From Gemmatimonadota bacterium (GTDB taxonomy: Bacteria; Gemmatimonadota; Gemmatimonadetes; Longimicrobiales; Gaopeijiaceae), in the NCBI GenBank assembly GCA_030428885.1, contig JAUIEJ010000015.1:1-64000 (forward strand): a stretch of DNA of 64,000 bases, in the 5' to 3' direction. This document shows, one piece after another, positions 1 through 64,000 of the stretch. Both the position numbers and the translations under genes were made by a program. The notes below the pieces were generated by a model. That model had not been told where the DNA came from. It ran no database searches and worked only from the letters and a program-made list of their open reading frames with translations. How positions within the stretch are numbered: position 1 is the first letter of the stretch; each line of letters starts with the position of its first letter.

Positions 1-1
1 C

Positions 2-688
2 AACCAGCGCATCGTCTTCGTGAGCGACCGGGGCGGACAGAGCGACGTGTGGGTCATGAACGCCGACGGCTCGAACCCGATCCAGATCACCGACGACGCG
101 GCCGTCAACGAAGACCCGGAGTTCTCCCCCGACGGCTCGAAGATCGTCTTCGAGCGGGAGGATCCGGACGACGGCACCCTGGAGATCTTCATGGCCGACG
201 CCGATGGGTCGAACCCGGTGCAGTTGACCGATGCCTTCGGTATCAGCGAGGCGCCCCACTTCCATCCCGACGGCACGGAGATCCTCTTCAAGAGCGATCG
301 CCAGGGGGTCTTCGACATCTATCTCATGGATGTCAACGGATCCAACGTGCGGCAGCTCACCTTCACCCCGTGGGACGACTTCGACGCCTCCTGGTCGCCC
401 GACGGGAGCACCATCGTGTTCAGTTCACAACGGGCGTTCCCCACCCGCGAAGACCTCTGGATCATGAACCGGGACGGCGGATTCCAGACCCGGATCCTCT
501 TCAACTCGGTATGGGACTGGCACCCGGTGTATTCCACCGACGGCACCCGGATCATCTTCACCAGCGACCGGGAGACCGACGACGAATACGAACTCTACAT
601 CATGAACGCCGACGGCAGCGGAGTGACGCAACTCACGTTCAACTCCGCCACCGACGACGATGCCGAGTTCAAGAAGCCCGGGTCGTGA
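2..688 (+). CDS. PD40/TolB-like beta-propeller protein, C-terminal part (5' end outside window)
   Basis: This is the C-terminal 228 residues of a protein whose start lies left of the window; the frame is open from base 2. It consists of repeated WD40-like (PD40) blades, each carrying a variant of 'FSPDG(S/T)-I-F-SDR' followed by 'I/WVMNADGSNPxQLT' (seen near residues 13, 55, 105 and 195). That is the signature of TolB/tricorn-type propellers, usually periplasmic or secreted and thought to serve as protein-binding or substrate-gating scaffolds. No catalytic domain is visible in the part present, and the missing N-terminus could hold a lipoprotein signal or another domain. It converges on the VOC gene at 704 with only 15 bases between them. 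The family call is secure; the function is unknown. Confidence 0.85.
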   Translation, partial: NQRIVFVSDRGGQSDVWVMNADGSNPIQITDDAAVNEDPEFSPDGSKIVFEREDPDDGTLEIFMADADGSNPVQLTDAFGISEAPHFHPDGTEILFKSDRQGVFDIYLMDVNGSNVRQLTFTPWDDFDASWSPDGSTIVFSSQRAFPTREDLWIMNRDGGFQTRILFNSVWDWHPVYSTDGTRIIFTSDRETDDEYELYIMNADGSGVTQLTFNSATDDDAEFKKPGS

Positions 689-703
689 GGCCCCGCACGG
701 CCT

Positions 704-1090
704 TCATGGCGAATCCGATCGCCCCTGGGCGAGCACCAGGCGGTGCCCGTCGGGGTCCACCACCTCGAACTCCCGCATGCCGTACTCCATGGTCTCCAGG
801 GGCGAGGGGATCTCGACCCCCGCATCCACGAGCTCCCGGTGGAGAGCCTCCACGTCGTGGACGAAGACGTACACGATGGCGCGTCGCCCGTCGACCTCCC
901 GGGGATCGTCGGCCAGGGCCAGGTGGAGCGACACGCTTTCGCCGGCGGTGAGCACGGCGTAGGTCGGGGGATCCTGCCACTCGAAGTCCACCGAGAACCC
1001 CAGAAGTTCGTGGTAGAATCGGCGACTCCGGGGCATGTCCGTCACCGGCAGCACGGTGGCGGCGTGGGAGTACAGGCGGCGGCGCTCCAT
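704..1090 (-). CDS. VOC family (glyoxalase/bleomycin-resistance fold) protein
   Basis: A 128-residue protein with the paired beta-alpha-beta-beta-beta modules of the vicinal oxygen chelate superfamily. The first module has 'VTDMPRSRRFYHELLGF'; the second ends with 'REFEVVDPDGHRLVLAQ', the typical C-terminal strand carrying the metal-ligand Glu. Members include glyoxalases, dioxygenases and antibiotic-binding proteins, so substrate cannot be assigned from sequence alone. It is the last gene of a minus-strand operon. Its ATG (1090-1088) immediately follows the stop of the upstream methyltransferase with no gap, so it is probably translated by coupling. It is likely cytoplasmic, with no signal peptide seen. 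Confidence 0.85.
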   Translation of the reverse strand: MERRRLYSHAATVLPVTDMPRSRRFYHELLGFSVDFEWQDPPTYAVLTAGESVSLHLALADDPREVDGRRAIVYVFVHDVEALHRELVDAGVEIPSPLETMEYGMREFEVVDPDGHRLVLAQGRSDSP

Positions 1091-1819
1091 TCAGGTCACT
1101 CCTACGAAGACGGTGATGGGGTCGGGCACCTCCGAATGCACCAGGGACTCCGTGCGGACCTGGAAGCCCGCAGCCGCCAGGGCGTCGACCCACTCGCGCC
1201 GGGAGAACACGCCCTCCACGTGGCGATCCTGGACCACCCGGGGCAGGTCGTCGCCCTCTCGGAGCACGACCGTGTAGTCCACCACGATGGTCCGATCCTC
1301 GGGATCCGGATCCCAGCTCCACGACAGATAGCGCAGGCTCCGGCCCTCCCCATCGTGGCCTCCGTGGGAGGTGGACGGCGCGAACGACTCCCGCGTATCG
1401 TCGGGCACGAAGAGGGCCACGCCCCCCGGCGCGCAGTGGATGCGGGCCGTCTCGGCGGCCCGGGCGAGGTCGTCCAGGGAGGTCATGTACGATACGGCGT
1501 CGTGGACGAACACCGCGTCGAACGTCCGCCCCAGTCGAACCGTTCGCATGTCGCCCTGCCGGTGCTCGCAGTCGGGGTTGAGGGCCCGGCTCACCTCCAG
1601 CATGCCCGGCGCCACGTCCACGAGGGTCACCTCGTCGAACGCCGCCTTCATGTGCGACGCATTGTTCCCCCCGCCGCTTCCCAGCTCCAGGAGCGAGGCG
1701 GGCCGACGCGGCGCGTGGCGCCGGATCATGGCCACGAAGGCGGCGGCCTCTTCGGCGTAGTCCGCCGGCGCCGACAGCAGCGGCCACCACTCGGCCAGTT
1801 CGTCGTAGAGGCGAGTCAT
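1091..1819 (-). CDS. Class I SAM-dependent methyltransferase
   Basis: A 242-residue protein with a Rossmann-type methyltransferase fold. Motif I is 'LLELGSGGGNNASHM' near residue 42, followed by an acidic motif II ('VTLVDVAPGML') and 'DMRTVRLGRTFDAVFVHDAV' as motif III/IV. The substrate is unknown; the C-terminal part ('TYxVVLREGDD', 'VFSRREWVDALAAAGF') is typical of small-molecule methyltransferases. The ATG at 1819-1817 overlaps the stop of the upstream YjbQ gene as ATGA, so an upstream extension of the frame was rejected. It is the third gene of the four-gene operon 3005-704. Confidence 0.85.
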   Translation of the reverse strand: MTRLYDELAEWWPLLSAPADYAEEAAAFVAMIRRHAPRRPASLLELGSGGGNNASHMKAAFDEVTLVDVAPGMLEVSRALNPDCEHRQGDMRTVRLGRTFDAVFVHDAVSYMTSLDDLARAAETARIHCAPGGVALFVPDDTRESFAPSTSHGGHDGEGRSLRYLSWSWDPDPEDRTIVVDYTVVLREGDDLPRVVQDRHVEGVFSRREWVDALAAAGFQVRTESLVHSEVPDPITVFVGVT

Positions 1820-2223
1820 GGTCCCACGTGCACCACACACCGGCGGCCGGAGCCCCGGCGGCGATGTTCCCAGAGGTAGACGCCCTGCCAGGTGCCCAGG
1901 GCCAGACGCCCGTGGACGACAGGGATCGACAGGGTCGTGGACGTCAATGCGGCGCGAATGTGGGACGGCATGTCGTCGGGCCCCTCGGCGGTGTGGGTGA
2001 AGGCGGGATCGCCCTCGGGTACGTGGCGCTCCAACCAGTCCTGGAGGTCCCGGCGGGCCGACGGGTCGGCGTTCTCCTGGATGGTCAGGCTCGCCGAGGT
2101 GTGTTGGATCATGACGGTGCAGAGTCCCTCGTCGATGCCGCTCCGGTCCACGACCTGCTGCACGAGACGGGTGACCTCGTGGAGTCCCTTGCCCCGGGTC
2201 TCGTGGGTGAAGCGGCCGATCAC
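1816..2223 (-). CDS. YjbQ/UPF0047 family protein (secondary thiamine-phosphate synthase enzyme family)
   Basis: A 135-residue protein with the complete YjbQ (UPF0047) signature: 'CTVMIQHTSASLTIQENADP', then 'HTAEGPDDMPSHIRAALTS', 'GTWQGVYLWEHR' and a C-terminal 'RRCVVHVG'. The family is compact and cytoplasmic; E. coli YjbQ has weak thiamine-phosphate synthase activity, but the physiological role is unsettled. The start is taken as GTG at 2223-2221 because it overlaps the stop of the preceding methyltransferase (GTGA) and gives the usual family length. Its stop overlaps the next gene's ATG. Placement between two methyltransferases suggests co-expression, not a thiamine operon; no thi genes are nearby. 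Confidence 0.9.
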   Translation of the reverse strand: MIGRFTHETRGKGLHEVTRLVQQVVDRSGIDEGLCTVMIQHTSASLTIQENADPSARRDLQDWLERHVPEGDPAFTHTAEGPDDMPSHIRAALTSTTLSIPVVHGRLALGTWQGVYLWEHRRRGSGRRCVVHVGP

Positions 2224-3005
2224 GCGTCTCCACCTCCCGGCGCCCGAGCCACCACCGCCCACAAGCGATGGCGCACGGGCATGGGGTCGGGATACCGCTC
2301 CCGGAGCATGGACGCGTGGGCCTCGTCGAAGCGCGCGACGCCGTCGGCCGGGAGTCCCCCGGACCCCACCCCGTTGCAGGTGCGGATCCGCCCGCGCCAA
2401 TCCTCGTGGGAATAGAGCTCGTCGTAGTCCCAGGAGAACTGCTCCACGAGGGTCATGCCGCCCCCCACCACGTCCTCCACCCAACGGGGAAACAGGCCGG
2501 TCCATCCCGCCATGGGCCACGTCGGGTTGAAGCGGAGGATCAGGGCCTCCGTGTCTCCCGCCACGTCGGAGTGTCGGGAGAGGTACGAGTAGGCCACCAT
2601 GGCCAGCGTGCCCCCGGGTCGAAGCACACGACAGGCCTCGGCCACCGCTGCCGGGGCGTCGAACCAGTGCCAGGACTGTCCCGACGTCACCAGATCGAAG
2701 GCCCCGTCGGGGGCGCCGGTGCGCTCCGCCGACGCCACGCGGAAGGCGGTGCGTTCGCCCAATCCCAGCTCCTCCGCCCGCACGCGGGCCGCCTCGATCT
2801 GCGCTTCGGCCACGTCCACCCCGGTCACAGTGGCGCCCCGGCGCACGAGGTCGAATGCCACGGTGCCGGGGCCGGTGGCCAGATCCAGGACCCGGGCGCC
2901 GTCCAGATCCACGAACCGGGTCAATCGGTCATAGAAGGCCGCCGGGGGACCGTGGCGGTGGAGGGCGTAGTCGCGGCTCCGGAGTCCGAAATCGATGGAG
3001 TGCAT
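2220..3005 (-). CDS. Class I SAM-dependent methyltransferase, first gene of the operon
   Basis: A 261-residue methyltransferase with motif I 'VLDLATGPGTVAFDLVRRG' near residue 41, 'VTGVDVAEAQIEAARVRAEE' as motif II, and 'FDLVTSGQSWHWFDAPAA' then 'RVLRPGGTLAMVAYSYL' as motifs IV and V. The 'SWHWFD' and 'LRPGG' elements are common in methyltransferases of the UbiE/type-11 group. The start is the ATG at 3005, giving the N-terminus MHSIDFG; a longer in-frame ORF adds 15 low-quality residues and was not used. It is the promoter-proximal gene of the minus-strand operon and is divergent from the small membrane protein at 3167. The substrate is unknown. Confidence 0.85.
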   Translation of the reverse strand: MHSIDFGLRSRDYALHRHGPPAAFYDRLTRFVDLDGARVLDLATGPGTVAFDLVRRGATVTGVDVAEAQIEAARVRAEELGLGERTAFRVASAERTGAPDGAFDLVTSGQSWHWFDAPAAVAEACRVLRPGGTLAMVAYSYLSRHSDVAGDTEALILRFNPTWPMAGWTGLFPRWVEDVVGGGMTLVEQFSWDYDELYSHEDWRGRIRTCNGVGSGGLPADGVARFDEAHASMLRERYPDPMPVRHRLWAVVARAPGGGDA

Positions 3006-3166
3006 TCGAGGAACCCCTGGAGACGTGGATGGGCGATGGCTCCTACCCATCGCGCCACCGCCCGGGCCCGGTCAAGTCCGGAGGCCGTGGGCCCCGCCTT
3101 GCCGATCCGGTGCGATCCGCCACACTACGGAGGCGTCGAACCGGTCACTCTCGAGAGAAGATCTCC
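3006..3166. other. Divergent intergenic region
   Basis: This 161-bp gap separates the minus-strand methyltransferase operon from a plus-strand small membrane protein gene, so promoters for both should lie here. I see no convincing -35/-10 pair or palindrome. The only clear element is a purine-rich 'GAGAGAAG' about 7 bases upstream of the ATG at 3167, which serves as its ribosome binding site. Confidence 0.5.
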
Positions 3167-3388
3167 ATGAGCAAGAACAACGAAGTCCTCACCGTCCCGT
3201 GGCTCCTGGCCATCGCCTTCCTGCTGCTGGCGGCCGCCATGTTCGAGAAGGGCCTCAACCTCTTCGGAATGAGCATGCCCCTGGTGGCGGTCTACCCCCG
3301 GCAGCTCCTGGACTGGGCCGTGGCCATCGCCACCTTCGAGATCGCCCTCACCCTGCGCCAGCTCTTCGAGGCCCGGAACCGGGAGTAG
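3167..3388 (+). CDS. Small two-helix membrane protein, function unknown
   Basis: A 73-residue protein starting at ATG 3167, after a GAGAGAAG ribosome binding site. There are two hydrophobic segments, roughly residues 9-27 ('VPWLLAIAFLLLAAAMFEKG') and 47-65 ('LLDWAVAIATFEIALTLRQL'), with short polar ends and a basic C-terminus. No family is recognised. The short distance (66 bp) to the downstream selenoprotein on the same strand allows co-transcription. The spacer contains a weak inverted repeat (CCGAGC...GCTCGG) without a U-tract. Confidence 0.6.
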   Translation: MSKNNEVLTVPWLLAIAFLLLAAAMFEKGLNLFGMSMPLVAVYPRQLLDWAVAIATFEIALTLRQLFEARNRE

Positions 3389-3454
3389 CTTGCCCCGAGC
3401 GCCGGGCCCACCGTAGGCTCGGGACCCGTTCCCCACCGAACCCGGAGATCCGGC

Positions 3455-3802
3455 ATGGCGACCCTGGAGTGGCGGTACCACCGCCCTGGCTGAACGAGCT
3501 GCGCCCGCACTCGGGAGTTTCTCGAGCAGAACCACATCGACGACGGCGAGGTCCGCAGCGCCTCGAAAGACCCCGTGGTGGGAGACGACGCCCTGAAGGT
3601 TCTCCAGGGGATCGACGACCTCTACGTGGCCAAGGGCCGAAAGACCCTACACGTGGACCTGAAGAACGCCCGCCCCCCGGACGACGAGCTCCTGGGCCTC
3701 CTCCTGGGCCGATCGGGCAAGCTCCGGGCCCCGGCGCTGAAGACCGGTCGCACGCTCATCGTGGGATTCAACGCCGACATCCTGACCGACCACCTGGCCT
3801 GA
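3455..3802 (+). CDS. ArsC-family (seleno)protein; TGA at 3491-3493 read as selenocysteine
   Basis: Reading from ATG 3455 gives a 115-residue thioredoxin-fold protein of the ArsC/Spx type if the in-frame TGA at 3491-3493 is decoded as selenocysteine. The redox motif then reads G-U13-T-S-C16, a UxxC version of the CxxC/CxnC catalytic site, followed by 'ARTREFLEQNHID' (the usual helix 1 of ArsC proteins). The body has 'LLGLLLGRSGKLRAPALKTG' and 'TLIVGFN', the ArsC-family C-terminal RxP region. Sequence continuity on both sides of the TGA in one frame, and a SECIS-like hairpin directly after it, argue against a nonsense mutation. From memory, public annotation uses 'ArsC family (seleno)protein' for such sequences. 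The natural reaction is unknown; a thiol/selenol oxidoreductase is likely. A TGA-blind caller would report only a C-terminal fragment from GTG 3575. Confidence 0.85.
3494..3526 (+). promoter_or_regulatory. Bacterial SECIS element (selenocysteine insertion hairpin)
   Basis: Directly after the in-frame TGA (3491-3493), bases 3510-3516 (CTCGGGA) pair with 3520-3526 (TCTCGAG). This gives a 7-bp stem with one G-U pair and a 3-nt loop GTT at 3517-3519. The loop begins 24 bases after the TGA and its first base is G. Bacterial SECIS elements are described as having a small apical loop 16-37 nt after UGA with a guanosine in the first two loop positions, and this hairpin meets all of that. It lies inside the coding sequence (T-R-E-F-L-E). 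SelB binding is inferred. Confidence 0.75.
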
Positions 3803-3811
3803 GGAGGGCCG

Positions 3812-4615
3812 TCAGGCCACCCATTCCCGGAGCGTGTCCACCAGGGCCCGGGACGACCCCGCCAGGAGCGAGCCCGGAAGCAGGTCGGGGGGGCCTCCCT
3901 CGACCCGTTCCACCACGCCGCCGGCCTCCTGGATGAGGATCACCCCGGCGGCGAAGTCCCAGGGACTCAGGCGGTATTCCCAGAACCCGTCGAACCGGCC
4001 GTCGGCCACGTAGGCCAGGTCCATGGCGGCCGAACCGCCCCGGCGAATGCCCGACGTACCCGCCAGCACCCGGCGCACGGCGTCCTGGAAGCGATCGAGG
4101 TTGCCCATGTCCTTGAAGGGGAATCCGGTCCCCACCAGGGCCCGCTCCATGGGTCCGGGCGCGGCAACCCGGATGGGCCGGTCGTTGCGCCACGCCCCCC
4201 CGCCCCGCCGCGCCCACCACCGCTCGCCGCTGGGGGCGCTCACCACCGCCCCGGCCACCGGCCGCCCCTCCACCGCCACCGCCACCGAGGCGGCGTGGGC
4301 CGGATGGCCGTGGAGGAAGTTGGTGGTGCCGTCCAGGGGGTCCACCACCCAGATGGGCGTGTCGTCGTCGGGCAGCTCCGGCGGTGCGTCGTCTTCCTCG
4401 GCCAGGATCAGATGATCCGGATGCCGACGCCGTATGATCTCCAGGGCGGCTGCCTGGGCCGCGTCGTCGGTCTCCGAGACGAAGTCGGCCCGGCCCTTGA
4501 GCCGAGCGTCGCCGGCCCCCACCCGTCGCAGGTGTTCGCCGTGGATGCGGGCCGCCGCGTCGGCGGCGTCCAGGGCGGTGCGGAGCCAGAGGTCGAGGGG
4601 CTGATCGGGAGGCAT
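3812..4615 (-). CDS. Inositol monophosphatase family protein
   Basis: A 267-residue Mg2+-dependent phosphatase of the IMPase/FBPase superfamily. All metal-site motifs are present: 'ILAEEDD' (Glu ligand), 'WVVDPLDGTTNFLHG' (DPLDGT signature) and near the C-terminus 'SPWDFAAGVILIQEAGG' (WDxAAG). The length fits SuhB/IMPase enzymes, which hydrolyse myo-inositol-1-phosphate or related sugar phosphates in the cytoplasm; 3'(2'),5'-bisphosphate nucleotidase activity cannot be excluded. The start at ATG 4615 gives the N-terminus MPPDQPLDLWLR. It converges on the selenoprotein with 9 bp between stops and diverges from the propeller lipoprotein gene. Confidence 0.9.
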   Translation of the reverse strand: MPPDQPLDLWLRTALDAADAAARIHGEHLRRVGAGDARLKGRADFVSETDDAAQAAALEIIRRRHPDHLILAEEDDAPPELPDDDTPIWVVDPLDGTTNFLHGHPAHAASVAVAVEGRPVAGAVVSAPSGERWWARRGGGAWRNDRPIRVAAPGPMERALVGTGFPFKDMGNLDRFQDAVRRVLAGTSGIRRGGSAAMDLAYVADGRFDGFWEYRLSPWDFAAGVILIQEAGGVVERVEGGPPDLLPGSLLAGSSRALVDTLREWVA

Positions 4616-4714
4616 GGGGGAGAAGCTACCGCATTCCGAAGCGTTGCGCCCTCCCCACCCACATCCCACTGTGAGGCGGATTCCCGCGCCTTTTCCGCCA
4701 CTCGTGAGCGTCCC

Positions 4715-5941
4715 GTGACCCGTCTCCCGATCCGACGCCTGACGATCTCGCTCGTCCTCTTCGCGGCGGCCTGCGGCAGGGACGGAGGGACCACACCCGC
4801 CGACGTGGGCGCTCGGGTCGACACCGTCGACGGAGGCAGGGTCCGGGTGGTCAATGCGGCACCGGCGTGGGCGTCCGGCGAAGCCTGGCGGGCCGTGGAG
4901 GATCTCCGACTCGGGGTCGTCGACGGCGATGGCCCGGAACAGTTCGGACAGATCGCGGCCATCGAGACCGATTCCGAGGGCCGCATCTACGTCCTGGACT
5001 TCATGTCCCAGGACGTCCGCGTGTTCCTGTCTGACGGCACGTGGTCCCATACGATCGGTCGCCGCGGGGAGGGGCCGGGCGAATTCGACGGCGCGGCGGG
5101 CCTCAACTGGAGTCCGGACGGCTCACTCTGGGTGTGGGACCCCACCGGCCGCTTCACCGCCCTCGATCCCGACGGCACCCTCGTGGGCACCCGCCCCCGG
5201 CGCGTGCAGGGGGTCGTCTTTCCCTGGCGGGGTGGCTTCGCCCCTGACGGCACCCTGATCGACTGGGGGCTCGACTATCCGGACACCGTCGTGAGGACGC
5301 TGAACTCCAGGGTCGAGTATGCCGTGCCCACCCGGGCGATCTACCATCCCGTGCGCTTCACCGGAGACTTCGAACGAGGAGACACCCTGCCCCCCCTCGA
5401 GTTCGAGTTCGAACTCACGGACGACGGCAATCGGGCTCCGTTCGGCGAAGGGCTCTCGTTGTATCAGGACCAGGACGGCACGGTGTGGTTCGCCCGCACC
5501 AGGGCGTTCACGCTGTACCGACGCACCCTCGAGGGGGACACCATTCTCGAGTCGTCCATCGACGCACGGCCGGTGCCGGTGACGTCCACGGCCATCGACT
5601 CGGTGCGGGAGTCCTACATCGCCGGCGGCAACCCCGAGTTCGCCCCCGCCCCCGACGACTTCCCTGCGACGAAGCCCATGATCCGACGCATCTTCGGCGA
5701 CGACGCGGGCCACGTGTTCGTGCTCTCGGAGCAGGAGGGAATGCCCCTGGGCACGTTCGTCGACGTGTTCCGGGACACCGGGCGGTATCTGGGGCGGATC
5801 GAGCTCCCTGCGCCCGTGCACTTCCCGTATCCCCCGCCCCACGCCACCGAGTCCCACCTCTACTACGTCACCACCGACGAGTTCGGGGTCGAGTACGTGG
5901 TGCGTGCGCGATGGGAGAAAGGCGCGGGGACGTCGGGATAG
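4715..5941 (+). CDS. 6-bladed beta-propeller lipoprotein
   Basis: A 408-residue exported protein starting at GTG 4715 with a basic n-region (TRLPIRR), a hydrophobic stretch and a lipobox 'LFAAAC', so the mature lipoprotein should begin at Cys19 or nearby. The body has the typical '6-bladed beta-propeller' pattern: 'FGQIAAIETDSEGRIYVLDFMSQDVRVF', 'GRRGEGPGEF', and later 'DDAGHVFVLSEQEG'. Such proteins are abundant in Gemmatimonadota and Bacteroidota and are of unknown function, probably surface or periplasmic binding proteins. Two more paralogues occur in this window (14500-15741 and 37045-38292). It is a stand-alone gene. Confidence 0.8.
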   Translation: MTRLPIRRLTISLVLFAAACGRDGGTTPADVGARVDTVDGGRVRVVNAAPAWASGEAWRAVEDLRLGVVDGDGPEQFGQIAAIETDSEGRIYVLDFMSQDVRVFLSDGTWSHTIGRRGEGPGEFDGAAGLNWSPDGSLWVWDPTGRFTALDPDGTLVGTRPRRVQGVVFPWRGGFAPDGTLIDWGLDYPDTVVRTLNSRVEYAVPTRAIYHPVRFTGDFERGDTLPPLEFEFELTDDGNRAPFGEGLSLYQDQDGTVWFARTRAFTLYRRTLEGDTILESSIDARPVPVTSTAIDSVRESYIAGGNPEFAPAPDDFPATKPMIRRIFGDDAGHVFVLSEQEGMPLGTFVDVFRDTGRYLGRIELPAPVHFPYPPPHATESHLYYVTTDEFGVEYVVRARWEKGAGTSG

Positions 5942-5993
5942 GGGAAACCGGGGGGTGGACAGGTCGGGGCGGCACCCGAATATTTCCCGAATC

Positions 5994-7076
5994 ATGCCCT
6001 CCCGCCCTCTCCCCGTCGCGGGTCGGGCCGACGGCCGACGCTCCACCGGTCGAGGCACGACCCTCAACCCCACCTCCCGGTTCGAGCCCCTGGACGTGGC
6101 GCCCGATCCGGGCCACGACGCCGACCAGCCGTCCCCCCGGACCCGCTTCTTCAAGGATGCCTCCCGGAGCATCCTGGCGACCAACGATTCCCCCGACGTG
6201 GGACTCGACGTGGGGATCAACGTCTACCGGGGCTGCGAGCACGGGTGCGTGTACTGCTTCGCGCGCCCGAACCACGAGTTCCTGGGATTCTCGGCGGGGC
6301 TGGACTTCGAGACGAAGATCATGGTGAAGGACGACGCGCCGGCGCTGCTCCGGGCTCGACTCCGCTCCCGGTCGTGGCGGCCCCGTCCCATCATGATGTC
6401 GGGCAACACCGACCCCTACCAACCCGCCGAGCAGCGGTTGGGCCTGACGCGTCGGTGCCTGGAGATCATGGCCGAGGCCCGCCAACCCGTGGGCCTCATC
6501 ACCAAGAACCACGGGGTGACCCGGGACCTCGATCTGCTCCGGCGACTGGCCGACCACGACGCCGTGGCCGTGACCCTCTCCATCACCACCCTGCGCCGCG
6601 ATCTCCAGCGCATCATGGAGCCCCGCACCTCCACGCCCGCTCGACGCCTGGACGCGATCCGCGCCCTCGCCGGCGCCGGGATCCCGGTGGGCGTGAACCT
6701 GGCGCCGGTGGTCCCGGGCCTCACCGACGAAGAGATGCCCGCCATTCTGGAGGCGGCCCGGGAGGCGGGAGCCCGATGGGCCGGCTACATTCTCCTGCGC
6801 CTGCCCCACGGGGTGAAGGACCTCTTCGACGATTGGCTCGCCCAGTGGTTTCCCGACCGTCGCGAGCGCGTCCTCAACAAGCTCCGGGAGATGCACGGCG
6901 GCGCCCTCTACGACGGCGCGTTCGGCGTGCGCGGGAAGGGCACGGGGGTGTACGCGGACCAGTTGAAGGGCCTCTTTCGGAGGGCCGCGGCGAAGCTGGG
7001 CTACGAGGCGCCGCCCTCGCTGAACGCCTTGGCCTTTCGCCCGCCGCCGCCCGAAGGCCAGTTGAGCCTGTTCTGA
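5994..7076 (+). CDS. PA0069-family radical SAM protein
   Basis: A 360-residue radical SAM protein. The cluster motif CxxxCxxC is at Cys81, Cys85 and Cys88 ('GCEHGCVYC'), ligating the 4Fe-4S cluster that cleaves SAM. The N-terminal 'STGRGTTLNPTSRFE' and the downstream 'GNTDPYQPAEQRLGLTR' match the PA0069/SplB-like group. This group resembles spore photoproduct lyase, but its function has not been established. ATG 5994 is chosen because the family usually begins shortly before the 'GRGxxxNPxxRFE' motif; a longer frame upstream is poor. The gene downstream starts 13 bases after its stop, so the two may form an operon. Confidence 0.85.
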   Translation: MPSRPLPVAGRADGRRSTGRGTTLNPTSRFEPLDVAPDPGHDADQPSPRTRFFKDASRSILATNDSPDVGLDVGINVYRGCEHGCVYCFARPNHEFLGFSAGLDFETKIMVKDDAPALLRARLRSRSWRPRPIMMSGNTDPYQPAEQRLGLTRRCLEIMAEARQPVGLITKNHGVTRDLDLLRRLADHDAVAVTLSITTLRRDLQRIMEPRTSTPARRLDAIRALAGAGIPVGVNLAPVVPGLTDEEMPAILEAAREAGARWAGYILLRLPHGVKDLFDDWLAQWFPDRRERVLNKLREMHGGALYDGAFGVRGKGTGVYADQLKGLFRRAAAKLGYEAPPSLNALAFRPPPPEGQLSLF

Positions 7077-7089
7077 ATCCGCACCCACC

Positions 7090-7566
7090 ATGACCGAGCC
7101 ATCTCCTCCCCTGATCTACCGCCCCCGCCCCGGGGTCGCCGCCTTCCTGGGCGGTGTCCTCCTGGTCGCCGCGGCGATCCTGGTGTTCCTGGGGTGGATT
7201 CTGGGCCCCGACGACGTCTCGGCCATGGACGGCGTCCAGCGGCTGCTCTTCACCGTGGTCTCGATTCGCTGGTTCTCCTGGATCGGGGCCGTGGCGTTCG
7301 GTCTTCTGGGGGCTCGCATCGTCTCGGTCACGTTCCGCACCGAGGCGGCCCTGGAGATCCGCGACGCCGGGCTCACCATCCGGGGCGAAGGGCCCACGCC
7401 CTGGCCGTCGGTGGGAGAGGTGCGGGTCCGGGAGAAGCCCGAACTGCTGGAGGTGGAGATCGGGGACCGCACCCTGCGATGGTCGCCCTTCGAGCTCGGG
7501 GCCGACCCCGCCGACGTGGCCGCGGAGCTCGGCCGGCGGCGGGACCGTCTCCCGGACGGCTCGTAG
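7090..7566 (+). CDS. Two-helix membrane protein with a cytosolic beta-rich domain, function unknown
   Basis: A 158-residue protein with two hydrophobic helices (about residues 16-39 and 54-79) and a polar C-terminal half rich in beta-strand pattern ('ALEIRDAGLTIRGEG', 'VGEVRVREKPELLEVEIG'). The arrangement resembles small bacterial PH-domain membrane proteins (STM3941/PH-like type), but the match is only architectural. It follows the radical SAM gene by 13 bp on the same strand and converges on mtnA, with 7 bp between them. Confidence 0.6.
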   Translation: MTEPSPPLIYRPRPGVAAFLGGVLLVAAAILVFLGWILGPDDVSAMDGVQRLLFTVVSIRWFSWIGAVAFGLLGARIVSVTFRTEAALEIRDAGLTIRGEGPTPWPSVGEVRVREKPELLEVEIGDRTLRWSPFELGADPADVAAELGRRRDRLPDGS

Positions 7567-7573
7567 ACCCCGA

Positions 7574-8665
7574 CTACGACCCGCTCCGCTCGGGGAAGAG
7601 CCGTCGAAGCCCCTGGGCGATGCCCTCGGTGGCGTGAGCCACCCCCCGCTCGGTGACGATCCCGGTGACCAGCCGGGCCGGAGTGACGTCGAAGGCGTAG
7701 TTCACCGCCGGGGATCCCTCGGGGATGACCCGGACGATGGCCGACTCCCCGTCGGCGGTGCGGCCGCGGATCCATGCGACTTCGTCGGGGGAGCGTTCCT
7801 CGATGGGAATGTCCGCGCCCTCCCGGAGGCCCCAGTCGATGCTCGACGACGGCGCCGCCACGAAGAAGGGCACCCGATTGTCCGCTGCGGCCAGCGCCAC
7901 GGCGTACGTGCCGATCTTGTTGGCCACGTCCCCGCGGGCGGTGGTGCGGTCGGTCCCCACCACCACCATGTCCACTTCGCCTCGGGCCATGAGATGGGCG
8001 GCGGCGGTGTCCGGGACGACGGTGTGGGGGACTCCGTGCTTACCCAGTTCCCACGCCGTGAGCCGGCCTCCCTGCCGGCGGGGCCGGGTCTCGTCGACCC
8101 ATACGTGCACGGGAAGCCCCTCTTCGTGGGCCATGTAGATGCCCGCCGTGGCCGTGCCCCAATCCACCGTCGCCAACCAGCCGGCGTTGCAGTGGGTGAG
8201 GATCCGGACGGGGCGATGGGCCACCCCCAGGGTACGGATGAGGTCCAGGACGTGTCGACCGAGGGCCCGGTTGGTGGCCACGTCCTCCTGGCAGATCTCC
8301 CGGGCCAGCTCCAGCGCGGCAGCCTCCCGTTCGACGGGAGCCAGGAGGGCGAGGCGCTCCCGGGCCCGATCCAACGCCCACCGCAGATTCACGGCGGTAG
8401 GCCGCGTTGCCTCGAGGATTGCCAGAGACCGGGCCAGCCCCGGGTCGGAGGGGTCTTCGCCCATGCCCAGCATCATCCCGTAGGCCGCGGCGGCGCCGAT
8501 GAGGGGCGCCCCCCGGAGCTGCATCGTGCGGATGGCCGTGGCCATGGCCTCCAGGGAGTCCACCGGGAGCACCCGGAACTCGTGGGGGAGGACCGTCTGA
8601 TCGATGATCCGCACCGCACCATCCTCGTCCCAGATGGTCCGGTGGTGAACGCCGTCCACCTTCAC
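7574..8665 (-). CDS. mtnA: S-methyl-5-thioribose-1-phosphate isomerase
   Basis: A 363-residue enzyme converting 5-methylthioribose-1-phosphate to 5-methylthioribulose-1-phosphate in methylthioadenosine salvage. Family motifs are complete: 'TMQLRGAPLIGAAAAYG', the catalytic Cys159 in 'ILTHCNAGWLAT', and the catalytic Asp239 followed by 'ARGDVANKIGTY'. The start is GTG 8665, overlapping the stop of the upstream RuBisCO-like gene as GTGA, so the two are translationally coupled. Extending the frame upstream gives non-homologous sequence. eIF2B-alpha-like paralogues were considered, but the Cys and Asp pair favours MtnA. Confidence 0.92.
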   Translation of the reverse strand: MKVDGVHHRTIWDEDGAVRIIDQTVLPHEFRVLPVDSLEAMATAIRTMQLRGAPLIGAAAAYGMMLGMGEDPSDPGLARSLAILEATRPTAVNLRWALDRARERLALLAPVEREAAALELAREICQEDVATNRALGRHVLDLIRTLGVAHRPVRILTHCNAGWLATVDWGTATAGIYMAHEEGLPVHVWVDETRPRRQGGRLTAWELGKHGVPHTVVPDTAAAHLMARGEVDMVVVGTDRTTARGDVANKIGTYAVALAAADNRVPFFVAAPSSSIDWGLREGADIPIEERSPDEVAWIRGRTADGESAIVRVIPEGSPAVNYAFDVTPARLVTGIVTERGVAHATEGIAQGLRRLFPERSGS

Positions 8666-9801
8666 GGGCGGTCCGTCCCGGCCCCGGACACCGCGTGGGC
8701 CGCCTCCACCACGCCCCGGGCCGCGGCCTCCACGTCGTCGGCTTCCAGCACACTCCCGCCGATGAGCAGGAGGGTGTCGGGGCCGTAGAGTCGGAACCAG
8801 TGCTCCACCTCCCGGGCCTGAATGCCGCCCGCCGGAACGGGGAACGCCGGCGGGTGCACGCCAAGGGGCGCCCGGGCCCGCCGGTTCACGGCCTGGCACG
8901 CCTCCACGGGCCAGGCGAAGCGCCCCCGGGCGTTCACGTAGACCACGCAGTCGGCTCCGGCCAGCCGCCACAGGGTGCCCATGAGGAGGTCCGGGGCGAT
9001 GCCCCTCCGGGCATTCGGGGAGGTGTTGGAATGGGAGGGGTGGGCCATGATGGCCAGCCCGGTGCCGGCCCAGGCCACGGCGTGCATAGCGTCCAGCCCG
9101 GTGAGCCCCGGACAGAGCACGACCCCGCCGCAGCCCGCGGCTCGCGCGGCCTCCACCCGGCCCGGGATCTCGTGCCCGGGGGCGGTGACGTTGGGGAAGT
9201 AGGCGGTGCGCCCACCGGAGCGTGCGTTCTCGTCCGCCACGGCGGCGCTCACCGCGGCCACCCGGTCCTCGAACGGCGCGATGGCCTGGTTCGCCAGGCC
9301 GTGGTCGTCCTTGATGACATCCACGCCGGCCCGGGCCAGGGTGCGGGCCAGGGTCGCGAGTTCGGGCACGGTGAGTCCCACGGGCTTGAGGGCGCTGCTC
9401 ACCAGGGGGCGGCCCTCCTCCGCGCCCACCAGGGCTCGAACGCCGGGAATCCCGAGCCGGGGTCCCACGAAATCCCCCAGCAGCCACGCCGGCAACTCGG
9501 CGTCCTCCAGGAGGACCTCGTCCATGAGGGAGACGTTCCCCCAGAGCACGTTGAGGAGCTGGGTCAGCGTCCCGTCGAAGAGCTCCCGGGCGTACTCGAT
9601 CACGATGTGGGCCGGGGCCCCGTCCCGTAGATCCGCCGTCGCGGACACGACCTTTCCCAGCAGCGCGGCCTCGATGTCCGGCGTGGCGGCGCCGGGGGGA
9701 ACCTCCAGCGTCTGCTCCCGGGCGATGGCGTCGGCCCGGGAGGCGTGGGGTTCGCCGGGAATGGGCCCCAGTCGGTAGTGGGCTCGGATGGGTCGGGCCA
9801 C
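8662..9801 (-). CDS. RuBisCO-like protein (form IV), likely acting on methylthioribulose-phosphate
   Basis: A 379-residue RuBisCO large-chain homologue. 'SALKPVGL' carries the catalytic Lys139, and 'GVDVIKDDHGLANQ' holds Lys164 (the carbamylation position) with Asp165-Asp166; the usual Glu ligand of KDDE is replaced by His167. The barrel continues with 'VVLCPGLTGLDAM', 'IMAHPSHSN' and 'PVPAGGIQAREV'. Missing loop-6 and substrate residues of true RuBisCO place it among form IV RLPs. Coupling with mtnA makes MTA metabolism the best context: either an enolase (MtnW) step or a methylthioribulose-1-phosphate isomerase as in the MTA-isoprenoid shunt. The sequence alone does not choose between them. 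The start is GTG 9801, preceded by GACGAGG. Confidence 0.85.
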   Translation of the reverse strand: MARPIRAHYRLGPIPGEPHASRADAIAREQTLEVPPGAATPDIEAALLGKVVSATADLRDGAPAHIVIEYARELFDGTLTQLLNVLWGNVSLMDEVLLEDAELPAWLLGDFVGPRLGIPGVRALVGAEEGRPLVSSALKPVGLTVPELATLARTLARAGVDVIKDDHGLANQAIAPFEDRVAAVSAAVADENARSGGRTAYFPNVTAPGHEIPGRVEAARAAGCGGVVLCPGLTGLDAMHAVAWAGTGLAIMAHPSHSNTSPNARRGIAPDLLMGTLWRLAGADCVVYVNARGRFAWPVEACQAVNRRARAPLGVHPPAFPVPAGGIQAREVEHWFRLYGPDTLLLIGGSVLEADDVEAAARGVVEAAHAVSGAGTDRP

Positions 9802-9988
9802 GAAGACCTCGTCAGCGTTCTCCAGTGCGTGGTCGTCAAGCTACGCGCCGCGGGCCCCAGCCTCCAGACGCACCACGGCCATGGGGGCTCGAGCGTCGGG
9901 AGAAGGCGCCCCGTCCCGTTGCGTCGGGCGACTCCCGGCGCCTATCGTCCCGCGCTGTGCCTTTCGGCCCTCACGCCCGGCAACCGCC
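9802..9988. other. Divergent intergenic region upstream of the mtnA operon and acylase gene
   Basis: A 187-bp gap between divergent genes. It must carry promoters for both. No clear hexamer pair, palindrome or riboswitch-like structure was recognised; a SAM-type riboswitch was looked for and not found. Confidence 0.4.
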
Positions 9989-12145
9989 ATGCGCCGCATC
10001 CTCTTCGCCGCCGCCGCCGTCACCTCCATCACGGCCTGTGCACCCGGCGACCCCGGTCCCGGGAGCGACGAAATCCTCTGGGACACCTGGGGCGTGCCCC
10101 ACATCTACGGCACCAGCGAAGCCGCGGTGTTCCGGGGCATGGGGTGGGCCCAGATGGAGAGTCACGGCGACTTGGTGCTCCGGCTGTTCGGCGAGGCCCG
10201 GGGGCGGTCGGCCGAGTATTGGGGCGAGAGCCGGGATCCCCTGTTCGGCGCCTGGGCGTCGTTCTCCGACCGTTTCCTCAAGACCATGGGGGTCCCGGCC
10301 CGGGCGGCCGAGTGGTTCGCCGCCGAGTCCCCCGAAATGCAGGAGAACATCCGGGCCTTCGTGGAGGGAATGAACGCCTACGCCGAAGCCCACCCCGAGG
10401 CCCTGTCCGACGACGTCGAAGTCGTGCTTCCCGTGGAGCCCCGGGACGTCATGGCCCACGCCCACCGCCTTCTTCACTTCCGCTTCGTGGTGACCCCCGG
10501 CGTGGTGGGGCCGGCGGAGCGACTCCTGGACGATCGGGCGGCGCTCGTGGACGAAGAGACGCCGGGCCTTCCGGAGGGGGTGGGGCTCGGCTCCAACGCG
10601 TGGGCCATCGGACCCGACCGGTCGGCGTCGGGGAACGCCATGCTGGTGGCGAATCCCCACCTCCCCTGGAGCGGAGAATTCACCTGGTTCGAGCAGCACG
10701 TGGTGGGGCCGGGCTTCGACGTGACCGGCGCGACGTTGGTGGGGCTTCCGGGGATCGCCATCGGCTTCAACGACCGCCTGGGCTGGAGCCACACAGTGAA
10801 CACCTACGACGGGTGGGACCTCTTCGCCCTGGAACTGGAGGGCGACGGCTACCGGTTCGACGGGGAGGTGCGGCCGTTCGAGAGCCGACCCGACACCGTC
10901 CGGATTCTCCAGGACGACGGGTCGCTGCTCGAAGAGGTCTTCACAGTGCGGTCGTCGGTGCACGGACCCGTGGTCGCCGGGAACGCCGGACGGGCCGTGG
11001 CCCTCCGGGTGGCCGGCGTCGAGCGCGGGGGCGCCGTGGGCCAGTGGTGGTCCATGGCCCGCGCCCGGAACCTGGAGGAGTTCGAGGCCGCCCTGGGTCG
11101 GCTCCAGATTCCCATGTTCAACGTCGTCTACGCCGACGCCGACGGGCACATCTTCTTCCTGCACAACGCCCTGGTCCCCGATCCGGCGGGGGGGCTGCCG
11201 GCCTCCCTCACCACCCCCGCGGACGGGACCGATCCCGACGCGCTGTGGACCGGGTACCTGCCCTACGACGGCTTGCCTCGGGTGCTGGACCCGCCCTCGG
11301 GGTGGATCCAGAACGCCAACGATCCCCCGTGGACGTCGACCCTGCCCACGGTTCTCGATCCGGCCGCCTACGCTCCCAACCTGGCCCCGGTGCGCATGGG
11401 TCCCCGGCCCCAGCGAAGCGCCAGGATCCTCCGGGGCGACGAATCGGTCACCTTCGAGGAGCTGCTGGCCTACAAACACGACACGCGCTCGGAGATGGCG
11501 GACCGGGTGCTGGACGAGTTGCTGGCGCTGGCGGAGGGGAGCGACGACACCGGGACCGTCGAGGCGGCCCGGGTGCTCGCGGCGTGGGATCGCACGGTGG
11601 GCGCCGAGAGCCGCGGGGCCGTGCTCTTCGAGGCGTGGCTCCAGGATTGGTCCCGGAACCCTGAGCGGTGGGTCGAGCCATGGTCGTTCGACGCCCCGAC
11701 CACCACACCGTCCGGGATCGCCGACCCCACGGAGGCTCTCGCCGCGCTGAGTCGCGCCGCGGCCAACGTGGCCAGTGGATTCGGGTCGGTGGACGTGGCC
11801 TGGGGCGACGTCCACCGAGCGCAGGTGAACGGTCGGGACGTCCCGGTTTCCGGGGCGTCCGGGGCCCCCATGGGCGTCTTCCGCGTCACCGATTTCGCCC
11901 AGGCCGGCCCCGGAATCCGGCGGGCCGTCGCGGGCGATTCTTATTACGCCGTGGTGGAATTCACGCCGGAGGGGGTGCGGGCTCGGACGCTGCTGTCGTA
12001 CGGCAACGCCAGCCAGCCCGCGTCCCCCCACTTCGGGGATCAGCTCGAGCTCTTCGCCCGCCAGGAGATGCGTCCGGCGTGGCGGACCCGGGCCGAGGTG
12101 GAGGCGAACGTCGCTCGCGTGACGGAGCTGGGGGGCGGGGGGTAG
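9989..12145 (+). CDS. Penicillin acylase family N-terminal nucleophile hydrolase, exported
   Basis: A 718-residue precursor with a short signal sequence ('RRILFAAAAVTSITAC', possible lipobox TAC). The family layout is alpha subunit, spacer, then a beta subunit starting at the nucleophile Ser202 in 'GLGSNAWAIGPDRSASG', the GSNxW autoprocessing site. Other family features are 'DTWGVPHIYG' at the N-terminus, 'NPHLPWSGEFTWFEQHV' after the nucleophile and a conserved 'IQNANDPPW' region in the beta chain. Relatives hydrolyse amide bonds of penicillins, acyl-homoserine lactones or other acyl amides in the periplasm; substrate cannot be inferred. ATG 9989 is preferred over longer in-frame starts because it directly precedes the signal peptide. 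It stands alone. Confidence 0.88.
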   Translation: MRRILFAAAAVTSITACAPGDPGPGSDEILWDTWGVPHIYGTSEAAVFRGMGWAQMESHGDLVLRLFGEARGRSAEYWGESRDPLFGAWASFSDRFLKTMGVPARAAEWFAAESPEMQENIRAFVEGMNAYAEAHPEALSDDVEVVLPVEPRDVMAHAHRLLHFRFVVTPGVVGPAERLLDDRAALVDEETPGLPEGVGLGSNAWAIGPDRSASGNAMLVANPHLPWSGEFTWFEQHVVGPGFDVTGATLVGLPGIAIGFNDRLGWSHTVNTYDGWDLFALELEGDGYRFDGEVRPFESRPDTVRILQDDGSLLEEVFTVRSSVHGPVVAGNAGRAVALRVAGVERGGAVGQWWSMARARNLEEFEAALGRLQIPMFNVVYADADGHIFFLHNALVPDPAGGLPASLTTPADGTDPDALWTGYLPYDGLPRVLDPPSGWIQNANDPPWTSTLPTVLDPAAYAPNLAPVRMGPRPQRSARILRGDESVTFEELLAYKHDTRSEMADRVLDELLALAEGSDDTGTVEAARVLAAWDRTVGAESRGAVLFEAWLQDWSRNPERWVEPWSFDAPTTTPSGIADPTEALAALSRAAANVASGFGSVDVAWGDVHRAQVNGRDVPVSGASGAPMGVFRVTDFAQAGPGIRRAVAGDSYYAVVEFTPEGVRARTLLSYGNASQPASPHFGDQLELFARQEMRPAWRTRAEVEANVARVTELGGGG

Positions 12146-12165
12146 CCCTCCGGCGAGGCACCACC

Positions 12166-13095
12166 CTATCGCCGCCGATGTCGGCGCACCGCCGCCAGCA
12201 CGGCCACCAACCCCGCCAGAATCCAGAAGACCGTCGCCGTGGCCCAGCTCCCGAGGGTGGGGAGGGCCGTCCAGGCGATGATCCAACCCCCCTCGGGTCT
12301 CCGGATGCCCGTGCGCAGTGTTTCGTAGCCGCTGGTCAGCATGGTGTCGAAACCCTGGATTCCGTCCTCGGCGAATCGCTCGATCGGCTCGACCTGGGTG
12401 AGGTCGAAGAACCCGGCCAGAAACAGACCCGTCAGCCAGACGACGAGGGCCCACCGGAGCGGGTGCCGCGTACCCACCCAGAGGGCCGAACCGAAGAGGT
12501 ACATGACCGAGCCCCCGGTGAACGGCATCAGCCACTGGTAGCCGGGGGTGCTCCACGGGACGGAAACGACTTCGGGCCCGGTCGACGGGAACACTTCCGG
12601 GTTCGCGAGCACGGGACGCGTCACCTCGATGCCGAGCTCCCCACCCGCGAGCAGGGCCGCGCCGCAGAACGCGAGCATGCCGACCGCAAGCACGCCGATC
12701 AACCACAGCCACCCTGCGGCGATCTTCGCCAGCGCGTGGCGGGCGTGGGGCACGGGCAGGGTCCAGAGGGTGGTGTCTCCCCAGGGTCTTTCGCCCTTCC
12801 ACACCGCGAGGGGGAACGCCAACCCGACGAGGGCCGCCAGCATGCCGAGCTCCTCGGGGTTGAGATTCGGCGGAAGCTCCCCGATGAGCTCGGACCCGAT
12901 CGAGGGGACCATGGCGGCCGCGGCCACGGCGATCACGAACGCGACCATGGCGGCCAGGAACAGCAGGCCCTCGCGCCGAACAGCCAGTCCAACCGTCCGG
13001 ATCTGCTCGGTGAAGACGACCCCGAGAGCCGGGAGCCTCGTCGGCGGTTGTGCGAAGGCCGACGCCTTCGCCGGTGCGGCAGCAGGCGGATTCAC
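12166..13095 (-). CDS. ABC-2-type transporter permease of the GntR-regulated exporter
   Basis: A 309-residue integral membrane protein with about six hydrophobic segments ('LLFLAAMVAFVIAVAAAAMV', 'MLAALVGLAFPLAV', 'WLWLIGVLAVGMLAFCGAALL', 'ALVVWLTGLFLAGFF', and the C-terminal 'FWILAGLVAVLAAV'). 'WGDTTLWTLPVPHARHALAKIAAG' resembles the coupling region of ABC-2 permeases. GTG 13095 overlaps the stop of the ATPase gene (GTGA), fixing the start. It probably exports a drug, lipid or peptide with the ATPase, as in YtrA-controlled ABC systems; substrate unknown. Confidence 0.8.
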   Translation of the reverse strand: MNPPAAAPAKASAFAQPPTRLPALGVVFTEQIRTVGLAVRREGLLFLAAMVAFVIAVAAAAMVPSIGSELIGELPPNLNPEELGMLAALVGLAFPLAVWKGERPWGDTTLWTLPVPHARHALAKIAAGWLWLIGVLAVGMLAFCGAALLAGGELGIEVTRPVLANPEVFPSTGPEVVSVPWSTPGYQWLMPFTGGSVMYLFGSALWVGTRHPLRWALVVWLTGLFLAGFFDLTQVEPIERFAEDGIQGFDTMLTSGYETLRTGIRRPEGGWIIAWTALPTLGSWATATVFWILAGLVAVLAAVRRHRRR

Positions 13096-14036
13096 GAGAC
13101 CTCCCGACGGGAGAGAAGTGCGGTAGCGGCATCGTCGATCGACACCGGTGTGACGTCGCGGACTTCGGCACCCGTGCGTTCCAGCGCGGCAGACACCTCT
13201 TCGCGCGGTCCCCACGCGACCCACTCGACCTCCCGACGGCCGCGGGTGCGCCGGATCACCTCGGCGTCCACGGGCTGCGACTCGTCCCACTCCGTCGGGA
13301 CGTCGGTCCAGTAGCGGAGCAACCGCTCGTTCATCGCGGCGCGGGTGAACTGGCCGAGGAGCCGACCCTCCGAGAGAACCCCCACCGTGTCGACCAGACG
13401 CTCGACCTCATACACCCGGTGCGTGGACATCAGCACGGTGGTCGGGCGGTCGGACAAGTGCTCGGAGAGAAGGGCCAGCGCGGTGTCGCGAACGACGTGA
13501 TCCAGGCCGTCAGTCGGTTCATCGAGCAGCAGGAGCGGGGGTCGGTGCGCCAGGGCGAGAATCAACTGAACCCGGCGCCGTTCGCCTTTCGACAGGGCCC
13601 GACAGGACCGCGCGAGATCGACGTCGAACTCGTGGACCAAACGGCGCGCGTAGGCGGCGTCCCAGGTGCCGAAGTAGGCTCGGTGGTGCTCGAGCAGTCG
13701 ACCGACGGTCATCCAGGGGTACCCGAGATCCTGCCCCTCGGGTACGTAACCGACAGCGGCCCGGATCGCGGAACCTTCTTCGTGGGGATCGGCTCCGAGC
13801 ACGTCGAGGGTGCCCTCGTCGCGGGAGAGGAGGCCCATCAGGAGGCGCAGGAGCGTGCTCTTCCCGGCCCCGTTCGGGCCGACCAGTACGTACACGGAGC
13901 CCTCCGGCACCTGGAGGTCCGGTCCGTCGAGGGCGGCGATGGGGCCGAAGTGCTTCACGACTCCCCGGGCCGCGACGGCGTGGGGGCCGGTTCCCAGGTC
14001 GGTGGGGAGGCGGAGCGTGGTCGCAGGCGCGGTCAT
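13092..14036 (-). CDS. ABC transporter ATP-binding protein
   Basis: A 314-residue ATPase with Walker A 'GPNGAGKST' (residues 53-61), signature 'LSKGE' (148-152), Walker B 'LLLLDEPTDGLD' with Asp172 and Glu173, and the switch His in 'LMSTH'. The C-terminal extension of about 80 residues is common in exporter ATPases partnered with ABC-2 permeases. Its ATG overlaps the stop of the GntR regulator (ATGA) and its stop overlaps the permease start, so all three genes form one coupled operon under the palindromic operator at 14432-14453. Confidence 0.93.
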   Translation of the reverse strand: MTAPATTLRLPTDLGTGPHAVAARGVVKHFGPIAALDGPDLQVPEGSVYVLVGPNGAGKSTLLRLLMGLLSRDEGTLDVLGADPHEEGSAIRAAVGYVPEGQDLGYPWMTVGRLLEHHRAYFGTWDAAYARRLVHEFDVDLARSCRALSKGERRRVQLILALAHRPPLLLLDEPTDGLDHVVRDTALALLSEHLSDRPTTVLMSTHRVYEVERLVDTVGVLSEGRLLGQFTRAAMNERLLRYWTDVPTEWDESQPVDAEVIRRTRGRREVEWVAWGPREEVSAALERTGAEVRDVTPVSIDDAATALLSRREVS

Positions 14037-14416
14037 GAGGTCACCTCGGGGTCGTCGGCGAGTTCCTGGAGGGCCGCCATCAGCTCGTCCAGGACGAGTC
14101 CGTTGCGGGAGGCGTCGGCGAGCGCCCTGCGGGCGACCTCGCGCGCCAGATGGGGACGTGCTTCGTGGTCGGGGCGGAGGCCGGGCGCCACGAATGTGCC
14201 GCGTCCAGGCTGCACGCGGACCACGCCGTCGCGCTCGAGCTCCGCGTAGGCCTGCGACACGGTGCGGGGATTCACCCGCAGTCCCGACGCCAGCTCCCGC
14301 ACCGAGGGCAGGGGATCGTCGGGTCCGACCGTGCCTCGAACGAGCGCGCTTCGCACCTCGTCCATGATCTGGACGTAGAGCGGGCGCGAGTCGGACGGTT
14401 GAAGGCGGATGCGCAT
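14033..14416 (-). CDS. GntR/YtrA-subfamily transcriptional regulator
   Basis: A 127-residue regulator with an N-terminal winged helix: 'PLYVQIMDEVRSALVRGTV', 'LPSVRELASGLRVNPRTVSQAYAELERDGVV', wing 'QPGRGTFVAPG'. The short C-terminal region (about 50 residues) is typical of the YtrA subfamily, which represses its own operon together with adjacent ABC transporter genes. ATG 14416 is used; a GTG four codons upstream (14428) is possible but lies almost against the operator. Stop/start overlap with the ATPase shows coupling. The 8-6-8 palindrome just upstream is the likely autoregulatory site. Confidence 0.88.
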   Translation of the reverse strand: MRIRLQPSDSRPLYVQIMDEVRSALVRGTVGPDDPLPSVRELASGLRVNPRTVSQAYAELERDGVVRVQPGRGTFVAPGLRPDHEARPHLAREVARRALADASRNGLVLDELMAALQELADDPEVTS

Positions 14417-14431
14417 GGGTTCGTGCACTCA

Positions 14432-14453
14432 CTGTTGCAGTTATGTGCAACAG
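14432..14453. promoter_or_regulatory. Palindromic operator upstream of the GntR-ABC operon
   Basis: A perfect inverted repeat, CTGTTGCA - GTTATG - TGCAACAG (8-6-8), lies 15 bases upstream of the regulator's ATG, in an AT-richer patch between the operon and the stop of the preceding gene. Its position and symmetry fit the binding site of the GntR/YtrA-type dimer encoded next to it. On the minus strand an ACATAACT within the palindrome could serve as a -10 element, which would let the bound repressor occlude the polymerase. Confidence 0.7.
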
Positions 14454-14499
14454 TACAACGGAGGGTCCGTCGTCGCAAGAGCCGATCCGCCTGGGCGAA

Positions 14500-15741
14500 C
14501 TACCGCAGCGACTCGGGAAGCGCCGCCCGCACCACACGGGCCACTTCGAGGTCGTCCTTCTCCACGGCGTAGAAGTACCCGTTCCGAACCACGGGATTCA
14601 ACGGCGTCCACGGCACGAAATCGGCCGTGAGCGTGGCCAGCCATTCCCCCTCGTCGCGGAACACGTCGTAGATCGGACGCTCGGCCTCGGCGTCGCCCGC
14701 CGTGCCCCGACGCACCCACACGCGACCCGCATCATCGAGGAACACCGCGGCCGCCCGGGGCTTCTCGGCGGGGACGTGCTCCCACAGTTCCGCTGCGGAT
14801 CGGACGAATTCGGGCCCCCGCTCCTCCCAGAAGGCCAGGTAGGTGTCCCGGTCCCCGTCGGTGACGGGAATCGCCGGCACATCGCCCCGGATCACCCGGG
14901 CCGTGTCGCCCCGGGCGTCCACCCGAACGACCCGGTACGCCGGAGCGTCCACGGCCCAGAAGCCACCCCGGGGATCGAAGACGGGTCGGGCGCCGGCGCT
15001 GTGTGGGATCCCCATCATGCTCTGCCCGTTCTCGAACGACATGACCCAGAACCGATTCGACGATTCGCCGATGAACACCGAGTCCCGGGTCTCCGAGGCG
15101 GGGTCGAACGAGGTCATGAAGCCTCGGGAAACGGTCTCGTTGAGGCCGTCCCGGCGGTCCCGGGGACTCCCGTCGGAGTTGGAGTCGAACTTCCAGAACC
15201 GCCCCTGGCGGTCCACCGACCCGCTGTAGACGTAGCTCCACGAGCGCACCGGCACCCCACTGGAGCCGGCGAATTCCCCCTCGGGCGAGTAGCCCTGCAT
15301 GAGCATCTTGCCGTGATCGTGCACCCAGAGCGTGCCGTCGGCGCCCCGGACGAGGCCGTTGGTGGCGCCGATCTCACCCGGGCCCTCGCCGGGCCCGGCG
15401 AGGACGGCCCGGAAGCGGCCGTCGGACTCGAAGGCCCTCAGCTCCACCGCCTGGGCGTCGATCACGTAGATCGTCCCGTCGACCCCCACCTCGATGCCCC
15501 GGATGTCGCCGAACACCGTGGCCGCGTCCCCCTCGAGGGTGCCGATGCGGAGCTCGGCCCGCAGGGTGTCGGGGGCGCGGTCGGCCAACGTGAGATGGGT
15601 GATGCGGGGCACCCCCGCCTCGGTGGTGTCCCGCACGCTGGCGGCCGGACCGGAGCTCTCCCCGCCCGCGCCGCACGCGGCGAGAGCGAGGGCGACGGAC
15701 GGGAGGACGACGAACGCGGGGAGGGCGCGGGAACGGGGCAT
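14500..15741 (-). CDS. 6-bladed beta-propeller lipoprotein
   Basis: A 413-residue exported protein with signal peptide and lipobox 'LALAACG' near residue 20. The propeller pattern is clear: 'FGDIRGIEVGVDGTIYVIDAQAVELRAF', 'LAGPGEGPGEIGATNGLVRGADGTLWVHDHG', 'GGFWAVDAPAYRVVRVDARGDT' and 'VFLDDAGRVWVRRGTAGD'. It has the same architecture as the proteins at 4715-5941 and 37045-38292. Function is unknown, probably periplasmic or cell-surface binding. It lies upstream of the GntR operon on the same strand, but the operator in between suggests separate control. Confidence 0.8.
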   Translation of the reverse strand: MPRSRALPAFVVLPSVALALAACGAGGESSGPAASVRDTTEAGVPRITHLTLADRAPDTLRAELRIGTLEGDAATVFGDIRGIEVGVDGTIYVIDAQAVELRAFESDGRFRAVLAGPGEGPGEIGATNGLVRGADGTLWVHDHGKMLMQGYSPEGEFAGSSGVPVRSWSYVYSGSVDRQGRFWKFDSNSDGSPRDRRDGLNETVSRGFMTSFDPASETRDSVFIGESSNRFWVMSFENGQSMMGIPHSAGARPVFDPRGGFWAVDAPAYRVVRVDARGDTARVIRGDVPAIPVTDGDRDTYLAFWEERGPEFVRSAAELWEHVPAEKPRAAAVFLDDAGRVWVRRGTAGDAEAERPIYDVFRDEGEWLATLTADFVPWTPLNPVVRNGYFYAVEKDDLEVARVVRAALPESLR

Positions 15742-15833
15742 GGCGAGACCGGGGCACGAGGGAAAGCGCCACCATCATGCTCCCGGCCTCCGCCTGCGTC
15801 AACGACGGGCGTAGAAGTACCGCGACCGCCCCC

Positions 15834-16400
15834 TCAGTCCGAGCAAGGCCCCTTGATCTCGATGGTGCTGGTCCGGGTGTCGGTCGTCCTCCGGTTTCCG
15901 TTGCCGTCGGTGCTGGTTTCCCGGGTGGTGGTGGTGGTGGTCTCGATCCCGATGCCCTGGGTCGCCGGGCCCACCGTGGGGGAGGGCGACATATCGATGA
16001 GCAGCAGGTCGAACTGGGGAATCTGGTCGCCCAGTCCCTCGTCCTGGAGCCGCTGGATCTCGGCCAGGACGCCGTCGAGGGCCCCCTGGAACTCCTGCAT
16101 CTCGGCCCGGGGCCAGTCCTTCAGGGCCTCGCCCTGCCGTTCGGTCACGCTGAAGTTGCGCTGGACGTAGGTCGCGGGGTCGCGCCGCGCATCCCGGAGG
16201 GCGCTCTGAAAACGGCCGGTGTCGCGGCGGAGCCCGTCGACGTGCTCCTTCAGGGTGCGGGGGGTGAGGGGCGGCTGGCCGGTGCGCCGCGCCTCGGCCA
16301 CGAGGCTGCGGACGTCGGCCACGGCCAGGCCGCCGAGAGCGGCGCCGAGGGCTCCGGCGGTGCGAAGGAACGAACGGCGGTCGAGGGGCGAATCGTGCAT
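15834..16400 (-). CDS. Tat-exported protein with Thr-rich C-terminus, function unknown
   Basis: A 188-residue protein beginning MHDSPLDRRSFLRTAG: a twin-arginine signal (RRSFLR) followed by a hydrophobic stretch to about residue 28, so export is predicted through Tat in folded form. The mature region is helical and charged ('TLKEHVDGLRRDTGRFQSALRDARRD', 'ALDGVLAEIQRLQDEG'). It ends in a low-complexity Thr-rich segment ('ETTTTTTRETSTDGNGNRRTT') and a C-terminal Cys. No family is recognised. Use of Tat without an evident cofactor domain is unusual. It is separated from neighbours by about 90-115 bp and appears monocistronic. Confidence 0.6.
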   Translation of the reverse strand: MHDSPLDRRSFLRTAGALGAALGGLAVADVRSLVAEARRTGQPPLTPRTLKEHVDGLRRDTGRFQSALRDARRDPATYVQRNFSVTERQGEALKDWPRAEMQEFQGALDGVLAEIQRLQDEGLGDQIPQFDLLLIDMSPSPTVGPATQGIGIETTTTTTRETSTDGNGNRRTTDTRTSTIEIKGPCSD

Positions 16401-16515
16401 GGGGGACTCCACGGTGGGCGTGAGAAACGGGCGGGCCGCACCGCGGCTGCCCGGGCTCGCACAGTTCGCGTCACCCCCGGTCCGAACCCGCCATGCACCC
16501 GCCGGACCTGGGCGG

Positions 16516-17196
16516 TCAGCCCTCCGGCTTCCGGGCCACCACCACGCCCATGGGACCGGCCGACCACACCTGCTCCGCCTGGAATCCCAGCCGCCGCAGC
16601 GCGCCCAGCTCCGCCTCGAGAGGCAGGTAGGTGTCTTCGTCGGCCCACTCGTCGAAATGGGCGTACGCCTGCTCCTCGCGGATGCCGTGCCCCGCCATGT
16701 GGGCGGCCCAGAACCGGAACGCCTCCCGCCGGCCGTCCTCGTCGGCGGGCATGGTGGCATCGGCGTTCACGAACACGCCGCCGGGCGCCAGGGCGTCGTA
16801 CACGTGTCCGAAGACCACGGCCTTCGCCTCCAGGGTGGGGATGTGGTGGAGGGAGAGGGAGGCGGCCACCGCGTCACAGGGGGCCAGGCGATGGTGGAAG
16901 GACGCCTCGGTGAACGTGGCCCGCGGCCCCGCGCCCGCGAGGCGAATCCGTGCCTGGGCGAGCATCTCCGGATCGACGTCGATCAAGTCCACCGAGCCCA
17001 CTCCGGGGCGGCCGAGGAGGGCCTCCGCCAGGGCGCCGGTTCCCGACCCCAGATCCAGGACCTTCGCCGGCTGCACCGCCGCCACCGCTTCGGCGGCCAC
17101 GGCGAGCATGGTCTCGTACCCCGGGATCCAGCGGCGAATGGTGGAGTCGTACTCGGCGATGGCCAGCCGGAGGTGACGGCGTACGGAGTGACTCAT
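16516..17196 (-). CDS. Class I SAM-dependent methyltransferase
   Basis: A 226-residue methyltransferase with motif I 'VLDLGSGTGALAEAL' near residue 46, motif II 'VDLIDVDPEMLAQAR', 'CDAVAASLSLHHIPTLEAK' as motif IV and 'ALAPGGVFVNADATMP' as motif V. The 'ASLSLHHI' element is typical of small-molecule/UbiE-like enzymes. The target is unknown. ATG 17196 overlaps the stop of the small membrane protein upstream (ATGA), so the two are coupled. Confidence 0.85.
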   Translation of the reverse strand: MSHSVRRHLRLAIAEYDSTIRRWIPGYETMLAVAAEAVAAVQPAKVLDLGSGTGALAEALLGRPGVGSVDLIDVDPEMLAQARIRLAGAGPRATFTEASFHHRLAPCDAVAASLSLHHIPTLEAKAVVFGHVYDALAPGGVFVNADATMPADEDGRREAFRFWAAHMAGHGIREEQAYAHFDEWADEDTYLPLEAELGALRRLGFQAEQVWSAGPMGVVVARKPEG

Positions 17197-17450
17197 GACC
17201 CGGCGGCGTCGCGGCGCCGTCTCACGCGAGCGCCCACCGCCTGCCCCAGGAAGTAGGACAGGAGCAGCGCCGGGAGCGTGCGCCAACCGAGGGAGACCCC
17301 CGCGGCCCGACGGATCAGCATCACCATGGGCACCGGGGCGTGGACGGCCAGGAACCACCCGACGGAGAACTTGCGGGTCGATTCCCGCATCCAGCCGAAC
17401 GGCAAGTTGACGACGAACGTGCCGAGCGCGGCGAGGAGCACCTGGTTCAC
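17193..17450 (-). CDS. Small membrane protein coupled to a methyltransferase
   Basis: An 85-residue protein starting at GTG 17450 after a GGGAGATCGAGG ribosome binding site. It has two or three hydrophobic segments: 'VLLAALGTFVVNLPFGWM', 'VGWFLAVHAPVPMVMLI' and 'LPALLLSYFLGQAVG', ending in a basic tail (RVRRRRD). No family is recognised with certainty. Its stop overlaps the methyltransferase ATG, suggesting a functional link. An antisense ORF of over 1,000 codons shares this frame, but only this end has protein-like sequence. Confidence 0.65.
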   Translation of the reverse strand: MNQVLLAALGTFVVNLPFGWMRESTRKFSVGWFLAVHAPVPMVMLIRRAAGVSLGWRTLPALLLSYFLGQAVGARVRRRRDAAGS

Positions 17451-17507
17451 AGCCTCGATCTCCCGGGGAACGATGGGGGGGGCGGCCTGGAGCCCGATTC
17501 TGGGGCG

Positions 17508-17541
17508 GGCCCGGGACCGGCGCCAGCCGGTGCCCTGGGCC
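17508..17541. promoter_or_regulatory. Strong hairpin in divergent intergenic region
   Basis: Bases 17508-17521 (GGCCC-GGG-ACCGGC) pair with 17526-17541 (GCCGGT-G-CCC-T-GGGCC): 14 base pairs, two single-base bulges and a GCCA loop. It lies between two divergent genes (17450 minus, 17607 plus), so it is not an ordinary 3' terminator. It could form in the leader of either transcript, or mark a protein-binding palindrome (ACCGGCGCCAGCCGGT at its core). Confidence 0.4.
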
Positions 17542-17606
17542 GCTTGCCCCCCGGACCGCCTCGGTGCACGATCGAGTCGACCCCGACCCTGTTTCCGGAT
17601 GTGATC

Positions 17607-20600
17607 ATGCGCCGTTCCCTCACCGCGCCCGCCCTCCTCGTCCTGGCCCTGATCCCCGGCCCCGCCGCGGCCCAGCTCACGCCCGAGGCCGTGGCCCGGG
17701 CCCTCCCCCTCCGGGAGGTGGGTCCCGCGGTGGCCGGCGGTCGCATCGCCGACGTGGAGGTCCATCCCCACGACCCGTCGACCTGGTACGTCGGGGTGGG
17801 CTCGGGCGGCGTTTGGAAGACCACCAACGCCGGGCTCACCTTCACGCCCATCTTCGACGACCAGCCAAGCTACTCCATCGGCGAGATCGCCCTGGATCCC
17901 CAGAACCCCGAGGTGGTCTGGGTGGGTACGGGCGAGAACGTGAGCGGTCGCCACGTGGCCTGGGGCAGCGGCGTGTACCGGAGCCGCGACGGGGGAGCCA
18001 CCTGGCAGAACGTGGGGCTCGAACGCTCCGAACACGTGGGCAAGATCCTGGTGCACCCCCACGACTCCGACGTGATCCTGGTGGCGGCCGAGGGTCCGCT
18101 GTGGTCCGCCGGCGGCGATCGGGGCGTGTTCCGCTCGGACGACGGGGGCGAGACGTGGTCCCCCGTACTCACCGTCGATGAACACACCGGCGCCACGGAC
18201 CTGGAGTTCGCCCCCGACGACCCCGACATCGTCTACGCCGCCACCTACCAGCGCCGGCGCCACATCTGGGGCTTCATGGCCGGGGGCGAAGGATCGGGCG
18301 TGTGGAAGTCCACCGACGGCGGCGTCACCTGGCGCGAACTCACTACGGGACTCCCGGGCGGCGACCTGGGCAAGATCGGCCTGGCGGTGACCCCGGCGGA
18401 TCCCGACCTCGTCTACGCCACCATCGAGGCCGACGGGGGCCGCCAGGGCTTCTACCGGTCCACCGATCGCGGCGAGCGCTGGGAGCAGCGCAACACGTAC
18501 ATCTCGGGAGGCACGGGGCCCCACTACTACCAGGAGATCGAGGCGTCGCCCACCGAACCCGACGTGGTGATCCAGGCCGACGTGTTCTTCCAGGTCACCT
18601 ACGACGGGGGGGCCACCTTCGACAATCTGGAGACGGGCCGGGACAAACACTCCGACAACCACGCCCTGTGGATCGATCCGGCGAATCCCCTGCACATGCT
18701 GGGGGGCACCGACGCCGGGCTGTACGAGACGTTCGATCGGGGAACCACGTGGCGGCACTTCCCCAACCTGCCCATCTCCCAGTTCTACAAGGTGGCGTTG
18801 TCCAACTCCGAGCCCTTCTACGAGCTCCTGGCCGGCGCCCAGGATCTGGGCACCCTCTGGGGGCCGGCGCGGACCCAGACCACCGAGGGCGTGCGCAACG
18901 AGGACTGGCTCTTCCCCATGGGCGCCGACGGGTATGGCGTGGCCTTCGACCCCTCCGACGCCAACACCCTCTACCTCATGACCCAGCAGGGCAACCTGTA
19001 CCGCTCCGACCTGGCCAGCGGCGAGGCCATGCCCATCCAGCCCCAGCCGGCGCCCGGCGAACCGGCGGAGCGATGGAACTGGGACTCGCCCATCGTGGTG
19101 TCGCCCCACGACTCCGACCGCATCTACTTCGGGTCGCAGCGGCTGTGGGCCTCGGACGATCGGGGCGACTCCTGGACGGCGTTGTCGGGTGACCTCACCA
19201 CCGACACCGACCGTTACACCCTGCCCTACATGGGTCGGGTGTGGTCCATCGACGCCCTCCACGACAACGGCGCCATGTCGCAATACGCCACCCTGACGAC
19301 GATTTCCGAATCGCCGGTGGCGGCGGGCACGATCTACACCGGCTCCGACGACGGGCTGATCCACGCGACCACCGACGCGGGGGCGTCGTGGACGAGGGCC
19401 ACCGACCTCCCCGGCGTCCCGGAGCGCTCGTTCATCAACAAGGTGGTGGCGAGCGAACACGACGCCGCCACCGTCTTCGCTCTGGCCGACGCCCACAAGA
19501 TCGGCGACTACACACCCTACCTCTTCCGCAGCGACGACGGCGGGGCCACGTGGACCTCGATCCGGGGCGACCTGCCCGACGGCGAGATCGTGTGGGCGCT
19601 CCAGCAGGACCACGTGGAGCCCGACCTGCTGGTGCTGGCGGGGGAGACGTCGCTGTGGTTCACGGTCAACGGCGGCGCCGACTGGCACCGCCTGAACGCC
19701 GGCGCACCCACCATCGCCTTCCGCGACGTGCAACTGCACCGCCGGGACGACGACATCGTGGGGGCCACCTTCGGCCGGGGCATCTGGATCCTGGACGACT
19801 ACGCCCCGCTGCGGGCGCTGGCAGCCGGCGCCATGGCCGACGGAGGCGGCGTCCTGCCCCTGCGCGACGCCTGGTGGTACGTGCCGTGGCTCACGAACCA
19901 GGCCACCGGGCGCCCCACCCTGGGGTCCGACGCCTGGGCCGCACCCAACCCGGCCTTCGGCGCCACCTTCACCGTCCAGGTGCCGGCCCTGCCCGAGGCG
20001 ACGTCGGCCCAGCGGAGGGCCACCGAAGACGAGCTGAGGGACGCCGGCGCCGACGTCCCGTTCCCGGGCTACGACGCGCTGCGACAGGAGCGGGCCGAGA
20101 CCGGCCCCCGGGTCATGGTGCGGGTGAGCGATGCCTCGGGGACTCCGGTACGCACCGTGAGCGTGCCGGCCCGGGAGGGCGTGCACCGGGTGACGTGGGA
20201 CCTCCGCCACCCGGCCCCCAACCCGGTGAGCTTCTCGAGTCCCTCGTTCCGTCCGCCGTGGGTTACCGAGCCCACCGGGCCCCTGGCCGCACCGGGAACG
20301 TACGCGGCCCAGCTCGTCGTGGCCGACGGACGCGACGTGCGGGAGGTGGGCCCGGCCCAGTCGTTCGAGGTCCGGCCCGTGCCCACGGTGCCCGGCGGCA
20401 CCGACCTCCAGGCCGTGGCCGCATTCCATGCGCGCACCGCCGAACTTCAGCGCGAGATCTCCGTAGCGAGTTCGGAGATGGGCCAGGCCTCGGAGCGGAT
20501 CCGCTACATGCGAGCGGCGCTGGAGCGGACCCCCGGGGCCGATCCGGCGTTGTACGGCACCCTGGACGACCTGGACCGGGCCATCGCCGACTTCCGGCTA

Positions 20601-20885
20601 CGCCTTCAGGGCGACCCGGTGCGAGGGTCGTTGAACCAGCCCAGCGCCCCGTCGATTTCGAATCGTGCCGGCCGCGCCGCCTCGGGATGGGGCACCCGTC
20701 AGACCCCCACGGCGACCCAGCGGGAGAACCTCGAGATCGCCGACCGGGACTTCGCGGCGCTGGAAGCCGAACTGGCCGCCTTCCTCGCCGACGACCTGGC
20801 CGCCGTGGAGCAGGCGCTGGCCGCGGCCGGGGCCCCCTGGACCCCGGGGCGGCGGATCGGGGGTGGGGGCGGCGCGGTGCCGTGA
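17607..20885 (+). CDS. Exported BNR/Asp-box repeat protein (VPS10/sortilin-type propeller)
   Basis: A 1,092-residue protein with a Sec signal peptide (MRRSLTAPALLVLALIPGPAAAQ). At least nine Asp-box (SxDxGxTW) repeats are visible, for example SRDGGATW, SDDGGETW, STDGGVTW, TYDGGATF, SDDRGDSW, TTDAGASW and SDDGGATW, forming one or two large propellers of the VPS10/sialidase-like 'WD40/YVTN/BNR' type. The last 300 residues form a separate domain with 'TPVRTVSVPAREGVHRVTWDLRHPAPNPV', a beta-sandwich seen at the C-terminus of this family in Gemmatimonadota and Bacteroidota, then a coiled-coil-like end. No catalytic residues are evident. The role is probably extracellular or periplasmic binding. 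ATG 17607 is selected by the signal peptide. Confidence 0.82.
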   Translation: MRRSLTAPALLVLALIPGPAAAQLTPEAVARALPLREVGPAVAGGRIADVEVHPHDPSTWYVGVGSGGVWKTTNAGLTFTPIFDDQPSYSIGEIALDPQNPEVVWVGTGENVSGRHVAWGSGVYRSRDGGATWQNVGLERSEHVGKILVHPHDSDVILVAAEGPLWSAGGDRGVFRSDDGGETWSPVLTVDEHTGATDLEFAPDDPDIVYAATYQRRRHIWGFMAGGEGSGVWKSTDGGVTWRELTTGLPGGDLGKIGLAVTPADPDLVYATIEADGGRQGFYRSTDRGERWEQRNTYISGGTGPHYYQEIEASPTEPDVVIQADVFFQVTYDGGATFDNLETGRDKHSDNHALWIDPANPLHMLGGTDAGLYETFDRGTTWRHFPNLPISQFYKVALSNSEPFYELLAGAQDLGTLWGPARTQTTEGVRNEDWLFPMGADGYGVAFDPSDANTLYLMTQQGNLYRSDLASGEAMPIQPQPAPGEPAERWNWDSPIVVSPHDSDRIYFGSQRLWASDDRGDSWTALSGDLTTDTDRYTLPYMGRVWSIDALHDNGAMSQYATLTTISESPVAAGTIYTGSDDGLIHATTDAGASWTRATDLPGVPERSFINKVVASEHDAATVFALADAHKIGDYTPYLFRSDDGGATWTSIRGDLPDGEIVWALQQDHVEPDLLVLAGETSLWFTVNGGADWHRLNAGAPTIAFRDVQLHRRDDDIVGATFGRGIWILDDYAPLRALAAGAMADGGGVLPLRDAWWYVPWLTNQATGRPTLGSDAWAAPNPAFGATFTVQVPALPEATSAQRRATEDELRDAGADVPFPGYDALRQERAETGPRVMVRVSDASGTPVRTVSVPAREGVHRVTWDLRHPAPNPVSFSSPSFRPPWVTEPTGPLAAPGTYAAQLVVADGRDVREVGPAQSFEVRPVPTVPGGTDLQAVAAFHARTAELQREISVASSEMGQASERIRYMRAALERTPGADPALYGTLDDLDRAIADFRLRLQGDPVRGSLNQPSAPSISNRAGRAASGWGTRQTPTATQRENLEIADRDFAALEAELAAFLADDLAAVEQALAAAGAPWTPGRRIGGGGGAVP

Positions 20886-20904
20886 GCGTGTCGGCCCGAG
20901 CGCG

Positions 20905-21858
20905 CTACCTCCGCTCCCGCTCCAGACTCTCCCACACCAACTCGATCCACCGGGATTCGGGCACGACTGCGTGGCCCCACATCGACCAGTCGAGCCCGTC
21001 GACCGGGCCCAGGCCGCCGGCGATCACCTGATCGAGGGACTCGCCTGCGGCATGGCGACGTGTGAGGTCGCCCACTCCCGCGTCCAGCGCGTCGAGCCAC
21101 GTCCGCACCTCGGAGCCCGTGAGGGGCCGACCGTGGCCGGGCACGTACACGGTCTCCGGGGGAAGCCGATCGACGAGTTCGCCCACGGCGGCCAGGAGTC
21201 CCCGAGCGTCTCCTCCGTTCACCGCATCGATCGACGGGAAGAGGCCGGGCCACACGAGATCGCCCACCGCCGCCACGCCCGAGGACTCGAACCACACCAC
21301 CAGATCCCCGTCCGTGTGGGCCCCGGGCACGTGCATGAGGTGGACCCGTTCGTCGCCCAGCTCGAAGACCGACGAGTCGCCCACGGTGAGCGAAGGGCGG
21401 GCATTCCACGCCCGCGGCGGTGCGACGAATCGGGACTCGGGGGTCACGAGACCGACCCCTTGGGTCTCCTCCGAGAGCCGGGCGACCGTGCGGGCGTGAG
21501 CGACCACCGGCGCGAGGCCGGAGAACCCGCTGACCCCGCCGCTGTGGTCGGGATGCCAGTGGGTCACGACCACCAGGCGAAGACCCTCGACGCCCGTTCT
21601 CGCGTTCACCTGGTCCACGACGAAGGCGGTCAGGGGCGGCGCCGGCAGATTCGTATCGACCAGGATGGCACCGGCCGGCCCCTCGGCCAGGACCATGTTG
21701 GCACCGTAGGCGTTTCCGTCAGGCGTGCCCAGGACGACGGTCGACACGATCCCGGCGACCGGCGCTACGTCGAACGTCGGAGGCCGCTGTGCGGTAAGCG
21801 GACCGGGCGACCAGAGCATGGCCACCGACACGAGGGGGGGAAGGAGGGGTCGATGCAC
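20905..21858 (-). CDS. Exported metallo-beta-lactamase fold hydrolase
   Basis: A 317-residue protein with a signal peptide (to about residue 23, 'PLTAQ') and the MBL active site: His100-W-His102-P-Asp104-His105 ('THWHPDHSGG'), then His181, Asp200 and His242 ('VPGHGRPLTG'). These form the dinuclear zinc site. The arrangement resembles subclass B3-like or quinoprotein-associated MBL hydrolases; beta-lactam, lactone or phosphodiester substrates are all possible. It is preceded by an AT-rich palindrome at 21885-21901 and converges on the BNR gene with 19 bp between stops. Confidence 0.87.
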   Translation of the reverse strand: MHRPLLPPLVSVAMLWSPGPLTAQRPPTFDVAPVAGIVSTVVLGTPDGNAYGANMVLAEGPAGAILVDTNLPAPPLTAFVVDQVNARTGVEGLRLVVVTHWHPDHSGGVSGFSGLAPVVAHARTVARLSEETQGVGLVTPESRFVAPPRAWNARPSLTVGDSSVFELGDERVHLMHVPGAHTDGDLVVWFESSGVAAVGDLVWPGLFPSIDAVNGGDARGLLAAVGELVDRLPPETVYVPGHGRPLTGSEVRTWLDALDAGVGDLTRRHAAGESLDQVIAGGLGPVDGLDWSMWGHAVVPESRWIELVWESLERERR

Positions 21859-21884
21859 GGGTCTTCTCCGGTCGGAATATATCA

Positions 21885-21901
21885 GTATATCGATGATATA
21901 C
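21885..21901. promoter_or_regulatory. AT-rich palindrome, probable promoter/operator of the MBL gene
   Basis: GTATATC-GAT-GATATAC is a perfect 7-3-7 inverted repeat, 26 bases upstream of the MBL start codon and flanked by further TATAT sequence in an otherwise GC-rich region. On the minus strand it is followed by GATATATT, a plausible -10 region. It probably marks the promoter and a dimeric-repressor site. Which regulator binds is unknown; PadR-family proteins, three of which are in this window, favour such AT-rich sites. Confidence 0.5.
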
Positions 21902-21941
21902 GCACTTACCCCCTCCCGGGTTTCCGACAGGTCGATGGCGG

Positions 21942-22412
21942 TCAGCCGCCCCCGATGACCGTCCAGCGGTCCGGAGGGGCGATCCGGTCGGCCTCACCCC
22001 CGGGCACCCAGATGACCAACGCCCGGACCGGTACGTCCGACAGGACCCGGTGCCGCACGTCGTCGCCCCCCTTCACGACGCCGACCATGCCCGGCTCGAT
22101 CCGATGCTCCTCTCCGTTCACGACGTGGCCGAGCACGCCCTCCAGAACGTAGAAAATCTCCATGGCGCCATGGGCGTGGCCCCGGGGCGGATTCGCCCCG
22201 ACCGGGAAGGTGATCTCGGCGATCTCGAGTTCCGAGCTTCCGAGGTTGGCCGCCTCCAGCAGCAGCGTGACGACGGTGCCGTTTCCGAAGTCCAGGACTC
22301 GTGTGCCCACACTGGCACGGGCGTAGTCCGGCTCGTCCTGGGCCTGCACCGCGGCGACCGAAGCGACGAGCAACGTCGATGCCGTCAACACGGCGAGTCC
22401 GATCCTCCCCAT
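21942..22412 (-). CDS. Exported cupin-domain protein
   Basis: A 156-residue protein with a signal peptide (MGRIGLAVLTASTLLVASVAAVQAQ). The cupin motif 1 is 'GHAHGAMEIFYVLEGVLGHVVNG' (HxH, Glu and terminal Gly), and motif 2 is 'RIEPGMVGVVKGGDDVRHRVL' with its His. A single metal-binding beta barrel is therefore likely, in the periplasm. Cupins range from dioxygenases to binding proteins, so no reaction is assigned. It is the gene upstream of the MBL hydrolase on the same strand, but 83 bp with a palindrome separate them. Confidence 0.82.
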   Translation of the reverse strand: MGRIGLAVLTASTLLVASVAAVQAQDEPDYARASVGTRVLDFGNGTVVTLLLEAANLGSSELEIAEITFPVGANPPRGHAHGAMEIFYVLEGVLGHVVNGEEHRIEPGMVGVVKGGDDVRHRVLSDVPVRALVIWVPGGEADRIAPPDRWTVIGGG

Positions 22413-22633
22413 GCGCCCTCCTCCGCTGATCTCCTGGAAACCCGTGATGGTACCGTCGGCCGAGGCATCGGATTACACCACTCCTGGACCGCCGCGTGAT
22501 CGCAACCGCGGTGGAGCCCGGGTGGCGGACCGCTGGCGTCCGACCCGCTCGGTGGCGAGGATTCGTCACCTGAGGCGCCGCCATCCCGTAGGGACCGACG
22601 ACCGGACCGTTTCCCCCTGCCTGGAGCACCGCC
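22413..22633. other. Divergent intergenic region
   Basis: A 221-bp gap between the cupin gene (minus) and a small membrane protein (plus). It should contain both promoters. It holds short GC-rich imperfect repeats only, and I see no convincing promoter hexamers or RNA structure. Confidence 0.4.
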
Positions 22634-22840
22634 GTGACCGGCGTGATCGAGTACCTCCTCGCCAACCCCATCTTCCTCGTCCCGATCCTGCTTCTGGCGG
22701 CGACGATGATCTTCGCGATCCTCAAGCGCCTGCTGAAGGTCGCTGCCGTCCTGGCCATCGCGGGGGTCCTCTACGTGGTGCTGGTGGACTACTTCGGCGT
22801 GGGCGTCGACCTCTCCTCGCTGCCGGGCGTGTCGCTGTAG
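22634..22840 (+). CDS. Small hydrophobic membrane protein, function unknown
   Basis: A 68-residue protein starting at GTG 22634. It has two transmembrane segments separated by a short basic loop: 'FLVPILLLAATMIFAIL' (about 14-30), 'KRLLK', then 'VAAVLAIAGVLYVVLVDYF' (about 36-54). No family match is recognised. It precedes the exported protein gene by 4 bp and is probably co-transcribed with it. Confidence 0.6.
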   Translation: MTGVIEYLLANPIFLVPILLLAATMIFAILKRLLKVAAVLAIAGVLYVVLVDYFGVGVDLSSLPGVSL

Positions 22841-22844
22841 CGCC

Positions 22845-23675
22845 ATGACGGTTCGTGCGGGGGTCGCCGCCCTGGTGTTCGGGGGACTCCTGATGGCCCC
22901 GGGCGCCGGGGCGCAGTCCCTCGATCTCTCCGACGTCGAAGGGTGTTGGACGCTGGCGTGGGGACGCCTCGCCGCGTGGGAGGGGGCTGATTCCGTCTAC
23001 TACCGCCCGCCTCCCTTCGTCCGGTTCGCGACGGGGCCCGCCCTCCGGGTGGAGGTACCCGAGGGCTCCGTTCCGAGTCCGCACCGCCGGACCTCCTGGT
23101 CCCTCAGCGGCGACACGCTCCACGCCTGGTGGAGCACCGGGTTCGTCGGGGTGAGAGTCCGCATGACCCCCGATGACTCCGTTCTGACGGGGACCATGCA
23201 GACCTTCACCGACGTCATCGGAGAACCGCACCCCACCGCTCCCGTTCGCGCCACGCCCCGACCGTGCGACGCACCGTTCCAACATCCCGCGTCCGCCCTG
23301 CGCCCCCTTCCTCGGGGAATCACGCTGGCGACGGGTGAGCGCATCACACTGGGGGATCCGCTCCCTGAAGGGCTGGACCTTCGGGAGGGCCGCCTGGGCA
23401 CCCGAATCGTCGGTGAAACCGCCGGCCTTTTCGCAGGCGCGACATCCATCCAGGTGGCTCGCGACGGCGGCGGGCTCGTTTCGTCGATCCGCCTGGACAT
23501 CGCCGGGCGCGACAGCGAATCCGTGGCGCGGGCCATCGCGGCCGACTTCGGTCCCTGGGACATGGCCCAGGACCAGTGGCGGAGGTGGCAGGGCCGGAGC
23601 GAAACGCTTCACATCGGCCCCCATCCCACCCGCGGCCTGCGGGTGACCCTCCGGGACCCTCGAATGGGGTTGTGA
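22845..23675 (+). CDS. Exported protein of unknown function
   Basis: A 276-residue protein with a signal peptide (MTVRAGVAALVFGGLLMAPGAGAQ) and a mature part beginning 'LDLSDVEGCWTLAWGRL'. The first half has alternating polar and hydrophobic strands with several Trp residues ('SWSLSGDTLHAWWSTGF') resembling a lipocalin/YbbD-like beta barrel, but this is only a pattern. The second half starts after a Pro-rich linker ('PLPRGITLATGERITLGDPLP') and looks alpha/beta. No motif or family is recognised. It follows the small membrane protein by 4 bp. Confidence 0.6.
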   Translation: MTVRAGVAALVFGGLLMAPGAGAQSLDLSDVEGCWTLAWGRLAAWEGADSVYYRPPPFVRFATGPALRVEVPEGSVPSPHRRTSWSLSGDTLHAWWSTGFVGVRVRMTPDDSVLTGTMQTFTDVIGEPHPTAPVRATPRPCDAPFQHPASALRPLPRGITLATGERITLGDPLPEGLDLREGRLGTRIVGETAGLFAGATSIQVARDGGGLVSSIRLDIAGRDSESVARAIAADFGPWDMAQDQWRRWQGRSETLHIGPHPTRGLRVTLRDPRMGL

Positions 23676-23686
23676 CGCGGCCCGTC

Positions 23687-25405
23687 TCAGCGGGTCCACA
23701 CCAGGATCACGCCGCCCTCGCCGCCGCCGACGTCCACCACCAGATCGTGGGTGGCGCTCCGCACCAGGTTGAGGCGGACCGTCTCGGGGTCGGTGCGGAC
23801 GTCGCCCCACTCCACCTGGATCTCCACGGGTTGTTCGGTGGGGACTCCGCAGGCGCGGTACCCCCCGTCGATGCCCGTGATGGCCACCAGGGTCGCCCGA
23901 TCGGGGATCCCCCGCTCCCGGAGGCGGCTCAGATCGTCCCACTCCATGACGACCCGGGCCCCGTCCAGGGCCCGTCCGTCGGAGGCGGCGCTCACCCGAC
24001 CGGTCACCACCGCCGTGCCCAACACCGGCGAGCCGAACTGCTCCCGGCACGCCAACAGGGCCTCGGCGGTGGGGTCCGCCGCCACGAGCCGCACCGACGC
24101 CGCCCCCCCACCCCGGAGCTCCACCGGGGCCGAGGCCAGAGGAGGGGCCCCCGCCGGGGCCCCCGCTGCGGAGGCGTTCACCACGTAGTCCCCCTGCGGC
24201 ACCTCGGTGATGCGGAACCGCCCGGCCTCGTCGGTGAGGGCCGGCGTGTCGAAGCCGGCCAGTGTGACCACTACGCCCGCCAGCGGGTCCCCGCTCTCCT
24301 CCGCCACCACCACCCCGTCCAGCGCCGCGGTCTCGGGGGTGAAGAGCACGTCGCCACCGGGCTCCCGCACCGACACCACCGTCGCCCCGATGTCGTGGTA
24401 TCCGAACTGGTAGATGGATTCCCGACCCCGGGTATCGCGCCCCTGGGCGAGCCAGGGCGTGCGGATGCGCCACTCGGGCACGATCCAGGTGCCGTCGGGC
24501 AGCCGCTGGAAGACGACCTCCCCCCCGATGCCGTGGGTCTCCACGTCGGGGCGCGTGTGGACGTAGGTGTATTCGAGGTGGGTGAGAAGCCAGGTCGTGG
24601 GGTCCACCCACAACGTGCCGGAGATGTCGGCGATGCGCCGGTTTTCCACCGGCTCGAACTCCACGCCCACGAGGCCGGCGTTGTCGTCGTCGCCCCGGAC
24701 GAGACGCATGCAGTGGGTGTCGAGGAACGGATCCGACACCAGGACCGGGGCGTCGGGCGCGTAGTACATGGCTCCGCCGGGGCGGTCGTCGTCGTCCTGG
24801 ACGAACCCCCGCTCCAGGAGCTCCTCCACGGGCCGGCTCACGAACGGCGTGGTCTGGTAGGCGTTGCCGAACCGGGAACTCTGATCGGCGACCCGTCCGG
24901 TCTCCTCCTCCACCGTGCGGGTGTAGGAACGGGTACGGTACTGGTAGGTGTTGCGCTCCTGGGTGAGGCCGGCGGCCTCCAGGGCCTTGCGGACCTCGCT
25001 CCACACCTGGCCCACGGTGAGGTCGCCCTCGGGGCGCACCTCACACCGACCCTCGGCCTCCACGCTGATGCCCTCGATCTCGATGGCCCCGGTTTCCATG
25101 GCGAGGGCCACGAAGGTCGGGGCGTCAGCCCGCACCGTGACGGTCCGGGTCAAGGACTCGTACCCGATGAGTTCGGCCCGGAGGGTGTAGTCGCCGGGAG
25201 CGAGGCCCGCCAGGGTGGCGCGGCCTCGGGGATCGGTGAGGTCGCGGGCGGCCGGGTCGCCGGCGGCGTCGCTCACGGTGACGAGAACGCCCTGAAGAGG
25301 GCGGGCGACGCCCGCTTCCGTCGCTTCCACGTGGACGGTCTGGGCGGCCAGGGGGGCTGTGAGAGCGAGGGCGGCCAACGCCACCAGTCCAACCCTTCTG
25401 CCCAC
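23687..25405 (-). CDS. Exported protein with carboxypeptidase-regulatory-like (beta-sandwich) domains
   Basis: A 572-residue protein with a signal peptide (MGRRVGLVALAALALTAPLAAQ). A carboxypeptidase-regulatory-like domain follows at about residues 25-95 ('PLQGVLVTVSDAAG', 'TDPRGRATLAGLAPGDYTLRAELIGYE'). Two further similar modules are at about 360-430 ('LDGVVVAEESGDPLAGVVVTLAG', 'TDEAGRFRITEVPQGDYVV') and 470-540. Between them is a region of about 250 residues with 'DISGTLWVDPTTWLLTHLEYTY', reminiscent of the DUF family found in TonB-associated surface proteins. It is probably outer-membrane or periplasmic; catalytic residues are absent. The start is GTG 25405. Confidence 0.78.
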   Translation of the reverse strand: MGRRVGLVALAALALTAPLAAQTVHVEATEAGVARPLQGVLVTVSDAAGDPAARDLTDPRGRATLAGLAPGDYTLRAELIGYESLTRTVTVRADAPTFVALAMETGAIEIEGISVEAEGRCEVRPEGDLTVGQVWSEVRKALEAAGLTQERNTYQYRTRSYTRTVEEETGRVADQSSRFGNAYQTTPFVSRPVEELLERGFVQDDDDRPGGAMYYAPDAPVLVSDPFLDTHCMRLVRGDDDNAGLVGVEFEPVENRRIADISGTLWVDPTTWLLTHLEYTYVHTRPDVETHGIGGEVVFQRLPDGTWIVPEWRIRTPWLAQGRDTRGRESIYQFGYHDIGATVVSVREPGGDVLFTPETAALDGVVVAEESGDPLAGVVVTLAGFDTPALTDEAGRFRITEVPQGDYVVNASAAGAPAGAPPLASAPVELRGGGAASVRLVAADPTAEALLACREQFGSPVLGTAVVTGRVSAASDGRALDGARVVMEWDDLSRLRERGIPDRATLVAITGIDGGYRACGVPTEQPVEIQVEWGDVRTDPETVRLNLVRSATHDLVVDVGGGEGGVILVWTR

Positions 25406-25613
25406 GGTTCCTCCGGTGTGTGTCGGCGATCCGGCTTCGGTTCAACGTACGGAAAGGCTATGCCGAGCTTGCCGACCGGTCCAGCGCGCCTCGGCGGGGT
25501 GAGGCCCCGCCACAAGCCGTCGTGCGAGGCCCCGACGACCTCGCGGGGCGGATACGCGGCGCGCGCAGACCGACGATGGTGACGAGTTGCGGTGGCGGGC
25601 GCCGCAGACTTGT

Positions 25614-25645
25614 CCCTATGTCGGTCCCGTTATACCCTATGTCGG
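25614..25645. repeat. 11-bp direct repeat at the PadR-ADOP promoter
   Basis: CCCTATGTCGG occurs twice, at 25614-25624 and 25635-25645: an exact 21-bp period, or two helical turns. A TTATAC lies between and a TTGTCC just upstream (25610-25615). The repeat sits 40 bases upstream of the PadR start codon within a 279-bp divergent gap. It is probably the operator/promoter of the PadR-permease module, with repressor dimers on one face of the DNA. The rest of the gap (25406-25609) showed nothing recognisable. Confidence 0.5.
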
Positions 25646-25684
25646 AACCGCTAATCAGCCCGCCGCCATCCCCCGGAGCCTTCC

Positions 25685-25990
25685 GTGACCCCTCGCGACG
25701 AGTTGGGCTACGCCCCGACCCTGATCCTGTCGGCCTTCCAGGCCGGCGCGCGCTACGGCCTGGAGGCCATGGAGCGGACCGGACTCTCCAGCGGCACCGT
25801 CTATCCCGCCCTGCGCCGCCTCGAGGCGGCGGGCCTCCTGGCGGCGGAATGGGAAGACGAGACCCAGGCCCACCACGACGGGCGCCCGGCCCGGCGCTAC
25901 TACCGGGTCACGGCCGAGGGAGACGCGGCTCTGGCGGCCGCCCGGGAGCGCATCCGGGCCCAGCAGGCGGCGCTGGGCTGGGCCGAGTGA
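25685..25990 (+). CDS. PadR-family transcriptional regulator
   Basis: A 101-residue PadR protein with the winged helix 'TLILSAFQAGARYGLEAMERTGLSSGTVYPALRRLEAAGLL' and wing 'RRYYRVTAEGDAALAAARERIR'. PadR proteins are dimeric repressors, often of adjacent transporters. The start is GTG 25685. Its stop overlaps the GTG start of the permease gene (GTGA), so regulator and permease are one unit, an arrangement repeated at 50936-53850. Confidence 0.88.
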   Translation: MTPRDELGYAPTLILSAFQAGARYGLEAMERTGLSSGTVYPALRRLEAAGLLAAEWEDETQAHHDGRPARRYYRVTAEGDAALAAARERIRAQQAALGWAE

Positions 25991-28635
25991 GTGGTGTGAC
26001 GGCCCGGGTGCTGGTGGCGCTGGCCGCCCTGCTGGTGCCCCGGGCCCGGCGGGCGGCGTGGCGGCGGGAATGGAGAGGAGAACTCGACGCGGCCCGGACG
26101 CAGGGGCGCTCGACGGTGGGGTTGGCCCTGGGGGCCCTCCCCGATGCCTGGACGATGCGAACGACCTACGACGGAGGGACGACCATGGGCGGCGTGTGGA
26201 CGGGGGGATGGGTGGAGGTGCGCAGGGCGGTGCGGAGCCTGGCCCGGGCGCCGGGATTCAGCTCGGCGGCCGTGGGGACCCTGGCCGTGGGCCTCGGGGC
26301 CATGGCGGCCATCTTCACGCTGGTGGACGCCATCCTGATCCGGCCGCTGGATCTGCCGGCGCCGGACCGGGTCGTGCGCATCTACCACACCTTCGAGGGC
26401 GGGGGCGGCACCAATCCCCTGGCCCGCTTCGCCCTGCCCTTCTTCCAGGAACACCAACGCACCTTCGACGTCATCGGGGCCCACTGGGATCCGGGGGACC
26501 ACACCCTGGTGGGCGACGGGGCGGCCGAGCGGGTGCGAGGCGTGCGGGCCACGGCCGAACTCCTGGACGTGTTGGGGGCCACGGCGGTCCGGGGACGCCT
26601 CTTCGACGCCGCCGACGCCGTCGCCGAGGAGTCCTCGGGCGTCGTGGTGAGCCACCGCCTCTGGGAGGGGCGGTACGGAGGCGATCCCGACCTCGTGGGC
26701 CGCACCATCGAGATCGACGGCCGGCGCCGGGAGGTGCTGGGGGTGATGCACCCCGACGTGGATCTTCCGACCCAGCGCATCGATCTGTGGCTCCCCTACG
26801 CCGTCCCTGCCGCGGTGCGGGCCGACGACTCGTTCCGCCTCTACCCCCTGGCCCGGGTACGGGAGGGCGTGGACTTCGCCGCAGTCGAGGACGACCTGAC
26901 CCGCATGACCGCCCGCTTCCCCGAGCAGGCGGGCTTCTACCAGATGCTCCTGGACGAGTACGGCCTGGCCACGGAGATCCGGCCGCTTCGGGCCGAGGTG
27001 GTGGGCGACGTGGAGGGACCGCTGTGGATCCTCCTGGGCGCCGTGGCCATCGTCCTGGCCGTGGCCGCGGGCAATGTGGCCACCCTCTTCCTGGTCCGCA
27101 CCGAGGAGCGGCGACAGGAGGTGGCGGTGCGCAGGGCGTTGGGGGCGGACCGCGGGGGAATCCTCGGGCACTTCCTGTCGGAGAGCACGGTGGTGGCCGC
27201 CGCGGCAGGGGGTCTGGGACTCCTCCTCGCCGCCGGAGCCGTGCGCCTCTTCGCGGCCCTGGCGCCCCCGGACCTTCCCCGCCTCGACGACCTGTCGGTG
27301 GGGTGGGCGACGGTGGGCGTGGCCGCCGCCCTGTCGGCCCTCCTGGCCCTGGTCCTGGGCCTCTACCCGGCCCTCCGCTTCGGACGGGGCGACGCCGGTG
27401 GACTGGGCAGCCGGATCACGGGCCAGAGCCGGACCCAGGCGGCCGTGGGCGGGGGACTCGTGGTGGCCCAGGTCGCCCTGGCGCTCGTGTTGCTCTCGGG
27501 CTCGGCGCTGCTCCTGCGCACCCTCCAGTCGCTGCGGTCGGTGGACCCGGGCTTCGAGGCCGCCGGAGTGCTGGTGGGCGAGTTCGCCCTCCCGGCCCCG
27601 TCGTATCCCTCCACCGCCGAAGTCCAGGACTTCCAGGCCCGACTCCTGGAGGCCGTGGCCGCCCTCCCCGGTGTGCGACAGGCCGCCCTGGGTCCCTCGC
27701 CGGTGGGCCAGCGGGGCTGCAACGGGCTCTACGTGGAAGGGCGCCTGGTGGCCGAGGGCGAGATGCCGCCCTGCGTTCCGGTGGTCTTCGTGGGGCCCGG
27801 CTACTTCGAGCTCCTGGGGATGGACGTGGCCGAGGGCCGGGCCCTGGGAGAGAGCGACGACCGGACCGGCGCGGTCCCGGTGGGGGTGGTGAGCGCCAAC
27901 GTGGCGTCCCGGGTGTGGCCCGCCGGAGGCGCCCTGGGCGCCGGCGTCCACCCCTCGCCCCGGCAGGGCCCGCCCTGGTACCGCATCGAGGGCATCGTGG
28001 AACCGGTGCGGGACCGGGGTCCCGACCAACCGGCCGGCGAGGCCCTCTACCTGCCCTTCTCCGCCATGGAGGAACTGGGCTGGCTCCAACGCACCTCGAC
28101 CCTCCTCGTGAAGACCGATCCCGGCCGCGAGGTCGACCTCGCGGCGCCGCTCCGGACGCTCCTCACCGAGTTGGATCCCGCCGTTCCCCTAACGGTCCAG
28201 GGGTCCCTGGAGAGCCTCCAGGCCCGCACCATGCGCCGCAGTACGTTCACCCTCTTCCTCCTGGGAACGGCCGCGGGGACGACCCTGATCCTGGGCCTCG
28301 TGGGCCTGTACGGCGTCGTGGCGTACCGGGTCGGAACGCGGCGCGCCGAGATCGGCCTGCGCATGGCCATGGGGGCTCGGGGCGTCCAGGTTCGGCGCAT
28401 GGTCCTGGGGCGCTCCATGCGCCTGGTGGCGCTGGGCACGGTCCTGGGGCTCGCCGCGTCGGTCCTGGCCACCCGGGTGCTCTCCTCGCTCCTCTTCGGC
28501 GTCGAACCGGGAGATCCCCAGGCGCTGGCCGGGGCGGCCCTCACCCTGGTGGCCACGGCGGCCCTGGCCTGCTGGATTCCAGCGCTGAGAGCCAGCCGCG
28601 TGGATCCGGCCACGGCGCTGCGGGGGGAGGGGTAG
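25987..28635 (+). CDS. ADOP-family permease (MacB/FtsX-like, duplicated)
   Basis: An 882-residue membrane protein with a short N-terminal cytosolic region ('ALLVPRARRAAWRREWRGELDAAR'), then a MacB periplasmic core ('VRRAVRSLARAPGFSSAAVGTLAVGLGAMAAIF'). A first FtsX block follows at about 340-490 ('RTEERRQEVAVRRALGADRGGILGHFL'), then a second periplasmic core and a C-terminal FtsX block ('RRAEIGLRMAMGARGVQVRRMVLGRSM'). This duplicated layout without an ATPase is the 'acidobacterial duplicated orphan permease' type. The partner ATPase, if any, is not nearby. The start is GTG 25987, coupled to PadR. Confidence 0.87.
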   Translation: MSGVTARVLVALAALLVPRARRAAWRREWRGELDAARTQGRSTVGLALGALPDAWTMRTTYDGGTTMGGVWTGGWVEVRRAVRSLARAPGFSSAAVGTLAVGLGAMAAIFTLVDAILIRPLDLPAPDRVVRIYHTFEGGGGTNPLARFALPFFQEHQRTFDVIGAHWDPGDHTLVGDGAAERVRGVRATAELLDVLGATAVRGRLFDAADAVAEESSGVVVSHRLWEGRYGGDPDLVGRTIEIDGRRREVLGVMHPDVDLPTQRIDLWLPYAVPAAVRADDSFRLYPLARVREGVDFAAVEDDLTRMTARFPEQAGFYQMLLDEYGLATEIRPLRAEVVGDVEGPLWILLGAVAIVLAVAAGNVATLFLVRTEERRQEVAVRRALGADRGGILGHFLSESTVVAAAAGGLGLLLAAGAVRLFAALAPPDLPRLDDLSVGWATVGVAAALSALLALVLGLYPALRFGRGDAGGLGSRITGQSRTQAAVGGGLVVAQVALALVLLSGSALLLRTLQSLRSVDPGFEAAGVLVGEFALPAPSYPSTAEVQDFQARLLEAVAALPGVRQAALGPSPVGQRGCNGLYVEGRLVAEGEMPPCVPVVFVGPGYFELLGMDVAEGRALGESDDRTGAVPVGVVSANVASRVWPAGGALGAGVHPSPRQGPPWYRIEGIVEPVRDRGPDQPAGEALYLPFSAMEELGWLQRTSTLLVKTDPGREVDLAAPLRTLLTELDPAVPLTVQGSLESLQARTMRRSTFTLFLLGTAAGTTLILGLVGLYGVVAYRVGTRRAEIGLRMAMGARGVQVRRMVLGRSMRLVALGTVLGLAASVLATRVLSSLLFGVEPGDPQALAGAALTLVATAALACWIPALRASRVDPATALRGEG

Positions 28636-28639
28636 CGGG

Positions 28640-29611
28640 TCAGAACAGGGCGTGATCGCCCCGCTCGTCGCCCACCTCCCCCCGGGCCAGCTTGCCGTAG
28701 TAGTCCCCCAGGGTCTCGGTGCCGAACTCGGGGGTGGCGTCGGCGTCGTATCGGCCGGCCACGGGGTCCCATAGAAGCATGGACTCGGTGGCGTAGTAGC
28801 GGCCGATCCGCGCCAATTCGGCCCTGTCCCGGAACGACGGCAGCACCCGCCCCAGCATGCCCAGGCCGCCCACGGCCAGGTCGAGGACCGCCACGGGAAC
28901 GGAGCGGAAGCGCGGCGCGATGCCCGTGGCCTCGAACAACAATTCGCCGTGGCGCCGGGCCGTGAGGGCGGGGCCGGGGCCTCCGATGGGTAGAATCCGG
29001 TTGCGGCGCTCGGGCCTGTCGAGGCAGTCGGCCAGATAGGCCGCCAGATCGTCGTCGCCGATGGGCTTGCACGCCGTGAGGGTGCCGTCGCCGAACATCA
29101 GGAACGGCTTGCCGGCCCGCACCCGGGACAACTGCCCCGAGAGGGACTTGAAGAAGGCGGTGGCCCGCACGATGGACCAATCCACGCCCGAGGCCCGGAG
29201 CGCCTCCTCGAACGCGAGCTTGGCGCGCTGGAACTCCAGCTTCGGTTTCTGCACGCAGATGGCCGAGAGCAGGACGAAGTGGTCGATGCCGGCGTCCCGA
29301 GCCGCGCCCAGGACGTGGAGGTGGGCCCGGTGCTCCACGGCCCAGGCGTCGCGGGGAGCCCCGGTCCGGGACGCCAGGCAGGAGACGACGGCGTCGAACC
29401 CCTCGCCCCGGATCGCATCCCGGGCGACCGACGCGGGGTCCAGGACGTCGCCCTCCCGGACGACGGCGCCCGGCGCGAGGGGCGCCCGCGACCCCCGGGG
29501 CGGACGCACGAAGCACACGACCTCGTGACCCCGGTCCACCAGGGTCCGGACCGTGGCGCGCCCGATGGTACCGGTGGCGCCGACGACGAGGATGCGACGG
29601 GTGCGGAGCAT
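28640..29611 (-). CDS. bciA: BciA-like NAD(P)-dependent reductase (divinyl chlorophyllide a 8-vinyl-reductase family)
   Basis: A 323-residue atypical short-chain dehydrogenase with the NADPH-binding 'VVGATGTIGRAT' (GATGTIG at 11-17). Regions I recognise from BciA/plant DVR are 'VVSCLASRTGAPRDAWAVEH', 'LLSAICVQKPKLEFQRAK', 'RATAFFKSLSGQLSRVRAG', 'FGDGTLTACKPIGDDDLAAY' and the C-terminal 'ESMLLWDPVAGRYDADATPE' with a final GDHALF. BciA reduces the 8-vinyl group of divinyl (proto)chlorophyllide. No bch, puf or crt genes occur in this window, so a chlorophyll role is not shown by context; a related NmrA/SDR activity is possible. The start is ATG 29611. It converges on the ADOP gene with 4 bp between them. 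Confidence 0.72.
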   Translation of the reverse strand: MLRTRRILVVGATGTIGRATVRTLVDRGHEVVCFVRPPRGSRAPLAPGAVVREGDVLDPASVARDAIRGEGFDAVVSCLASRTGAPRDAWAVEHRAHLHVLGAARDAGIDHFVLLSAICVQKPKLEFQRAKLAFEEALRASGVDWSIVRATAFFKSLSGQLSRVRAGKPFLMFGDGTLTACKPIGDDDLAAYLADCLDRPERRNRILPIGGPGPALTARRHGELLFEATGIAPRFRSVPVAVLDLAVGGLGMLGRVLPSFRDRAELARIGRYYATESMLLWDPVAGRYDADATPEFGTETLGDYYGKLARGEVGDERGDHALF

Positions 29612-29628
29612 GTCGCAGGTAGGCGCTT

Positions 29629-29640
29629 CCGAAGCTTCGG
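29629..29640. promoter_or_regulatory. 12-bp perfect palindrome upstream of the bciA-like gene
   Basis: CCGAAGCTTCGG is a perfect palindrome starting 18 bases upstream of the bciA-like start codon. It could be a dimer-binding site or a small leader hairpin on the minus-strand transcript. It lies in the same divergent gap as the CGATCGTT repeats. Confidence 0.35.
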
Positions 29641-29695
29641 GGCAAGACTCGGCGGACTCCCGAGGCGTGGCCGGGGCATAACCCTGAGCCGCCTG

Positions 29696-29766
29696 CGATC
29701 GTTTTTCGGGCCATTTGCAGGACCCAGCTTGGGAACAAAACGATCGTTCGGGCGAATACGATCGTT
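29696..29766. repeat. Three CGATCGTT boxes in the efflux-operon promoter region
   Basis: CGATCGTT occurs three times in 71 bp, at 29696-29703, 29741-29748 and 29759-29766. The second copy is within the palindrome AACGATCGTT; the third is TACGATCGTT, 18 bp away. The patch is less GC-rich than its surroundings and lies upstream of the TolC-HlyD-RND operon and the divergent bciA-like gene. The boxes resemble operators of TetR/AcrR-type repressors of efflux pumps, but no such regulator gene is in the window. Confidence 0.5.
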
Positions 29767-29882
29767 CTCCAGCCGATTCGAGGGGCATCCTCGGGGCTCA
29801 ACACTTCGGTCCCGCTGGACGTCCTCGGAGCACGTTTCTGCTCGCCGACCGTTTCCACGACCGCGGCTCGCCGCACCGGACG

Positions 29883-31214
29883 ATGCCTACTCTTCCGCCG
29901 TTTGCCCTTCGCGCCGTCCCGAATACCCTGGCCCTCGGGATCCTGGCCCTGGCCGCTCCTGGAGCGGGGGCCGCACAGGCGCCCGTCGAAGGCCCCCGGG
30001 TGGTGACTCTGCGAGAAGCCATCGACCTCGCCCTGGTCCACTCCCCGGCCGCCGTGGCAGCCGAGGTCAACACGGAGAGCGCCTCGGCCGCGGTGCGGGA
30101 GAGCCTGGGCGACTTCCTCCCCAACCTGAATCTGGGGTCGACCTTCTCCAACTCCAGCAACGAGCGGTTCGACCAGACCACGGGACGTCTGGTCTCGCAG
30201 AACTACTCCGCGCAGGCCAGCCTGAACTACGAGGTCTTTTCGTTCGGACGCCGGTTCGCCAACCGGCGGGCCGCCGGTGCCCGCCTCGACGCGGCGGTGG
30301 CCAACGAGACCGACCAGAGCTTCGTCGTGGCCCTCACAACGACCCAGCTCTTCTACGACGTGGCCGCGGCGTCGGAACTGGTCCGAGTCGCCAACCAGCG
30401 CCTGCAGCGGGCCCGGGCCCAGCTCGAATTCGCCCAGGTGCGGCTCGACCTGGGAACCGTCACCCGCTCCGACGTACTCCGGGCCGAACTGGAGGTCTCC
30501 AACGCCGAGCTCGCGGTCCTGGACGCCGAGGTGGCCCTGCGGACCGGGGCCCTGCGGTTGGGGCGCCAGATCGGGGTCTCGGGCGAGGTCGTGGCCGAGG
30601 CGTCGGCGCTGCCGTCCACGGCCCCCGCCCTCCCGGCCCTGGAGTCCCTCACGAGCCTGGCGGAAACGTCGGCGCCCCCGGTGTTGTCGGCCCGCGCCTC
30701 GGTTCGGGATCGGGCGTCCCAGAAGCTCGCCTCGTACACGCAGTACGCCCCGTCGCTGCGACTCACCGGCGGATACGACTGGTTCTCGTTCGACTTCCCG
30801 CCCCGGGAGCAGAGCTGGAACCTGCGCCTGTCTCTGTCCCTCCCGCTCTTCGACGGCTTCACCCGCGAGGCGAACCTCTGGCGAAACCAGGGGCAGGAGC
30901 GTCTCGCCCAGGCGCGCTACCGCGACGCGGTCATCGGCGCTCGGGTGGAGGTGGAGGATGCGTTTCGCCGCATCGACGCAGCCGATCGTCGCGTGGTGAT
31001 CGCGGAGCGGGGTCTCGCCCTGGCCCAGGAAGATCTCCGGGTCCAGGAAGAGCGGTACCAACTGGGGGTGGCGACCATCGTCGACCTCCAGACCTCGCAG
31101 GTGGCCCTGGCCGACGCGGAAAACGCGTGGGTCCTGGAACGACAGACACTCGGACTCGCCCTGGCCCAGCTCGAAGCCGTGCTGGGCCGCTCCATCGAGG
31201 AGCTCGACTCATGA
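29883..31214 (+). CDS. TolC-family outer membrane efflux protein
   Basis: A 443-residue protein with a signal peptide ending near 'APGAGAAQ' and the TolC/OEP repeat structure. Two related halves each carry a long helix pair ('VVTLREAIDLALVHSPAAVAAEVNTE', 'AQLEFAQVRLDLGTVTRSDVLRAELEVS', 'EDLRVQEERYQLGVATIVDLQTSQVALADAE') and strands such as 'LGSTFSNSSNERF'. It forms the outer-membrane exit duct of a tripartite efflux pump with the two coupled genes downstream. ATG 29883 is fixed by the signal peptide; its stop overlaps the next ATG. Confidence 0.92.
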   Translation: MPTLPPFALRAVPNTLALGILALAAPGAGAAQAPVEGPRVVTLREAIDLALVHSPAAVAAEVNTESASAAVRESLGDFLPNLNLGSTFSNSSNERFDQTTGRLVSQNYSAQASLNYEVFSFGRRFANRRAAGARLDAAVANETDQSFVVALTTTQLFYDVAAASELVRVANQRLQRARAQLEFAQVRLDLGTVTRSDVLRAELEVSNAELAVLDAEVALRTGALRLGRQIGVSGEVVAEASALPSTAPALPALESLTSLAETSAPPVLSARASVRDRASQKLASYTQYAPSLRLTGGYDWFSFDFPPREQSWNLRLSLSLPLFDGFTREANLWRNQGQERLAQARYRDAVIGARVEVEDAFRRIDAADRRVVIAERGLALAQEDLRVQEERYQLGVATIVDLQTSQVALADAENAWVLERQTLGLALAQLEAVLGRSIEELDS

Positions 31215-32362
31215 CGTCACGCATCGTCCCGGCCCCCGGGCCGCGTACCGCCACGCTCCTCGCTCTGGCCCTGGTCGGGGCCTGCGGGGGAGACGCCGCA
31301 CCGGCATCGGGCGGTCGCCCGGGTGGCGGACCGGGTGGTGGGTTCGGCGCCCCCGCCACCGCCGTGGAGACGGCGACGGTGGTGGAGGGCGAGATCGCCC
31401 GGGTCATCGTGCTCCCAGGGACGGTGGAGGCGATCCGTACCATCGGCGTGAATGCCCAGGTCTCCGGCGCCCTCCTGGAGGTGCCGGTGGAGGAAGGCGA
31501 CCGGGTCGAGGAGGGCCAGGTGGTGGCCCGCCTGGACGACCGGGAGATCCGGGCCCAGCTCCGGAGCGCCGAGGCCTCCTTCGAGGTGGCCGAGGCCGCG
31601 TTCGACAGGGCTCGCCAGCTTCTCGAGCGCCAGGTCATCACCCAGCCCGAATACGAGGCGGAGCGCACGGCCTTCGAGGCCGCCCGCGCCCAGCTCGACC
31701 AGCTCACCACCCGGGCGGGGTTCGCCGAGGTGAAGGCCCCCATCGGGGGGGTGATCACCACCAAGGCCGTCCAGGCCGGCGATGTGGTGGGCACCCAGGG
31801 GCGCCTCATGGAGGTGGCCGAGGTCGACACCATGGTCGTCCGGGTGTCCGTGTCGGAGCTCGACGTGGTGCAGGTCCGGGAGGGCGACGCTGTCGATGTG
31901 GCTCTCGACGCCCTTCCCGGCGAGACCCTCCAGGCCACCGTGCGCCGCGTATTTCCCGCGGCCGACCCCACCACCCGTCTCGTTCCCGTCGAGGTGGCGC
32001 TCTCGTCGAGAGACGGTCGACGGGCCCGACCCGGGTTCCTCGCCCGGGTCTCGTTCGAACTGGATCCCAAGCCCAACGCCCGCCTGATTCCCGCCAGCGC
32101 CATCGTGAGCCGGGGCGGCGGTGAGGGCGTGTACGTGGTGGCCGATTCCACCGTGGTGCTCCGGTCCGTCACCCCGGGGCTGGCGGCGGCGGGGCGCATC
32201 GAGATCGTGGACGGCCTCGAGGTCGGGGACCGGGTGGTGACGCTGGGCGCCAACCTGCTCCGGGATGGGGCGAAGATCCGCGACGTCACCGGCCAGACGG
32301 CCTCCGGCGGCGGTTCGGCTCCCGACTCGGGCGCCGTGCCGAACCGGGAGGCGGGACAATGA
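31211..32362 (+). CDS. RND efflux periplasmic adaptor (HlyD/MFP) lipoprotein
   Basis: A 383-residue adaptor with a lipobox ('LALVGAC') and a Gly-rich linker. The barrel-sandwich half 'GVNAQVSGALLEVPVEEGDRVEEGQVVARLDD' comes first, then a helical hairpin ('RQLLERQVITQPEYEAERTAFEAAR'), the second lipoyl half ('AEVKAPIGGVITTKAVQAGDVV') and a beta barrel/membrane-proximal domain. It bridges the TolC protein and the RND pump. ATG 31211 overlaps the tolC-like stop and its own stop overlaps the permease ATG, so stoichiometric coupled expression is likely. Confidence 0.92.
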   Translation: MTSRIVPAPGPRTATLLALALVGACGGDAAPASGGRPGGGPGGGFGAPATAVETATVVEGEIARVIVLPGTVEAIRTIGVNAQVSGALLEVPVEEGDRVEEGQVVARLDDREIRAQLRSAEASFEVAEAAFDRARQLLERQVITQPEYEAERTAFEAARAQLDQLTTRAGFAEVKAPIGGVITTKAVQAGDVVGTQGRLMEVAEVDTMVVRVSVSELDVVQVREGDAVDVALDALPGETLQATVRRVFPAADPTTRLVPVEVALSSRDGRRARPGFLARVSFELDPKPNARLIPASAIVSRGGGEGVYVVADSTVVLRSVTPGLAAAGRIEIVDGLEVGDRVVTLGANLLRDGAKIRDVTGQTASGGGSAPDSGAVPNREAGQ

Positions 32363-35300
32363 GCCGCCTGCGGAAAGACCACCACGCCCGCCGGGGCGTC
32401 TCGTCGTGGTCGATCCGGCGCCCCGTGGGCACCCTGACGCTCTCGTCGGTCGTGGTGGTGCTGGGGCTCTTCTTCGCCGATCGACTGCCCCTCGATCTCC
32501 TCCCCCCCATCGTGTACCCCCAGGTCCGGGTCAGCGTGGGAAACTCCGGGGTGGACCCGGAGGTGCTGGAAGAGACCATCGCCAAGCCCCTGGAGGCGGC
32601 CCTGTCCACCACCGAGGACCTGGTGCGGATGGAGACGGACGTCAGCGAGGGGCGGGTCTCCCTCACCCTGGAGTTCTCGTACGACACCGACATCGACTTC
32701 GCGCTGCAGGACGCCGCCAAGAACCTCGAGACGGCCCGCTCCCGCCTCCCGGAAGAGGCGAGTCCCCCCACCATCTTCAAGTTCGACCCGTCCCAGCAGG
32801 CCATCTACGAAGCCGGATTCTCGTCCCAGACCCGCGACCTCATCGCGCTGCGGGACTTCGTGGAAAACCGCCTGCGCCCCCAGCTCCTGACCATCGAAGG
32901 CGTGGCGTCGGTCGACGTTGCCGGGGGCCTGCTCCGGGAGATCGAGGTGGAACTCAACCCCACCCGGCTCCAGGCGTTCGGCCTCTCCGTATCGCAGGTC
33001 ACCGCGGCGCTCCGGGCTGAGAACCAGGATGTGGCCGCCGGACGCTTCCAGGGCTCCAACCAGGAACTCGTGGGGCGCACCACGGGCAAGTTTCGGTCGG
33101 TGGACGACCTCCGCTCGCTCCTCCTCATCACCGCGGGCGGGGAGCGGGTGCCCCTCTCCGAAGTCGCCACGGTGCGGGACGGCAACGCCGAACAGCGTCT
33201 GTGGGCGCGTCTCAATGGCGAGCCCGCCATCAAGTTGTCGATCCGCAAGCAACCCGAGGCCAACACGGTGCGGGTCGCCGACGAGGTGGAGGCGCGCCTG
33301 GCTTCGCTGCGCCAGACCAACTTCATCCCGACCGACGTGGAGATGCGTCTCCTCACGAACCAGGCCGACTTCGTGCGGGCCTCGGTGAACTCGGTGCGCA
33401 ACGCCGCCGTGGGCGGCGGCCTCCTGGCCATGTTCGTGGTCTTCCTCTTCCTGGGGTCCCTCCGGAAGACCTTCGTGATCGGGTTGGCCATTCCCTTCGC
33501 GATCCTGGCCACGTTCATGATGATGGGCGCCGGCGGCCTCACCCTGAACATCATCTCCCTCGGGGGACTGGCCCTGGGTATCGGACTCCTGATCGACAAC
33601 TCCATCGTGATGCTGGAAAACATCTTCCGGCATACCGAGGAAATGCACGACGACCCGCTGGAAGCGGCCCACGTCGGGTCGTCGGAGGTCACGAGCGCCG
33701 TGGTGGCCTCCACGGCGACCAACCTCGCCGCCGTGGTGCCGTTCCTGCTCATCACGGGACTCACCGCGCTGATCTTCCGGGAGCTGATTCTCACCATCTC
33801 GTTCGCCATCGTGGCGTCGCTCCTGGTGGCCCTCACGGTGGTGCCCTCGGTGGCGGCGCAGCTCTCCAAGGTGAAGTTCCGAAGCGGCATCAAGAACGTC
33901 CCGGGTGTGGACCTCCTGGACCGCCTCGTGCTCCGGGGCCGGGGATTGTACCGGCGCATCGGCCCCACCATGGTGGCGCTTCGCGTACCCATCGTGATCC
34001 TGGGCTTCGCATCGCTTGGAGGCGCCTGGTGGCTGGTGAAGGACCTGGGCACCGAGTTCCTTCCCCAGGTCGACAACGGCAACATCGGCTCGTTCATCTC
34101 CCTGCCCCCCGGCTCGTCTCCCGAGGAGACCAACGACGTCATCCGGGAACTCGAGGCCATGATCGCCGACATGCCCGACGTCGAGACCGTGTTCGCCACG
34201 GCCGGTGGGTTCATCTTCGGATCCTCGACCATCGAGCGGGCCGGACGGGGGTCGATCGAAGTGCGCCTCGTGCCGCTGGCGGAGCGCACCATGGAGGCCG
34301 ACGCCTGGGTCCAGCAGATGCAGGGCAAGGTGTTCGCGCGGGGTTTCCCCGGGACCCGGGCGTTCTTCCGCCCCCCCCGGATCAGCGGGCTGCGCACCAA
34401 CCGGGCCGGTTCGCCCATCGCCCTGACCATCGTCGGCGAGGATCTGGACGTGCAGCAGGAGATCGCCCGGCAGTTGGTGGCGGCCCTGGCCGATGTCCCG
34501 GGGCTGGAGAACCTGGAGCCGTCGACCGAGGAGGGCAGCCGGGAACTCACCATCGAGCTGGATCGGGAGCGGGCCGTGCAGCTCGGCCTCGACGTCCAGA
34601 GCGTCGGATCGACCCTGAGGACGGCCGTGGATGGAACCGTGGCCACCCAGTATACGGAGGGCAACGAGCAGTTCGATGTCCGGGTGACGTTCCCTCGGGA
34701 GACCTTCCGCGACCCGTCGGCCGTGGGATCGATCGCCCTGTTCCCGTCCCGGGCCGGAGGCGCACCCATCTACCTCCGGGACGTGGCCGACGTCTACACC
34801 CGCATCGGCCCCGCCTCGATCCTCCGGGAGAACCAGAACCGGATCCTGCGCCTCACCGGCGACGTCCTGGCGTCGGAGGCCAGCGTGGGTGAAGTGGCCG
34901 ACGCGGTGGCGACCCGCCTCTCCCAGCTCGACTTCCCCGACGGCTACGCGGTGGTGCTGGGAGGCGAGGCGGACGCCATCGCGGAGCAGGGTCGCCAGCT
35001 CGCCGTCGTGATCCTCGTGGCGATCTTCCTGGTCTTCGTGGTGATGGCCGTGCAGTACGAGAGCCTGGTGAACCCGTTCGCCATCCTGCTGTCGATCCCC
35101 CTGTCCCTGGTGGGTGTGGGCCTGGCCCTCTACGTGACCGGGGCCTCCCTGAGCGCCCCCGTGCTCCTGGGCGTGATCCTGCTGGCCGGCATCGTGGTGA
35201 ACAACGCCATTCTCCTGGTGGAGTACATCGAGCAGTTCCAGGATGAGGGGCACACGCGCCACGAGGCCGTGATCGAGGCGGGAGCCGTGCGGTTGCGCCC

Positions 35301-35565
35301 GATTCTCATGACGTCCCTCACCACGGGCGTGGGCATGCTGCCCCTGGCCCTGGGAATCGGGGAAGGCTCGTCGTTGATGCAGCCCCTGGCCATCGCCGTG
35401 GTGGGGGGGCTGGGGGTCTCGACCCTCCTCACCCTCTTCGTCGTGCCCAGTGCCTACCTGATCCTCCACGGGATCGTCGATGGCTTGAAGGGGGCGGTCC
35501 TGCGCAAGGACGTTTCGAGCCCCGAAGCGCCTCCGCCGAATCCCCAGCCCATCGCGGGGGACTGA
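32359..35565 (+). CDS. Efflux RND transporter permease (HAE1-like)
   Basis: A 1,068-residue RND pump with the normal 2 x 6 TM plan. TM1 is 'GTLTLSSVVVVLGLFFA', followed by a periplasmic porter domain, and TM4 carries 'LGIGLLIDNSIVMLENIF' with the proton-relay Asp. The usual second Asp of AcrB is Asn here, as in the SwrC/YerP-like branch. The second half ends with 'AGIVVNNAILLVEYIEQ' and 'ILMTSLTTGVGMLPLALG'. It exports hydrophobic drugs, bile-salt-like compounds or lipids using proton motive force; the substrate is unknown. It is the last gene of the tripartite operon. Confidence 0.93.
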   Translation: MSRLRKDHHARRGVSSWSIRRPVGTLTLSSVVVVLGLFFADRLPLDLLPPIVYPQVRVSVGNSGVDPEVLEETIAKPLEAALSTTEDLVRMETDVSEGRVSLTLEFSYDTDIDFALQDAAKNLETARSRLPEEASPPTIFKFDPSQQAIYEAGFSSQTRDLIALRDFVENRLRPQLLTIEGVASVDVAGGLLREIEVELNPTRLQAFGLSVSQVTAALRAENQDVAAGRFQGSNQELVGRTTGKFRSVDDLRSLLLITAGGERVPLSEVATVRDGNAEQRLWARLNGEPAIKLSIRKQPEANTVRVADEVEARLASLRQTNFIPTDVEMRLLTNQADFVRASVNSVRNAAVGGGLLAMFVVFLFLGSLRKTFVIGLAIPFAILATFMMMGAGGLTLNIISLGGLALGIGLLIDNSIVMLENIFRHTEEMHDDPLEAAHVGSSEVTSAVVASTATNLAAVVPFLLITGLTALIFRELILTISFAIVASLLVALTVVPSVAAQLSKVKFRSGIKNVPGVDLLDRLVLRGRGLYRRIGPTMVALRVPIVILGFASLGGAWWLVKDLGTEFLPQVDNGNIGSFISLPPGSSPEETNDVIRELEAMIADMPDVETVFATAGGFIFGSSTIERAGRGSIEVRLVPLAERTMEADAWVQQMQGKVFARGFPGTRAFFRPPRISGLRTNRAGSPIALTIVGEDLDVQQEIARQLVAALADVPGLENLEPSTEEGSRELTIELDRERAVQLGLDVQSVGSTLRTAVDGTVATQYTEGNEQFDVRVTFPRETFRDPSAVGSIALFPSRAGGAPIYLRDVADVYTRIGPASILRENQNRILRLTGDVLASEASVGEVADAVATRLSQLDFPDGYAVVLGGEADAIAEQGRQLAVVILVAIFLVFVVMAVQYESLVNPFAILLSIPLSLVGVGLALYVTGASLSAPVLLGVILLAGIVVNNAILLVEYIEQFQDEGHTRHEAVIEAGAVRLRPILMTSLTTGVGMLPLALGIGEGSSLMQPLAIAVVGGLGVSTLLTLFVVPSAYLILHGIVDGLKGAVLRKDVSSPEAPPPNPQPIAGD

Positions 35566-35635
35566 GCCGGCTGGTACGCCCGTTGCGTGTCGGGGGGGAT
35601 GTCCTCGTCCCCCCCGACCTCGCGGAGCGATCGCC

Positions 35636-36481
35636 GTGGCCTCGACCCTACCCACCTTCGATTCGTCCTCTCCCTCCGGCCCGTCGGCTCGAACCCTTCG
35701 CACGGGGGTGGAGTGGGCCGCCCGGATCGGGTACCTGGCCAAGGGCGTGGTCTACGGAATGGTGGGCCTTCTCGCGCTGCAGCAGGCCGTGGGGCGCGGC
35801 GGCGACCTCTCCGGCACCCGGGGCGCCCTGGAGCACCTGGGCTCGGCCCCGTTCGGCCAGGCGCTGCTCTGGGCCACGGTGGCGGGGTTGGTGGGATACG
35901 TGGCGTGGCGGCTCGTGCAGGCGCTCCTGGATCCGGAGGCCGGCCCGTCGGACGACGACCATCGGTGGGCCACGCGGCTCTTCTACCTCGGAAGCGCCGT
36001 GACCTACGGGGCCCTGGCGTGGTCGGCGGTCGCCCTCGCAACGGGAGCCGGGAGCGGGTCGGGAGGCGGCGGCGGGTCCAGGAGCTGGGTGGTTCACGTC
36101 CTGGACGTGCCCTGGGGGGTCGGCCTCGTCGCGGTGTTCGGGGCCGGCATGGTGGGGCGGGGCGCGCTCCAACTCTGGAAGGCCTACACGGAACGCTTCC
36201 GGGAGAAGATCGCCTCGTTCGACCTCGGCCCCGTGCGGGAGCGATGGACCATCGGGGCCAGTCGCCTGGGGCTCACGGCCCGGGGCGTGATCTTCGGCAT
36301 CATCGGCGGCTCGTTCATCCACGCGGCCCTCACCCGGGACGCCGACCGTGCCCGGGGCCTCGAGCGCTCCCTGGAGTTCCTCGTCACGAGCCCCTGGCTC
36401 CTCGGTTCGGTGGGCCTCGGGCTCATGGGGTACGCCGTCTACCAGGGGGTGAAGGCCCGCTACCGGCTCATGGGGATCTGA
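35636..36481 (+). CDS. DUF1206 membrane protein
   Basis: A 281-residue membrane protein with three DUF1206 repeats of two helices each: 'WAARIGYLAKGVVYGMVGLLAL' (from about residue 28), 'ATRLFYLGSAVTYGALAWSAVAL' (about 113) and 'IGASRLGLTARGVIFGIIGGSF' (about 204). 'GARGxIxxG'-like motifs start each repeat. Function is unknown in all known members. It starts at GTG 35636, 70 bp after the RND gene, and may be read through from that operon. Confidence 0.82.
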   Translation: MASTLPTFDSSSPSGPSARTLRTGVEWAARIGYLAKGVVYGMVGLLALQQAVGRGGDLSGTRGALEHLGSAPFGQALLWATVAGLVGYVAWRLVQALLDPEAGPSDDDHRWATRLFYLGSAVTYGALAWSAVALATGAGSGSGGGGGSRSWVVHVLDVPWGVGLVAVFGAGMVGRGALQLWKAYTERFREKIASFDLGPVRERWTIGASRLGLTARGVIFGIIGGSFIHAALTRDADRARGLERSLEFLVTSPWLLGSVGLGLMGYAVYQGVKARYRLMGI

Positions 36482-36487
36482 GCCGCC

Positions 36488-37048
36488 TCACCAGGTCACC
36501 AGGGCCAGCCCCACCTGGGTCGACATATAGCGCACTCCGCCGTCGTAGCGGTCCCGCAGGGCGCCGCTGAGTACCTCGGTGTACACGGCCGAGAGCCGTA
36601 CCGCCAGGAGGTCGCCGACCCCCACGTCGAGGCCGAACGTGACCGCGGCGGCCGTCGCGCCCGAGGGATCGCCCTGAGGCCCGGAGCGGCCGTATCGACC
36701 CACGCCCGCCGTGACCCACGGCGCCAGCTTCTCGGACCGCCCCAGGGCCACGTGGAGTCCCCCCTCCACGAGGGAGGGATCGACGTTGCACTCCGAAGGG
36801 GCGTCTTCCACATGACACCGGGCCAAGCCCGACAGATCGGTGTAGCGGGCGTACACGCCCCATCGCCCCGCCACGCTCCCGTGCCCCGTCACGGCCACTC
36901 CCGCCGCGGCGAAGTCCGAAGCGCCCACGGTGAGGGCGCCCTGGACCGACACCCCTCCGGCCCGTGTTTGAGCCATCCCGGCCTGGGCCAGCGAGGCCGC
37001 GACCGCCACGACCGCCACGGCGAGTCCGAGGGCCCGGGCGACGGTCAT
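36488..37048 (-). CDS. Small outer-membrane beta-barrel-like protein
   Basis: A 186-residue exported protein with a signal peptide (to 'QAGMAQ', about residue 26) and a mature part of alternating strands typical of 8-stranded OM barrels: 'VSVQGALTVGASDFAAAGVAVTG', 'WGVYARYTDLS', 'GGLHVALGRSEKLAPWVTAGVGRYG', ending 'MSTQVGLALVTW' with a C-terminal aromatic residue. Cys residues in 'ARCHVEDAPSECNV' may form a disulfide in a loop. No defined family. ATG 37048 overlaps the stop of the propeller lipoprotein upstream, so the two are coupled. Confidence 0.65.
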   Translation of the reverse strand: MTVARALGLAVAVVAVAASLAQAGMAQTRAGGVSVQGALTVGASDFAAAGVAVTGHGSVAGRWGVYARYTDLSGLARCHVEDAPSECNVDPSLVEGGLHVALGRSEKLAPWVTAGVGRYGRSGPQGDPSGATAAAVTFGLDVGVGDLLAVRLSAVYTEVLSGALRDRYDGGVRYMSTQVGLALVTW

Positions 37049-38292
37049 CCGTCCCCTCGCCCCGACAGTCGATACACCCGCACGTGCTCCACGTCGGCGG
37101 CGTCGCGCCACACCCCCACCAGGCGATCGCCCTGGACGGCTCGGAGGTCGAAGCGGGGCGGGGTGTCCACGGTCCCGAGCCACCGCCCCTCGGGCGACAG
37201 GACGGTCCACGGCCCCTCGGGAGGCGCCGGGGGAGTCACGGGGCCCGTCCGCAGCCAGAGGTGGCCGCGGTCGTCGACCAGCAGTCCCCCGTAGGCCGGA
37301 TGTCGCTCGGGAAACACGAGCGAGGTGCGCAGGGCAGGGAGCATGGCGACCTCCTGAGGCGTCCGGGCCATGCCCTCGAGAATCCCGATGTAGGACTCCC
37401 GGTCGGCCGTCTCCACGACTCCTCGGGGAGCCGGAGCTCGAAAGCGGGCGCGGAGTGCGCCCGACGCGTCGTACTCGTCGACCTGCATCCAACTCCGCCC
37501 CCCCTCGTCCACCCGGGCCTCACCGTCGCCCACGTAGAGGCGACCCCCCCGGGCCGCGAAGGTGGTGAGCTTGGCGAAGGGCGGAACACCCATGGCGGGC
37601 CGGCCGCCGATGCGCATGGTCATGATTTCGTCGGTGGGCGCCACGGCCAGGGGCTCGTACGTGTCGGACGTGCGATCCCACCGCAGAACCGGCGCGTCGA
37701 ACCGGGCCCGTCCGTTTGCCTCCAGGGGCCGATCCCCCACCGCTTCCCGGGCCGGCACCGCCAGAGCGCCGTCGCCCAGGGGCAGGGGCATCCGCAGGCT
37801 CCCGCCGGCGTAGGTGGGGAGGGGAATGCGCGGGCCCGGAAGACCGTCCACGAAGGCCACCAGCGCCTGGGATCCGGCATCCCACACCGCCACCGTGTCG
37901 GCCGGGAGACGGACGAGGCCGACCGGGCGCCGGACTTCGTCGGGGCCTTCGCCGAGGCCGGCGGCCACACCCTCCACCGATCCGTCGACGCCGAGCCACC
38001 GCACCTGCCCCGACCCGGCATCCAGCACGACCAGCCGCCCGTCGTCCAGCGGGACCAGGCCCACGATCCGCTGAAACGAGGCCTCGCCCTCCCCCACCGA
38101 GAGCTCGGGTTCGGGCTCCACGGTCCAGGAATCGCCGGGCTGCCAGGCCGGTCGGGCGCTCACCACCACGCGCACGCCGGCGCTGTCCACGGCCTCGCCT
38201 CCCCCGGCTGCACCGGCCTCGGCTCCGTCGCCGCACGCCCCCCCTCCGGCGCACAGGACGAGCATCACCGCACTCCACCCTCTTCTTGACAC
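37045..38292 (-). CDS. 6-bladed beta-propeller lipoprotein
   Basis: A 415-residue protein beginning at GTG 38292 with a signal peptide and lipobox 'GGGACG'. Propeller blades are visible: 'FQRIVGLVPLDDGRLVVLDAGSGQVRWL', 'LGEGPDEVRRPVGLVRLPADTVAVWDAG' and 'YGGLLVDDRGHLWLRTG'. It is the third protein of this type in the window. It is coupled (ATGA) to the barrel protein downstream, which suggests that the propeller and barrel may work together at the outer membrane. Confidence 0.8.
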   Translation of the reverse strand: MSRRGWSAVMLVLCAGGGACGDGAEAGAAGGGEAVDSAGVRVVVSARPAWQPGDSWTVEPEPELSVGEGEASFQRIVGLVPLDDGRLVVLDAGSGQVRWLGVDGSVEGVAAGLGEGPDEVRRPVGLVRLPADTVAVWDAGSQALVAFVDGLPGPRIPLPTYAGGSLRMPLPLGDGALAVPAREAVGDRPLEANGRARFDAPVLRWDRTSDTYEPLAVAPTDEIMTMRIGGRPAMGVPPFAKLTTFAARGGRLYVGDGEARVDEGGRSWMQVDEYDASGALRARFRAPAPRGVVETADRESYIGILEGMARTPQEVAMLPALRTSLVFPERHPAYGGLLVDDRGHLWLRTGPVTPPAPPEGPWTVLSPEGRWLGTVDTPPRFDLRAVQGDRLVGVWRDAADVEHVRVYRLSGRGDG

Positions 38293-38344
38293 GCTCCGCT
38301 CCTATCCGGTACGGTTATCCGTCTTCGATATCCAGGAGAGATAT
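38286..38344 (+). promoter_or_regulatory. Promoter and small inverted repeat upstream of PadR
   Basis: TTGACA (38286-38291) and TACGGT (38310-38315) are spaced by 18 bp and could form a sigma-70-like promoter for the PadR gene at 38346, although it overlaps the start codon of the divergent lipoprotein. Closer to the gene, ATATC (38328-38332) and GATAT (38340-38344) form a 5-7-5 inverted repeat surrounding the AGGAGAG ribosome binding site. This is a possible PadR autoregulation site. Confidence 0.4.
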
Positions 38345-38345
38345 T

Positions 38346-38672
38346 ATGTGGTCGGGACCCGCGTCGCTATATGTGCTCGTTTCCCTCTCCCACGGCCCGC
38401 GCCACGGCCTCGGGATCGCCGACGACGTCTCGGCCTTCACCGACGGGTCGGTGATCCTGGGCCCGGGCACCCTCTACCGCGTGCTCAGGGACCTGGCCGA
38501 AGACGGGCACATTCGCCGGGTGGACTCCCCCGACGAAGATCACCCCCACCGAAAGTACTACGAGCTGACCGGAGGGGGGCGGGATCAACTGACCCGAGCC
38601 CTCCGGGAACTCGAGCACGTCGCCGCCGCGGCCCGTCGGGGCCTCGGGGGTCCGGCGCCGGAGGGCGCGTGA
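38346..38672 (+). CDS. PadR-family transcriptional regulator
   Basis: A 108-residue PadR regulator: helix-turn-helix 'LYVLVSLSHGPRHGLGIADDV', 'ILGPGTLYRVLRDLAEDGHI', wing 'HRKYYELTGGGRDQLTRALREL'. It begins at ATG 38346 after an AGGAGAG Shine-Dalgarno. Its stop overlaps the GTG of a membrane protein (GTGA). Unlike the other two PadR genes here it is not followed by an ADOP permease, but by a 187-residue protein and then a kinase gene. Confidence 0.87.
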   Translation: MWSGPASLYVLVSLSHGPRHGLGIADDVSAFTDGSVILGPGTLYRVLRDLAEDGHIRRVDSPDEDHPHRKYYELTGGGRDQLTRALRELEHVAAAARRGLGGPAPEGA

Positions 38673-39232
38673 ACGCCCGGGGCCTGAGCCGCCGTCTCGC
38701 CCGGCGGCTCGACGACCTGGAGCGCCGCGATCCCGACGGGGCCGTGGCCGGCTGGCGCTGGATGTGGCGCGCCCTGGAGCGCAGCTCGTCGTCGGTGTGG
38801 CGCCTGCGGCTCCGGTTCGCCGTCCTCGTCCTGGGCGACGCGGCGCTCCTGGCCGGATGGTGGACGCTCCGGAGCCCTCGGATCCTGATCGGTCGCTCCC
38901 CGGCGCGCGCCACCGCCCTGGCGCTGGCGCTGGGGCTGGGACTCGGGGCCCTGTGGCTGAACGAGCGCCCGTACGCGCCCCGTATCGCCCTGGCCCGCAT
39001 CGACGTCGAACCGGGCATCGTGCGCGTCCAGGGTCAGGCCATGGGGCTCGACGACCTTCAGTTGGTGGTGGACCACTACCGCATCGCCGTCGCCCAGGTC
39101 CGGGTCGACCCCGATACGCCGGCGGGCTTCGTCGACGCCGTGCAGCAGGTACTGGCACGATCCGAGACCGGCCCCCGACGCATCCGATTCGCCGGGTGGA
39201 CCCGGGACGAGGGCCCTCCGACCCGTCGGTAG
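38669..39232 (+). CDS. Membrane protein coupled to PadR, function unknown
   Basis: A 187-residue protein starting at GTG 38669. The N-terminal 45 residues are cytosolic and basic ('LSRRLARRLDDLERR', 'WMWRALERS'), similar in character to the N-terminal segment of PadR-associated permeases. Two TM segments follow ('FAVLVLGDAALLAGWW', 'ATALALALGLGLGALWL'). The C-terminal 75-residue soluble domain ('LDDLQLVVDHYRIAVAQVRVDPDTPAGF') has no recognisable family. It may be a membrane partner or anti-factor for the coupled PadR regulator. Confidence 0.6.
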   Translation: MNARGLSRRLARRLDDLERRDPDGAVAGWRWMWRALERSSSSVWRLRLRFAVLVLGDAALLAGWWTLRSPRILIGRSPARATALALALGLGLGALWLNERPYAPRIALARIDVEPGIVRVQGQAMGLDDLQLVVDHYRIAVAQVRVDPDTPAGFVDAVQQVLARSETGPRRIRFAGWTRDEGPPTRR

Positions 39233-39249
39233 CCACCCCGGGGCCCGGG

Positions 39250-39271
39250 GGCCGTGGCGGAAACCGCGGCC
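39250..39271 (+). terminator. Stem-loop after the PadR/membrane protein pair
   Basis: Starting 18 bases after the stop codon, GGCCGTGG (39250-39257) pairs with CCGCGGCC (39264-39271): eight pairs with one G-U and a 6-nt loop. It has no U-tract, so it may be a weak terminator or an RNA-stability hairpin between this pair and the kinase gene. The rest of the 165-bp gap to 39398 contains a shorter hairpin (GGGGGA/TCCCCC near 39363) and no clear promoter. Confidence 0.35.
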
Positions 39272-39397
39272 TCCCGACGCCACCTGAGGGAAGCCGCCCG
39301 TGCTCGGGCGCGATCGCCCCCGGGTCCGGCCCATTGCACGGAGGGGCTTCGCGTCGGAGGATGGGGGATCCTCCCCCGTTCCGGATCGTGGACCGCC

Positions 39398-41812
<2,415 letters not shown>

Positions 41813-41816
41813 AGGG

Positions 41817-42563
41817 CTACTCGTCGGGCGTCAGGTCGTCGTCGGGCCGCCATCGCACCAGTCCCATGCCCACGGCCACCAGCGGCACCACCAGGGTCGT
41901 GGTGGTCATGAGCACGGTGGTCCAATCCTGCCCGGAGGTCCCTCCGAGCCACGGCCGGACGAAGAGGCCCAGGGCCACCGCCGAGAAGGCGAGCAGCGCC
42001 CACCCCGTGGCCCGAGGCGCCCGGTAGGCGGCCCAGGCGCACCCGAAGAAGGGCGCCACCACCGCGGCTCCCATGAGGAGTCCCACCAATCCCTCGGCCA
42101 CGGTGTTCGATTCGCTCACCGCCGTGAGGAGGGCGAAGAGCAGCCAGAAGCTTCCGAAGGTGGCCAGCACCGTGGCCGCCGTTCGTTTCGGCCCCCACAC
42201 CTGCATGACGTAGGCGAAGAGCCAGGTCAGCCACAGCACCACGAGCAGAAACGTCAGCAGCTCGGCGGGATACCGCACGCCGGCCCCCGTGGCGTGCAAC
42301 CCCGCGATGGTGGCGCAGGCGATGGATCCGCCGATGAGGTAGGCCCGGTATCCGGCGGTGGCCACGGCCTGGCGCTGGAACTCGTCCAGATCGGGAAGAA
42401 GGCCCATCTGGCGGAGGAGTCCGGGTCCGAACGCCCCCGCCCCCGCCAGGAGAATCCACACCTTGCCCGCCGCCATCCACAGGCCGATCCCCACCGCCAC
42501 CAGGATCGCCGGCACCAGAGCCGACGCCGACAGTCGGACTCGCCCTCGGTTCGTGTCGCTCAT
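41817..42563 (-). CDS. Multi-helix membrane protein coupled to an XRE regulator
   Basis: A 248-residue membrane protein with about six helices ('ALVPAILVAVGIGLWMAAG', 'AYLIGGSIACATIAGL', 'LTFLLVVLWLTWLFAYVM', 'LATFGSFWLLFALLTAV', 'VGLLMGAAVVAPFFGCAW', 'LVVPLVAVGMGLV'). No catalytic motif is seen. Its ATG (42563) overlaps the stop of the small XRE regulator. A tiny XRE repressor plus a multi-pass membrane protein is a recurring pair in bacteria; the role is unknown. Confidence 0.7.
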   Translation of the reverse strand: MSDTNRGRVRLSASALVPAILVAVGIGLWMAAGKVWILLAGAGAFGPGLLRQMGLLPDLDEFQRQAVATAGYRAYLIGGSIACATIAGLHATGAGVRYPAELLTFLLVVLWLTWLFAYVMQVWGPKRTAATVLATFGSFWLLFALLTAVSESNTVAEGLVGLLMGAAVVAPFFGCAWAAYRAPRATGWALLAFSAVALGLFVRPWLGGTSGQDWTTVLMTTTTLVVPLVAVGMGLVRWRPDDDLTPDE

Positions 42564-42784
42564 CGGCCTCCCCCTCCGTGGAGTTCGAACAGCTCCTCCA
42601 CCGGCACGTCGAACGCCCGGGCCAGGCTCAGGGCCAGGCCGATGGACGGATTGTACCGACCGCGCTCGATGGAAATGATGGTCTGGCGCGACACGCCGAC
42701 CCGCTCGGCCACCTCTTCCTGCGTGAGGTCGGCCCGTCGGCGAATGCGCCGCAGATGGTTCAGGACTTCCGGCTGTGCACCCAT
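42560..42784 (-). CDS. Small XRE-family helix-turn-helix regulator
   Basis: A 74-residue protein that is almost entirely a Cro/CI-type HTH: 'LNHLRRIRRRADLTQEEVAERVGVSRQTIISIERGRYNPSIGLALSLARAFDVPVEELF'. The sequence is highly typical of the YozG/xre 'transcriptional regulator' group that sits beside membrane proteins. It begins at ATG 42784 in an AT-rich patch with an inverted repeat and is probably autoregulatory. Confidence 0.88.
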   Translation of the reverse strand: MGAQPEVLNHLRRIRRRADLTQEEVAERVGVSRQTIISIERGRYNPSIGLALSLARAFDVPVEELFELHGGGGR

Positions 42785-42793
42785 GCATCGAAT

Positions 42794-42830
42794 GTAAAGC
42801 AGCTTTCACATTTTGTGCAGTCTTCTTTAC
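42794..42830. promoter_or_regulatory. AT-rich promoter/operator patch upstream of the XRE gene
   Basis: GTAAAG (42794-42799) and CTTTAC (42825-42830) form an inverted repeat with a 25-bp spacer. Inside it, GTAAAGC followed closely by GCTTTCAC makes a second imperfect palindrome 10-25 bp upstream of the regulator's ATG. On the minus strand TTTACAT provides a possible -10. It is likely the XRE promoter and autoregulatory site. The gap to 42900 also serves the divergent hydrolase gene. Confidence 0.4.
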
Positions 42831-42899
42831 TCCGCCTTGCCCGAGGCCGTGGGGAGTCCCTACCGTGGCCCGCTCCGCCTCTCCGATCCGGGAGTTCTC

Positions 42900-43826
42900 G
42901 TGGCCCTCTCCGCACCCTCGCCCCCGACACGTTTCCCGGGCCGCCTCCGGCGACGGACGGTCATGGCGTGTCTGGCCCTGGCCCTGCCCTCGGGTGGGGC
43001 GGCCCAGGAGGAGTCCCTCGATCCCTTCCCTGCAGGGCGCAGCACCCTGGAAGTCGAGTTCGACGGCCTGCCCCTGAACCTCTGGGCCTACAAGCCCGAC
43101 AACTACGTGGGCGACGGGTTCATCGTGCTCTTCCACGGCGCGAGCCGAGCCGCCGAGGCCTACCGCGACAATGCCGCGGGCTTCGCCGAGACCTACGGTC
43201 GCCTCGTGGTGGTTCCCGAGTTCGACGCCCAGCGGTTTCCCAGCCGCCTCTACCAGTTCGGCGGCGTGTTTCGGGAGGACGGCAGCTTCGCCGACGCCCA
43301 CGAGCGCACCTTCCGGTTCGTGCCCGAGATCGTGGCCCACATCCGGGCTCGGGAGGCCCGCCCCGACCTGCCCTATCTGCTGCTGGGGTACTCGGCGGGC
43401 GCCCAGTTCCTGGAGCGTCTGTCGGCGTTCATGGACCTCGACGCCGAACGGCTCATCGCCATGAGCCCGGGGTCGTCCCTGTTCCCCACCCGGGAGATGG
43501 ACTACGGCCTGGGGTTCGGGGGACTCCCGGAAGAATGGTCGTCCGACGAGCGTATCCGGCGGTATCTGGCCTTGCCCCTCACCATCGCGGTGGGCTCGGC
43601 CGACGTGGAGGAAGGACAACTGCCCACGGGAGACGCCTTCGACCAGGGAGTGCACCGCTACTCCCGGAATCTACGGTGGTTCGTCACCGCCATGGACCTG
43701 GCCCACACCCGGGGATGGGCCTTCGGCTGGCGCCTGGTGATCCACCACGGAGCCGGCCATCCGCCTCCCGAGATGTTCGACCATCCCCAGATCGGCAACG
43801 CCCTCTTCGGCCACAGGAGACCCTGA
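42900..43826 (+). CDS. Exported alpha/beta hydrolase
   Basis: A 308-residue protein with a signal sequence (twin basic 'RLRRRTVMACLALALPSGGAAQ'). The alpha/beta-hydrolase core has the oxyanion/strand segment 'FIVLFHGASRAAEAYRDN' and the nucleophile elbow 'GYSAG' with Ser165. A candidate His is in 'VIHHGAGHPPPEM', and an acid residue probably lies in 'VGSADVEEGQ'. It resembles poly(3-hydroxybutyrate)-depolymerase/feruloyl esterase-like hydrolases; substrate unknown. GTG 42900 has a GGGAG ribosome binding site 6 bases upstream. Its stop is 2 bases before the next gene, so it heads a multi-gene operon. Confidence 0.8.
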   Translation: MALSAPSPPTRFPGRLRRRTVMACLALALPSGGAAQEESLDPFPAGRSTLEVEFDGLPLNLWAYKPDNYVGDGFIVLFHGASRAAEAYRDNAAGFAETYGRLVVVPEFDAQRFPSRLYQFGGVFREDGSFADAHERTFRFVPEIVAHIRAREARPDLPYLLLGYSAGAQFLERLSAFMDLDAERLIAMSPGSSLFPTREMDYGLGFGGLPEEWSSDERIRRYLALPLTIAVGSADVEEGQLPTGDAFDQGVHRYSRNLRWFVTAMDLAHTRGWAFGWRLVIHHGAGHPPPEMFDHPQIGNALFGHRRP

Positions 43827-43828
43827 TC

Positions 43829-45139
43829 ATGCGCCCCCGTCTCGCCGTCCTGCTCCCGGCCTTCGTCCTCCTCTCGGTAGGCTGCACGGCCGACGACGGA
43901 TCGGGCACGGCCGACCCCGACCCCTCCGACCCGTCGGCCGGCGAGATCGCCTGCGCTCCGAACGACGACGGCCTCACCCTTCCCGACGGCTTCTGCGCGG
44001 TGATCGTCCACGAGGGTGTGGGCGGAGCCCGCCACGTCACCGCCACCCCGTCGGGCGACCTCTTCGTGGCGCTGCGCTCGGCGTCGGGAGGCGGGACCAT
44101 CGTCGCCCTCCGGGACACCACCGGCGACGGCCGCCCCGACGTGGAACGCCGCTTCGGCACCGCCGCAGGGAGCGGGCTCCTGTGGCGCGACGGGTGGCTC
44201 TACTCGGCCCCCGACGACCGGGTGATTCGGTATGCGTTGGCCGACGGTGCGCTGGAGCCCACGGGCGAACCCGAGACCCTCGTCACGGGTCTGCCCACGG
44301 GGGGCCACGGCGCCAAGAGCCTGGCCTTCCTCGCCGACGGCACGCTCCTGGTCACCATCGGATCGGCCTCCAACGCCTGCCAGCAGCAGTCCCGCACCGA
44401 AGGGTCACCGGGCATGGACCCCTGCCCCGAGCTCGAGGTGCGGGCGGGGGTATGGGCCTTCGACGGGTCGGCCTCGGGCCAGACCCAGGCCGACGGCCGG
44501 CGCTTCGCCACGGGCCTCCGCAACGCCTACGCCCTGGCCACCCACCCCGCCACCGGCGACGTCTACGCCACGGTCCACGGCCGGGATCAGCTGAGCGGCC
44601 TCTGGCCCGACCTCTTCGACGATCAGCAGTCGGCCGAGAAGCCCGCCGAGGAATTCGTCCGCCTCGCCGAGGGCGACGATTTCGGCTGGCCGTACTGCTA
44701 TTTCGACCCCGACACCGACACCAAGGTGCTGGCCCCCGAGTACGGCGGCGACGGGGCGGCCGTGGGCCGATGCGCCGACGCCGTGGATCCCCTGGTGGAC
44801 TTCCCAGCTCACTGGGCCCCCAACGACTTGGCGTTCTACGACGGCGACGCCTTTCCAGCGGAGTACGCCGGGGGGGCCTTCGTGGCGTTCCACGGGTCGT
44901 GGAACCGGGCACCTCTTCCCCAGGCGGGGTACCGGGTGGCCTTCGTGCCCTTCTCCGGCGGCACGCCCACGGGGGAGTGGAGCACCTTCGCCGACGGGTT
45001 TCCCATGGGCACCGTGAGCCCCCAAGGCGCCCGATACCGCCCCACGGGACTCACGGTCGCTCCCGACGGTTCCCTCATCATCGTCGACGGCAAGGAAGGC
45101 CGGATCTGGCGAGTCGTCCACACGGGAGGTGAGGCATGA
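43829..45139 (+). CDS. PQQ-dependent sugar dehydrogenase-like lipoprotein
   Basis: A 436-residue lipoprotein (lipobox 'LLSVGC' then Asp-rich linker) with the six-bladed sorbosone/glucose dehydrogenase fold. Hallmarks are 'GGHGAKSLAFLADGTLLVTIGS' (catalytic His region), 'FATGLRNAYALATHP' (PQQ-binding Arg-Asn), 'GDDFGWPYCYFDP' and 'FVAFHGSWNR', then 'RPTGLTVAPDGSLIIVDGKEGRIWRVV'. PQQ-dependent oxidation of an aldose in the periplasm is likely; the sugar is not assignable. Its stop overlaps the ATG of the serine hydrolase gene, so the two are coupled. Confidence 0.88.
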   Translation: MRPRLAVLLPAFVLLSVGCTADDGSGTADPDPSDPSAGEIACAPNDDGLTLPDGFCAVIVHEGVGGARHVTATPSGDLFVALRSASGGGTIVALRDTTGDGRPDVERRFGTAAGSGLLWRDGWLYSAPDDRVIRYALADGALEPTGEPETLVTGLPTGGHGAKSLAFLADGTLLVTIGSASNACQQQSRTEGSPGMDPCPELEVRAGVWAFDGSASGQTQADGRRFATGLRNAYALATHPATGDVYATVHGRDQLSGLWPDLFDDQQSAEKPAEEFVRLAEGDDFGWPYCYFDPDTDTKVLAPEYGGDGAAVGRCADAVDPLVDFPAHWAPNDLAFYDGDAFPAEYAGGAFVAFHGSWNRAPLPQAGYRVAFVPFSGGTPTGEWSTFADGFPMGTVSPQGARYRPTGLTVAPDGSLIIVDGKEGRIWRVVHTGGEA

Positions 45140-46632
45140 GCCCCCCGCTGCGGTATGCCGCCCCCTGGCTCGTCGCGGGAATCATGTTGGCCGCCGCGCT
45201 CCCCGCCACGGCCCAGTCCCCCGACGCCCAGGCCATGATGGCCCGGGTCGAGGCGCCCCAGCCCGACCGCCCCGGCGACGAACTGGCGGCCATGACGCTT
45301 CCCCAGCTCATGGAGCACTTCCACGTGCCCGGGATGAGCGTGGCGGTGATCCACGACTTCTCGATCCACTGGGCGAAGGGGTACGGCGTCGCCGACGTGG
45401 AGACGGGGGCCGCCGTGGACACCGAGACCATGTTCCAGGCCGCGTCCATGAGCAAACCGGTGGCGGCCATGGGCTCCCTCCGGGCCGTTCAGGACGGGCT
45501 CTTCGGTCTGGACGACGACATCAACGACATCCTCACTTCGTGGCGGCTCGAAGGGGGAGAATTCACGGCCGACCACCCGGTGACGCCCCGCACGCTGATG
45601 AGCCACGTCTCGGGATTGGGCGACGCCTTCGGATTTCCGGGCTACGACCCCGACACCCCCCTTCCCTCGGTGGTCCAGATCTTCGAGGGCCACGAACGTT
45701 CCAACGTGGGACCCCTCTTCATGGAGCGGCGTCCGTGGGAGGCCTACGAGTACTCGGGGGGCGGCGTCACCCTCCAGCAGCAGGCTCTGGAGGACGCGCG
45801 GGGCGTTCCCTTCGCCGAGGTCATGCGGGCCGACGTGCTCGCGCCCCTGGGCATGACCCGGAGCTCGTACCGGCAGCCGATCTCGCCCGAGCACGACCGC
45901 AACGCCGCCCGGGCCCACGACGGCGAAGGCCGCTCCCGCGGCCCCAAGTGGCACGTGTACCCCGAGATGGCCGCGGCAGGCTTGTGGACCACGGCCTCCG
46001 ACCTGGCCCGCTTCCTCATCGAGGTGCAGCGCTCGGTACGGGGGGAATCGAATCGGGTCCTGAACCGGGCCATGGCCCGGGAGATGATCACGCCCGTGGG
46101 CGTGGGCGACTTCGCCGTGGGCTTCGGCCTCTCGAAGATGAGCGAGGGGTGGTACTTCCAGCACGGCGGCTCCAACTGGGGGTTCCGGGGCACCATGACG
46201 GCCCACACCGTGAAGGGGTACGGGCTGGCGATCCTCACCAACGCCGATCAGGGGGGACCGCTGGCGGGCGAGGTGAGCCGACGCATCCAGGACGCCTACG
46301 CCTGGGACTCCCGGGCCGCCCCCGTGCCCCGCGGCTACGCGCCTCCCGTGGAGCGCCAGGAGGTCGCCGTGGACCGGGCGGTCCTGGCCCGATACGTGGG
46401 CACCTACCGGCTGAACGAAGAGCTGGACGTGGTGGTGACGCTGGGCGACGCCGGACTGCTGGTGACCCCCACCAACCAGCCGACCCTCCCCCTCTTCGCC
46501 GAGAGCGAAACCGAGTTTTTTCTCCGGGCCGTGAACGCCCAGATCACCTTCACGGTGAACGCCTCGGGTGAGGTGGACGGACTCGTCCTGCACCAGGGTG
46601 GGCGGGCGATGCGAGCGGAGAAGGGGGGATGA
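45136..46632 (+). CDS. Serine hydrolase of the beta-lactamase (class C/PBP4*) family
   Basis: A 498-residue exported enzyme with a signal peptide (to 'LPATAQ'). The nucleophile motif Ser104-M-S-Lys107 lies in 'AASMSKPV', the second motif is 'YEYSGGGVT' (a YxN variant, YSG) and the third is 'QHGGSNWG' (HGG in place of KTG). A C-terminal beta domain starts near 'RYVGTYRLNEELDVVVTLGDAG', as in esterase/D-aminopeptidase relatives. The enzyme is probably an esterase or peptidase acting in the periplasm; beta-lactam hydrolysis is not implied. Coupled to both neighbours by ATGA overlaps. Confidence 0.88.
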   Translation: MSPPLRYAAPWLVAGIMLAAALPATAQSPDAQAMMARVEAPQPDRPGDELAAMTLPQLMEHFHVPGMSVAVIHDFSIHWAKGYGVADVETGAAVDTETMFQAASMSKPVAAMGSLRAVQDGLFGLDDDINDILTSWRLEGGEFTADHPVTPRTLMSHVSGLGDAFGFPGYDPDTPLPSVVQIFEGHERSNVGPLFMERRPWEAYEYSGGGVTLQQQALEDARGVPFAEVMRADVLAPLGMTRSSYRQPISPEHDRNAARAHDGEGRSRGPKWHVYPEMAAAGLWTTASDLARFLIEVQRSVRGESNRVLNRAMAREMITPVGVGDFAVGFGLSKMSEGWYFQHGGSNWGFRGTMTAHTVKGYGLAILTNADQGGPLAGEVSRRIQDAYAWDSRAAPVPRGYAPPVERQEVAVDRAVLARYVGTYRLNEELDVVVTLGDAGLLVTPTNQPTLPLFAESETEFFLRAVNAQITFTVNASGEVDGLVLHQGGRAMRAEKGG

Positions 46633-47420
46633 GCACCGACGGACCGGTGGTGCCGCGGCTTCCGCCGGTCTTCGATGCCGCGACGCTGCGCCGCCTCGCG
46701 GCCGAGTTCGTCATCATCGTGGTGGGCGTCCTGGTGGCCTTCGCCGTGGAGGACTGGCAGGCCGGCCGGGAGCAGCATGCCGAGGCGTTGCGCCTGCTGT
46801 CGGCCATGGAGGTCGACATCGCCGAGTCCGTGGCCGACCTGCGGGAAGCCCGAGCCTCGGCTGCGGTGCGGAAGAGCGCCCTCGTGGAGATCCTGCGGCG
46901 AGTCGGCGCCCCCCTCCCTCCGACCGACGAGTGGATGCCCCTGGGCGACGCCCCGTTGGACGGCATCACGGGCATCGGGGTGGGGGGCTTCGAGGTCGCA
47001 CCGCCCTACGACACCCGCGACCTCCTGACGCTCATCATCTACGCCCAGGTGTTCGACGCCCGCACCGTGGCCTACGACGAGTTCCGGGCCACCGGGGCCC
47101 TGGCGTCGCTCCCTTCCGAGGCCCGGGCCGACATCGCCGGGTTCTACGGCCGCATGCTCGACTTCGCCGAGTCGAACCAGTTCATCCGGGATCAGGGGCG
47201 GGCGCTGGAAGACGCTCTCGAGGCGGCGGGGGTGGCGGCCCGGGACTGGATCCCCGACGACGAGGTGATCCGTCGGATCCAGGCCAACCCCCGAGCCCAG
47301 GCCAGCCTGCGTCGCGCCTACATGCGGGCCCAGGATCAGGACACCATGCTCCCCATCGTGGCCGAACGCCTCGAGGCCGAGGGCGCCGCCATGCTCGAGC
47401 GCGCCCGGGCGGGGCTCTGA
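46629..47420 (+). CDS. Membrane-anchored protein of unknown function
   Basis: A 263-residue protein with one N-terminal membrane segment ('LAAEFVIIVVGVLVAFAVEDWQ', about 24-45) and a long helical extracytoplasmic domain ('LRLLSAMEVDIAESVADLREARA', 'FYGRMLDFAESNQFIRDQGRALEDAL'). The 'EFVIIVVGVLVAFAVEDWQ' element recurs in a family of unknown function in Gram-negative bacteria (DUF6090-like). It is coupled to the serine hydrolase upstream (ATGA) and followed 7 bp later by the Hsp70-like gene. It may be a membrane partner in this unit. Confidence 0.68.
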   Translation: MSTDGPVVPRLPPVFDAATLRRLAAEFVIIVVGVLVAFAVEDWQAGREQHAEALRLLSAMEVDIAESVADLREARASAAVRKSALVEILRRVGAPLPPTDEWMPLGDAPLDGITGIGVGGFEVAPPYDTRDLLTLIIYAQVFDARTVAYDEFRATGALASLPSEARADIAGFYGRMLDFAESNQFIRDQGRALEDALEAAGVAARDWIPDDEVIRRIQANPRAQASLRRAYMRAQDQDTMLPIVAERLEAEGAAMLERARAGL

Positions 47421-47427
47421 GCGCCCC

Positions 47428-49017
47428 ATGCCGATCCGCTGGGGCATCGATCTGGGCACCTCCAACACGACCCTGTGCGAGGATCGGTCGGGCAGTCCCC
47501 GCATCGTGAACCTCCCCGATCTGGCGAAGCTCGAGCCCCTCACCCAGACCCCCGTGGTACCGTCGTGCATCTGCATCCTGGACGAACGCGGGAAACGGGT
47601 GCTCATCGGCCAGGAGGCCCGAAGCTACAACTGGGACGGCACGGCCGACGGCTGGGCCGACGGGTTCAAGCGACACCTGGGCCGGGAGCATCAGCGCACC
47701 CTGGCCCGCGTGGGCCCGCGCGACTTCACGGCCCGCGACGTGGCGCGCCTCTTCGTCCGGGAGTTGGCTGCCGCCCTGGAGGCCGCCGCGGGTGAGCCCG
47801 TCGCCGATCTCACCGTGGCCGTGCCCTCCGACGCCTTCGAGACGTACCGCGCAGAGCTGCGCGGAGCCTTCGAGGCCCTGGATCGCCGCGCCTGGTGGCG
47901 ACGCCTCCGGGACCGGCTGTTCGGGGGCGAGAGCGCGTTCACCCTCCGCTTCGTCGACGAACCCGTGGCGGCGGCCCTGGGCTACGGGGTCGACGTGGGG
48001 CGCGACGCCACCCTGGTGGCCTTCGACTTCGGCGCCGGCACTATGGAAGCCGCCGTGGTACGCACGGAGGGCGGCGAGACCGCCCGGACCGGCCGCGCCC
48101 GGGTCCTGGCCAAGCAGGGACTCCGCCTGGGGGGCGACGACGTGGACGGCTGGGTCCTCGACGCCCTGGTGCCCACGGCGCTCCACGACTGGCCCGAGTG
48201 GGAGGTGGCGCTGCGCTGGGAGGCCGAACGGGCCAAGCTCCTGGCCAGTGCCGGGCAGGAGGCGGCCTTCACCTTCCGCAACGAGACGTGGGGCACCCTG
48301 GATCGGGCGGGTCTCGAGGGACTGCTGGCGGGACGGGGGCTCCTCACGGCGGTCCGGGAGCTGCTGGGGCGCCTCGTGGACGAGGCCCGGGAGCGTCACG
48401 GCGTGGAGGTCGGCGACGTGGACGACGTGCTCCTGGAGGGCGGGTCGACCCTCCTGCCCGGCGTGCGGGAAGCCGTGGGCGAGGTCTTCGGCCGGGACCG
48501 GGTTCGGGAGTGGCTGCCCTTCGAGAGCGTGGCCCGGGGCGCCTGCCTCTTCGCCGGCGGCGGGACCGTGGACGACTTCATCTACCACGACTACGGAATC
48601 CGGGTGCGCCGGGACGACGGCCGGGAGGAATTCGAGCTCCTCGTCGAAAGCGGCACCCCCTTCCCCACACCCGACGACCACGTCGTGCGCTACTACGCGC
48701 CGGGCCACGACGGCCAGCGGTCCCTCAACCTCTTCGTGTGCGAAGTGGGCCGGATCGCGGGCCGCTCGGTGGCGTGGGAGACCCGGGCCAACGGCAACCG
48801 CTACTTCCTGCCGGCCACCGAAGGGGAACGGGCGTTCTGCCCGTGCCTGAACGAGGCCGATCCCGCGCTGCGCCTCGACCCACCGGGGCGGGGCACGGCC
48901 CCCCGCCTCCGGGTGTCGTTCATGGTGGACGCCGACCGCTGGCTCTGCGCCACGGTCCACGACCTCCACCGCAAGGCCGACCTCCAGGTGCGGACGCCGG
49001 TGGTGAGGCTGCTGTGA
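47428..49017 (+). CDS. Hsp70-family protein (divergent DnaK-like ATPase)
   Basis: A 529-residue actin-fold ATPase of the Hsp70/HscC type. Phosphate-1 'GIDLGTSNTTL' is at residues 6-16; 'DLTVAVPSDAFETYRAEL' replaces the usual VPA; connect and phosphate-2 is 'LVAFDFGAGTMEAAVV', and the adenosine motif is 'VLLEGGSTLLPGVREAV'. The C-terminal 150 residues are a short, beta-rich substrate-binding-like region ('ELLVESGTPFPTPDDHVVRYYAPG'), much smaller than DnaK's and lacking the lid. Its stop overlaps the GTG start of the HEAT protein, suggesting a dedicated pair. No J-protein or GrpE is nearby. Confidence 0.85.
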   Translation: MPIRWGIDLGTSNTTLCEDRSGSPRIVNLPDLAKLEPLTQTPVVPSCICILDERGKRVLIGQEARSYNWDGTADGWADGFKRHLGREHQRTLARVGPRDFTARDVARLFVRELAAALEAAAGEPVADLTVAVPSDAFETYRAELRGAFEALDRRAWWRRLRDRLFGGESAFTLRFVDEPVAAALGYGVDVGRDATLVAFDFGAGTMEAAVVRTEGGETARTGRARVLAKQGLRLGGDDVDGWVLDALVPTALHDWPEWEVALRWEAERAKLLASAGQEAAFTFRNETWGTLDRAGLEGLLAGRGLLTAVRELLGRLVDEARERHGVEVGDVDDVLLEGGSTLLPGVREAVGEVFGRDRVREWLPFESVARGACLFAGGGTVDDFIYHDYGIRVRRDDGREEFELLVESGTPFPTPDDHVVRYYAPGHDGQRSLNLFVCEVGRIAGRSVAWETRANGNRYFLPATEGERAFCPCLNEADPALRLDPPGRGTAPRLRVSFMVDADRWLCATVHDLHRKADLQVRTPVVRLL

Positions 49018-50333
49018 GCGGGTCGCTTCTGGTTCCCGACGCCGAGGCCGTGGAACGGGCGTGGCGCGAGGCGGCGGCGGAGTTGGGGGGGCGCTACGGC
49101 GTGAACCCCAACTGGAACAAGCCGGTCATCCAGGTCGACGGCGACCACGGCATCGTGATCCTCGAGGTGCTGGGTGGAGACACGGGGTACCTCACCCGGG
49201 CCCGGGTGGCGTTCCAGACCCGCGAACGGATCCACCTCTCGGTGACCGGCGAGGGATTCCTGGCCTCGCTGGGCAAGTCCCTGGGGTTCGTCCAGGACAT
49301 CGAGTTGGGCCGTCCGGACTTCGACGACCGCTTCCTGACCCGGGGCTTTCCGGTGGCCCGGGTGAAGGAGCTGCTGGCCCCTCCGGTGGTGGACCTCATG
49401 GTGGCTCAACCGTTCCTGGAGCTTCGTCTGACGCCTCGTGGCCCCCCCCTCTACCCGGCGGGGCTCAAGGAACTGGAGGTCCGCCGCGGCTTCGTGGTCC
49501 GGGACACCCTGCAGCTCGTGGGCATGGTCCGGATCGCCGAAGCCCTCCTTCCCCGCCTGGACCCCCTCTCGGGGCCCGTGCAGGCCGGCGACGCCAACCT
49601 CGTGGAGCGGCTGTCCGGCGTGGGGGGCACGGTCCACGACCACTGGGCGCGGGTCATGGTGTGGGACGGCGATCCTCCCCGACGGGAGGCGGCCCGACTC
49701 CTGGGCGAATCGGGAGACCCGGCGGCGGTGGAACCGTTGATGGACGTGCTCGATGACGCCGACGCCGGCCTCGTCATCGCCGCGGTCCGGGCGCTGGAGC
49801 GACTCGGCGCCCGGGAGGCGGTGCCGAGGCTCGTGTGCCTTCTGGGCCGCCGGGAAGAGACGGTGGACGGCCGAACCCCCGCCGACCACGCCGCCGACGC
49901 CCTGGCGACCCTGGACCACGACGCCCTGGCTGAGGCCTTCGCCGCGGCCCTCCAGGGCGAGGCTTCCCCGCTCCAGACCGCCGTGGGCCCGTGGCGCGAC
50001 GAGGTGGTGGCGGCCCTCATGCGGGTGCTGGCGTCGTTCGATCTCGAGGCCCGGGTCGAGGCCGCCCGGGCCCTGGGGGTCCTGGGCGCGCGGGAGGCGC
50101 TCCCCCTGCTTCGGGAGAAGAGCCGTGCCATGGGCCTGAGGACGAAACTCAGCGAGGCGGCCCGAGAGGCGGTGCAGGCCATCGAGGCCCGGGCGAGCCT
50201 GCCCCGACCCGTGGCGGCGGCTCCCGAGGCCCTCGACACGCTCCCCCGGCCGGCGGAGGCATCGGACCAGGACGACCCCGGCGGGACCCTGCCGCGATCG
50301 ACCGGATCGCCTCCCCACGCGCCGCAGGGTTGA
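49014..50333 (+). CDS. HEAT-repeat protein coupled to the Hsp70-like protein
   Basis: A 439-residue protein starting at GTG 49014 (GTGA overlap). The first 200 residues form an unassigned alpha/beta domain with 'GVNPNWNKPVIQVDGDHGIVILEV'. Residues about 225-395 are PBS-lyase type HEAT repeats ('REAARLLGESGDPAAVEPLMDVLDDADAGLVIAAVRALERLGAREAVPRLVCLLG', 'VEAARALGVLGAREALPLLREKS'). The final 45 residues are Pro-rich and disordered. It is cytosolic, with no signal, and probably acts as client or cochaperone scaffold for the Hsp70-like partner. Confidence 0.75.
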   Translation: MSGSLLVPDAEAVERAWREAAAELGGRYGVNPNWNKPVIQVDGDHGIVILEVLGGDTGYLTRARVAFQTRERIHLSVTGEGFLASLGKSLGFVQDIELGRPDFDDRFLTRGFPVARVKELLAPPVVDLMVAQPFLELRLTPRGPPLYPAGLKELEVRRGFVVRDTLQLVGMVRIAEALLPRLDPLSGPVQAGDANLVERLSGVGGTVHDHWARVMVWDGDPPRREAARLLGESGDPAAVEPLMDVLDDADAGLVIAAVRALERLGAREAVPRLVCLLGRREETVDGRTPADHAADALATLDHDALAEAFAAALQGEASPLQTAVGPWRDEVVAALMRVLASFDLEARVEAARALGVLGAREALPLLREKSRAMGLRTKLSEAAREAVQAIEARASLPRPVAAAPEALDTLPRPAEASDQDDPGGTLPRSTGSPPHAPQG

Positions 50334-50415
50334 CGCAGCGAGGATCCCGGCGCAATGGTCGCGCGAAGCGGCCCATCCGGTCCGCCGTCACACCATGGGC
50401 GGAGGAGCGCGAGAC

Positions 50416-50847
50416 ATGGCGGGATCCGACGATTCGAGCCAACGGGTGTCCATCGTCGGGTGGCGCAATTGGGGCGACCACCCGGTCGTGGTCCTCTTCA
50501 CCGCCGCCGCGACGGTCACGGGACTCGTTCTCGCCGCCCTGGCCCTCCGTGATGGCGGGCCGGCGGTGGGCGATCCCTGTACGGCGGTGGTGGGCCGGTG
50601 GGATTGGCTGACGACCGGCGGCATCGTCACCGTGGCGGAGGGCGGCCGGCTCACCTTCCATCCGAACGATCTCACCAACCTCCCCACCTTCACGGGGGCC
50701 TGGCAGTGCGAGTCGGGTTCCGGCGACATCACCATGGCGTGGAACACCGGATTCTCCGACCGGCTACAGCTGTCCGACGACGGAAACCGGCTCAGCGGCA
50801 CGAACGACCAGACCGGGACAACGATCTCCGCCGTGCGGGCGCGTTAG
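50416..50847 (+). CDS. Small membrane-anchored protein, function unknown
   Basis: A 143-residue protein with one TM segment ('HPVVVLFTAAATVTGLVLAALAL', about 22-44) and a C-terminal extracytoplasmic domain with two Cys, probably disulfide-bonded ('CTAVVGRWDWLTTGGIVTVAEGGRLTFHP', 'GAWQCESGSGDITMAWN', ending 'LQLSDDGNRLSGTNDQTG'). That domain is a small beta structure of the W-x-W/S-x-D-G-x-x-L-x-G type found in short bacterial exported proteins. ATG 50416 is used because it has GGAGGAG at good spacing; an ATG 7 codons earlier is possible. Confidence 0.62.
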   Translation: MAGSDDSSQRVSIVGWRNWGDHPVVVLFTAAATVTGLVLAALALRDGGPAVGDPCTAVVGRWDWLTTGGIVTVAEGGRLTFHPNDLTNLPTFTGAWQCESGSGDITMAWNTGFSDRLQLSDDGNRLSGTNDQTGTTISAVRAR

Positions 50848-50872
50848 CGCGAAAACCCGGCATCCGCGGATC

Positions 50873-50914
50873 TTGTCCGGCATGATCACATGTGATACTA
50901 TCATTTGTGATCAT
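50873..50914 (+). promoter_or_regulatory. Promoter and palindromic operator of the second PadR-ADOP module
   Basis: ATGATCACA (50882-50890) and TGTGATCAT (50906-50914) form a perfect 9-15-9 inverted repeat. The arm-proximal sequence includes the 12-bp palindrome ATCACATGTGAT. The repeat straddles TACTAT (50896-50901), which is 17 bp downstream of TTGTCC (50873-50878), a good sigma-70-like promoter. The combination, 22 bp upstream of the PadR ATG in a strikingly AT-rich patch, is what a PadR-repressed promoter should look like. Confidence 0.65.
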
Positions 50915-50935
50915 ACTGCCGCCCGGGAGTCCCCC

Positions 50936-51256
50936 ATGCTTCGAAGAAACTGGTTTCACGTCCTCCTGGCCCTCGCCGCGCGCCCCCTCCACGGCTCGGC
51001 CATCGCCGACGAGGTGCTGGAGCGTACGGACGGCGAGCTGCGTCTCTGGCCCGCCACCCTCTACCGGGCTCTGGACGAACTGGTGGAGGAGGGACTGGTG
51101 CAGGAGCTCGAGGGCGACGATCGACCCGAGGGGGAGAGCCGGCGGAAGCGGTACTATCAGGTGACGCCGGCCGGGCGGGAGGCCATCGCACGGGAGGCCG
51201 AGCGCCTGGAGGGGTTGGCCCGACAGGCCCGCGCCCGGCTGGGAGACGCGGGATGA
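50936..51256 (+). CDS. PadR-family transcriptional regulator
   Basis: A 106-residue PadR repressor: 'NWFHVLLALAARPLHGSAIADEVLERTDGELRLWPATLYRALDELVEEGLV', wing 'RKRYYQVTPAGREAIAREAERL'. It begins at ATG 50936, with GGGAGT upstream, just below a palindromic operator. A longer frame from 50873 would translate the operator itself and was rejected. Its stop overlaps the ADOP permease ATG (ATGA). Confidence 0.9.
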   Translation: MLRRNWFHVLLALAARPLHGSAIADEVLERTDGELRLWPATLYRALDELVEEGLVQELEGDDRPEGESRRKRYYQVTPAGREAIAREAERLEGLARQARARLGDAG

Positions 51257-53850
51257 AGCGGCCTCCCGTCTGGTTTCGCGGCGTGCTGGCCCTCCTGCCC
51301 CGGGACTTCCGGGAGAAGCACGGCGAGGAGATCGTCGACCTCGCCGCCCGCTACGCCGAGGGTCGCTCGTGGGTGGGGAGCACGGCGGTCTGGCTCCGCG
51401 CCGCCGCCGACCTCGTGGCGGTGGGCCTGAGGAGCCGGGCCCGGGTGTCGGATGCGTTCCGCCGCGATGTCCACACGGGGCTGCGCTCGCTCCGCCGCGA
51501 CCCGGCCTTCGCCCTCTTCGCCGTGGCCATGATCGGGTTGGGGGTGGGATCGAGCGTCACGGTCTACAGCGTGGCCCGGGCGCTGCTGCTGCGCCCCCTT
51601 CCCTTCGCCGAGCCCGAGCGCCTCGTCTGGATCTCCAACGGCGACTTCGGACGGGGACAGGCCCTCTCCAGCATCAGCGTCCAGTCGGGCCAGCTCGAAC
51701 CCCTGCGCCACGCCTCGTCGCAGTTCGACGACGTGGGCGGGTACCACCTCTTCGATCGCGCCGGCGACCACACCCTCCGGGTCGGGACGTCGTCGATCCG
51801 GGCGACCCGGCTCCGGGTCACCCCCAACTTCTTCGACGTTCTGGGCGTGGCGCCTGCGTTGGGACGCCTCTTCGCCCCCGACGAGGTGGTGGACGATGCC
51901 CCGTCCGCCGTGCTCCTGACCCACGGCGCCTGGATGCGGCTGTTCGACGGTCGGGGCGACGTGGTGGGCGGCTCGGTGACCCTGGACGACGCGCCGGCCA
52001 CCGTGGTGGGCGTCCTGCCGGCTTCGTTCGACTTCACCCAGATCTTCGCCCCGGGAAGCCGCATCGACTACGTGGCCCCGTTCCCCCTCACGGAGCGTAG
52101 CAACCGCACGGGCAACACCCTGGGCCTCATCGGCCGGCTTTCGCCCGGCGCCACCGTGGCCTCGGCGCAGGCCGAGGCCGAGGCCCTGGTCCGTACCGAT
52201 GTCGGCAACACCTTCGACCCGGTGGTGCGCCCCCTCCGGGACCACCTGGCCGGCGGCTTCCGGCCCACGGTGGCGCTCCTGGCGGCCTCCGTGGGACTGG
52301 TGCTCCTGCTGGTGTGCGCCAACCTCTCCAACCTGCTCCTGGCCCGGGGCGCGAACCGCCGCCGGGAGCTCTCGATCCGGGCGGCGCTGGGCGCGGGTCG
52401 GCGCCGGCTGGTGAGCCAGCTCCTCACCGAAAGCCTGATCCTGGCCGGAGTCGGCGCCCTCCTGGGCGTGGCGCTCGCCGTGGTCGGCACCCGGGTTCTG
52501 GCGGTTCAGGAACTGGGCATCCCCCTCCTGGGCCACACCCGGGTCGACGGCTGGGCGCTGGCCCTCGCCCTGGCGGGCAGTGTGGGAGTCGCCCTGCTCT
52601 TCGGCGTCGCACCCGCCCTCCGCAGCACCGCCGACGACTCCGGTGGATCCCTACGGGGAGCCACCCGGGGCGCTTCGCAGGACCGCCGGAGCTCGGGGCT
52701 CCAGCGCATGCTGGTGGTGTCGCAGCTCGCCATCGCCTGCCTGCTGCTGGCCCTCTCCACCCTCACGGCCCGCTCGCTCCTGCGGTTGGCCGACACCGAC
52801 CTGGGCTACGACCCGTCGGGGCGGGTGGCGATCCGGGTCGATCCCGTGGCCCGCTTCCCCACCCCCGACGAGCGGCTCGCCTACTACGGGGGCCTCCTCG
52901 ACCGGGTCCGAGCCGAGCCGGCCATCGCCGCCGCCGGTCTCACCGACCTGGTGCCCATGGCCTTCAACCGCCGATGGGGCTTCGATGTGGAGGGCCGCCC
53001 GGAGCTCGACGGGATCTATCCGTTCGTGCGGATCGTGAGCGACGGATACGTCCCGGCCATGGGCGTCGAGGTAGTGGAGGGCCGCGATTTCACCGCCGCC
53101 GACGGCCCGAACGCGCCGGGGGCCGCCCTCATCAACGAAACCCTCGCCCAGCGGATCTGGCCCGACGGCGGCGCCGTGGGGGCTCGGGTGCACACGAGCG
53201 GGTACGACGTCGAGATCGTCGGCGTGGTGCGCTCGACCCGGCAGCAATCGGTGGATCAGGAAGGCGGCTTCGAGCTCTTCCTCCCGCTGCGCCAGGTGAG
53301 CGACCACCGGGCCGCCTACCTCGTGGTGCAGGGCGATCGGCCCGCCCCGGAACTCACCGCGGCCGCTCGGTCCGCCGTCGGCGTGGCGGCCCCCGGCGTG
53401 CCCCTGGATCAGGTCCTCTCGCTGGACGCGGTGGTCGACGGCTCCCTGGCCCCGCGGCGCTTCCTGGCGACCCTCCTGGCCGGGTTCGCCGTCTTCGCCC
53501 TGGTCCTGGCCGCCCTGGGCGTCTACGCCGTGGTGTCGTACTCGGTGGCGCGGCGCCGACGGGAGATCGGGATCCGGGTCGCCCTGGGCGCCACCCACGA
53601 TCAGGTGGTGGGGCGCCTCGTGCGCGACGGCTTCGTCCTGACCGTTCTGGGGCTGGGGGTCGGGCTCGTCGGTTCGCTGCTCCTGTCGGGCGCTCTCCGG
53701 GGACTGCTGTACGGCATCGAGCCCACCGATCCCGGCACCCTCCTCGGAGCCGGCTGCACCCTGGCCCTCATCGCCACCGCCGCAAGCTGGCTCCCGGCTC
53801 GCCGCGTCCTGGCCGTCGACCCGGTGGAGGCAGTGAAAGGCGACGAATGA
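51253..53850 (+). CDS. ADOP-family permease (MacB/FtsX-like, duplicated)
   Basis: An 865-residue permease with the same plan as the one at 25987-28635. The cytosolic N-terminus is 'LLPRDFREKHGEEIVDLAARYAEGR', followed by a first TM and MacB periplasmic core ('LRSLRRDPAFALFAVAMIGLGVGSSVTVYSVARALLLRPLPF'). The first FtsX block is 'NRRRELSIRAALGAGRRRLVSQLL', then comes a second periplasmic domain, and the second FtsX block is 'RRREIGIRVALGATHDQVVGRLV'. No ATPase is adjacent. It probably acts with a remote MacB-like ATPase or as an orphan; the substrate is unknown. It is under control of the coupled PadR. Confidence 0.88.
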   Translation: MKRPPVWFRGVLALLPRDFREKHGEEIVDLAARYAEGRSWVGSTAVWLRAAADLVAVGLRSRARVSDAFRRDVHTGLRSLRRDPAFALFAVAMIGLGVGSSVTVYSVARALLLRPLPFAEPERLVWISNGDFGRGQALSSISVQSGQLEPLRHASSQFDDVGGYHLFDRAGDHTLRVGTSSIRATRLRVTPNFFDVLGVAPALGRLFAPDEVVDDAPSAVLLTHGAWMRLFDGRGDVVGGSVTLDDAPATVVGVLPASFDFTQIFAPGSRIDYVAPFPLTERSNRTGNTLGLIGRLSPGATVASAQAEAEALVRTDVGNTFDPVVRPLRDHLAGGFRPTVALLAASVGLVLLLVCANLSNLLLARGANRRRELSIRAALGAGRRRLVSQLLTESLILAGVGALLGVALAVVGTRVLAVQELGIPLLGHTRVDGWALALALAGSVGVALLFGVAPALRSTADDSGGSLRGATRGASQDRRSSGLQRMLVVSQLAIACLLLALSTLTARSLLRLADTDLGYDPSGRVAIRVDPVARFPTPDERLAYYGGLLDRVRAEPAIAAAGLTDLVPMAFNRRWGFDVEGRPELDGIYPFVRIVSDGYVPAMGVEVVEGRDFTAADGPNAPGAALINETLAQRIWPDGGAVGARVHTSGYDVEIVGVVRSTRQQSVDQEGGFELFLPLRQVSDHRAAYLVVQGDRPAPELTAAARSAVGVAAPGVPLDQVLSLDAVVDGSLAPRRFLATLLAGFAVFALVLAALGVYAVVSYSVARRRREIGIRVALGATHDQVVGRLVRDGFVLTVLGLGVGLVGSLLLSGALRGLLYGIEPTDPGTLLGAGCTLALIATAASWLPARRVLAVDPVEAVKGDE

Positions 53851-53859
53851 TGCGCGCCC

Positions 53860-56097
53860 TCAGCGACGAATCGACGCCACCACTCGGCCGTCGACTCCGG
53901 TGGACGCCACCAGTTCGAGAGCCCGCCCGCTCCGGGCCGTCACCTCCGCGTCGCCCCCCCGAGCGAAGGCCAGCACCCGCCCGGTCTCCCCGTCTCGCAC
54001 GACCACCAGGGGGAGGCGGGCGGCGTCCCAGCGAAGACGGACCCGGTCGTCGTCCACCTGCTCGACGCGCACCGGCGAGCCGGCCTCGGCCGCGGGGCGC
54101 CGCTCGGTGGCCCGGAGCCCGTCGCTGAACCGGATCGAGGCCATGGCCTCAGACGCATCGAGGGGCACGACGAAGGCGAAGACCGCCGTTCCCCCGGGAG
54201 CGTCGGCCACCGGGGTGGGCCGAAAGCTCAAGTCGAAGACCCGAGCCCCGGACTCGGCGACGCCCTGGAGCCGGTAGGGGCCCGGGCCCGCCGGAAGCGA
54301 GGGAGGCGCCACGGTGCGGAACGCGGGCTCCAGCACCAGGGAGTCGCCCTCCACTCGCCCCCACACGACCAGGGATGGCTGCGGAGGAGCCGCCACGGGC
54401 GCGGCGGCAGCGTCCGTCGCCCGGAAGTCCATCACACCCTCGTACGTGTAGTCGCTGATCCAGTGGCGATCCCCGCAGTAGGAGTACGACATGATGTCGG
54501 TGCGGTCGGCGGGCTGAACCAGACTGTTCAACAGATCGAAGCCGAAGACGCCGGTGGCCGCTTCGGGGTACGGGAAGTCCGGGTCGGGCCCGGCGGCGGA
54601 TCCACAGGGGGGGTGCTGCCGTCCGAAGGTGTGACCCAGTTCGTGGGCGGCGAGCATGGACTCCCCCTGGAGGCCCACCGCCACCCCGCGACCGATCAGG
54701 CCCATGCCTCCCCACGCCGCTCCTTCCACGTACGGAAGGATCCCGTAGTACGAGCGCGCCGACCCGTCGGCGGCACGGGCGGCATCGACGTGGGCGAGGA
54801 CCTTCGGAAAGTCCTCCGCGCTGCGGAGGTCGAGCCCGCCCACGTCCAGGGTGTCCGCCCTCACCTCGATGTCGATCTCGTCGAGGGGGAACAGGCGTCC
54901 CACGTCCCAGAGCAGGAGTTCCGGGCTCGCCGTGGAACCCACGTCGCCGTTGACGCGAACCGGAACGATCGTCACCTCGAGCGGCGGAACCGCCATGACG
55001 ACGGGCGTCAGATCCCCCCCCGCTCCTCCGTTGTCGCTCTCGTCGGTCTCGGCGACGCGATCCCCGGAATCCACGCTCGCCGAGATCCGCACGCCGGGAC
55101 TCATCCAGGTGCGCTGAAACGTCAGGTTGTACGACGCATTCGCCGGCGTCTCGCTCACCCCCGGGCCCAGCGCGAAGCCTGCCGGCGGAACGATGATCTC
55201 GTCGGCGAGGAGGGCTCCACCGGCGTCCCGTACCTCGACGCGCACGTCGGGTCGCTGGGCGGTCATCCGGCTCGCCTCGACGAACACGCGGAGGAGGCCG
55301 GCCTTCCCGGCGACCAGGGGAACATCACCGTCCCAGCGCTGGACGCTCTGCACGAGATAGGCGTTGGCCACCGTCAGGTTGAGGGTGGTGGGATCGGCCA
55401 CCGACGAAAACCGGACATCACTCGTCGTCCCTCCCGACCCGACCGCCACCTGCGCCGTCACCTCGGCCGGGCCCGGCTCGCGCCCCAGCGTCCACCTCGC
55501 GGAGGCCGAACCGTCGGAGCCCGTGACGGACTGGATGTCGTCGAGGGTGCCGGCCTCCGCGAACCAGGTCACCGCGGCCCCGGCCACCGGGTTGCCCCAC
55601 GCATCGTCGGCGCGGATCCGAAGCAGCTCGGGGAGCGGCTCGCCCACCTCGGCGTGCTGCCCGTCACCCGATGCCGCCACCACCTCACCCACGGCACCGG
55701 CCCGGGCTGTGGCCCGCACCGAGGCGGGGCTCAGGCGGGCCACCGAGGCCCGGGCCGTCACCGCCCCCGCCTCCGTGCCCAGGGTCCAGACGGTGGAGGC
55801 CCTGCCCTGGGCGTCGGTCTCGCTGGAAGCGGGAGCGAAGCTTCCCCCCGCCGCCGACGTCGACCACGCGACCACGACCCCGGAGATCGGCCGCCCTTCG
55901 CCGTCGGTGACGCGGACGACGAGGGGTGCCGGAAGCGCCGTGGCCACCACGGCCTCCTGGCCGTCGCCCCCCTCCACCACGATGTCCGTAGGCACCGGCG
56001 GGGCGGACGCGTCGCCACACGACAGCTGTAGAACAGCCAGGAACAGCGTTCCCGCGAGCCGGAGCCCGCCGAAGCGGGTCTGCAGTGGGCGATCCAT
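53860..56097 (-). CDS. Lipoprotein with Ig-like domains and a metzincin-type zinc protease site
   Basis: A 745-residue lipoprotein (lipobox 'VLQLSC'). Two bacterial Ig-like (Big-1-type) domains follow at about 40-135 and 140-235, with 'GRPISGVVVAWSTSAAGGSF', 'DAQGRASTVWTLGTEAGAVTARA' and the matching second copy. A beta-rich CARDB-like region comes next. The protease site is His485-Glu486-L-G-His489-T-F-G-R-Q-His495, the HExxHxxGxxH metzincin motif, with 'DIMSYSYCGDRHWISDYTY' as the Met-turn (MSY). Downstream are about 200 residues of beta domains. It is similar in layout to secreted M66/StcE-like or M12-like proteases of Gemmatimonadota, but no exact family is claimed. Probably cell-surface anchored. 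Confidence 0.82.
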   Translation of the reverse strand: MDRPLQTRFGGLRLAGTLFLAVLQLSCGDASAPPVPTDIVVEGGDGQEAVVATALPAPLVVRVTDGEGRPISGVVVAWSTSAAGGSFAPASSETDAQGRASTVWTLGTEAGAVTARASVARLSPASVRATARAGAVGEVVAASGDGQHAEVGEPLPELLRIRADDAWGNPVAGAAVTWFAEAGTLDDIQSVTGSDGSASARWTLGREPGPAEVTAQVAVGSGGTTSDVRFSSVADPTTLNLTVANAYLVQSVQRWDGDVPLVAGKAGLLRVFVEASRMTAQRPDVRVEVRDAGGALLADEIIVPPAGFALGPGVSETPANASYNLTFQRTWMSPGVRISASVDSGDRVAETDESDNGGAGGDLTPVVMAVPPLEVTIVPVRVNGDVGSTASPELLLWDVGRLFPLDEIDIEVRADTLDVGGLDLRSAEDFPKVLAHVDAARAADGSARSYYGILPYVEGAAWGGMGLIGRGVAVGLQGESMLAAHELGHTFGRQHPPCGSAAGPDPDFPYPEAATGVFGFDLLNSLVQPADRTDIMSYSYCGDRHWISDYTYEGVMDFRATDAAAAPVAAPPQPSLVVWGRVEGDSLVLEPAFRTVAPPSLPAGPGPYRLQGVAESGARVFDLSFRPTPVADAPGGTAVFAFVVPLDASEAMASIRFSDGLRATERRPAAEAGSPVRVEQVDDDRVRLRWDAARLPLVVVRDGETGRVLAFARGGDAEVTARSGRALELVASTGVDGRVVASIRR

Positions 56098-56209
56098 GAT
56101 GGCATCGTACGCGCAACGGCGCGACGCCGCCAGCCGTCAGCGTCCCCGGCGGTTCGGGTGTCCCACGAACGACCGAGACTCCGACTCCCCCTCCCCGGAC
56201 GCCTCCTTC
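56098..56209. other. Divergent intergenic region
   Basis: A 112-bp gap between the metzincin lipoprotein (minus) and the beta-barrel protein (plus). It must carry both promoters. There is a purine-poor stretch and no visible palindrome or consensus hexamers. Confidence 0.35.
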
Positions 56210-57499
56210 ATGAAGCCGACCCTCGTCGCAGGGCCGACGCTCGCGCTCGTCCTCGCCCTGGCCGTGCCCCCCGACCCGATCCACGCCCAGGCCGCCCCCG
56301 CGCCACCCGAGCGCCTCGCCGTCTTCCTGGACTGCGACTTCTGCGACGAGACGTTCCTTCGCCAGGAGATGGAGTACGTCGACTGGGTGCGGGACCGGGA
56401 GGTGGCCGACGTCCACGTGCTCGTGACGCAGCAGAGCACCGGCGCCGGCGGGCGCGCCCAGACCTTCGACCTCATCGGCCTGGGCTCGTTCGAAGGCACC
56501 GACCACACCACGGTCTACACCACCCTCGCCGGGGCGACCGAGGCCGAGTCCCGCGACGGGTTCCTCCGCACGCTGCAGGCGCTTCTGGTGCCCTACCTGC
56601 TCCAGACCACCATGGGCGACCGGGTGCGGGTGGAGGTGGCGCCGCCGGTCGGCGAGGCCGGAGCCCAGGCCCAGCCCCAGGACGATCCCTGGGATCACTG
56701 GACCTTCGAGCTCTACGCCGACGGCAGCGCGGACTTCGAGTCCAGACAGCGGTCCCTCGATACGCGCTACGGCCTCTACGTGAACCGGGTCACGGAGAAC
56801 TGGAAGATCCAGCTCCGGCCCTTCTTCAACTACAACTACGACCGGTTCGAGCGGGGCGACGACGTCATCGAGAGCACGTCGCGCCGTAACGGGTTCACGA
56901 GCTACGTGGTGCGCAGCATATCGCCCCACTGGTCGGTAGGAGGGTTCGCCGATGTCTTCACCTCGACCTTCGACAACGTGGACATGCGGTACCGGTTCAT
57001 GCCCGCCGTCGAATGGAGCCTGTATCCGTATCGGGAGGCCACGCGGCGTCAGCTCACCGTAGCCTATCGCATCGGCGGATCCCACATCACCTATCGGGAC
57101 ACCACCATCTACAACCAGATCGAGGAGTTCCTGCCCCAGCACACCCTCAACGCCGGATACGAGGTTCGGCAGCCGTGGGGGCAGATCGACATCGGCGCCA
57201 ACGCGTCCCAGTATCTCCAGGATCTGGAGCGCTACAGCGTGGAGTTCCAGGGAGGGGTGGAACTGCGGGTCACCCAGGGACTGTCCATCGAAATCGGGGG
57301 CAACGTGGCCTTCATCTACGATCAGCTGAACCTGCCCAAGGGCGACGCGGATCTGGAGGAGGTGCTCCTGCGACGACGGCTCCTGGAAACCGACTACGAA
57401 GCCGGCGTCAGCTTCGGCTTCCGCTACCGGTTCGGCTCGATCTACAACAACGTCGTCAACCCGCGCCTCGGCGGCCTGGGGTCGCAGGACCGGTTCTAG
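56210..57499 (+). CDS. Exported outer-membrane barrel-like protein
   Basis: A 429-residue protein with a signal peptide (to 'IHAQ', about residue 25). The N-terminal 110 residues begin 'LAVFLDCDFCDETFLRQEMEYVDWVRDREVADVHVLVTQ', a conserved start I associate with a family of unknown function common in Bacteroidota and Gemmatimonadota. The remainder is strongly beta-stranded ('YGLYVNRVTENWKIQLRPFFNYNYDRFERG', 'HTLNAGYEVRQPWGQIDIGANASQYL', 'GVSFGFRYRFGSIYNN') and predicts an outer-membrane barrel. Cys-x-x-Cys in the N-terminal domain could be redox-active or bind a metal. ATG 56210 has no strong ribosome binding site. Confidence 0.72.
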   Translation: MKPTLVAGPTLALVLALAVPPDPIHAQAAPAPPERLAVFLDCDFCDETFLRQEMEYVDWVRDREVADVHVLVTQQSTGAGGRAQTFDLIGLGSFEGTDHTTVYTTLAGATEAESRDGFLRTLQALLVPYLLQTTMGDRVRVEVAPPVGEAGAQAQPQDDPWDHWTFELYADGSADFESRQRSLDTRYGLYVNRVTENWKIQLRPFFNYNYDRFERGDDVIESTSRRNGFTSYVVRSISPHWSVGGFADVFTSTFDNVDMRYRFMPAVEWSLYPYREATRRQLTVAYRIGGSHITYRDTTIYNQIEEFLPQHTLNAGYEVRQPWGQIDIGANASQYLQDLERYSVEFQGGVELRVTQGLSIEIGGNVAFIYDQLNLPKGDADLEEVLLRRRLLETDYEAGVSFGFRYRFGSIYNNVVNPRLGGLGSQDRF

Positions 57500-58245
57500 T
57501 CGTTCGCCCGGCAGGACCGCATCGGGGGCGAGTAGGTGTCCCAGATGTCGTCGTCCGCGTCGAAGCACCACGGGTCGACGGGGAGACACCGGAGTTGGAG
57601 GCCCACCAGGGCCCGACGGCCGCCGACGGCGTCGTGGTGGAGCACCAGGCCGCGGGTCGCGGTCCCTGCGGGACACTGCACCCAGGGGCCCCAGTCGGAG
57701 CAGTTGGGCTGCCGGATCTGCCTCTCGAGGCGGTCCTGGTCCGATGCACTCGTCTCGTGGGGCTTCCGGGCCCACCGCACGCGAATGCCCTTCACCAGGC
57801 GCCCTCGTGGACCGTTGCGCCCGTTGGTGCAGACCTGGAGGCCGATGATCACGTCCGGACTGTCGTTGTACGCCAGCTTCACCGTGGTGGCGTCGTTCCC
57901 ACATCGCGACCACGACGCGGTGTCGTCGCGGATGGTGATCTGGAGGAAACAGGGCTCATCGCCCCGCTCACCGAGCTCCAGGCGTCGAATCGCATTGGAC
58001 GCGAAGTACCCGCTGGGCGCCGCGCTGGGCACCTCGAGGGTCTCGCTCACCTCCCCGCTCACACCGGCGATGGCGGTGGTCTGAGCGGGCTCGTCGAGAA
58101 GGCGGGTGCCGTAGTGGCATTCGGGCGCCCCGCACGGCGATTCGATGCGAAGTTGCCGGGTTCGATCGGCGCGGACCTGCGCGTCGAGCGCCGGAGGCGC
58201 GACCAGGGCCAGCAGAGCGAGGACGATGATGGGGCGATGAAGCAT
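57496..58245 (-). CDS. Exported Cys-rich protein, possibly VMO-I-like fold
   Basis: A 249-residue exported protein (signal 'MLHRPIIVLALLALVAPPALDAQ') with at least eight Cys in the mature region. Related segments repeat twice: 'VIIGLQVCTNGRNGP' and 'CSDWGPWVQCPAGTATRGLVLHHDAVGGRRALVGLQLRC'. The 'WGPWxxCPxGTAxxGLxL' pattern recalls vitelline membrane outer layer protein I-like beta prisms, but this is from memory and weak. Its stop overlaps the convergent barrel gene's stop by 4 bp. Confidence 0.55.
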   Translation of the reverse strand: MLHRPIIVLALLALVAPPALDAQVRADRTRQLRIESPCGAPECHYGTRLLDEPAQTTAIAGVSGEVSETLEVPSAAPSGYFASNAIRRLELGERGDEPCFLQITIRDDTASWSRCGNDATTVKLAYNDSPDVIIGLQVCTNGRNGPRGRLVKGIRVRWARKPHETSASDQDRLERQIRQPNCSDWGPWVQCPAGTATRGLVLHHDAVGGRRALVGLQLRCLPVDPWCFDADDDIWDTYSPPMRSCRAND

Positions 58246-58361
58246 GGGAACCCTCCGGAAGCGGACGACGGTCTCGTGCTTCGTGGCGTCGTGCGGCCGT
58301 CGAGTCGGCCATGCGACGCGAAGTGCTGGCTGTTTCGCTTCTCCGGCGCAACCATGGGAGC

Positions 58362-59531
58362 ATGAGCACAGTCACCGCATGGGGCCGAATCGCCGTCGCA
58401 GGGCTGCTCCTGATCCTGGTCGGGTGCGGAGGAGACTCCGCGGGCCCGGATCCCGATCCGGAGCCGGTCGACGACTATCCGTATCCGGTGGGCAAGGTCG
58501 TCTTCACCCACCCCCCGGTGGGCCTGGACCAGGTCTTCTTCTACGAGAGCATGGGGGCCCTCTACACGCCGTTCCAGGAAGATCACGGCGGCTTCCACCA
58601 TTTCGAGACCGGGTCCGCCCAGCCCACCACGCCCGTCATTGCCCCCGCCGCCGGTCAGGTGCTGCAGATCCGCACCCACGAGAGCCACAACAGCCCGCAG
58701 GAGTACGCCATCGGCCTGAAGGTGAGCACCACCATCGACCTCCTGTGGGGCCACGTCGGTCGGCTTTCCCCGAAGCTCGCCGCCCAGGCCGGCCCCCTGG
58801 GGACCACCCGCGACGTCCGGATCCCGGTGGAGGCCGGCGAGGTGATCGGGTACGTGGCCCGGACGGCTCTGGATCTCGCCGTCAACGACCGGTCCCGTCC
58901 CGCTCCCGTTCTCCACCCCGAGTTCTACGGACCGAACCCGTACGCGGTCCCCCTGGAGGACTACTACGAGGAGCCGCTGAGGTCGCAGATCCTCGCCCTC
59001 ACGCTGCGGGAGGCCCCGCCCCGCACCGGACGCATGGGATTCGATGTGGCGGGAACCCTGTCCGGATTGTGGTACCTCGAGGGATCCGACCCCCGGGGAC
59101 CGGAATTCCGCCCCGAGGTCGCCGTCCACTTCGGATACCACCACCTCCAGGCCCACCGCTCGGAGTTCTTCGACGGCCGGGCGTGGGTCGACCGAACCGC
59201 CACCGCCGACGGCATCTCCCTCTGGGACTTCTGGATCAAGGGCAGCCCCCGCATGGAGAGCATCACGCCGGCATCGGGGCGCCTGAAGTTCGAGATGTAC
59301 CCCTCCCGCTTCGGGATCGCCGGCGACTGGCCCGACGACATCTGGCTGGAAGACATCAGCACGCGGGATCAGGAGTCGACCACCCTGAGCGTCCTGCTGG
59401 TGGAAATGCTCGACGCCGAGACGGTGCGAATCGAGCGCTTCGACGCCATCGACCCTTCGGGGATCGACCCGGCCGACGTCACGGACTTCACGAGCGCGGC
59501 CCGCACGTATCGACGAAATCCGGTGGGGTGA
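58362..59531 (+). CDS. Lipoprotein with degenerate M23/LysM-peptidase-like fold
   Basis: A 389-residue lipoprotein (lipobox 'LILVGC') starting at ATG 58362; a longer frame upstream is poor. After a linker, residues about 55-165 resemble an M23 (lysostaphin-type) peptidase core: 'GFHHFETGSAQPTTPVIAPAAGQVLQIRTH' and 'VSTTIDLLWGHVGRLSPKL', with His residues. However, the canonical HxxxD zinc motif is not intact, so it is more likely a binding domain. The C-terminal 200 residues form a beta-rich domain of unknown type. No other gene is coupled to it. Confidence 0.6.
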   Translation: MSTVTAWGRIAVAGLLLILVGCGGDSAGPDPDPEPVDDYPYPVGKVVFTHPPVGLDQVFFYESMGALYTPFQEDHGGFHHFETGSAQPTTPVIAPAAGQVLQIRTHESHNSPQEYAIGLKVSTTIDLLWGHVGRLSPKLAAQAGPLGTTRDVRIPVEAGEVIGYVARTALDLAVNDRSRPAPVLHPEFYGPNPYAVPLEDYYEEPLRSQILALTLREAPPRTGRMGFDVAGTLSGLWYLEGSDPRGPEFRPEVAVHFGYHHLQAHRSEFFDGRAWVDRTATADGISLWDFWIKGSPRMESITPASGRLKFEMYPSRFGIAGDWPDDIWLEDISTRDQESTTLSVLLVEMLDAETVRIERFDAIDPSGIDPADVTDFTSAARTYRRNPVG

Positions 59532-59620
59532 GGGGAGGCGAGCCGTCGTATCGTGCGGAGCCTGCCGCCACGGCGTAGCTTGGCTCCGTCCCGTTCGTCG
59601 CCCCGTCCCGAGCTCGCCCC

Positions 59621-62600
59621 ATGCACGTCCGCGCCGCTCCTCGCACCCTCGCCGCCGTCGCCCTCTGCCTGTCCCTGGCCGGTGTGCGGCCCGCGTCCGC
59701 CCAGGGCCTCCCCTCGTTCTACGAGCCCGGCATCGCCCCCGACGGCTCCGAGATCGCCTTCGTGTCGGGAGGCGACATCTGGACGGTGCCCGCGGCCGGC
59801 GGCGCGGCCCGGCTCCTGGTGGCCCACTCGGCCCACGAGTCCCGCCCTCTCTACTCCCCCGACGGGCGGCGCCTGGCCTTCAACTCCAACCGCAACGGCG
59901 GGCTGGACATCTTCGTCATGGATCTGTCCACCGGTGACGTGCGCCGCGTGACCCACGACTCGGGGTCGGAGGAACTGAACGGCTGGTCGCCCGACGGCAC
60001 CTGGATCTACTTCAGCTCCAGCGCCGAAGACGTGGCGGGCACCCACGACGTGTTCCGGGTGCGAGCCTCCGGTGGAACGCCCATGGCCGTGGCCGCCGAC
60101 GCCTACGAGGGCGAGTACTTCGCGGCTCCGGGACGCAACGGCATGCTGGCCATCTCCACCCGAGGCGATCAGGCCCGTAGCCAGTGGTGGCGCAACGGCC
60201 ACTCCCACATGGACGAGTCGGAGATCTGGATCGTGGAGGAAGCCACCACGGAGGGGGGCGTGCCCACCTACCGCTCGCTGGCCACCGGGGGCAAGAATCT
60301 CTGGCCTCTATGGGACGCCGGAGCGGCAGGTGTGTACTTCATGTCCGACCGTTCGGGAGCGGAGAACCTCTGGGCCGTGAGCGCCCGAGGCGGGTCCGCC
60401 ACCCAGCTCACCGAGTTCACCGACGGTCGGCTGCTGTGGCCGTCCATCACCCGGGACGGGCGCACCATCGCCTTCGAGCGGGACTTCGGGATCTGGACGT
60501 ACGACGTCTCCGGTGATGCGGCGCGGCGCCTCGACATCACCCTCATGGGCGCGGTGGAGGGCCCCACGCCGGAGAAGGAGGAGGAGGACTCCGGATGGGG
60601 CGACATGGCGGTGTCGCCCGACGGAGAGAAGTGGGCCTTCACCGCCGGGGGCGACGTCTTCGCGGCGTCCATGTCCGACGATGTCCCCGCGACCCGGGTC
60701 ACCGACACCCCGGCCGAGGAGGGCTCCATCGCCTGGACGCCCGACTCCGAGGGTATCGTCTACACCTCGTGGCGCAGCGGCACGGAGAAGCTCTACCACT
60801 ACGACTTCGCCACCGGCGAGGAGCGCCAGATCACCACGGGGACCGACCGGGACACCGGGGGGGAATTCTCTCCCGACGGCGAGTGGCTGCTCTACATCCG
60901 CCTGCTCCACGACGAGCGGGAGCTGCGGGTGATGGCGTGGCCCGACGGTGAGGATCGCCTCGTGGCCCGGGACATCGGAGGAGGCGCCACCTGGTCACCC
61001 GACTCCCGCTGGATCGCCTTCGGCGCCGAAACCGACGAATTCACCAATGTGAAAGTGGTCCCGGTGGAGGGCGGGGATGCGCGCCAGGTGAGCTTCATGG
61101 CCAGCACCTCGTTCGGGTCGCTCCGCTGGAGTGCCGACGGCGCCTACCTCGTATATCGGACTGCGCAGCGCACCGAGCCCGGCGAGATGATCAAGGTCGA
61201 CCTCGTGCCCGCCCCCCCGACCTTCGACGAGGACGTCTTTCGGGAGCTCTTCAACGAGCCCGAGGAGGACGACGACGAGGACGAAGGTGAGGGCCGACGG
61301 CCGGCGGCGGCTCCCTCGGGCGCCCCCGTGGAGACCCCCGACTCGGTGGCCATCGACTTCGACGGCATTCGGCGCCGGGGCGGCGTGGTGCCCACGTCGT
61401 TCTCGGTGGGCGCGATCCTCCTCCACCCCGACGGAGAATCGGGAGTCGTCACCGGCGGCGGCGAGGTGCGGAAGGTGACCTTCGGCCCCAACGGCGACGT
61501 GGAGTTCGATGAGCTCGACTTCTCCGGCAATCCCCTGGCCTTTTCCCGAGACGGCCGGTCGCTCTACACGAGCCGGGGCGGCCAGTTGAGGGTGGTGTCG
61601 TGGCCCGGGGGCAACGAGCGCACCATTTCCACCTCGGCCGAAGTGGTGGACGATTTCGACCGTACCAAGGTGGCGGCCTTCGAGCAGGGGTGGGGTGAGA
61701 TGCGCGACGGGTTCTACGACCCCGACTACCACGGGGCCGACTGGACCGGTGTGCGCGACCTCTTCCGGCCCCGCATCGAGGGGGCCCGCACCCGAGCCGA
61801 ATTCGGCCGCCTCATGGACATGATGCTGGGCGAACTCAACGCGTCCCATCTGGGCCACTCGGGTCGTACCGGCCCGCCCCAGGAGGGCGACGGCCACGAC
61901 ACCGGCCGCATCGGCCTGCGCTTCGACCGCCTCGCCTACGAGAACGACGGCCGCTTCGTGGTCACCGAGGTCCTCGAGCTCGGCCCCGCCGACGTGGCCG
62001 GCGGCATCGCGGTGGGCGCCGAGATCGTGTCCGTCGACGGCACGGCCCTGGGCGCCGACTCCGACCTGAACCGCTTGCTGAGGGACGCCCCGGGGCGCCA
62101 GGTCGTGCTGGGCGTGTCCGCCGACGGCCAGACCCGCGACGTCGAGGTCCTGGCCACCTCGGCCGGAGCCGAGGCCCAGCTCACCTATCGCAACTGGGTG
62201 GAGAGCCGCCGGGCCTACGTCGACCGGGTGAGCGACGGTCGCCTCGGATACGTGCACATCCCCTCCATGTCGGAGGGATCGCTCACCCAGTTCATCCGCG
62301 ACCTCGACCAGCTGAACCACGCGAAGGACGGGGTCGTGATCGACGTCCGGGACAACAACGGTGGCTTCGTCAATGTCTACGCCATCGACATCCTGGCTCG
62401 GCGGAACTACCTCACCATGGAGTCCCGGGGAAGCGACATCCTGGCACCGGCCCGGGTGCGCCTCGGGCAGCGGGCCCTCCTCGCCCCGACGGTGCTGGTC
62501 ACCAATCAGAACACCCTCTCCGACGGCGAGGACTTCACCGAAGGCTACCGGGAGCTGGGGCTGGGGAGCGTCGTGGGCGAGCCCACGGCGGGCTGGATCA

Positions 62601-62815
62601 TCTTCACGGGGTCCCGGGGGCTCGTGGACGGCACGAGTGTGCGCATGCCGGGCACGTTCATCCGCGACAACCGGGGCCAGAACATGGAGCTGAACCCCCG
62701 CCCGGTGGACGTGGAGGCGGAGCGCCCCGCCGGCGAGAGCTACCTGGGCGTCGACAGCCAGCTCGACGCCGCGGTGCGCACGCTCCTGGGGCAGATCGAC
62801 GGGGGCGGCGGCTGA
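59621..62815 (+). CDS. Tricorn-type S41 protease, exported
   Basis: A 1,064-residue protein with a signal peptide (to 'RPASAQ'). Residues about 25-430 are WD40-like PD40 blades ('YSPDGRRLAFNSNRNGGLDIFVMD', 'FSPDGEWLLYIRLL', 'WSPDSRWIAFG'). A second propeller or linker follows to about 660, with an acidic insert ('EPEEDDDEDEGEGR'). The catalytic half has a C1 helical domain ('FEQGWGEMRDGFYDPDYHGADW'), a PDZ ('VGAEIVSVDGTALGADSDLNRLL') and the S41 domain with the nucleophile Ser967 in 'NTLSDGEDF' and 'GVVIDVRDNNGGFV'. The substrate is probably peptides in the periplasm. ATG 59621 is fixed by the signal sequence. Confidence 0.9.
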   Translation: MHVRAAPRTLAAVALCLSLAGVRPASAQGLPSFYEPGIAPDGSEIAFVSGGDIWTVPAAGGAARLLVAHSAHESRPLYSPDGRRLAFNSNRNGGLDIFVMDLSTGDVRRVTHDSGSEELNGWSPDGTWIYFSSSAEDVAGTHDVFRVRASGGTPMAVAADAYEGEYFAAPGRNGMLAISTRGDQARSQWWRNGHSHMDESEIWIVEEATTEGGVPTYRSLATGGKNLWPLWDAGAAGVYFMSDRSGAENLWAVSARGGSATQLTEFTDGRLLWPSITRDGRTIAFERDFGIWTYDVSGDAARRLDITLMGAVEGPTPEKEEEDSGWGDMAVSPDGEKWAFTAGGDVFAASMSDDVPATRVTDTPAEEGSIAWTPDSEGIVYTSWRSGTEKLYHYDFATGEERQITTGTDRDTGGEFSPDGEWLLYIRLLHDERELRVMAWPDGEDRLVARDIGGGATWSPDSRWIAFGAETDEFTNVKVVPVEGGDARQVSFMASTSFGSLRWSADGAYLVYRTAQRTEPGEMIKVDLVPAPPTFDEDVFRELFNEPEEDDDEDEGEGRRPAAAPSGAPVETPDSVAIDFDGIRRRGGVVPTSFSVGAILLHPDGESGVVTGGGEVRKVTFGPNGDVEFDELDFSGNPLAFSRDGRSLYTSRGGQLRVVSWPGGNERTISTSAEVVDDFDRTKVAAFEQGWGEMRDGFYDPDYHGADWTGVRDLFRPRIEGARTRAEFGRLMDMMLGELNASHLGHSGRTGPPQEGDGHDTGRIGLRFDRLAYENDGRFVVTEVLELGPADVAGGIAVGAEIVSVDGTALGADSDLNRLLRDAPGRQVVLGVSADGQTRDVEVLATSAGAEAQLTYRNWVESRRAYVDRVSDGRLGYVHIPSMSEGSLTQFIRDLDQLNHAKDGVVIDVRDNNGGFVNVYAIDILARRNYLTMESRGSDILAPARVRLGQRALLAPTVLVTNQNTLSDGEDFTEGYRELGLGSVVGEPTAGWIIFTGSRGLVDGTSVRMPGTFIRDNRGQNMELNPRPVDVEAERPAGESYLGVDSQLDAAVRTLLGQIDGGGG

Positions 62816-62929
62816 TCCGTCCTTTGCCGCGCCCCGAGCCTACCGGGAATCCGCCTCGTGCCGGTGAGCGCCGATGCGGCGGGACGCCTGCCCGTGATAT
62901 GCGCCGGCTCCACAGCCCCGCGCGATCAA

Positions 62930-63206
62930 ATCGCGACCCGTCGACGCACCTCCGAGATCGGGGTGGCCCGGCTTGCTCGCATACGATAGGGATGCGCACT
63001 TCGTCGCGCGGGGAAAAATCGAGTGTGCCATCTTTCTCGAATTTGAGGGACGACGCGCACCTCGATTGGCGATCGACCTCGAGTGGTCACGTCTTGATCG
63101 CTGCCGATCCGAGGGGGTGGGATCGATCCGGACACCTACGTCGTGGCCCGCCCGGATCATCGTGGCCCAGGCTGGGCTGCGGAAGGCACCGCTCCTGACG
63201 AAGGAC
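62930..63206 (+). pseudogene. Decayed PIN-domain (VapC-like) toxin remnant
   Basis: Within a 538-bp gap of reduced GC, two segments in the +3 frame resemble VapC toxins. One is 'HFVARGKIE' (62997-63023), like the 'LVARGRIEL' of the PIN core. The other is 'ARIIVAQAGLRKAPLLTKD' (63147-63206), like 'DRIIVATALVHGATLVTKD' with its C-terminal Asp. A preceding 'TSEIGVARLA' (62948-62977) lies in another frame that ends in TAG at 62987. The frames do not join, no start or full acid quartet is present, and no antitoxin gene is seen. It is most likely a frameshifted fossil of a type II toxin gene. The rest of the gap (62816-62929) shows nothing. Confidence 0.42.
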
Positions 63207-63280
63207 CCGGCCACATCCACGACGACAGAGCCATCGGGTAGCCCGGGCGAAGCCACCGCACCACAAGCATTCCCGCCCAC

Positions 63281-63309
63281 TTGCTTCATTTTATAAAGTA
63301 CATTATGGT
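63281..63309 (+). promoter_or_regulatory. Probable promoter of the 63354 lipoprotein gene
   Basis: In an AT-rich stretch, TTGCTT (63281-63286) and TATGGT (63304-63309) are spaced by 17 bp, giving a sigma-70-like promoter whose transcript would begin about 35-40 bp upstream of the ATG at 63354. The region also contains TTTATAAA. A minus-strand promoter (TTGACG near 63320) reading toward the toxin remnant is possible but less likely. Confidence 0.45.
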
Positions 63310-63353
63310 GCAGTATCGTCAACGAACGCCCCGCCGCCTTCTCGAGCCCTTCC

Positions 63354-64000
63354 ATGCCTTCGATCGCCCTTCGCCGCGTCGGCCTCCTTCTGCCCCTCCT
63401 GGTGGCCGCGACCGCCTGCTCCACCCCGGACCGCGAGGCCGAAGCAGGCGCCATGGAGTCCCCGGAACTGGTTGCGGACGAAGGCAGCCACGAGGGACTG
63501 GTCCACGGCCGGGTCACCATGGAAGACGGCACGGTCTACGAGGGCCGTCTGCGGTGGGGCGGCGACGAAGAGGCCCTGTGGACCCACCACTTCAACGGGC
63601 GCAAGCGGGGCGATCCCTGGGGCGACCTCCTGCCTCGCGGCGACGCGCCCGACGCCTCGGGGCGTCCCTTCCTCGCCCGCTTCGGCGACCTCGCCCGGAT
63701 CGAGACCACGCTGCGGGAGATCCGGGTCACCCTGAAGAGCGGGGAGTCGTTCGTCCTCGATCGGTTCGAAGCCGACGATCTGGCCGACGGGCTCCGGATC
63801 TGGGACGACGCCCAGGGGCTCGTGGATCTGGGGGAATGGCGCATTCGATCGGTGGAGTTCGTGGCAGGCGGGAGCGGAGACGGGCCCCGGCCCCTCCACG
63901 GCACCGTGCGCACGGCCCAGGGCGCCTTCACCGGATTCCTGCAGTGGAATCGCAAGGCGGGCCTGGTCACCGACACGTTCATGGGCGTGATCCCCTTCGG
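63354..64000 (+). CDS. Lipoprotein, N-terminal part (3' end outside window)
   Basis: The first 215 codons of a lipoprotein that continues beyond the right edge. It starts at ATG 63354, with a signal peptide and lipobox 'LVAATAC' at about residue 22. The mature protein has repeated segments 'GLVHGRVTMEDGTVYEGRLRWGGDEEALWTHHFNG' and 'PLHGTVRTAQGAFTGFLQWNRKAG'. This 'G-x-V-x-T-x-x-G-x-Y/F-x-G-x-L/W-W' pattern suggests two copies of a small beta module. It contains Cys only at the lipobox. No family is recognised. Confidence 0.65.
   Translation, partial: MPSIALRRVGLLLPLLVAATACSTPDREAEAGAMESPELVADEGSHEGLVHGRVTMEDGTVYEGRLRWGGDEEALWTHHFNGRKRGDPWGDLLPRGDAPDASGRPFLARFGDLARIETTLREIRVTLKSGESFVLDRFEADDLADGLRIWDDAQGLVDLGEWRIRSVEFVAGGSGDGPRPLHGTVRTAQGAFTGFLQWNRKAGLVTDTFMGVIPF

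Follow-up and report, generated by a model that had tools for sequence, protein, structure and literature searches.

A short reading frame from a Gemmatimonadota bacterium is interrupted at its thirteenth codon by TGA and then continues in the same frame, which raises the question of whether this codon is decoded as selenocysteine (Sec) and, if so, what kind of protein results. The frame lies within a stretch of 64,000 nucleotides, here called the window. The original prediction, which had also rightly proposed Gemmatimonadota as the host phylum, placed the frame and its Sec13-Thr-Ser-Cys16 motif correctly (Table 1), and both the TGA and Cys16 are invariant in the family. Translation with TGA read as Sec (U) gives a product of 115 residues, MATLEWRYHRPG-U-TSCARTREFLEQ..., ending at the next in-frame stop. 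This read-through product matches the NCBIfam model NF041106, “ArsC family (seleno)protein”, with 116 bits against a curated cut-off of 85, and has near its N terminus the UxxC (or CxxC) by which that family is recognised. The same model is matched by 31 of 31 aligned relatives. We consider it very probable that the gene encodes an NF041106 selenoprotein, its UGA being decoded as Sec via SelB, tRNA-Sec and a downstream hairpin, and its product combining an Spx/ArsC-type fold with Sec13/Cys16 chemistry.

Table 1. Features of the predicted selenoprotein gene, in window coordinates.
Feature	Position	Strand	Evidence
NF041106 (ArsC_rel_Se_1) predicted selenoprotein gene, start codon ATG 3455	3455..3802 (stop included)	+	Translation with TGA=U; 116 bits; AlphaFold mean pLDDT 94
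GGAG, Shine-Dalgarno-like, 7 nt 5' of ATG	3444..3447	+	Sequence
UGA, predicted Sec13 of the UxxC motif	3491..3493	+	TGA in 57/57 phylum-sample members and 48/48 GTDB loci
TGC, Cys16, putative resolving partner in U-T-S-C	3500..3502	+	Cys in 49/49 sequences
Candidate bacterial SECIS hairpin, CUCGGG-AGUUU-CUCGAG	3510..3526	+	Covariation, energy and spacing, published rule
Terminating TGA	3800..3802	+	Relatives terminate at the matching site or a few codons away from it

An in-frame TGA could also mean that a Cys codon (TGC or TGT) has mutated to TGA or been misread as such, leaving a dead or miscalled gene, and the frame is indeed intact but for a single premature stop. This reading, to which we assign a negligible probability, is refuted because the TGA is conserved across genera. 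In a sample of 249 genomes from the phylum, the family is present in 57, and all 57 members, from independent genomes, contain exactly one in-frame TGA. Among 38 genomes (the own genome and close relatives), 11 encode the family over the cut-off, and every one of these genes again has a single in-frame TGA; a further genome holds a family fragment carrying the TGA. A search of GTDB genomes, using peptide patterns able to find Cys forms too, returned 48 loci, all with the TGA; these are labelled mostly as Gemmatimonadota or Longimicrobiales, with some Latescibacterota and Gammaproteobacteria. On contigs with a Gammaproteobacteria label (L058, L060, L067 and L081) the copies are nearly identical and their neighbours resemble those on Gemmatimonadetes-labelled contigs; these are either wrongly labelled bins or cases of recent transfer. 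Near the terminating site of the window gene, the frame ends with TGA in 32 and TAG in 17 of 49 family sequences.

The codons themselves also speak against a dead gene. Over the nine codons 5' of the TGA, 49 sequences differ from the window 25 times at position 1, once at position 2 and 139 times at position 3, a pattern that indicates protein-level selection on these codons. Purifying selection acts on both sides of the TGA. Such protein-level conservation ahead of the TGA implies that translation passes through it. A covarying hairpin downstream, described below, likewise argues against a pseudogene or sequencing error.

Decoding of UGA as Sec calls for a dedicated machinery, which the original prediction implied for this genome; a genome without selA, selB or selC was named as the finding that would count against it. 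In the own genome (G000; 5.39 Mb, 95% complete), selC, encoding a tRNA-Sec with anticodon TCA, is found over the cut-off on contig C8 (40201-40293, 74.5 bits), and selB (C8, 224230, 317 bits), selA (C10, 317533, 519 bits) and selD (C15, 127054-127992, 355 bits) all score over their curated cut-offs. The combination of selA, selB, selC and selD taken as the criterion for bacterial selenoproteins is thus complete. No tRNA genes were found within the 64-kb window. The selD gene of this genome itself contains an in-frame TGA (...HGAG-U-ACKLG..., locus L117, TGA at 385), and therefore a second gene in G000 appears to be recoded likewise. A single in-frame TGA is also found in selD in most relatives whose copy exceeds the cut-off.

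Across genomes, the family tends to occur together with this machinery. tRNA-Sec is found over the cut-off in 53 of 57 family carriers versus 183 of 248 genomes overall (Fisher p = 5e-5, in a comparison that includes relatives, which are not independent of one another, and that assumes both samples to comprise the same genomes). Of the four remaining carriers, all drafts, G125 and G153 are listed without a tRNA-Sec, and G189 and G228 are not among the genomes listed. In a tally of the 38 genomes, the gene is present in 12 of 26 with at least two sel genes versus none of 12 without (p = 0.004). The 183 of 248 sampled Gemmatimonadota genomes with tRNA-Sec indicate that selenocysteine use is common in the phylum. 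Within the same order, no genome examined from family f3 gives a selA or selB match that exceeds the cut-off.

Beginning shortly after the UGA is a hairpin with a 6-bp stem (3510-3515 with 3521-3526) and an apical loop at 3516-3520. Published rules for the bacterial SECIS (PMC13188914) describe an upper stem of 4-16 bp, a loop of 3-9 nt with G in the first two loop positions, a distance of 16-37 nt from the UGA and a minimum free energy of at most -7.5 kcal/mol. The candidate has 6 bp, a loop of AGUUU (G at position 2, then U) and a spacing of 22 nt past the UGA. Its energy is -8.1 kcal/mol in a 24-nt segment and -9.5 in one of 33 nt, the bare 17-nt hairpin reaching -7.0. When the 40 nt from the UGA are folded alone, a different structure is preferred (-13.8 kcal/mol, z -1.1). 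As the isolated fold favours this alternative and z-scores are weak, the case for the hairpin rests on covariation and not on free energy.

Across 36 sequences, 98.6% of cells in the stem are paired, with compensatory changes at two pairs (GC/UA/AU and AU/GC). The covariation score is reached by none of 500 shuffles and by no slid version of the hairpin, although the count of changed pair types does not exceed that in the shuffles. As the sequences are also related, more weight belongs to the comparison with slid versions. Codons within the hairpin are frozen even synonymously (Glu is GAG in 49 of 49 sequences, Phe is TTT in 48 of 49), in contrast to the variable Glu and Pro codons further upstream. 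With a covariance model of the UGA and hairpin, the selenoprotein gene is the only convincing match in the own genome (E 1e-17). The next matches had E-values of 0.03 and worse, and the four that were inspected were rejected, having either a TGA apparently out of the likely frame or a start lacking TGA. An Rfam search of the gene region gave no match. The Rfam SECIS_1 model (RF00031) has no match in the genome; its absence is uninformative because it matches none of the control genomes either and is the eukaryotic element.

UGA might also be read through with another residue, inserted by a near-cognate tRNA-Trp or a suppressor tRNA, and the identity of an inserted residue cannot be named from sequence alone. 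We regard this as very improbable given a tRNA-Sec with the TCA anticodon alongside selA, selB and selD, a hairpin that fits the bacterial SECIS rule, a position equivalent to the catalytic Cys of homologues, and a family that is named as a selenoprotein family. Sec is assigned to position 13 with high confidence, as a prediction, and decoding of the UGA as Sec by SelB and tRNA-Sec, probably helped by the hairpin, is strongly supported by sequence comparison. The proposal of a selenoprotein read through an in-frame TGA is thereby borne out by the family match, the invariant TGA, the Sec machinery and the covarying hairpin.

Homology and structure prediction suggest that the product adopts an Spx/ArsC-type thioredoxin-like fold. 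The AlphaFold model is confident (mean pLDDT 94, pTM 0.87), and in the PDB it most closely resembles Spx and ArsC-related proteins, then glutaredoxins, at moderate TM-scores of about 0.55. The nearest solved structures by sequence are those of Spx (6ghb, 1z3e and 3gfk), which share a related fold and carry CxxC where the window protein has UxxC, so that an Spx Cys aligns with the TGA position. Cys-type ArsC relatives in the phylum have Cys in the motif corresponding to the Sec position. Homologues without Cys or Sec here would have spoken against the original prediction, but the more distant Spx/ArsC homologues do carry Cys. The own genome also encodes a Cys-type ArsC/Spx-related paralogue with the motif C-R-D-T-R-K-A (locus L034, contig C22, 60785-61087).

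Membership of the better known families is another matter. The window protein scores 20.3 bits with Pfam ArsC (PF03960), narrowly below the gathering score of 24, 26.4 bits with the Spx/MgsR model TIGR01617 (cut-off 75.05) and 28.1 bits with NF002459 (cut-off 123); the sub-cut-off PF03960 and Spx/MgsR scores point to related families. The description “ArsC family” in the original prediction holds through the NF041106 match, but as a loose term only, given the narrow miss with PF03960. A role as an Spx-like regulator, binding RNA polymerase and sensing redox state through a selenenyl-sulfide instead of the Spx disulfide, would agree with Spx being closest among solved structures by both sequence and fold, with the alignment of its CxxC to UxxC, and with the weak TIGR01617 match of 30 of 31 family members. 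It is nevertheless unlikely, as identity to Spx is about 25%, scores fall far below the curated Spx cut-offs and there is no sign of a regulator role. A true arsenate reductase with Sec in place of the catalytic Cys would suit the ArsC-type fold and the naming of the family. This reading is equally unlikely: the PF03960 score lies below the gathering threshold, the flanking genes that were examined include none for arsenic, and the window protein has UxxC where classical ArsC has a single catalytic Cys.

The most likely role, as far as sequence and model allow, is that of a Sec/Cys oxidoreductase built on an Spx/ArsC-type thioredoxin fold, with neither Spx nor arsenate reductase membership established. 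Judging from the UxxC motif, Sec13 would most likely act as a selenolate that attacks an oxidised substrate, Cys16 would resolve the resulting intermediate by forming a selenenyl-sulfide, and a thiol donor of the cell would regenerate the enzyme.

Gene order gives little guidance to the substrate. Upstream lies a gene whose 73-residue product matches no Pfam family, and downstream, on the opposite strand, one for an inositol monophosphatase. Over 48 loci, conserved neighbours are found only within close lineages, nothing beyond the selenoprotein gene being clearly shared with the window, and no neighbour that would point to a substrate is kept across lineages. Further along the window, on the minus strand, a RuBisCO-like protein gene (8662-9801; PF00016, 63 bits) directly adjoins a gene for an IF-2B family protein (7574-8662; PF01008) resembling methylthioribose-1-phosphate isomerase; the two are probably a methionine-salvage pair.

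The gene is not new in kind, being by its sequence a further member of a family already described in 2008. “Arsenate reductase 2” (cd03032, UxxC) was reported as a selenoprotein family in the 2008 GOS survey (PMC2398784), and Table 1 of a 2026 review (PMC13188914) lists NF041106 as “Arsenate reductase-like protein, UxxC”, citing the GOS paper for the family. The equation of NF041106 with the GOS family rests on that citation and the common motif. The window protein agrees with NF041106 in its UxxC, its one Sec and its full-length match, and nothing separates it from the family. It shares motif and family with the GOS sequences, which come from marine metagenomes, whereas the window gene is from a Gemmatimonadota assembly with Sec machinery. 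“Arsenate reductase (ArsC) 1” of the same survey also belongs to the ArsC family and has Sec in its active-site motif, but is a separately listed family with UxxS instead of UxxC.

Gemmatimonadota are unmentioned in the main text of the review (PMC13188914) and of a 2016 survey (PMC5029168), and the locus provides a clean case of UGA recoding, with several lines of evidence, in this phylum. Gene callers that halt at TGA would miss or shorten such genes. In Gemmatimonadota, no Cys version of the NF041106 family protein was found in any genome searched, suggesting a reaction for which Cys is inadequate. We tentatively propose, at somewhat less than even confidence, that in this phylum the family exists in the Sec form only and is an ArsC/Spx-fold selenoenzyme acting on an undescribed substrate. 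This Sec-only pattern makes the family a reasonable target for biochemistry.

Follow-up and report, generated by a model that had tools for sequence, protein, structure and literature searches.

A well-supported bacterial SECIS element in an ArsC/Spx-like selenoprotein gene from a Gemmatimonadota bacterium

Introduction

The bacterial SECIS (bSECIS) consensus is that of Zhang and Gladyshev, restated in PMC13188914. In this model 16–37 nt separate the UGA from the apical loop, the upper stem has 4–16 bp, the loop has 3–9 nt with a G at position 1 or 2, and the minimum free energy is −7.5 kcal/mol or lower (PMC13188914). A review of the prokaryotic selenoproteome lists the protein family considered here as ‘Arsenate reductase-like protein’, with a UxxC motif, from the GOS study (PMC13188914), and the curated family NF041106 (ArsC_rel_Se_1, ‘ArsC family (seleno)protein’) is most likely the ‘Arsenate reductase 2’, likewise UxxC, of the GOS 2008 study (PMC2398784). 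The nearest solved folds and sequences are those of Spx and ArsC-related proteins (PDB 1z3e, 6ghb).

The locus described here lies in a stretch of 64,000 nucleotides of a Gemmatimonadota contig, referred to below as the window. Its product shares with NF041106 and ‘Arsenate reductase 2’ the position of selenocysteine and the UxxC motif, and no structural feature distinguishes it from them. With the Spx and ArsC-related proteins it shares the thioredoxin fold, the CxxC motif and an LRxP segment, but its first Cys is replaced by Sec. The RNA element resembles the bSECIS consensus in its small loop with a leading G followed by U, in the length of its upper stem, in its spacing and in its location within the coding sequence just past the UGA. 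The evidence supports well a genuine but ordinary bacterial SECIS element in a further member of a family that has already been described.

The gene and its product

The gene and the signals that belong to it, all on the plus strand, are as follows.

3443..3448, plus strand: possible Shine-Dalgarno sequence CGGAGA, some 6 nt upstream of the ATG, judged from the sequence
3455..3802, plus strand: open reading frame with an in-frame TGA, encoding an ArsC/Spx-like selenoprotein of 115 residues when TGA is translated as U
3491..3493, plus strand: UGA codon for Sec (codon 13), opening the UxxC motif; in homologues TGA, or TGC/TGT in 54 aligned loci
3510..3516, plus strand: 5' arm of the SECIS, CTCGGGA (sequence, covariation, folding)
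3517..3519, plus strand: apical loop of the SECIS, GTT (leading G in 99% of TGA homologues)
3520..3526, plus strand: 3' arm of the SECIS, TCTCGAG (sequence, covariation, folding)

Translated with TGA as U, the protein begins MATLEWRYHRPG-U-TSC..., so that U stands where a CxxC motif has its first Cys. It scores 116 bits against NF041106, above the curated cut-off of 85. Scores fall below the cut-offs for Spx (TIGR01617 and related, 26–28 bits against 75–123) and for Pfam ArsC (PF03960, 20.3 bits against a gathering score of 24). An AlphaFold2 model of the protein has a pLDDT of 96.5; the closest solved folds are those of Spx (Foldseek E about 2e-4, TM about 0.55), and Spx is also the top match of the family profile. 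The product would be a small redox protein of ArsC/Spx fold with a UxxC active site, more probably with a thiol-disulfide or reductase function than with one in RNA polymerase binding.

To look for a conserved neighbourhood, eight window genes near the locus, the borders of some being approximate, were compared by tblastn with the flanks of 97 relatives. Only one gene gave matches, scattered and weak, and the genomic context is therefore uninformative on function.

The hairpin downstream of the UGA codon

As an earlier note on this DNA had read from the letters, a 7-bp stem with one G-U pair and a GTT loop follows the TGA. The seven pairs between 3510–3516 and 3520–3526 are contiguous, the single G-U lies at 3514–3522, and the loop opens at the 24th base after the TGA, with 23 nt in between. 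The note had also stated that loop distance, small loop and leading G match the SECIS consensus; agreement is found for the loop (three nucleotides, G within the first two positions), the stem (7 bp) and the spacing (23 nt), whereas the energy falls on one or the other side of the limit depending on the flanking sequence counted. The bare hairpin, at −7.0 kcal/mol, is slightly weaker than the published cut-off and in this respect lies at the edge of the bSECIS model; with three flanking nucleotides on each side it reaches −8.1 kcal/mol, and a fold of 3500–3535 that includes it −9.5. The free strand 3494–3526 favours another fold, at −12.6, in which the 3' arm is taken up by CGAG at 3495–3498. 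When the ~6 nt directly behind the TGA are kept out of pairing, the SECIS hairpin is the optimal structure, and a ribosome standing on the UGA should block those nucleotides and hence the rival fold. An Rfam scan of 3300–3900 matched no family, even at E 10.

The note further called an accidental fit unlikely, which a single sequence did not justify. When our own version of the published bacterial SECIS rules was applied to every TGA trinucleotide of the window (954, counting both strands and all frames), 16.7% were followed by a hairpin of equal or greater stability. A SECIS is therefore not established by the lone sequence. Once homologues had set the register, only 0.07% of synonymous-codon shuffles of the gene formed all seven pairs.

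Homologues with TGA and with Cys codons

In a search of the phylum, every match above the NF041106 cut-off has exactly one TGA in a frame that is otherwise intact. A scan of genome contigs with a profile built from five closer sequences found TGA at the site in 77 of 80 loci, the other three, all from Schlesneria, having TGC; the loci are labelled Gemmatimonadota, Latescibacterota, Acidobacteriota, Planctomycetota, Myxococcales/Polyangia, Zixiibacteriota and Tectomicrobia, among others. Many TGA forms and many Cys forms occur in Planctomycetia. Alignment of 297 loci at this codon gave 242 with TGA, 54 with TGC or TGT and one with another codon.

Individual loci depart from the common form. In one TGA homologue (L097) Tyr takes the second place of the UxxC pair, which may be an error or a lost resolving Cys. 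The matches of L171–L174, L176, L179 and L180, labelled Acidobacteria, exceed the usual length by about 30 nt, which points to an insertion specific to that lineage.

Conservation and covariation of the stem

It is the comparison of homologues that decides the question. Of the distinct TGA homologues, which come from several phyla, 163 of 175 form at least six of the seven pairs in the same register; of the Cys homologues, 1 of 43 does (Fisher p 8e-33, relatedness ignored). When only starred branches of the tree were counted, seven independent Sec/Cys contrasts were available and the sign test was borderline (median p 0.06). The loop starts with G in 99% of the TGA sequences, compared with 40% of the Cys sequences.

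For 75 representatives of the TGA sequences the share of paired cells is 94.7%, compared with 31–66% when the structure is slid by 1–3 columns, and 58 double-sided cells were observed against 16 in shuffles. Pair 2 (3511–3525) occurs as G-C, U-A, C-G and A-U, and both pair 4 (3513–3523) and pair 7 (3516–3520) alternate between A-U and G-C. A protein tree from which the SECIS columns had been omitted requires at least 18, 11 and 11 compensatory changes of pair type at pairs 2, 4 and 7, respectively. The check that had been proposed for the hairpin, compensatory stem changes in homologues that retain TGA, thus gave a strongly positive outcome, with the Cys homologues as negative control.

One genus-level group with TGA, L101–L113, was left out of the 75 representatives and included among the 175 distinct sequences. 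The stem is absent in register there, and a different hairpin is possible by eye. The sequence after the UGA also differs in this group (CACCCGTGCGGTG), and its SECIS, if any, would be another hairpin.

Selenocysteine machinery and proposed decoding

The genome from which the window derives contains a tRNA-Sec (74.5 bits, anticodon TCA, UCA in RNA), SelA (519 bits), SelB (644 aa, with the winged-helix domains SelB-wing_2 and _3) and SelD, which has an in-frame UGA of its own. Among 58 relatives, tRNA-Sec matches above 60 bits were found in 17 of 18 that have the gene versus 19 of 40 that lack it. In Planctomycetia a tRNA-Sec is present in 33 of 38 TGA genomes versus 22 of 42 Cys genomes; the five TGA genomes without a strong tRNA-Sec are perhaps incomplete. 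The three Cys-form genomes of Schlesneria have no tRNA-Sec above the cut-off, whereas all of seven TGA genomes from other lineages have one.

The locus combines a TGA at a Cys position, a conserved and covarying hairpin that is lost in the Cys forms, and a genome with the Sec genes. The hairpin is almost certainly a conventional bacterial SECIS by which the UGA at 3491–3493 is read as selenocysteine in a protein of the NF041106 family. A ribosome would arrive at this codon, the C-terminal winged helices of SelB would bind the hairpin at 3510–3526 with its GUU loop, and SelB would bring Sec-tRNA(Sec) and GTP, whereupon the UGA would be decoded as selenocysteine. What the earlier note took for a SECIS is thus supported by covariation, by loss in Cys homologues and by a full set of Sec machinery in the genome.

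Alternative explanations

The hairpin might be a by-product of the conserved protein sequence T-Q/R-E-F-L-A/E, with no function in the RNA. This motif is indeed well conserved in TGA homologues, and synonymous shuffles of the TGA genes already retain 4.19 pairs; the 6.49 pairs observed lie far above this, while Cys genes have 2.93 against 2.72. Changes at third codon positions and changes that replace an amino acid are matched on the opposite side of the stem, as in CTCGAGA/TCTCGAG, CGCAAGA/TCTTGCG, CTCAAGG/CCTTGAG and CACAAGA/TCTTGTG, and both hairpin and motif are gone in Cys homologues. Given the compensatory changes at pairs 2, 4 and 7 and this loss, a purely protein-level origin is extremely improbable and was rejected.

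A lone in-frame TGA near the start of an isolated gene without conserved neighbours would also be expected of a pseudogene or a sequencing error. The single TGA recurs, however, in every above-cut-off match of the phylum search, in frames otherwise intact, and across several phyla in independently assembled genomes; both possibilities were rejected on these grounds and retain a negligible probability. Readthrough of the UGA by another route (a code change, another suppressor, Trp), or a hairpin that mainly regulates initiation or termination, is very improbable: the residue replaced is the first Cys of CxxC, encoded by TGC or TGT in relatives, the Sec machinery is complete, and UGA is not reassigned, because ordinary genes in the window terminate with TGA, e.g. 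at 3800–3802.

Constraint on the protein and replacement of Sec by Cys

Entropy at positions +7 to +10 after the site is 0.73, 1.24, 0.51 and 0.27 in TGA proteins versus 3.03, 1.65, 2.17 and 1.19 in Cys proteins, the former being much the more uniform, a contrast that is suggestive only, because the two sets differ in taxonomic breadth. Hairpin remnants persist in some Cys-encoding genes (L255, and partly L251 and L260) whose nearest relatives mostly encode TGA. L255 (G573:C6) keeps six of the seven pairs, its eight nearest relatives all have TGA, and its genome still has tRNA-Sec; nested among Sec homologues, it is apparently a relic of a Sec-to-Cys replacement. On balance we favour a model in which the SECIS dictates Q/R-E/G-F-L-A/E, a constraint relaxed after Cys replaces Sec, and in which true Sec-to-Cys conversions are preserved in the family.

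What began as a guess from a lone sequence is now a selenoprotein gene with good support, one that standard annotation would overlook or begin too far downstream. The Sec and Cys forms that occur together in Planctomycetia provide a good natural set for the study of Sec loss, and equally for that of a coding-region RNA element which constrains protein sequence.

There are further candidate sites. The SelD gene of the same genome (L068, 1531–1590) encodes GAG-U-ACK, and two adjacent hairpins are predicted after its UGA. Another ArsC-like frame with TGA, YEKPT-U-TTCRK, occurs at L116–L119 (G215, G301, G346, G028) in the same bacterial family; a Cys form of it exists (L126), and it is possibly a second ArsC-like selenoprotein.
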